A stretch of DNA of 20,460 nucleotides, taken from Actinomycetota bacterium (lineage in GTDB: Bacteria; Actinomycetota; Thermoleophilia; Solirubrobacterales; Solirubrobacteraceae). Positions 1-20,460 of this stretch are shown here, piece after piece (positions within the stretch are counted from its first letter, which is position 1; the number at the start of each line of letters is the position of its first letter). A program made the position numbers and the translations under genes. The stretch is from NCBI GenBank assembly GCA_005883905.1, contig VAYD01000205.1, positions 1 through 20,460 of the forward strand. Reading direction: 5' to 3'. A model generated the notes under the pieces. It worked only from the letters and a program-made list of their open reading frames with translations, was not told the origin of the DNA and searched no databases.

Positions 1-2
1 TC

Positions 3-206
<204 letters not shown>

Positions 207-215
207 CATCGGCGC

Positions 216-518
216 ATGGCGACCTGCACGCACCTTGACCAGATCGAGTTCCTCGGGCCGGCGGGCCCGATCGCGGGCTGCGAGGAATGCCTCAAGACCG
301 GCGACCGCTGGGTCCATCTCCGGCTCTGCCTGATCTGCGGGCACGTCGGCTGCTGCGACTCCTCCCCGAACAAACACGCCACCAAGCATTTCCACGCCAC
401 CAGCCACCCGCTCATCCAATCCTTCGAGCCGGGTGAGGACTGGATCTGGTGCTTCGTCGACCAGGTCGCCATGGAGCCGGGCTCGAGCCCGCCGATCATG
501 AGCTGCGCGACTTCCTGA
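216..518 (+). CDS. UBP-type zinc-finger protein
   Basis: This is a small protein (100 aa) made almost wholly of a ubiquitin-hydrolase-type (UBP) zinc finger. Candidate zinc ligands are Cys4, His6, Cys22, Cys25, Cys38, Cys41, Cys46 and His54, His58, His60, His64, spaced as in the ZnF_UBP family, followed by the conserved GEDWIWCFVD segment. In eukaryotes this fold binds the free C-terminus of ubiquitin; the bacterial role is not established. The last about 20 residues (after CFVDQVAME) look non-conserved and overlap, in another frame, the start of the thioredoxin-reductase-like protein. A single -1 shift would fuse the two into one protein. The start ATG is supported by the -10 box 6 nt upstream. 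Confidence 0.85.
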   Translation: MATCTHLDQIEFLGPAGPIAGCEECLKTGDRWVHLRLCLICGHVGCCDSSPNKHATKHFHATSHPLIQSFEPGEDWIWCFVDQVAMEPGSSPPIMSCATS

Positions 519-1696
519 CACGCGCGGCGCAGCCGCACGTCTACTACGAGGCCGGGACCGCCGACGCCGATGCGCTGCTGGCGGAGCGCGGGCTGGTCGG
601 CGCGGAGCTGCCGATCGTGCTGGAGCCCGGGATCGTCCACACCGGCGCGACCATCGCGAAGCTGGCGCAGGCGTGGAGCCAGTCCAACGCGCCCTCGCAG
701 AAGCACTACGACGTGGTGATCGTCGGCGCGGGGCCCGCCGGGCTCGCCGCCGCCGTCTACGCGGCGTCCGACGGCCTGTCGACGCTCGTGGTCGAGGAGG
801 ACGTCCCCGGCGGCCAGGCGTCGCACACCTCGCTGATCGAGAACTTCTTCGGCTTCCCCGAGGGCATCGGCGGCGCGGAGCTCGCGCGGCTCGCGGGGCG
901 CCAGGCCGAGAAGTTCGGCGCCGAGCTCGTCCTGCTGCGCGGCGTGGTCAGCGGCCGTCACGACGCCTCGGGCAGCGTGGTGCAGATCGCCGGCGGCCAC
1001 GAGGTCGGCGCCGACGTCCTGCTCGCCGCGCCAGGGATGCAGTGGCGGCGGCTCGAGCTCGACGGGATGGACGAGCTGCTCGGGCGCGGCACGTACTACG
1101 GGGCGGGGCGCAGCGAGGCGACGCAGTGCGGCGGCGACGACGTCGTCGTGATCGGCGCCGGCAACTCGGCCGGGCAGGCGGTGATGAACCTCGGCGACGC
1201 GGGCGCGCGCGTGACGATGGTCGTCCGCGGCGACGACCTCGCCAAGTCGATGTCGGCCTACCTCGTCGAGCGCATCGGGCGCCACCCGCAGATCGACGTG
1301 CGCCTGGAGACGCAGGTCACCGAGCTGCACGCCGACGGCGGCCACCTCGCGGGCGTCACGATCACCGACGCGGGCGGGGCGTCGTTGCGGCGCCCGGCGA
1401 CGGCGCTGTTCGCCTGCATCGGCGGCACGCCGCGGACCGGATGGGCGGCCGACCACGGCGTGCGCACCGACGCGAAGGGATTCCTCTGCACCGGCCCGGA
1501 CCTCCTCGACGCCGGCCGCCGGCCGCAGGACTGGGAGCCCGACCGCGACCCCTTCCCGCTCGAGACGAGCATCCCGGGCCTCTTCGCCGCCGGCGACGTC
1601 CGCTCGGGCTCGACCAAACGGGTCGGCAGCGCGGTGGGCGAGGGCGCGATGGCCGTCGCGCTCATCCACCACCGACTGGCGGAGCTGCGGCGCTAG
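449..1696 (+). CDS. Thioredoxin-reductase-like FAD/NAD(P)H oxidoreductase
   Basis: This is a flavoprotein of the pyridine-nucleotide-disulfide oxidoreductase class II fold. Residues about 17-80 (HELRDFLTR...) resemble the thioredoxin-like linker found in fused response-regulator/thioredoxin-reductase proteins. The FAD-binding motif is GAGPAG at 93-98, the NAD(P)H-binding motif GAGNSA is at 236-241, and the closing FAD motif is LFAAGDVRSG near the C-terminus. The CxxC redox pair of true thioredoxin reductase is absent (a lone Cys227 lies just before the NADPH domain), so it probably reduces something other than thioredoxin. The only canonical upstream start is GTG 449, which lies 70 bases inside the zinc-finger gene; conserved sequence begins at about base 497, so a fusion by frameshift is an alternative. 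It ends in a CTAG shared with the convergent flippase gene. Confidence 0.8.
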   Translation: MLRRPGRHGAGLEPADHELRDFLTRAAQPHVYYEAGTADADALLAERGLVGAELPIVLEPGIVHTGATIAKLAQAWSQSNAPSQKHYDVVIVGAGPAGLAAAVYAASDGLSTLVVEEDVPGGQASHTSLIENFFGFPEGIGGAELARLAGRQAEKFGAELVLLRGVVSGRHDASGSVVQIAGGHEVGADVLLAAPGMQWRRLELDGMDELLGRGTYYGAGRSEATQCGGDDVVVIGAGNSAGQAVMNLGDAGARVTMVVRGDDLAKSMSAYLVERIGRHPQIDVRLETQVTELHADGGHLAGVTITDAGGASLRRPATALFACIGGTPRTGWAADHGVRTDAKGFLCTGPDLLDAGRRPQDWEPDRDPFPLETSIPGLFAAGDVRSGSTKRVGSAVGEGAMAVALIHHRLAELRR

Positions 1697-2751
1697 CTCG
1701 CCCGCACCGGGATCGGGGCGCAGAGGTCGGGCCGGTCCGCGTTGTTGAACCCCTTGCGCAGGCTGTTGAAGGCGATCGCGCCGACGAACAGCGGCAGCCA
1801 GAAGAGGATCAGGCGGTAGGCGAGGACCGCGGCCGCGGTCGGCGCTGCGGCGACCCCGTACACGATGAACGTGCCGATCAGGCCGCCGTCGATGCCGCCG
1901 ATGCCGCCGGGGAGCGGCAGCAGGCCTCCGAGCTGGCCGATCAGGTAGGCCATGAGGACCACGGTGAACGGTGGCGTGGTGCCGATCGCGTGGAACGTCG
2001 CCCACAGCACGAGGTTGTCGAAGAACCAGTAGCCGAGCGAGCCGGCGATGACGCGCACGTCGCCGCCGCGCAGCACGCGGCCCGCCTGTCGCAGGCCGTC
2101 GCCGGACGCGCCGACGAACTTCGCGAAGGCCGCCCACTTGGGACCGCGGCGGGCGAGCTGCTCGGGCTCGCGCAGGACGCGCGGCAGCAGGACCACGCCG
2201 GCGATCGCCAGCATCGACAGCGCCGCGGGCAGGATCGTCAGCAGCGGCGACAGCGACGGCCCGAGGCCGAGGAACATCAGGACGCCGAGCACCGCGACGG
2301 CGATGAAGTTCGCCGCGCTCTTGATCGTGAAGAACGCGACCGAGCGCTCCGCGATCTGGATCGCGGGCATCCCGCTCTTGCGCAACGCCCACGCGCCGAG
2401 CGCCAGCCCGGCGGCGCCGCTGGCGGGGACGAGCGACCCGATCGCCAGCTCGGAGAACCCGAGCTCGGTCGCGGACCGCCACGTCATGCGCTCGCAGAAG
2501 ACCGGCTTGAACATCACGACGTACGAGATGCACGACAGGCCCTCGAGCACGACCCCGGCGACGAGCCAACCCAGGTCCGCGTCGCCGAGCTTCGACCGCA
2601 CCTCGCCGAGCCCCGGCGCGAACAGCGCGATCGCCGCGAGCAGCGCCAGCAGGCCGATCGCCTCAACCGCCCGGCGGCGAAGCTGCCGCGGGTCGACCTG
2701 CTCGTCGAGCGGCTCAGCAGGCTCCAGGTACTCGACACGCAACTGTTGCAT
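1693..2751 (-). CDS. Flippase-like membrane protein (LPG synthase TM domain family)
   Basis: This is an integral membrane protein of about 352 aa of the UPF0104 / lysylphosphatidylglycerol-synthase transmembrane-domain family, with roughly seven to eight hydrophobic segments starting near residue 32. The family signature is the glycine-rich loop LPLPGGIGGIDGG at about residues 277-289. Stand-alone members lack the aminoacyl-transferase domain of MprF and are thought to act as lipid or glycolipid flippases; the substrate here cannot be told. The ATG at 2751 was chosen; a TTG two codons upstream (2757) is also possible. A possible -10 box (AATACT) lies 8 nt before the ATG, so the transcript may be leaderless. 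The gene is divergent from arcA and convergent with the flavoprotein gene, sharing the 4-base CTAG that holds both stops. Confidence 0.85.
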   Translation of the reverse strand: MQQLRVEYLEPAEPLDEQVDPRQLRRRAVEAIGLLALLAAIALFAPGLGEVRSKLGDADLGWLVAGVVLEGLSCISYVVMFKPVFCERMTWRSATELGFSELAIGSLVPASGAAGLALGAWALRKSGMPAIQIAERSVAFFTIKSAANFIAVAVLGVLMFLGLGPSLSPLLTILPAALSMLAIAGVVLLPRVLREPEQLARRGPKWAAFAKFVGASGDGLRQAGRVLRGGDVRVIAGSLGYWFFDNLVLWATFHAIGTTPPFTVVLMAYLIGQLGGLLPLPGGIGGIDGGLIGTFIVYGVAAAPTAAAVLAYRLILFWLPLFVGAIAFNSLRKGFNNADRPDLCAPIPVRAS

Positions 2752-2759
2752 GTGCAATC

Positions 2760-2765
2760 AGTATT
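2760..2765 (-). promoter_or_regulatory. Possible -10 box for the flippase gene
   Basis: Read on the minus strand the hexamer is AATACT, close to TATACT, 8 nt before the ATG at 2751. With the arcA -10 box it makes a compact divergent promoter region of about 50 bases that holds no other gene. Confidence 0.3.
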
Positions 2766-2791
2766 TCAGGCGAGCGCTGCGGCGCCAGGCA

Positions 2792-2797
2792 TAGACT
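2792..2797 (+). promoter_or_regulatory. -10 box for leaderless arcA
   Basis: TAGACT fits TANNNT and is followed by 6 nt before the GTG at 2804, the same geometry as before the zinc-finger and globin genes. No Shine-Dalgarno sequence is present, so this box is the main support for the chosen GTG start. Confidence 0.5.
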
Positions 2798-2803
2798 CGT
2801 GCC

Positions 2804-4000
2804 GTGTCGGGCCAGGAACACGGCGTGGGCAGCGAGGTCGGGCGCCTGCGCACCGTGATCCTGCACCGCCCGGGCGACGAGCTGCGGCGGCTCACGCCGC
2901 GCAACAACGACGAGCTGCTGTTCGACGGCGTGCCATGGGTCGAGCGCGCGCAGGCCGAGCACGACACGTTCGCCGACCAGCTGCGTGAGCGCGCCGTGGA
3001 GGTGCTCTACCTCGCCGACCTGCTCACCGAGACGCTCGAGGCCGGCGGCGCGCGCGACGAGCTGCTCGACGCGGCGCTGCGCCCGCAGGACATCGGCCCG
3101 ACGCTCGCGCCCGCGCTGCGCGACCACCTCGCCGAGCTGCCGAGCCCGCAGCTCGCGCGTGCGCTGATGGCCGGGATCGCCCACGGCGAGCTGCCGGTGC
3201 GAGGCGGCCTGATGGACGCGATGACCGACGCGCAGGAGTTCATCGTCCGGCCGCTGCCGAACCTGCTGTTCACGCGCGACTCGAGCGTCTGGCTGACGGG
3301 CGGCGTCGCGGTCGGCCGCCTCGCGCTGCCCGCGCGCCGGCGCGAGAGCACGATCACCGCCGCGATCTACCGCCACCATCCGCGCTTCGCCGGGACCGAG
3401 GTTCTCTACGGCGCCGACGACGACGACGCCTGGGTCGAGGGCGGCGACGTGCTGTGCCTCGCCGACGGCGTGCTGGCCGTCGGTGTCGGGCAGCGAACGC
3501 GGCCGGCCGGGGCGGAGAGCTTCGCGCAGCGCCTGTTCGCGTCGGGCGCGGCCCGCACCGTGCTCGCCGTGCCGATCGCGCAGGACCGCGCGACGATGCA
3601 CCTGGACACGATCTGCACGATGGTCGACCGCGACGCCGTCGTGATGTACCCGCAGATCGCGCACACGCTGACGGCGTTCACGCTCACACCCGACGGCCGC
3701 GTCGGCGGGCCGGCGCCGTTCCTCGACGCGGCTGCGCGCGCGATGGGGATCGGGCGGCTGCGCGTGATCGACACCGGCCTCGATCCGGTCACCGCGGAGC
3801 GGGAGCAGTGGGACGACGGCAACAACACGCTCGCGCTCGGGCCGGGCACCGTCGTCGCCTACGAGCGCAACCGCGAGACCAATGCGCGCCTGCGCGACGC
3901 CGGGATCGAGGTCGTCGCGATCCCCGGCAGCGAGCTCGGCACCGGTCGCGGCGGCCCGCGCTGCATGTCGTGCCCGGTCCTGCGCGACCCGCTCGACTGA
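2804..4000 (+). CDS. arcA: Arginine deiminase
   Basis: It hydrolyses L-arginine to L-citrulline and ammonia in the cytoplasm. The 398-aa length fits the family. All expected active-site residues can be placed by motif: Asp159 in FTRDSS, Glu212 in WVEGGD, His266 and Asp268 in MHLDT, and the nucleophile Cys387 in GGPRCMSCP near the C-terminus. The N-terminal [15 protein letters not shown] strand and the NNDELLFD segment are also typical. The start GTG at 2804 is supported by the -10 box. No ornithine carbamoyltransferase (arcB), carbamate kinase (arcC) or arginine/ornithine antiporter gene lies in the window, so ATP production by the full pathway is not shown here. The next gene follows after 34 bases on the same strand. 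Confidence 0.96.
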
Positions 4001-4034
4001 GCAAGTTTCCGGTGCGGCGTTCGTCTTGGCTGGC

Positions 4035-6143
4035 ATGCGCCTGCTCGCCGCCGCCTTCGTGGCGGTCGTCCTCGCCGCGCCCGCGTCCGCAGCGGGCTGC
4101 GACCCGATCGACCCGTCGGCCTGCATGCTGCCGTTCCCGAACGACTACTTCACGACGAAGGACGCATCCACGCCGACCGGGCGGCGCGTCGGGTTCGACA
4201 TCACTTCGATGCCGCGCAACGTCGCGGGCAAGCCGATCGATCCGACCGACTGGAACCGCGCCGACGGGTTCTCGCCGGGGTCGCAGATCGTCACCTACGT
4301 GCCGGGCCTGGACCTGAAGCGCACGGGCGCGGTTCCGATCACGGACATCGGCGCGTACGCGGGCCGCGACGCGCCGGTCGTCGTGATCGACGCGGCGAGC
4401 GGCAGGCGGTGGCCGATCTGGACCGAGCTCGACCAGTCCGTCGACTACCCCGCGCTGCTGATCCGGCCCGCGAAGAACTTCCGCGAGGGCCGCCGCTACA
4501 TCGTCGCCCTGCGCGGCACGAAGGACGCGCAGGGGCGCGCGATCGCGCCGAGCGCCGGCTTCAAGGCGTTCCGCGACGGCACGGCAGGCGCGCCGCGCGC
4601 CGCGCACTTCGGTCGAGTGTTCCGAACACTGGCGCGTGCGGGCATCAGACGCGGCAGCCTCTACCTGGCGTGGGACTTCACTGTCGCGTCGTGGCAGTCG
4701 CTGGCGAGCCGCATGGTGCACATCCGCAACGACGCGTTCGACCAGCTCGGCGACCACGACCTCGCGGACCTGAAGGTAGAGGGCGCGGCGCCGCAGTACA
4801 CGCTCAAGCGCGTCGAGGAGACCGTGTGCCTGCCCGACCCGGGCGTGCCGGGCGTCGACCTCAGCTGCCCGAACGACACGGACCCGCGCGTGGCGCGGGA
4901 CGTCAAGGGCACGATGGTCGTGCCGTGCTACCTCGACGTCCCGGGGTGCGCGCCTGCCCATTCGCAGTTCCTGCTCGATCCACGCAGCGGGCTTCCGGTG
5001 CGGCTGCCCGGCAACGTGATGAAGGTCGACTTCGAGTGCCTGATCCCGAAGCGCGCGCTGGCAGAGGGCGCCGGCAGCGCGCGGCCGTCGCTGTACGGGC
5101 ACGGCCTGTTCGGCGGCTACGGCGAGATCCACCAGGACCAGATCAAGGCGATGGAGGATGAGCACAACTTCATCCACTGCGCCACCGCGTGGGCCGGGAT
5201 GGCGACCGACGACGTGCCGAACGTCGCGACGATCCTCGCTGACCTGTCGAACTTCCCGACGCTCGCCGACCGCGTCCAGCAGGGGATGCTCAACTTCCTC
5301 TACCTCGGGCGGCTGATGATCCACCCCGACGGCCTGGGGGCGAACGCGGCGTTCGAGACGGCGGACGGCAAGAGCCTGATCGACACGCGTCGGCTCTACT
5401 ACGACGGCAACAGCCAGGGCGGGATCATCGGCGGCGCGCTGACCGCGGTCGCGCCGGACTTCACGCGCGCGACGCTCGGCGTCCTCGGGATGAACTACTC
5501 GACGCTGCTGACGCGCTCGACCGACTTCGGCACGGGCGACCACCCGCCGTCGCCGACGCCCGACGACCCGACGAACGGGCTCGAGTACGCGTGGCCGCTC
5601 TATCAGGCCTACCCGCAGCTCAACGAGCGCCAGCTGATCTTCGCGCTGATGCAGATGCTGTGGGACCGCGCCGAGCCGGACGGCTACGCGCAGCACATGA
5701 CCGACCACCCGTACCCGGACACGCCACAGCACGAGGTGCTGCTGCAGGCCGGCTACGGCGACCATCAGGTGTCGAACTACGCCGCCGAGGTCGAGGCGCG
5801 GACGATCGGCGCGCGCGTGCTGAAGCCCGACATGCTGCGGCCGGGGCGCGCGTGGGAGCGCACGCCGTGGTGGGGGCTGAAGCCGGTGGATCCGGCGCAC
5901 ACGTCGGGTGTGTCGGTGTTCACGATCTGGGATGCCGGCTCGCGCCCCGCGCCGCTCGGCAACGTCGCGCAGGACAAGACCTACGACGACGACCCGCACG
6001 AGTGGGTGCGCCGGACGCCCGCGGCGCGCGCGATGAAGTCGGCGTTCCTGTCGCTCGACAGCCGGATCGTCGACGCGTGCGTGTCGTACTGCGACACCTA
6101 CAACTACCCGTTCGACCCGGCGCTGGCGGCGCTCAGTCCGTAA
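4035..6143 (+). CDS. Large secreted alpha/beta-hydrolase-like protein
   Basis: This predicted exported protein is 702 aa long. It has a signal peptide of about 20 residues (MRLLAAAFVAVVLAAPASA) and then DPIDPSACMLPFPNDYFT, an opening seen in some bacterial secreted lipase-like proteins. A probable nucleophile elbow is YDGNSQGG with Ser460 (the GxSxG pattern as GNSQG), and YGHGLFGG around His356 could form the oxyanion region, so a serine esterase/lipase role is likely. The substrate and the acid and His members of the triad are not identified. Several cysteines (for example VCLPDPG...LSCPND and CVSYCDTYNYPFD) suggest disulfides in the exported protein. The ATG at 4035 was chosen because the signal peptide follows directly; the frame is also open further upstream inside arcA but without protein-like sequence. 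It ends in TAA, 29 bases before the next gene. Confidence 0.75.
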   Translation: MRLLAAAFVAVVLAAPASAAGCDPIDPSACMLPFPNDYFTTKDASTPTGRRVGFDITSMPRNVAGKPIDPTDWNRADGFSPGSQIVTYVPGLDLKRTGAVPITDIGAYAGRDAPVVVIDAASGRRWPIWTELDQSVDYPALLIRPAKNFREGRRYIVALRGTKDAQGRAIAPSAGFKAFRDGTAGAPRAAHFGRVFRTLARAGIRRGSLYLAWDFTVASWQSLASRMVHIRNDAFDQLGDHDLADLKVEGAAPQYTLKRVEETVCLPDPGVPGVDLSCPNDTDPRVARDVKGTMVVPCYLDVPGCAPAHSQFLLDPRSGLPVRLPGNVMKVDFECLIPKRALAEGAGSARPSLYGHGLFGGYGEIHQDQIKAMEDEHNFIHCATAWAGMATDDVPNVATILADLSNFPTLADRVQQGMLNFLYLGRLMIHPDGLGANAAFETADGKSLIDTRRLYYDGNSQGGIIGGALTAVAPDFTRATLGVLGMNYSTLLTRSTDFGTGDHPPSPTPDDPTNGLEYAWPLYQAYPQLNERQLIFALMQMLWDRAEPDGYAQHMTDHPYPDTPQHEVLLQAGYGDHQVSNYAAEVEARTIGARVLKPDMLRPGRAWERTPWWGLKPVDPAHTSGVSVFTIWDAGSRPAPLGNVAQDKTYDDDPHEWVRRTPAARAMKSAFLSLDSRIVDACVSYCDTYNYPFDPALAALSP

Positions 6144-6172
6144 CGGCGGCCCGCGGTCCTCGACTGGGCCGC

Positions 6173-7184
6173 ATGCCTCGCACCCTCGCAGCCGCTGCCT
6201 TCATCGCCCTCGTCGCTGCGCTGCCGAGCGCGCAGGCCAGGACCTCCGCCGCCCGGCCGTCGTTGCGGCCGCTCGTCGCGGCCGGCGCCCCCGGGACGAT
6301 CCTGCTGACGCGCCACGGCGGCGCGACCAGCGAGCGTGCGGCGAGGTTGCGTCCCGGCGACAGCTTCCGCATCGGGAGCCTCACCAAGACCTACGTGGCC
6401 GCGGTCGTGCTGCAGCTCGCCGGCGAGCGGCGCCTGTCGCTCGACGATCCGGTCACGAAGTACCTGCCCGGGATCGTGCCTCGTGCAGACGAGATCACGA
6501 TCCGGGAGCTGCTCGGGCACACGAGCGGCCTCCCCGACTTCGACGGTCTCCCGGCGGTCCTGCAGCCGTATCTCGACGGCGACCTCGGCTATGTCTGGGC
6601 GCCGCGCGACCTGATCGCGCTCGCGACCGCGCAGCCGCCGACCGCGGCGCCGGGGGCTGCGTTCGCCTACTCGAACACGAACTACCTCGTCGCCGGGCTG
6701 ATCGTGGAAGCGGTCACCGGCCGGCCGCTCGGCGACGTGCTGCGGGACCGGATCTGCCCATGGCTACTCGGTTCCTCCAGGCGCCGCGCGGCTCGACGTC
6801 ACGGCGCTCACGCCCTACTCGTGGGCGGCAGGCGCGATCGTGTCGACGGCCGTCGACGTTGCGACGTTCTACCGCGCGCTCCTCGCCGGCCGGGTCGTGC
6901 CCCCGGCACTGCTGAAAGCGATGCTCGGCACGGTCCCGGATCCGAATGGAGACCTCCCGGGGCAGCGATACGGATTGGGGATCGCGCGCTTTCCGACCAA
7001 GTGCGGCGTCGCGTGGGGCCACAACGGCGACACGCCGGGCTACGTCGTCTACGCGCTCTCGAGCCGCGATGGCGGCCGTCAGGCGGTGCTGCTCGTCAAC
7101 GAGGACGCCGAGTCGCTGCCGCAGGGCACGGGCCGGGTGTTCCTCGACGTCCTGACGCGCGCGTACTGCGGAACCCGCCGATGA
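6173..7184 (+). pseudogene. Serine hydrolase / D-Ala-D-Ala carboxypeptidase-like, frameshifted
   Basis: This is a beta-lactamase-fold serine hydrolase (class C / DD-peptidase R61-like) with a signal peptide (MPRTLAAAAFIALVAALPSAQA). The three catalytic motifs are all present but not in one frame. SxxK (SLTK in RIGSLTKTYVAA) and YxN (YSN in AYSNTNY) are in the frame of the ATG at 6173. HxG (HNG in WGHNGDTPGY) is in the frame that ends with TGA at 7182-7184. The frame changes at about 6755-6760: DVLRDRIC runs directly into HGYSVPPGAARLDV. The segment that usually lies between these (RPLGLxxT...) is missing, about 20 residues plus a frame change. Translation in the first frame would run on through the exporter gene. 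The intact protein would trim or hydrolyse peptidoglycan-like or ester substrates outside the membrane. Confidence 0.8.
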
Positions 7185-8026
7185 CGCCGAGCGTCGTCGC
7201 GGGAGCCGCGGCGGCGCTCGCCTTCGGGGTCTCGACGCTGTGCTCAGCCAGGGCGAGCCGCGCGCTCGGGGCCGGTTCGACGCTGGGCTGGGTGGCGATC
7301 GTCGGCCTGGTGGGCGTGCTCCCGCTGCTGGTGCTCAACGGCGCCGGTCCCGGTCTGGATGGGCCGGCGGTGGCGTGGCTGCTCGTCGCAGGGGCCGGGA
7401 ACGTGTGCGGGCTGCTGTTCGCCTATCGCGGGGTTCAGCAGGCCAAGGTGGGGATCGTCGCGCCCATCCTCTCGACCGAGGGCGCCGTCGCGGCAGTCCT
7501 CGCCGTGATCGGGGGCCAAGCCCTTCCCACGCCCGCGGCGGCGGCGCTCGCGATCATCGCCGGCGGCGTCGTGCTGGCGGGGATCTCGCGCCTCCAGCCC
7601 GGCGACGGACGGTCCGTGGGCGCGGGAGTGCCCTGGGCAGTCGCCGGTGCCGTGGCGTTCGGCGCCAGCCTCTACGCGACAGGTCGGGCCGGCGCGGTCC
7701 TTCCGCTCGCGTGGGCCATCCTGCCGCCGCGCCTGGTCGGTTCGGTCGTGGTGACCGCGCCGCTCGCACTCACCGGGCGCCTACGGATCAGCCGAACGAC
7801 CGCTCCGCTGGTTGCCGCCGCGGGGATCTGCGAGATCGCCGGCTTCGCGCTGTACACCATCGGCGCCCGCGAGGACATCGCGGTCACCGCGGTGCTCGTC
7901 TCGCTGTTCGGCGCCGTCGCCGCGCTGCTCGCGCGATTCGTGTTCCGCGAGCGGCTCACCCGGACGCAGCTCGTGGGAGTCGCGACGATCGTCGCGGGGG
8001 TCATAGCGCTGAGCGTCAGCCCGTGA
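7181..8026 (+). CDS. DMT-superfamily EamA-type transporter
   Basis: This integral membrane protein of 281 aa contains two EamA repeats (about residues 5-130 and 145-278) and about ten hydrophobic helices, typical of drug/metabolite exporters. The second repeat ends with [23 protein letters not shown], the usual closing segment of the family. Its ATG overlaps the stop of the serine hydrolase gene (ATGA, 7181-7184), so it was probably translationally coupled to it. Because the hydrolase frameshift leaves the reading frame open into this gene, ribosomes now reach it in frame from upstream. The substrate is unknown. Its 3' end overlaps the convergent hutI by 11 bases. Confidence 0.85.
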
Positions 8027-9119
8027 TCGTCTGCGCCACGAGCGGCACACCGGGGCGGTAGACGAGGTGCGTGTAGGACGGCGCGTCGAGGATGACGGCG
8101 TCGGCGCGCGCGCCGGGGGCCAGGTGCCCGACGTCGTCGCGGCGCAGCGCGCGGGCACCGCCGAGCGTCGCGGCGCGCAGCGCCTCCTGCGCGGTCATGC
8201 GCATGTCGCGCACGGCGAGCGCGATGCAGAACGCCATCGAGGTGGTGTAGCTCGAGCCGGGGTTGCAGTTCGTCGCGATCGCGACCTCGACGCCCGCGTC
8301 GATCGCGCGGCGCGCGTCGGGGTACGGCTGGCGCGTGGAGAAGTCGGTCGCGGGCAGGAACGTCGCGACCGTGTCGCTGCCCGCGAGCGCCTCGATGTCG
8401 GCGTCGCTCAGGTACGTGCAGTGGTCGACCGACGCGGCGCCCATCTCGACGGCGAGCTGCACGCCCGGCCCGTCGCCGAGTTGGTTCCCGTGGACGCGCA
8501 GGCCCAGGCCGGCGATGGCGCCGGCGTGCAGGACGGCTGCGGACTGGTCGGCGTCGAACGCCCCCTCCTCGCAGAAGACGTCGATCCAGCGCGAGCGCGG
8601 CGCGCAGGCGGCGAGCATCTCGCCGCAGACGAGCTCGACGTAGTCGTCGGCGCAGCCCTCGTATTCGGCCGGCACGACGTGGGCGCCGAGGAAGGTGACG
8701 TCGTCGGTGAACTGGCCCGCCACCTCGCACAGCCGCCGCTCGGTCTCGACGTCCAGGCCGTAGCCGGACTTGATCTCGAGGTGCGTGATGCCGGCCCGGC
8801 GCGCCTCCTCGCGGCGCGCGCGCGTGAGCCGCATCAGCTCGTCGTCGGATGCCGCCCTGGTCGCCTCCGTCGTGACGCGGATCCCGCCGGCCCCGTACGG
8901 CGCACCCGCCATCCGCGCGGCGAACTCCTCCGAGCGGTCGCCCGCGAACACCAGGTGCGTGTGGCTGTCGACGAACCCGGGGATCACGCAGCGCCCGCCG
9001 GCATCGATGCGCTCGTCGCCCTGCGCCCCCGCCCGCTCGACCGCGACGACGACGCCGTCCTCGATCACCAGCGCCGCATCGCGCACCTCGCCGAGCTCGT
9101 CGTCGTTCGTGACGAGCAA
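8016..9119 (-). CDS. hutI: Imidazolonepropionase
   Basis: It hydrolyses 4-imidazolone-5-propanoate to N-formimino-L-glutamate, the third step of histidine degradation. It is a metal-dependent amidohydrolase. Numbered from the TTG at 9119, the HxH metal motif is His53/His55 in [15 protein letters not shown]. Other motifs are [10 protein letters not shown] (about 113-122), [10 protein letters not shown] with His210, and [10 protein letters not shown] with His233. In the ATNCNPGSS segment, Asn284 stands where many family members have a metal-ligand Asp. Coding homology continues upstream of 9119 (LILIVDNIG before LLVTND), so the real start is probably CTG 9146 or ATT 9143, overlapping the hutF stop; 9119 is only the first canonical start. 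It is the last gene of the hut operon. Confidence 0.93.
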
Positions 9120-9136
9120 CCCGATGTTGTCGACGA

Positions 9137-9167
9137 TGAGAATCAGGGGTCTGACCCCTCAGTCTCA
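9137..9167. repeat. REP-like palindrome across the hutF/hutI junction
   Basis: The core AGGGGTC-T-GACCCCT is a perfect 7-bp inverted repeat (9145-9159). Outside it, TGAGA/TCTCA arms (9137-9141 and 9163-9167) pair again after a 3-nt partly mismatched step, giving a 31-nt hairpin. It contains the hutF stop and the probable hutI start and encodes the GSDP tail of HutF. The GGGGTC...GACCCC core recurs in the hairpin at 20194-20239. Confidence 0.6.
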
Positions 9168-10319
9168 CCGTTCCGAACAATCCAGCGGCCGGCGACCATG
9201 ACGTCGCGGACGTCGCGGGGGCCGGCGGCGAAGACGGTTGCCTCGACCGCATGCTCGGGCGGGGTGCCGGTCAGCGTGACGCCGTCGAGCGAGACGTTCA
9301 CGAGGTCCGCCGGCGCGCCCGGCGCGATGCGGCCGCCGCCGCGTGTGGCGGCCGCGCTCGCCGCTCGCCAGGCGCTCGTCGAGCTCGATCGCGCGCGCCT
9401 CCTCGAACAGGTCGATGAACGCCTGCGAGTCCGAGCCGACGCAGAGCTTCGAGCCCGCCTCGCGCAGGAGCCGCGCCGGGCCGATGCCGTCGGCGAGGTC
9501 GCGCTCGGTGGTGGGGCACAGGCAGACCCGCGCGAAGCCGAGCAGCGTCACGTCGTTGTCAGAGAGATGGGTCGCGTGGATCGCGGTGAACGACGGCGAG
9601 ACCGCTCCGGCCTCGGCCAGCGTCATCGTCGGCGTCAGCCCGTTCTCCTCGAGGCACGCCTCGTTCTCCGCGGGCTGCTCGGAGACGTGCGCGTGCAGCG
9701 GCGCGCCGTGCTCCGTGGCCCACGCGGCGACGACCTTCGACGATTCGAAGTCGACCGCGCGGACGCTGTGGATCGCCGCGCCGATGCGGACCGTGTCGCC
9801 ACCCCGCAGGTTGCTCACGCGCGCCGCCCAGGCGTCGGCGCTGCGGTCGCGGAAGCTGTCCAGCCCGCCGCGCAGGTAGCACGCGTCCAGCAGCGTCAAC
9901 CGGATGCCCACATCATCCGCCGCCTGGATCACGGCCTCGCCCATCGCGTTGCCGCCCTCGTGCAGGTAGTGGAACTCGCCGACGACCGTGATCCCCGCCA
10001 GCGCCATCTCGGCGAACGCCGCCCGCGCGAGCGGCAGGTACGAGTCCGGCGTGATCGTCTCGGCCAGCGCGTACATCTGCTCGCGCCAGGTCCAGAACGA
10101 GCCGGTGCCGGCGTGCGTCCGTCCTCGGAGCGCGCGCTGGAACGCGTGCGAGTGCGCGTTCGCCAGGCCCGGGATCGTCAGGCCGGGCAGCCGCTCGGCG
10201 TCGGCGGGCGGCTTGGCGCCGGCCGCGACCGACGCGATGCTCGCGCCGTCGATCTCGATCAGCACGCCGTGCTCCGGCTCGTCGCCGCCGACCCACGCGA
10301 GCTCGCACCAGAGCTTCAT
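9143..10319 (-). pseudogene. hutF: Formimidoylglutamate deiminase, frameshifted near the C-terminus
   Basis: HutF converts N-formimino-L-glutamate to N-formyl-L-glutamate and ammonia. It is an amidohydrolase. Starting from ATG 10319 (MKLWCELAW), the metal motif is in AHSHAFQRALRGR, followed by HVSEQPAENE, IHATHLSDND, CLCPTTERDLADG and VGSDSQAFIDLFEEAR, so the whole catalytic barrel is present. After GERGRHT (about 9344) the frame changes: the true continuation RGGGRIAPGAPADLVNVSL...[17 protein letters not shown] lies in another frame and stops at 9143. The segment usually found between (an AAALL...AAT-like helix, about 9 residues) appears to be missing. The overall length, 1177 bases, is not a multiple of three. 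The ATG overlaps the def stop by ATGA, and a GGAGAGGA ribosome site lies upstream. The lesion is either very recent or an assembly error, since the sequence after it is still fully protein-like. Confidence 0.85.
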
Positions 10320-10906
10320 GGGAGGCCGATCCTCTCCAGCCACGCGTCGCGGTGATGGCGGTCGAACTCCTCCCACGTCATGAACGTCCGCGGGTCCTTC
10401 ACGCGGTCCAGGAACAGGATCCCGTCGAGATGGTCGACCTCGTGCTGGAACGTCCCGGCGCTCAGACCTTCGAACGCCTGCTCGCGCGGCGTGCCGTCGC
10501 GGTCGAGGTAGCGGACCCGGATGGCGGCGAAGCGGGCGAGCTCGCCGCGCAGCTCCGGCACCGACAAGCAGCCCTCGATGATCGGGAGGGTCGCGTCGCC
10601 GACGGGCTCGAGCACGGGGTTGACCATCACGGTCAGCGGCAGCGGCGGCTTGTACGGATAGCGCGGGTTGCCGTCGACCTCTGCGACGAGGATGCGGTGC
10701 AGGTCGCCGACCTGGTTGGCCGCCAGCCCCGCGCCGCCGGCCTCGCGCATCGTGGCGATCATGTCGTCGATCAGGCCCTGGAGCTCGGGCAGCTCCTCGG
10801 GCGACACCTCGCGGGCGCGCTCGCGCAGCACCGGGTCGCCCACCTGAAGGATCGGGAGAGTCCTCCGCGGGGCATCCTGCCCCGCGTCCTGAGACCGATC
10901 GCTCAT
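10316..10906 (-). CDS. def: Peptide deformylase homologue inside the hut operon
   Basis: This 196-aa metallohydrolase of the peptide deformylase family removes the N-formyl group from formyl-methionyl peptides in its best known role. All three family motifs are intact: GAGLAANQ at 58-65, EGCLSVP with metal ligand Cys113, and QHEVDHLDG with His155, Glu156 and His159. It is locked into the histidine operon by 4-base ATGA overlaps on both sides (with hutU at 10903-10906 and with hutF at 10316-10319). Such a position is unusual for a housekeeping def gene, which is often beside fmt. The operon encodes HutF, which yields N-formylglutamate, but no recognisable hutG (N-formylglutamate deformylase), so this protein may supply that step; this is inference. 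The family assignment is sure; the substrate is not. Confidence 0.93.
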
Positions 10907-12552
10907 TCGCGCATGGGGATCCGGACCCCGCGCTCGGCCGCAACCTCGATCGCCCGCTCATACCCGGCATCGGCGTGGCGGATGACGCCGGTGCCCGGGT
11001 CGGCCGTCAGCACGCGCTCGAGCTTCTGCGCGGCGAGGTCCGTGCCGTCGGCGACGCAGACCATCCCCGCGTGGATCGAGCGCCCGATGCCGACGCCGCC
11101 GCCGTGGTGGATCGACACCCACGACGCGCCCGCCGCCGTGTTCACCAGCGCGTTGAGCAGCGGCCAGTCCGCGATCGCGTCGGACTCGTCGGCCATGCCC
11201 TCGGTCTCGCGATACGGCGACGCGACCGAGCCCGAATCGAGGTGGTCGCGCCCGATAACGACCGGCCCCTTCAGCTCGCCGCTGCGCACCATCTCGTTGA
11301 AGCGCAGCCCGAGCCGGTGGCGCTCGCCGTAGCCGACCCAGCAGATCCGCGCCGGCAGCCCCTGGAACGCGATCCGCTCGCCCGCCTGCTGCATCCAGCG
11401 CGCCAGCCGCTCGTCGCCCGGCAGCTCCTCCAGCACGGCGCGATCCGTCGCGGCGATGTCCGCCTCGTCGCCCGACAGCGCGACCCACCGGAACGGCCCC
11501 TTGCCCTCGCAGAACAGCGGCCTGATGTACGCGGGCACGAAGCCGGGGTAGGCGAACGCGCGCTCGAACCCGCCGAGCTTCGCCTCCGCGCGCAGCGAGT
11601 TGCCGTAGTCGAACACCTCCGCGCCGGCGTCCAGGAACCCGACCATGGCGGCGCAGTGCGCGGCGATCGCCGCGCGCGACCGGCGCAGGTACTCCTCGGG
11701 GTCCGAGGCCCGCAGCGCGTCGGCGTCCTCGAGCGTCATGCGGTTCGGGATGTAGCCGACGAGCGGGTCGTGCGCGCTCGTCTGGTCGGTGACGATGTCG
11801 GCCTCGAAGCCCATCGACAGCAGCTGCGGCAACACGTCCGCGGCGTTGGCCTGCAGCCCGACGCTCAGCGCGCGCCGCTCGCGCTTGGCGGCCTCGCAGC
11901 GCGCGACCGCATCCTCGAGCGAGTCAGCGAGCTCGTTCAGGTAGCGCCCCTGCAGCCGGCGCTCGATGCGCTCGCGCTCGACCTCCACGCACAGCGCCAC
12001 GCCTCCGTTCATCGTCACCGCCAGCGGCTGCGCGCCGCCCATCCCGCCGAGCCCCGCGGTCACCGTGATCGTCCCGGCCAGCGAGCCGCCGTACTTGCGC
12101 CGCGCGATCTCCGCGAAGCACTCGTAGGTGCCCTGCACGATGCCCTGACTGCCGATGTAGATCCACGAGCCGGCCGTCATCTGGCCGTACATCGTCAACC
12201 CGAGGTCCTCGAGCCGCCGGAACTCGTCCCACGTCGCCCACTCGGGCACGAGGTTCGAGTTCGCGATCAGCACGCGCGGCGCCCACTCGTGCGTGCGAAA
12301 GACGCCGACGGGCTTGCCCGACTGGACGAGCAGCGTCTCGTCTTCAGCCAGCGTCTGCAGCGTGCGCACGATCGCGTCGAACGCCTCCCACGACCGCGCC
12401 GCGCGGCCCGTCCCGCCGTAGACGACGAGGTCCTGCGGGCGCTCGGCCACGTCGGGGTCGAGGTTGTTCATGAGCATGCGCATCGCGGCCTCCTGCGGCC
12501 AGCCCGCGCACGTGATGTCGCTGCCGCGCGGCGCGCGGACCGTCCGGGTCAT
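10903..12552 (-). CDS. hutU: Urocanate hydratase
   Basis: It catalyses the NAD+-dependent hydration of urocanate to 4-imidazolone-5-propanoate, the second step of histidine degradation. The 549-aa length is normal for the family. Typical segments are [11 protein letters not shown] (45-55), [25 protein letters not shown] (about 120-144), the NAD-binding GLGGMGGAQ (167-175), DQTSAHDP, and near the C-terminus [20 protein letters not shown] 12552 was chosen: it overlaps the hutH stop (ATGA) and a GGAG element lies about 10 bases upstream. The frame is open further upstream inside hutH, but only as antisense-type noise. Its stop overlaps the start of the deformylase gene. Confidence 0.97.
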
Positions 12553-14063
12553 TGCAGTGCTCCGATCTGCGCCTCCACGGCGCCGAGCAGCTCGCCCGAC
12601 GCGATCAGCTCCTCCGCCGCGGCGAGGTCCGGCGCCACCGCGCGGTCCGGGCCGGGCCCGGCGACGCCCGTGCGCAGCGCCTGCAGCGCGGCGCCCGTAC
12701 CCGCGCCGGGCTGCAGCGGCGCGCGCAGGTCGAGCCCGCGGCCGGCGCAGACGAGCTCGACCGTCAGGATCCGCCGCAGGTTGGCGACGCTCGCCCGCAG
12801 CTTGCGGGCCGCGCCCCAGCCCATCGAGACGTGGTCCTCCTGCATCGCGCTCGTCGGCAGCGAATCGACCGACGCGGGCGCAGCGAGCCGCCGGTTCTCC
12901 GCGACCATCGCCGCCTGCGTGTACTGGGCGATCATCAGCCCGGAGTTCACGCCCGGGTCCTCGGTGAGGAACGGCGGCAGGCCGTGCGAGCGGCTCGCGT
13001 CGAGCAGCCGGTCGGTCCGGCGCTCGGCGATCGCCCCGACCTCGGCCGCCGCGATCGCGAGGAAGTCGCACACGAAGGCGATCGGCGCGCCGTGGAAGTT
13101 GCCGCACGACTCGACGCGGCCGTCCGGCAGGACCATCGGGTTGTCGATCGCCGAGACGAGCTCGCGGGCGGCCACGCCGTCGGCGTGCGCGAGCGTGTCG
13201 CGCGCCGCGCCCGTGACCTGCGGCGCGCAGCGCAGCGAGTACGCGTCCTGCACGCGGTCGTCGCCATAGCGGTGGCTCGCGACGATCGGCGACCCGGCGA
13301 GCAGCGCGCGCAGGTTGGCCGAGCTCGCCACCTGCCCGGCCTGCGGGCGCAACCAGATCAGGTCCTCCGCGAACGCGCGGTCGGTGCCCATCAGCGCCTC
13401 GACGGACATCGCCGCCGCGACGTCGGCAATCCGCAGGAGGCCGCGCAGGTCATGCGCGGCGAGCAGCAGCATCCCGAGCATGCCGTCGGTGCCGTTGATC
13501 AGCGCCAGGCCCTCCTTGGCCTCCAGCGTGAGCGGTTCGAACGGAAGCGCGCCTCCCTCCAGGGTCTCGCCCTCGCCGATCAGGACCAGCGCGCAGTGGG
13601 CCAGCGGCGCGAGATCGCCGCTGGCGCCGAGCGACCCGTGCTCGGGGACGACCGGGGTGAGGCCGGCGTTCAGCAGGTCGAGGATCCGTTCGGCGACGAC
13701 GGGCCGCGCGCCGGAGCGGCCCATCGCGAGCGTCCGCGCGCGCAGCAGCATCATCGCCCGCACGACCTCGCGCTCGACCGGCGGGCCCATGCCCGCCGCG
13801 TGCGAGCGCACCAGCGCGCGCTGCAGCTCCTCGCGGCGCTCGTCGGGGATCGTCACGTTGGCCAGCGAGCCGAACCCGGTCGAAACGCCGTAGGCGGGCT
13901 CCTCGCCGCCGACCAGGGCGGCGACGACCTGCGCGCTGCGCTCCATCTCGGCGCGCGCCGGCTGGCTGAGCTCCACGCGGGCGCCCGCGCGCGCGACCGC
14001 GACCACGTGAGCCGGCGAGATCCCGGTCCCGCTCAGCTCGACGACGTGCTCGCCAGACTCCAC
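12549..14063 (-). CDS. hutH: Histidine ammonia-lyase
   Basis: It removes ammonia from L-histidine to give trans-urocanate, the entry step of the pathway. It is 504 aa long, as usual. The self-forming MIO electrophile comes from Ala147-Ser148-Gly149 in [12 protein letters not shown], and the conserved active-site Tyr58 lies in [30 protein letters not shown] and [14 protein letters not shown] in the C-terminal half are also typical. The start is GTG 14063; there is no Shine-Dalgarno sequence but a TATCGT box 8 nt upstream suggests a leaderless mRNA. It is the first gene of the five-gene operon, 27 bases after the stop of the diguanylate cyclase gene on the same strand. No hut regulator gene is seen in the window. 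Confidence 0.97.
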
Positions 14064-14071
14064 CGGCTCGC

Positions 14072-14077
14072 ACGATA
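14072..14077 (-). promoter_or_regulatory. -10 box of the hut operon
   Basis: On the minus strand the hexamer TATCGT fits TANNNT and ends 8 nt before the GTG of hutH. It lies in the 27-base gap after the diguanylate cyclase stop, so the hut operon probably has its own promoter and a leaderless first gene. Confidence 0.45.
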
Positions 14078-14090
14078 TCCGGGGCGCGTC

Positions 14091-15149
14091 TCAGGCAGCG
14101 AGCGCGAGCGGCCCGTCGGGTGGGCGGGCCGCAATCTCGACGCGATTGCGCCCGCGATCCTTCGCGCGATAGAGCGCCGCGTCGGCATCCGCGAACAGGT
14201 CGTCGAAGCGCGCGCCGGCGCCGACGGCCCCGGCCACGCCGAACGAGGCAGTCACGGCCAGACCACCTGGAAGCGCCTGCTCAAGCGTGGAGCGCAGGCG
14301 CTCGGCCACGGCCGTGGCCTCGTTCAGCGTGGTGCCCGGAAGCACGACGAGGAACTCCTCGCCGCCGAGTCGGTAGACGAGCTCGAACGAGCGCAGCTGC
14401 TTGCGCACCTCGTAGGCGACGTCGCGCAGCACAGCGTCGCCGCGCGCGTGGCCCTGCTCGTCGTTGATCGCCTTGAAGCGGTCGATGTCCAGCACGACCA
14501 GCGAGATCGGTTCGTTCGTGAGCGCGGCCTGCTCGGTGAGCTCCTCGAACCGGCGCAGCAGCGAGGTGCGGTTCAGCAGGCCGGTCAGGTGGTCGAGGAC
14601 CGCCTCGCCGCGCTGCTCGACCTCGGCCGCGCTGAGCACGTAGACGATCGCGGTGATGCTGATCATCAGCACGGCGGTGACGAGCAGGCCCTCGGGATGG
14701 CGCCAGGCCTCGCCGGCGCTGACGCCGAGGGTCACGCCGAGCATCAGCGCGATCCCGAGCGTGACGTCGGCAACGACGACTGTGCCGCGGAACCGGGCGG
14801 CCGAGAATGCGGTCGGCAGGATGATCCACGGCAGCATCAGGCTGTCCGGGCCGCCGCTGGCGATGGCGGCGACGGCGAGGACCGCCTGGATCAGCACGAT
14901 GCTGGCGGCGATGTGCACCTGCGGTCGCGCGGCGCGCGCGCAGCGCCAGTCGAGCGTGGCGAGGTTGGCCGCGACGATGCCGAAGAGCAGCACGGTCCAC
15001 CAGCCGTACTCGGGGACGAAGAGCACGAGCGTGGCGGCGATCGAGGCAGCGCTGATCGTCCGCGCACGGCGGATGCGCGCCGAGTTGTCGAGCAGCCGCG
15101 CCCGATCGACCTCGGTCGGGCACAGCCAGATGCTGAATCCCCGTCGCAT
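14091..15149 (-). CDS. Membrane diguanylate cyclase (GGDEF)
   Basis: This protein of about 352 aa would make the second messenger c-di-GMP from two GTP. The N-terminal half (about residues 30-190) holds roughly six hydrophobic segments and no recognisable extracellular sensor domain. A short linker (SAAEVEQRGEAVL) leads to a complete GGDEF domain: DHLTGLLNR, LDIDRFKAINDEQGHARGD, then the active-site loop RLGGEEF and a FGVAGAV strand. The inhibitory I-site, normally RxxD five residues before the loop, reads RSFE, so feedback inhibition may be weak or absent. ATG 15149 was chosen because the protein-like sequence starts there (MRRGFSIWLCPTEVDRARLLD); no clear Shine-Dalgarno or -10 box was found. 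It is divergent from the globin gene with 87 bases between the start codons. Confidence 0.88.
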   Translation of the reverse strand: MRRGFSIWLCPTEVDRARLLDNSARIRRARTISAASIAATLVLFVPEYGWWTVLLFGIVAANLATLDWRCARAARPQVHIAASIVLIQAVLAVAAIASGGPDSLMLPWIILPTAFSAARFRGTVVVADVTLGIALMLGVTLGVSAGEAWRHPEGLLVTAVLMISITAIVYVLSAAEVEQRGEAVLDHLTGLLNRTSLLRRFEELTEQAALTNEPISLVVLDIDRFKAINDEQGHARGDAVLRDVAYEVRKQLRSFELVYRLGGEEFLVVLPGTTLNEATAVAERLRSTLEQALPGGLAVTASFGVAGAVGAGARFDDLFADADAALYRAKDRGRNRVEIAARPPDGPLALAA

Positions 15150-15202
15150 GAAGTGCAGATCGGCACAACGCACCCGGTTCTGAAGGCTCGCGATCTCCGC
15201 AA

Positions 15203-15230
15203 TGGACAGCTTTTCTGCGGTGCGTACAGT
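15203..15230 (+). promoter_or_regulatory. Sigma-70-type promoter of the globin gene
   Basis: TGGACA (15203-15208) matches the -35 consensus at five of six bases and TACAGT (15225-15230) fits the -10 pattern, with a 16-nt spacer. The ATG at 15237 follows after 6 nt, so the mRNA should be leaderless. This is the clearest promoter in the window. Confidence 0.6.
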
Positions 15231-15236
15231 GGCCGG

Positions 15237-15634
15237 ATGGCGGAGGCCGACCCGACGATCTACGAGTGGGGCGGAGGGCGCGACGCGTTCGCACGCTGGC
15301 TCAACCGCTTCTACGACCTCGTCGAGGGCGAGCCGTCGATCGCGCGGCTGTTCGGCGGCACGGTGTCGGAGGCCCACCGCGAGCACGTCACGGACTGGTG
15401 GTGCGAGGTAATGGGCGGGCCCGCGCGCTACACCGACGAGCGCGGCGGCTACGAGCACATGCTCGCCAAGCACCACGATCTGGCGATCACGGACGAGCAG
15501 CGGCTGCTGTTCGTGACGCTGCTCAGCCGCGCGGCGGACGACGCCGGCCTACCGTCCGACCCGGAGTTCAGACCGCCCCGCACGCGCCGGTGCCGCGGTG
15601 GGGATGGGGCGTCGCGCCGCCCTACACCGGCTGA
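15237..15634 (+). pseudogene. Group II truncated hemoglobin, frameshifted
   Basis: This is a GlbO-like heme protein that would bind O2 or NO in the cytoplasm. The first 112 residues in the frame of ATG 15237 are typical: TIYEWGGGRDAFARWLNRFYDLV (helices A/B), LFGGTVSEAHREHVTDWWCEVMGGPARYTDERGGYEHMLAKHHDLAIT (helices E/F, with the proximal His in KHH), then FVTLLSRAADDAGLPSDPEFR. The frame then changes: the family-like tail HAPVPRWGWGVAPPYTG is in another frame and stops at 15634. The G-helix segment usually found between (AYLEWGTRLA...NSQPGA-like, carrying the conserved Trp G8 of group II globins) is missing, roughly 20-25 residues. In the first frame translation would run on to 15839 with arginine-rich nonsense. 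The lesion lies at about 15570-15580. Confidence 0.8.
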
Positions 15635-15676
15635 CCGCGGCTCAAGCTCACGGGAGGGCGGGCCGATGCCGGGTCC

Positions 15677-18265
15677 ATGCGCCCGCGTCCAGCCCTGCTT
15701 GCCGTGCTCGCCATCCTGCTCGTGCCCGCGGCCGCGCAGGCGCAGCTGCCGAGCAAGGCGCCGACGCACCGCGACACGCCGGCGACGATCCCGGTCGACC
15801 TCGCCCAGCAGGTGCGCACCGCGCGACTCGCCGGGATGAAGGCGTTCACCGTCTCGGGCTCGGTCCAGTACCTGCCGACGACCTGGTGCGGCACCGAGCG
15901 CACGACCGACGACGTCGCCGACGCGGCGCAGCTCAGCGACGAGCCGGTCTACAAGATCGTCTACGCCTACGCCGCCGACCAGCCCGATCGCTTCAGCGCC
16001 TGGAAGGACCAGCTGCAGGCCGACGTCTCGCTGATCGGCGAGTTCATGTCGCAGCAGGCGGGGGCGACGAAGTCGCCGCGTGTCGACATGGGCACCTCGT
16101 GCGGGCCGCGCTACGCCGACATCCAGACGGTCGCGCTGCCGGAGGCGCGCTCGAGCTATGTCGACGACTTCGATTCCATCACCGGGGCGGTGAGCACCGC
16201 GCTCGGCTCGACGCCGGTGAAGCGCAACATCGTGATCCTCGCCGACGGACTCACCACCAACACCGGCGGCTTCTACGGCCTGGGCGAGCACTACGTCGGC
16301 AGCATCGCCGAGGTCGCGGGATCGTCGAACATCCACAACAGCGGCGGCCTCTACGCGGCCCTGTTCCCGCCGCTCGGCTACACGCCGGGCAGCTCCTTCT
16401 GGCCCGAGGGCATGCTCCACGAGATCACGCACACGCTCGGCGCGGTGAACTCCGGCGCCCCGCATGCCACTAGCCAGGGCCACTGCACGGACGGCGCGGA
16501 TGTCATGTGCTACGCCGACGGCGGCGCGTCGGCGCTGCCGTACTCGACATCCTCGTGCCCGGCCATCGCCGGGGACGCCGGCATGACGCAGACCTACGAC
16601 TGCGGCCGCGACGACTACTTCAGCACCAGCCCCGCGCCGGGCTCGTACCTCGCCACGCACTGGAACGTCTACGACAACGTCTTCGAGAGCCCGTGCGCGA
16701 CGATCGGCTTCGCCTGCGGCGCCGACAGCACCGCGCCGCCGGCCGCCGTCGGGGCGCCGCGCGTGACCGGGACGGCGAAGGTCACGAACGCGCTGACCGC
16801 CGACCGCGGCACCTGGTCGGGCACGCCGACGTCGTTCGCGTACCAGTGGCAGCGCAACAGCGGCTCGGGCTTCGCCGACATCGGGGGCGCAAGCGCCGCG
16901 ACCTACACGCTCGTCCCCGCCGACGCCAACGCGCAGGTCCGGGTGCAGGTCTCCGCCACGAACGCGAACGGGTCGGCGAGCAACACGAGCTCGGCGTCGT
17001 CGATCTCGAGCTTCAACCCGCCGGTCAACTCGACGCCGCCGTCGATCAGCGGCACGGCGCAGCGCCTGAGCGTCCTGACCGCGACGAGCGGCACATGGAC
17101 AGGCGCCACGAGCACGAGCCGCAAGTGGCAGCGGCTCGTCGGCGGCGTCTGGACCGACATCCCGAGCCAGACCGGCAGCACCTACACGCTCGCCTCCGCC
17201 GACGTGGGCACGTCGGTGCGGGTCCTCGAGACCGCGACGAACGCCGACGGACCGGCCAGCGCGCCCTCCGGCGCGATTGGCCCGGTCGCGGGCGTGACGC
17301 CGGCGCTCGTGACGGCTCCCGTGATCAACGGCACGCCGCAGCGCACCGCGACGCTCAGCGCGTCGACCGGCACGTGGAGCGCCGACCCGTCGGCGTTCGC
17401 CTACCAGTGGCAGCGCGACAGCGGCTCGGGCTTCGCCGACATCGGCGGCGCGACCGGCTCGTCGTACGTCCTCGGCCCCGCGGACCTCGGCGCATCGGTT
17501 CGCGTCCTCGTCACCGCTTCGAACGTCGACGGCCCGTCCAGCCCGGCGGCCGCGGACGCCGTGGGACCCGTGCAGGACCTCGAGCCGCCGCTGAACACGA
17601 CGTCGCCGGCGCTGCTCGGCACGGCCCAGGAGGGGCGCCTGCTGACGGCGACCAACGGCGACTGGGACAACGGGCCGACGTCCTACGCGCGGCGCTGGCA
17701 GCGCGCGATCGGCGGCGTGTTCAGCGACATCCTGGGCGCCACGGGCCCGACCTATCTGCTCGGCAGCTCCGACGTCGGGCATCCCATCCGCGTCGTCGTG
17801 GTCGCCACCAACGGGGCGGGCGACTCGCAGCCCGCGGCGTCGTCGCCGACGGGGGAGGTCGCCGCCGGGCCGGTCACCGTGATCGGCATCGAGCAGCCGC
17901 AGACGCCCACGCCACCGGCCGACGTCTACAGGGCCGCGACGGTGAGCCTCAAGCGCGGCAAGCGGACCGTGCTGAAGCTGCTGGTGACGAGCCGCGTGAC
18001 GCGGTCGGGCATCGTCGCGATGGTGCCGTCGAAGCGCGTGAAGGTGACCCGGCGCGGGACGTACCGGTTGACGCTCTGCGCCGGCCGCATCTGCATCACC
18101 AAGCCGTTTCGCGCACGCCACGGGAAGGCGAAGCTGCCGACGATCGTGGCCAACGGCGTGATCGTCGGCCCGGTGACACTGCGCCTGATCGGCCCCGGTG
18201 GCCTGGCCACGGGCGCCCTGCCTCGCGCCTCCGGCGCCCTGCCTCGCGCCTCCGGCGCCCTTTAG
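15677..18265 (+). CDS. Secreted metzincin-like protease with four Ig-like repeats
   Basis: This is an exported protein of 862 aa. Signal peptide: MRPRPALLAVLAILLVPAAAQA. Residues about 25-345 form a probable zinc metallopeptidase domain: HEITH (His248, Glu249, His252) continues as TLGAVN, and DVMCY with Met277 may be the Met-turn of metzincins. The third metal ligand is unclear, since Asn258 takes the usual His/Asp place. Four Ig-like repeats of about 94 residues follow, starting near 354, 447, 540 and 635, each with GTW...YxWQR...DIxGAT...TYxL...D(A/V)(G/N)xxVRVxVxAxNxxG. The C-terminal part (about 750-862) is basic (KRGKRTVLKLLVTSRVTRSG) and ends in GALPRASGALPRASGAL from a 21-bp tandem repeat. 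It may act on, or bind to, cell-surface or extracellular polymer; the substrate is unknown. Confidence 0.78.
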   Translation: MRPRPALLAVLAILLVPAAAQAQLPSKAPTHRDTPATIPVDLAQQVRTARLAGMKAFTVSGSVQYLPTTWCGTERTTDDVADAAQLSDEPVYKIVYAYAADQPDRFSAWKDQLQADVSLIGEFMSQQAGATKSPRVDMGTSCGPRYADIQTVALPEARSSYVDDFDSITGAVSTALGSTPVKRNIVILADGLTTNTGGFYGLGEHYVGSIAEVAGSSNIHNSGGLYAALFPPLGYTPGSSFWPEGMLHEITHTLGAVNSGAPHATSQGHCTDGADVMCYADGGASALPYSTSSCPAIAGDAGMTQTYDCGRDDYFSTSPAPGSYLATHWNVYDNVFESPCATIGFACGADSTAPPAAVGAPRVTGTAKVTNALTADRGTWSGTPTSFAYQWQRNSGSGFADIGGASAATYTLVPADANAQVRVQVSATNANGSASNTSSASSISSFNPPVNSTPPSISGTAQRLSVLTATSGTWTGATSTSRKWQRLVGGVWTDIPSQTGSTYTLASADVGTSVRVLETATNADGPASAPSGAIGPVAGVTPALVTAPVINGTPQRTATLSASTGTWSADPSAFAYQWQRDSGSGFADIGGATGSSYVLGPADLGASVRVLVTASNVDGPSSPAAADAVGPVQDLEPPLNTTSPALLGTAQEGRLLTATNGDWDNGPTSYARRWQRAIGGVFSDILGATGPTYLLGSSDVGHPIRVVVVATNGAGDSQPAASSPTGEVAAGPVTVIGIEQPQTPTPPADVYRAATVSLKRGKRTVLKLLVTSRVTRSGIVAMVPSKRVKVTRRGTYRLTLCAGRICITKPFRARHGKAKLPTIVANGVIVGPVTLRLIGPGGLATGALPRASGALPRASGAL
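16738..17870 (+). repeat. Four in-frame Ig-like domain repeats
   Basis: Four units of about 282 bases begin near 16738, 17018, 17297 and 17581. Units 1 and 3 are almost identical at the DNA level over about 57 bases (16833-16890 against 17394-17451, encoding FAYQWQR.SGSGFADIGGA), 561 bases apart and in phase, which points to recent duplication or gene conversion between them. Confidence 0.75.
18212..18261 (+). repeat. 21-bp tandem repeat at the 3' end of the protease gene
   Basis: The unit begins GGCGCCCTGCC and ends CGCGCCTCC (18212-18232). It is repeated perfectly at 18233-18253, with a partial third copy (GGCGCCCT) at 18254-18261 leading straight into TTTAG. It encodes GALPRAS twice plus GAL, seven residues per unit, so copy-number change would keep the frame. 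Confidence 0.85.
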
Positions 18266-18344
18266 CAAGGTTTATCCGCGGACCGAAACTTTCCTGGCCC
18301 AACGGGTTGGATATTTGCAAGTAGCTCGCTGCACCCATCCCCCC

Positions 18345-18350
18345 GAGGAG
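18345..18350 (+). promoter_or_regulatory. Shine-Dalgarno site of the small secreted protein
   Basis: GAGGAG lies 4 nt before the ATG at 18355 (GAGGAGATCC-ATG). It is the clearest ribosome site in the window and contrasts with the leaderless genes. The 89-base gap 18266-18354 is more AT-rich than its surroundings (TTGGATATTTGCAAG) and probably holds the promoter; GAAAC and GTT elements 16 nt apart could be an ECF-sigma type promoter, but this is weak. Confidence 0.6.
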
Positions 18351-18354
18351 ATCC

Positions 18355-19068
18355 ATGCGTAAGTTGACTCTCATGGCCGTTGCGGCGGCGGTCACGGCGC
18401 TCTGCGTCGTGAGCATCGCCCAGGCCGTCACTCCCACCACCGCCATGAAGGCGTCGGTGAGCCCGACCAAGAAGGGCACCAAGACGAAGCCGAAGAACGT
18501 GAAGCTCAACGTCGAGCTGATCACGCAGCCGAAGGCCGACGAGCCCGCGTTCGCGGCGAGCTCGACCGTCGTGCACTTCGACAAGAACCTGAAGTTCGGC
18601 GGCAAGTACCTGAAGTCGTGCACGGCCGCGCAGGTGCAGTCCGACGACACGAAGTGCCCGAAGGGCTCGAAGGTCGGCGGCGGCTCGGCCACCGGCACCG
18701 CGCTCGGTCTCACCGAGAACCTGACCGTCACGGCCTACAACGGCCCCGGCGGCAGCAAGCTCGAGCTGCTCGTCGACGGCACGGCGCCGCTGACGATCCA
18801 CTCGGTGATCGAGGGCAAGCTGCAGTCCGAAGGCGGCAAGTTCGGCAAGAAGCTCGTCGTCGCGATCCCGGACTCGCTCCAGCAGCCGGCCCCGGGCGCC
18901 TACGCGACGCTGACCGACTTCAAGACCTCCGTCAAGGGGACGGGCTCGAAGAAGCGCCCGTACGTCGGCTTGGCCGGATGCACGAAGCACACGCTGAACT
19001 TCCAGAGCGACTACACGTTCACCGACGGCACCACGTCGACGGCGACGACCACTGCGAAGTGCAGCTGA
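18355..19068 (+). CDS. Small secreted protein, function unknown
   Basis: This is an exported protein of 237 aa with signal peptide MRKLTLMAVAAAVTALCVVSIAQA. The mature part is beta-strand-like and rich in Lys, Gly, Ser and Thr, without membrane segments. It contains a cysteine pair in the arrangement C-x11-C-P-x-G-S-K-V-G-G-G (KSCTAAQVQSDDTKCPKGS), which I recall from many uncharacterised secreted actinobacterial proteins, and two more cysteines (GCTKHT and the C-terminal KCS) that may form a second disulfide. The strong Shine-Dalgarno site and the good terminator right behind it suggest an abundant, separately regulated transcript. No enzyme motif is recognised; a cell-surface or extracellular structural role is only a guess. 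Codon use is more biased to AAG and AAC than in its neighbours, again in line with high expression. Confidence 0.8.
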   Translation: MRKLTLMAVAAAVTALCVVSIAQAVTPTTAMKASVSPTKKGTKTKPKNVKLNVELITQPKADEPAFAASSTVVHFDKNLKFGGKYLKSCTAAQVQSDDTKCPKGSKVGGGSATGTALGLTENLTVTAYNGPGGSKLELLVDGTAPLTIHSVIEGKLQSEGGKFGKKLVVAIPDSLQQPAPGAYATLTDFKTSVKGTGSKKRPYVGLAGCTKHTLNFQSDYTFTDGTTSTATTTAKCS

Positions 19069-19100
19069 CCAACGCTCGTCTGAGCGCCTGAAGGACCGAG

Positions 19101-19135
19101 AGGGCCCGTCCTGCATGTCAGGGCGGGCCCTTTCT
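19101..19135 (+). terminator. Rho-independent terminator
   Basis: A 13-bp stem (AGGGCCCGTCCTG, 19101-19113, pairing with 19119-19131, one G:U pair) and a 5-nt loop CATGT are followed by TTTCT. It lies 33 bases after the stop of the secreted protein gene. Confidence 0.8.
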
Positions 19136-19177
19136 GCATCGAGCCGGCGGTTCGCCACCTGCGCCTTGGGTACCTCA

Positions 19178-19585
19178 GTGGGCAGATGCTCTTTGGCTGA
19201 CCCCGAGCTCGAGGTGACCTTTCCTGGAACCCCACCGGGGGTGGGGGAGCTTCGCCGTGCCGTCGCGGACGTCGCCCGGCGCGCGGGCATGCCCGACGAA
19301 GCCGTCGACGCCGTGCGCCTCGCGGCATCGGAGGCCGCCAGCAACGCCGTGGTCCACGCCTATCGCGAGCACGAGGGCGACCTGCGCCTGCGCGCCCGTG
19401 TCGGGGACGGCGAGCTGCAGCTGGTGATCACCGACGAGGGGCCCGGCGTCGCGCCGCGCACCGACAGCCCGGGGCTCGGCCTCGGCCTGCCGCTCATGGC
19501 CCACATGAGCGAGCGCTTCGAGATCGTCAGCGGTCCCGACGGGACCGAGATCCACCTGGCGTTCCGCTGCGAGCCGGCCGGCTGA
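19178..19585 (+). CDS. RsbW-like anti-sigma factor / GHKL serine kinase
   Basis: This is a small single-domain ATPase of the HATPase_c_2 family, typical of anti-sigma factors and switch kinases such as RsbW and SpoIIAB, which bind a sigma factor or phosphorylate an anti-sigma antagonist. The N-box is EAASNAVVHAY, the G1 box DEGPGV and the G2 box GLGLGLPLM; all are present. The start is uncertain. The frame is open back to an ATG at 19115, but that codon lies in the terminator loop, so GTG 19178 or TTG 19193 (LADPELEVTFPG) is more likely; 19178 is given, leaving 135 aa. No cognate sigma factor or antagonist (STAS) gene is in the window. The 3' end overlaps the convergent acyltransferase frame by 59 bases. 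Confidence 0.8.
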   Translation: MGRCSLADPELEVTFPGTPPGVGELRRAVADVARRAGMPDEAVDAVRLAASEAASNAVVHAYREHEGDLRLRARVGDGELQLVITDEGPGVAPRTDSPGLGLGLPLMAHMSERFEIVSGPDGTEIHLAFRCEPAG

Positions 19586-20165
19586 GCGCCGGCTGCGCAG
19601 GCACCCCGCCGACGCGCGCTCCGGGCGCGACGTCGCGCGTGACCACGGACTGACCGGCGACCTGTGCGCCTTCGCCGATCGTCACGCCGCCCTGGATCGC
19701 CGCGCGGGCGCCGATCCGCGCGTCGGCGCCGATGACGACCGGTGCGGTGACGATGCCCTGCAGCCGGACCGGGACGTCTGGGTCGTCGTAGCGGTGGTCG
19801 AAGTCCAGGACGACGGCCTCGTCGCCGAGCACGGCGCCCGCGCCGATCTCGATGCCCGCATGGGCGGCGAGCGTGCAGCGCTCGCCGAGGATCGCGCCAG
19901 GCCCGATCCTCACGGTTCCCGCCCGGACGAGCAGCCGGCTGCCGTCGCCGACCGAGCAGCCGTCGCCGAGCTCGAGCTGCGCGCCCTTCGCCACCTCGAC
20001 CACGACGCCGCGGCCGAGCGCGGCATGGCGCGCCCCCGCAGCCCGCCGTGCCCGCCACCGAGCGCGCCACCCGGCCGGCGGTGGCGCCGACGGCGGCGTC
20101 ACGGGCGGCACGTAGGCGGGCGGCGCCGGCGGTCCACCGGGCACGGCGGTGCGTTTGAGCGGCAC
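19527..20165 (-). CDS. Left-handed beta-helix (hexapeptide) acyltransferase
   Basis: This is a 212-aa protein of the bacterial transferase hexapeptide family. A proline-rich and arginine-rich N-terminus (about 1-50, with PPAPPAYVPPVTPP) precedes hexapeptide repeats from about residue 55 to 190: LELGDGCSVGDGSRLLV, VRIGPGAILGERCTL, IEIGAGAVLGD, then APVVIGADARIGARAAIQGGVTIGEGAQVAGQSVVTRDV. DFDHRYDD carries the likely catalytic His, as in sugar O-acetyltransferases. It probably transfers an acyl group from acyl-CoA to a sugar of a surface polysaccharide; the substrate is unknown. GTG 20165 is the start; a TAGCCT box lies 9 nt upstream. The last about 20 residues (SRPARSGTPGGSRSRRDR) are beyond the fold and overlap the anti-sigma gene in antisense. 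Confidence 0.82.
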   Translation of the reverse strand: MPLKRTAVPGGPPAPPAYVPPVTPPSAPPPAGWRARWRARRAAGARHAALGRGVVVEVAKGAQLELGDGCSVGDGSRLLVRAGTVRIGPGAILGERCTLAAHAGIEIGAGAVLGDEAVVLDFDHRYDDPDVPVRLQGIVTAPVVIGADARIGARAAIQGGVTIGEGAQVAGQSVVTRDVAPGARVGGVPAQPALSRPARSGTPGGSRSRRDR

Positions 20166-20174
20166 GAGGTGTGA

Positions 20175-20180
20175 AGGCTA
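20175..20180 (-). promoter_or_regulatory. Possible -10 box of the acyltransferase gene
   Basis: On the minus strand TAGCCT fits TANNNT and lies 9 nt before the GTG at 20165. No Shine-Dalgarno site is seen in between. Confidence 0.35.
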
Positions 20181-20193
20181 TGGGTCACCGAAA

Positions 20194-20239
20194 GGGGTCA
20201 GGTCTTTCTTTGCCATACGGCAAAGAAAGACCTGACCCC
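20194..20239. repeat. Perfect 21-bp inverted repeat (REP-like hairpin)
   Basis: Arms 20194-20214 (starting GGGGTCAGGTCTTTC) and 20219-20239 are exact reverse complements around the 4-nt loop ATAC. The base composition (AAAGAAAG block) is unlike the GC-rich surroundings. A second perfect palindrome, GACCCCCTAGGGGGTC at 20234-20249, overlaps its right end and includes the malQ stop. It may be a REP-type mobile repeat or act as a 3'-end hairpin of malQ; on the malQ side only a TTT follows the stem, so it is not a classical terminator. Confidence 0.8.
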
Positions 20240-20460
20240 CTAGGGGGTCCTGCCGGCCGCGGACGTGATCGAGCGCAGGCGACGTGCCAGGCGGGGCGTG
20301 AGGGCTCCGGCCTCCAGGCGCCAGGACCAGTTGCCGGTCGCGCGGCCCGGGGTGTTCATGCGGGCCTGCGAACCGAGCTCGAGGAGGTCCTGGGCCTGGA
20401 GCATCACCAGCGGCGCCGGCGTCTGCATCCACCACTCGGTCAGGCCCCAGACGTCGCGGG
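20240..20460 (-). CDS. malQ: 4-alpha-glucanotransferase, C-terminal end (5' part outside window)
   Basis: This is the C-terminal about 73 residues of a GH77 4-alpha-glucanotransferase (amylomaltase), which transfers alpha-1,4-glucan segments in maltodextrin and glycogen metabolism. Recognition rests on the characteristic closing part: PLVMLQAQDLLELGSQARMNTPG, then GNWSWRLEAGALTPRLARRL. In this family the NTPG...NWxWR region lines the active site near the C-terminus. The stop TAG is at 20240-20242, directly abutting the long inverted repeat. The catalytic Asp-Glu-Asp residues lie outside the window. Confidence 0.85.
   Translation of the reverse strand, partial: RDVWGLTEWWMQTPAPLVMLQAQDLLELGSQARMNTPGRATGNWSWRLEAGALTPRLARRLRSITSAAGRTP

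Follow-up and report, generated by a model that had tools for sequence, protein, structure and literature searches.

The window, i.e. the entire stretch of 20,460 nucleotides analyzed here, harbors a histidine utilization operon on its minus strand, with the gene order hutH-hutU-def-hutF-hutI. The def gene, a homolog of peptide deformylase (PDF) genes, is thereby situated between the genes for urocanate hydratase and formimidoylglutamate deiminase. The features of the operon are:

12549..14063, minus strand: hutH, histidine ammonia-lyase (TIGR01225, 630 bits, over the cut-off)
10903..12552, minus strand: hutU, urocanate hydratase (TIGR01228, 932 bits, over the cut-off)
10316..10906, minus strand: def homolog, proposed N-formyl-L-glutamate deformylase, 196 amino acids (open reading frame, family profiles and AlphaFold2 model)
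10712..10735, minus strand: PDF motif 1, GAGLAANQ, residues 58-65
10562..10576, minus strand: PDF motif 2, EGCLS, residues 111-115, with I110 directly before it
10430..10444, minus strand: PDF motif 3, HEVDH, residues 155-159, with A150-G151-T152-F153 directly before it
9165..10319, minus strand: hutF, formimidoylglutamate deiminase (NF006681, 447 bits)
8016..9119, minus strand: hutI, imidazolonepropionase (TIGR01224, 360 bits, over the cut-off)

ATGA start/stop overlaps connect hutH to hutU (12552-12549), hutU to def (10906-10903) and def to hutF (10319-10316), and the true start of hutI is probably located slightly upstream of the called position 9119. The hutF gene scored over the cut-off of NF006681 (447 versus 362 bits) and under that of TIGR02022 (333 versus 413 bits). 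Because a frameshift near its 3' end puts the tail into a different frame (9337-9167), with about 20 residues missing, only positions 5-362 out of 451 in NF006681 were matched; the frameshift represents either an assembly error in this MAG or real decay. Outside of the operon, an arginine deiminase family gene was found at 2804-4000 on the plus strand (PF02274, 386 bits).

In the Pfam scan, the def product matched PF01327 only (153 bits, cut-off 22.8) and not the HutG/FGase family PF05013. The NCBIfam scan returned NF001159 (157 bits, cut-off 125) and TIGR00079 (112 bits, cut-off 104), while NF006770, the profile of an M20 hydrolase of hut clusters, was not among its matches; the operon slot is all that this hydrolase and the PDF have in common. 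All three PDF metal motifs (G-x-G-x-A-A-x-Q, E-G-C-x-S and H-E-x-D-H) are intact, with Cys113 of motif 2 and His155 and His159 of motif 3 presumably being the metal ligands and Glu156 the catalytic general base. An AlphaFold2 model built from a 65-sequence alignment had a mean pLDDT of 93 and a pTM of 0.88, and its best PDB match was the Leptospira enzyme LiPDF (1sv2; TM 0.83 by query length, rmsd 1.2, 42% identity). As modeled, the protein has the PDF fold. The open reading frames, overlaps and motifs confirm the initial annotation as far as it described an ATGA-coupled def gene with intact metal motifs between hutU and hutF.

N-formylglutamate is the product of HutF, and N-deformylation is the chemistry of PDFs. 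The same annotation had suggested that the def gene is a non-orthologous replacement of HutG (N-formylglutamate amidohydrolase, FGase) in an operon with neither hutG nor the tetrahydrofolate-dependent alternative. The window's genome is a MAG of 556 contigs with a completeness of 64.75%, i.e. about a third may be missing, and a profile search for PF05013 found no match in it. At this completeness the absence is weak evidence by itself, but it is backed by the relatives that have the operon and are likewise without FGase (see below). Two PF01327 genes were identified in the genome, namely the hut-operon copy and a copy on contig C96, where it comes after priA and before the formyltransferase gene fmt. 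The latter is the second def beside fmt that had been envisaged, so the hut-operon def is not the only one in the genome, and the housekeeping PDF is separate from it. Neither of the situations that the initial annotation regarded as refuting was encountered in this incomplete genome.

Among the near relatives, a set of 61 genomes (the window's own and 60 others), hutF was found over the cut-off in 14 and FGase in two, neither of which was among the 14. A PDF gene directly adjoins hutF in the window's genome (G000) and in G022, G044, G052 and G053, and comes after hutI in G033; FGase was found in none of these five relatives with the operon. An M20 hydrolase gene occurs in the hut cluster of G024 (454 bits), G029 (330 bits, under the cut-off of 372) and G003 (a fragment at a contig end). 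Neither a PDF nor an M20 gene was found in the DNA around hutF in the remaining five of the 14 (G009, G012, G032, G046 and G060; the G046 locus ends at a contig end). A separate observation in G012 is one long frame with two tandem PDF domains (L050:8598-6715), of which one has the altered motifs EGNLCLP and HEIEI.

A scan of species genomes, seeded with an alignment of six hut-linked PDFs, identified 523 loci encoding a relative, the best 80 of which were examined; the subfamily is larger than these 80. In 40 of the best 80 loci (out of 523), hut genes are found in line with the PDF gene, and by their titles 36 of these belong to Actinomycetota while four are given without phylum (three 'bacterium' and one Candidatus Microthrix). 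Two of them, L052 and L054, are contigs of G033 and G022, respectively, and are therefore not independent of the near-relative loci. The most common order in the 40 hut-linked loci among the best 80 is hutU-def-hutF (35 loci), followed by hutU-hutF-def-hutI (three) and def after hutI (two). The distance from def to hutF could be measured in 34 hut-linked loci, with a median of -4 bases and a value of at most 30 bases in 30 of them.

Several hut-linked loci have a further gene between hutU and def. According to the scans, this is a PhyH gene (phytanoyl-CoA dioxygenase, PF05721) in L062 (6195-6989) and L101 (6168-6989), and an MTTB gene (trimethylamine methyltransferase family, PF06253, 627 bits) in L097 (4766-6307). 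Open reading frames judged by eye to resemble the PhyH gene take this position in L078, L082 and L112.

The other 40 of the best 80 loci (out of 523) had no hut genes in the DNA examined and are distributed over Myxococcota (32), Pseudomonadota (two) and titles without phylum (six). No conserved neighborhood was seen by eye for the non-hut PDFs in 11 of these 40 loci.

A sample of the phylum that is less biased than the best-matching loci, consisting of 198 Actinomycetota genomes including the window's own, was searched for hut-type PDFs (E <= 1e-45) and hutF (E <= 1e-90). Hut-type PDFs were found in seven genomes, hutF in 42 and FGase in 16. By coordinates, six out of the seven PDF genes are located directly beside hutF, or five out of six when the window's own genome is left out. 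In the seventh genome, G219, the PDF gene is not beside hutF, and the 11 kb of surrounding DNA that were covered showed no hut gene. Since the arrangement recurs in 40 hut-linked loci and in six out of seven genomes of the phylum sample, a chance adjacency of PDF and hutF was rejected. The expectation of def-hutF adjacency together with a mostly absent FGase held in the surveys of related genomes, where it is widespread in Actinomycetota.

In a quick tree of 107 rows, 41 hut-linked rows gathered apart from most others, while three (L118, L120 and L123, all with hutU-hutF-def-hutI) were placed among Myxococcota rows on starred branches. The two independent recruitments of the PDF that this suggested were dropped, as a single clade for all 44 hut-linked rows was not rejected (p-AU 0.76) and the tree constrained to one clade scored higher; four long-branch rows (L158_2nd, L049_2nd, L126 and L146_2nd) were left out of this test.

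The gene could encode an ordinary second PDF that acts on formyl-Met peptides and just happens to be located in the hut operon, with formylglutamate handled by an unrelated enzyme elsewhere. Such an enzyme would be expected to have the full motifs and fold and a score over the TIGR00079 equivalog cut-off, all of which are found, and the 40 loci among the best 80 (of 523) that are not hut-linked also agree with it. Against this stands the position of the gene, as the PDF directly adjoins hutF in 38 of the 40 hut-linked loci among the best 80 and hutI in the other two. Moreover, 39 of the 40 hut-PDF genomes from the best 80 of 523 loci encode at least one further PDF (at least two PF01327 genes in total), and the residues at positions 59, 151 and 152 are rare in or absent from a set of 23 comparison PDFs and differ from those of the solved close PDFs. 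We consider this explanation improbable.

These positions were assigned by alignment and by the E. coli numbering, with 84 subfamily rows, hut and non-hut, set against the 23 comparison PDFs. Residues 59, 151 and 152 would be equivalent to I44, I128 and C129 of the S1' (Met) pocket of the E. coli PDF. A59 is present in 82 out of 84 subfamily rows versus two of the 23 comparison PDFs (V11 I9 A2 R1), G151 in 79 out of 84 versus none (R18 V3 I1 E1), and T152 in all 84 versus none (V7 L5 A4 I4 C3). By this alignment, the hut-operon PDF does not have the ordinary hydrophobic Met pocket residues (A59, G151 and T152 instead), and its S1' pocket looks wider and more polar. The initial annotation had proposed to look for a basic residue in place of the hydrophobic pocket. 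The S1' positions do differ from ordinary PDFs, but no new basic residue occurs at them in the alignment of 84 rows and 23 comparison PDFs, and non-hut relatives have the same changes.

Among the invariant basic residues, R82 and K86 come nearest; both are on the loop that precedes the strand 89-101, and K86 is found in all 84 subfamily rows and in none of the 23 comparison PDFs (17 of which have a gap). R120 is also invariant in the 84 rows, and is present in the E. coli PDF as well. R82, K86 and R120 are candidate carboxylate binders. The pocket changes are common to the 40 non-hut relatives from the best 80 of 523 loci, of which 32 are titled Myxococcota, so they did not arise for the hut role. 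We infer that the pocket features either predate this role or belong to a broader activity on formyl amino acids. Examples of non-hut Myxococcota loci with a PDF of the same subfamily and the same pocket changes are L064, L067, L080 and L093.

Position 110 was the main mark separating hut from non-hut rows, with N in all but one of the 41 rows that make up the main hut group. It was rejected as a specificity mark, since the window's protein and most of its nearest homologs (90 of the 120 best) carry I110.

Further evidence comes from the distribution of FGase. In the phylum sample, 10 out of 42 hutF genomes have FGase, including one (G200) of the six hut-PDF genomes, while the other 32 are without it. 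FGase is absent from 35 of the 40 hut-PDF genomes from the best 80 of 523 loci, and the matches in the remaining five score 62 to 150 bits. A strong FGase was found in all ten non-hut Myxococcota genomes searched (of the 40 non-hut loci), with best matches of 172 to 217 bits. However, the 18 kb surrounding hutU in these ten genomes contained neither hutF nor FGase, and no hut genes were seen in the short loci around their FGase. Because their hutU regions are without hutF, the Myxococcota FGase was set aside as a clean contrast, and it says little about the pathway.

In other actinobacteria, the place beside hutF is mostly taken by an M20 gene. Out of 30 hutF loci of the phylum sample, 23 had M20 beside or near hutF (L163-L177, L180-L186 and L188), four had the PDF, three had neither, also in the wider DNA around them, and none had both. 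Another six hutF genomes added two with PDF (G000 and G268), two with M20 (G121 and G189) and two with neither (G219 and G280). The combined count for 36 of the 42 hutF genomes, which leaves out G136, G151, G196, G207, G227 and G300, is thereby 25 M20 ('allantoate amidohydrolase'-like), six PDF, five neither and none with both. In the common gene order, the slot flanked by hutU and hutF contains either M20 or the PDF, two unrelated genes, although M20 is found elsewhere in some clusters. Hut-type M20, i.e. NF006770 over the cut-off, was found in none of 51 hut-PDF genome entries versus three out of three controls; these entries include at least three repeats (G033/G061, G022/G063 and, judged by an identical contig place, G206/G079).

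Some hutF loci have neither gene, and a missing HutG alone therefore does not prove a substitute in the operon. Loci without a PDF, without M20 in the DNA examined and in a genome without FGase are L041, L042, L044, L047, L204, L205, L210, L237 and L238.

PMC3223725 lists COG0624 as having been predicted in SEED to provide an alternative N-formylglutamate deformylase, which shows that the gap at this step had been recognized. According to the same paper, the COG0624 protein of Streptomyces avermitilis had no deformylase activity and the prediction is listed as invalidated. It is our own reading that this protein is the M20 hydrolase of the hut cluster. The negative result weakens the argument that the occupant of the slot must be a deformylase.

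The formylglutamate step could also be performed by a true HutG or some other hydrolase encoded elsewhere, the PDF then being accessory and acting on e.g. other N-formyl amino acids. In line with this are the FGase-family proteins in five of the 40 hut-PDF genomes (from the best 80 of 523 loci) and in G200, as well as weaker M20 homologs (E <= 1e-60, under the hut-type cut-off) in 33 of the 51 hut-PDF genome entries. One of these (L065:11966-13132, 38% identity to the M20 protein of G024) is found near a PDF-bearing hut operon, some 1.9 kb beyond its hutI, which is the sole such case in 40 hut-PDF loci. Yet the 35 out of 40 hut-PDF genomes without FGase, and the lack of hut-type M20 over the cut-off from all 51 entries, make this explanation highly improbable.

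Lastly, the substrate of the PDF might not be N-formylglutamate but a different intermediate, such as N-formimino-L-glutamate. The gene order does vary, with two loci having def after hutI and four having hutU-hutF-def-hutI, so def is not strictly placed at one step. However, hutF, with N-formylglutamate as its product, is present in all 40 hut-linked loci among the best 80 of 523, and N-deformylation is what PDFs perform; the odds of this alternative are therefore slight in our view, the smallest of those considered.

Taken together, the recurrence, the ATGA coupling, the separate housekeeping PDFs and the exchange of the slot provide good support for the replacement reading of the initial annotation, the function being our inference. 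We judge it quite probable, as predicted from gene order, that the hut-PDF subfamily hydrolyses N-formyl-L-glutamate as a non-orthologous replacement of HutG. Points that speak against this are the lack of a new basic residue at the S1' positions, the pocket changes common to hut and non-hut relatives, the I110 of the window's protein, the FGase-family and M20 proteins in some hut-PDF genomes, the hutF loci with neither PDF nor M20, and the negative result for the Streptomyces avermitilis protein. The metal-dependent PDF-fold hydrolase would cleave N-formyl-L-glutamate, as delivered by HutF, to formate and L-glutamate, and would thereby complete histidine breakdown in place of HutG. Following the usual PDF chemistry, the metal would be held by Cys113, His155 and His159, with Glu156 as general base, and the substrate choice would have shifted away from formyl-Met peptides and towards a free formyl amino acid. 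The carboxylates would then be read by residues such as the candidates R82, K86 and R120, and by the putatively wider and more polar S1' pocket with A59, G151 and T152.

In many actinobacteria, a PDF relative seems to have taken the place of the gene for the last step of histidine breakdown. In a broader sense, we find it reasonably likely that a whole PDF-fold subfamily left protein maturation for small-molecule catabolism. In Thermoleophilia, Acidimicrobiia and related actinobacteria it would serve histidine utilization as N-formyl-L-glutamate deformylase, in a slot exchangeable with M20, and its sister group in Myxococcota may likewise have free formyl amino acids as substrates. As many actinobacteria carry HutF without a recognizable HutG (32 out of the 42 hutF genomes of the phylum sample have no FGase), the PDF at this slot constitutes a directly testable candidate for the N-formylglutamate deformylase. 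If this is true, a translation-linked enzyme was recruited to amino-acid catabolism, and the annotation 'peptide deformylase' may mislead for this subfamily. Within the literature searched in full text, no paper names both peptide deformylase and formylglutamate, and among further papers listed, no title or abstract beginning makes this connection; papers that name peptide deformylase and a hut enzyme exist, e.g. PMC8617998 and PMC8407117.

Compared with known systems, the hut-PDF would share its reaction and pathway step with HutG (N-formylglutamate amidohydrolase, FGase, PF05013, EC 3.5.1.68), which nevertheless belongs to an unrelated family, not matched in the window's genome. The M20 'allantoate amidohydrolase'-like protein (NF006770) occupies the same slot by hutF in other actinobacteria, but it too is of an unrelated family, and its presumed Streptomyces avermitilis representative is without deformylase activity according to PMC3223725. 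With LiPDF and the 'class I type b' PDFs (1sv2, 6jf9, 5kob and 4nt8), the hut-PDF has the fold, the three motifs, the R82-Y83-P84 loop and R120 in common. The hut form is distinguished from the solved enzymes 1sv2 and 6jfc by A59 in place of V59, N or I110 in place of W110, K86 in place of T or A, T152 in place of V152, and its location in the hut operon.
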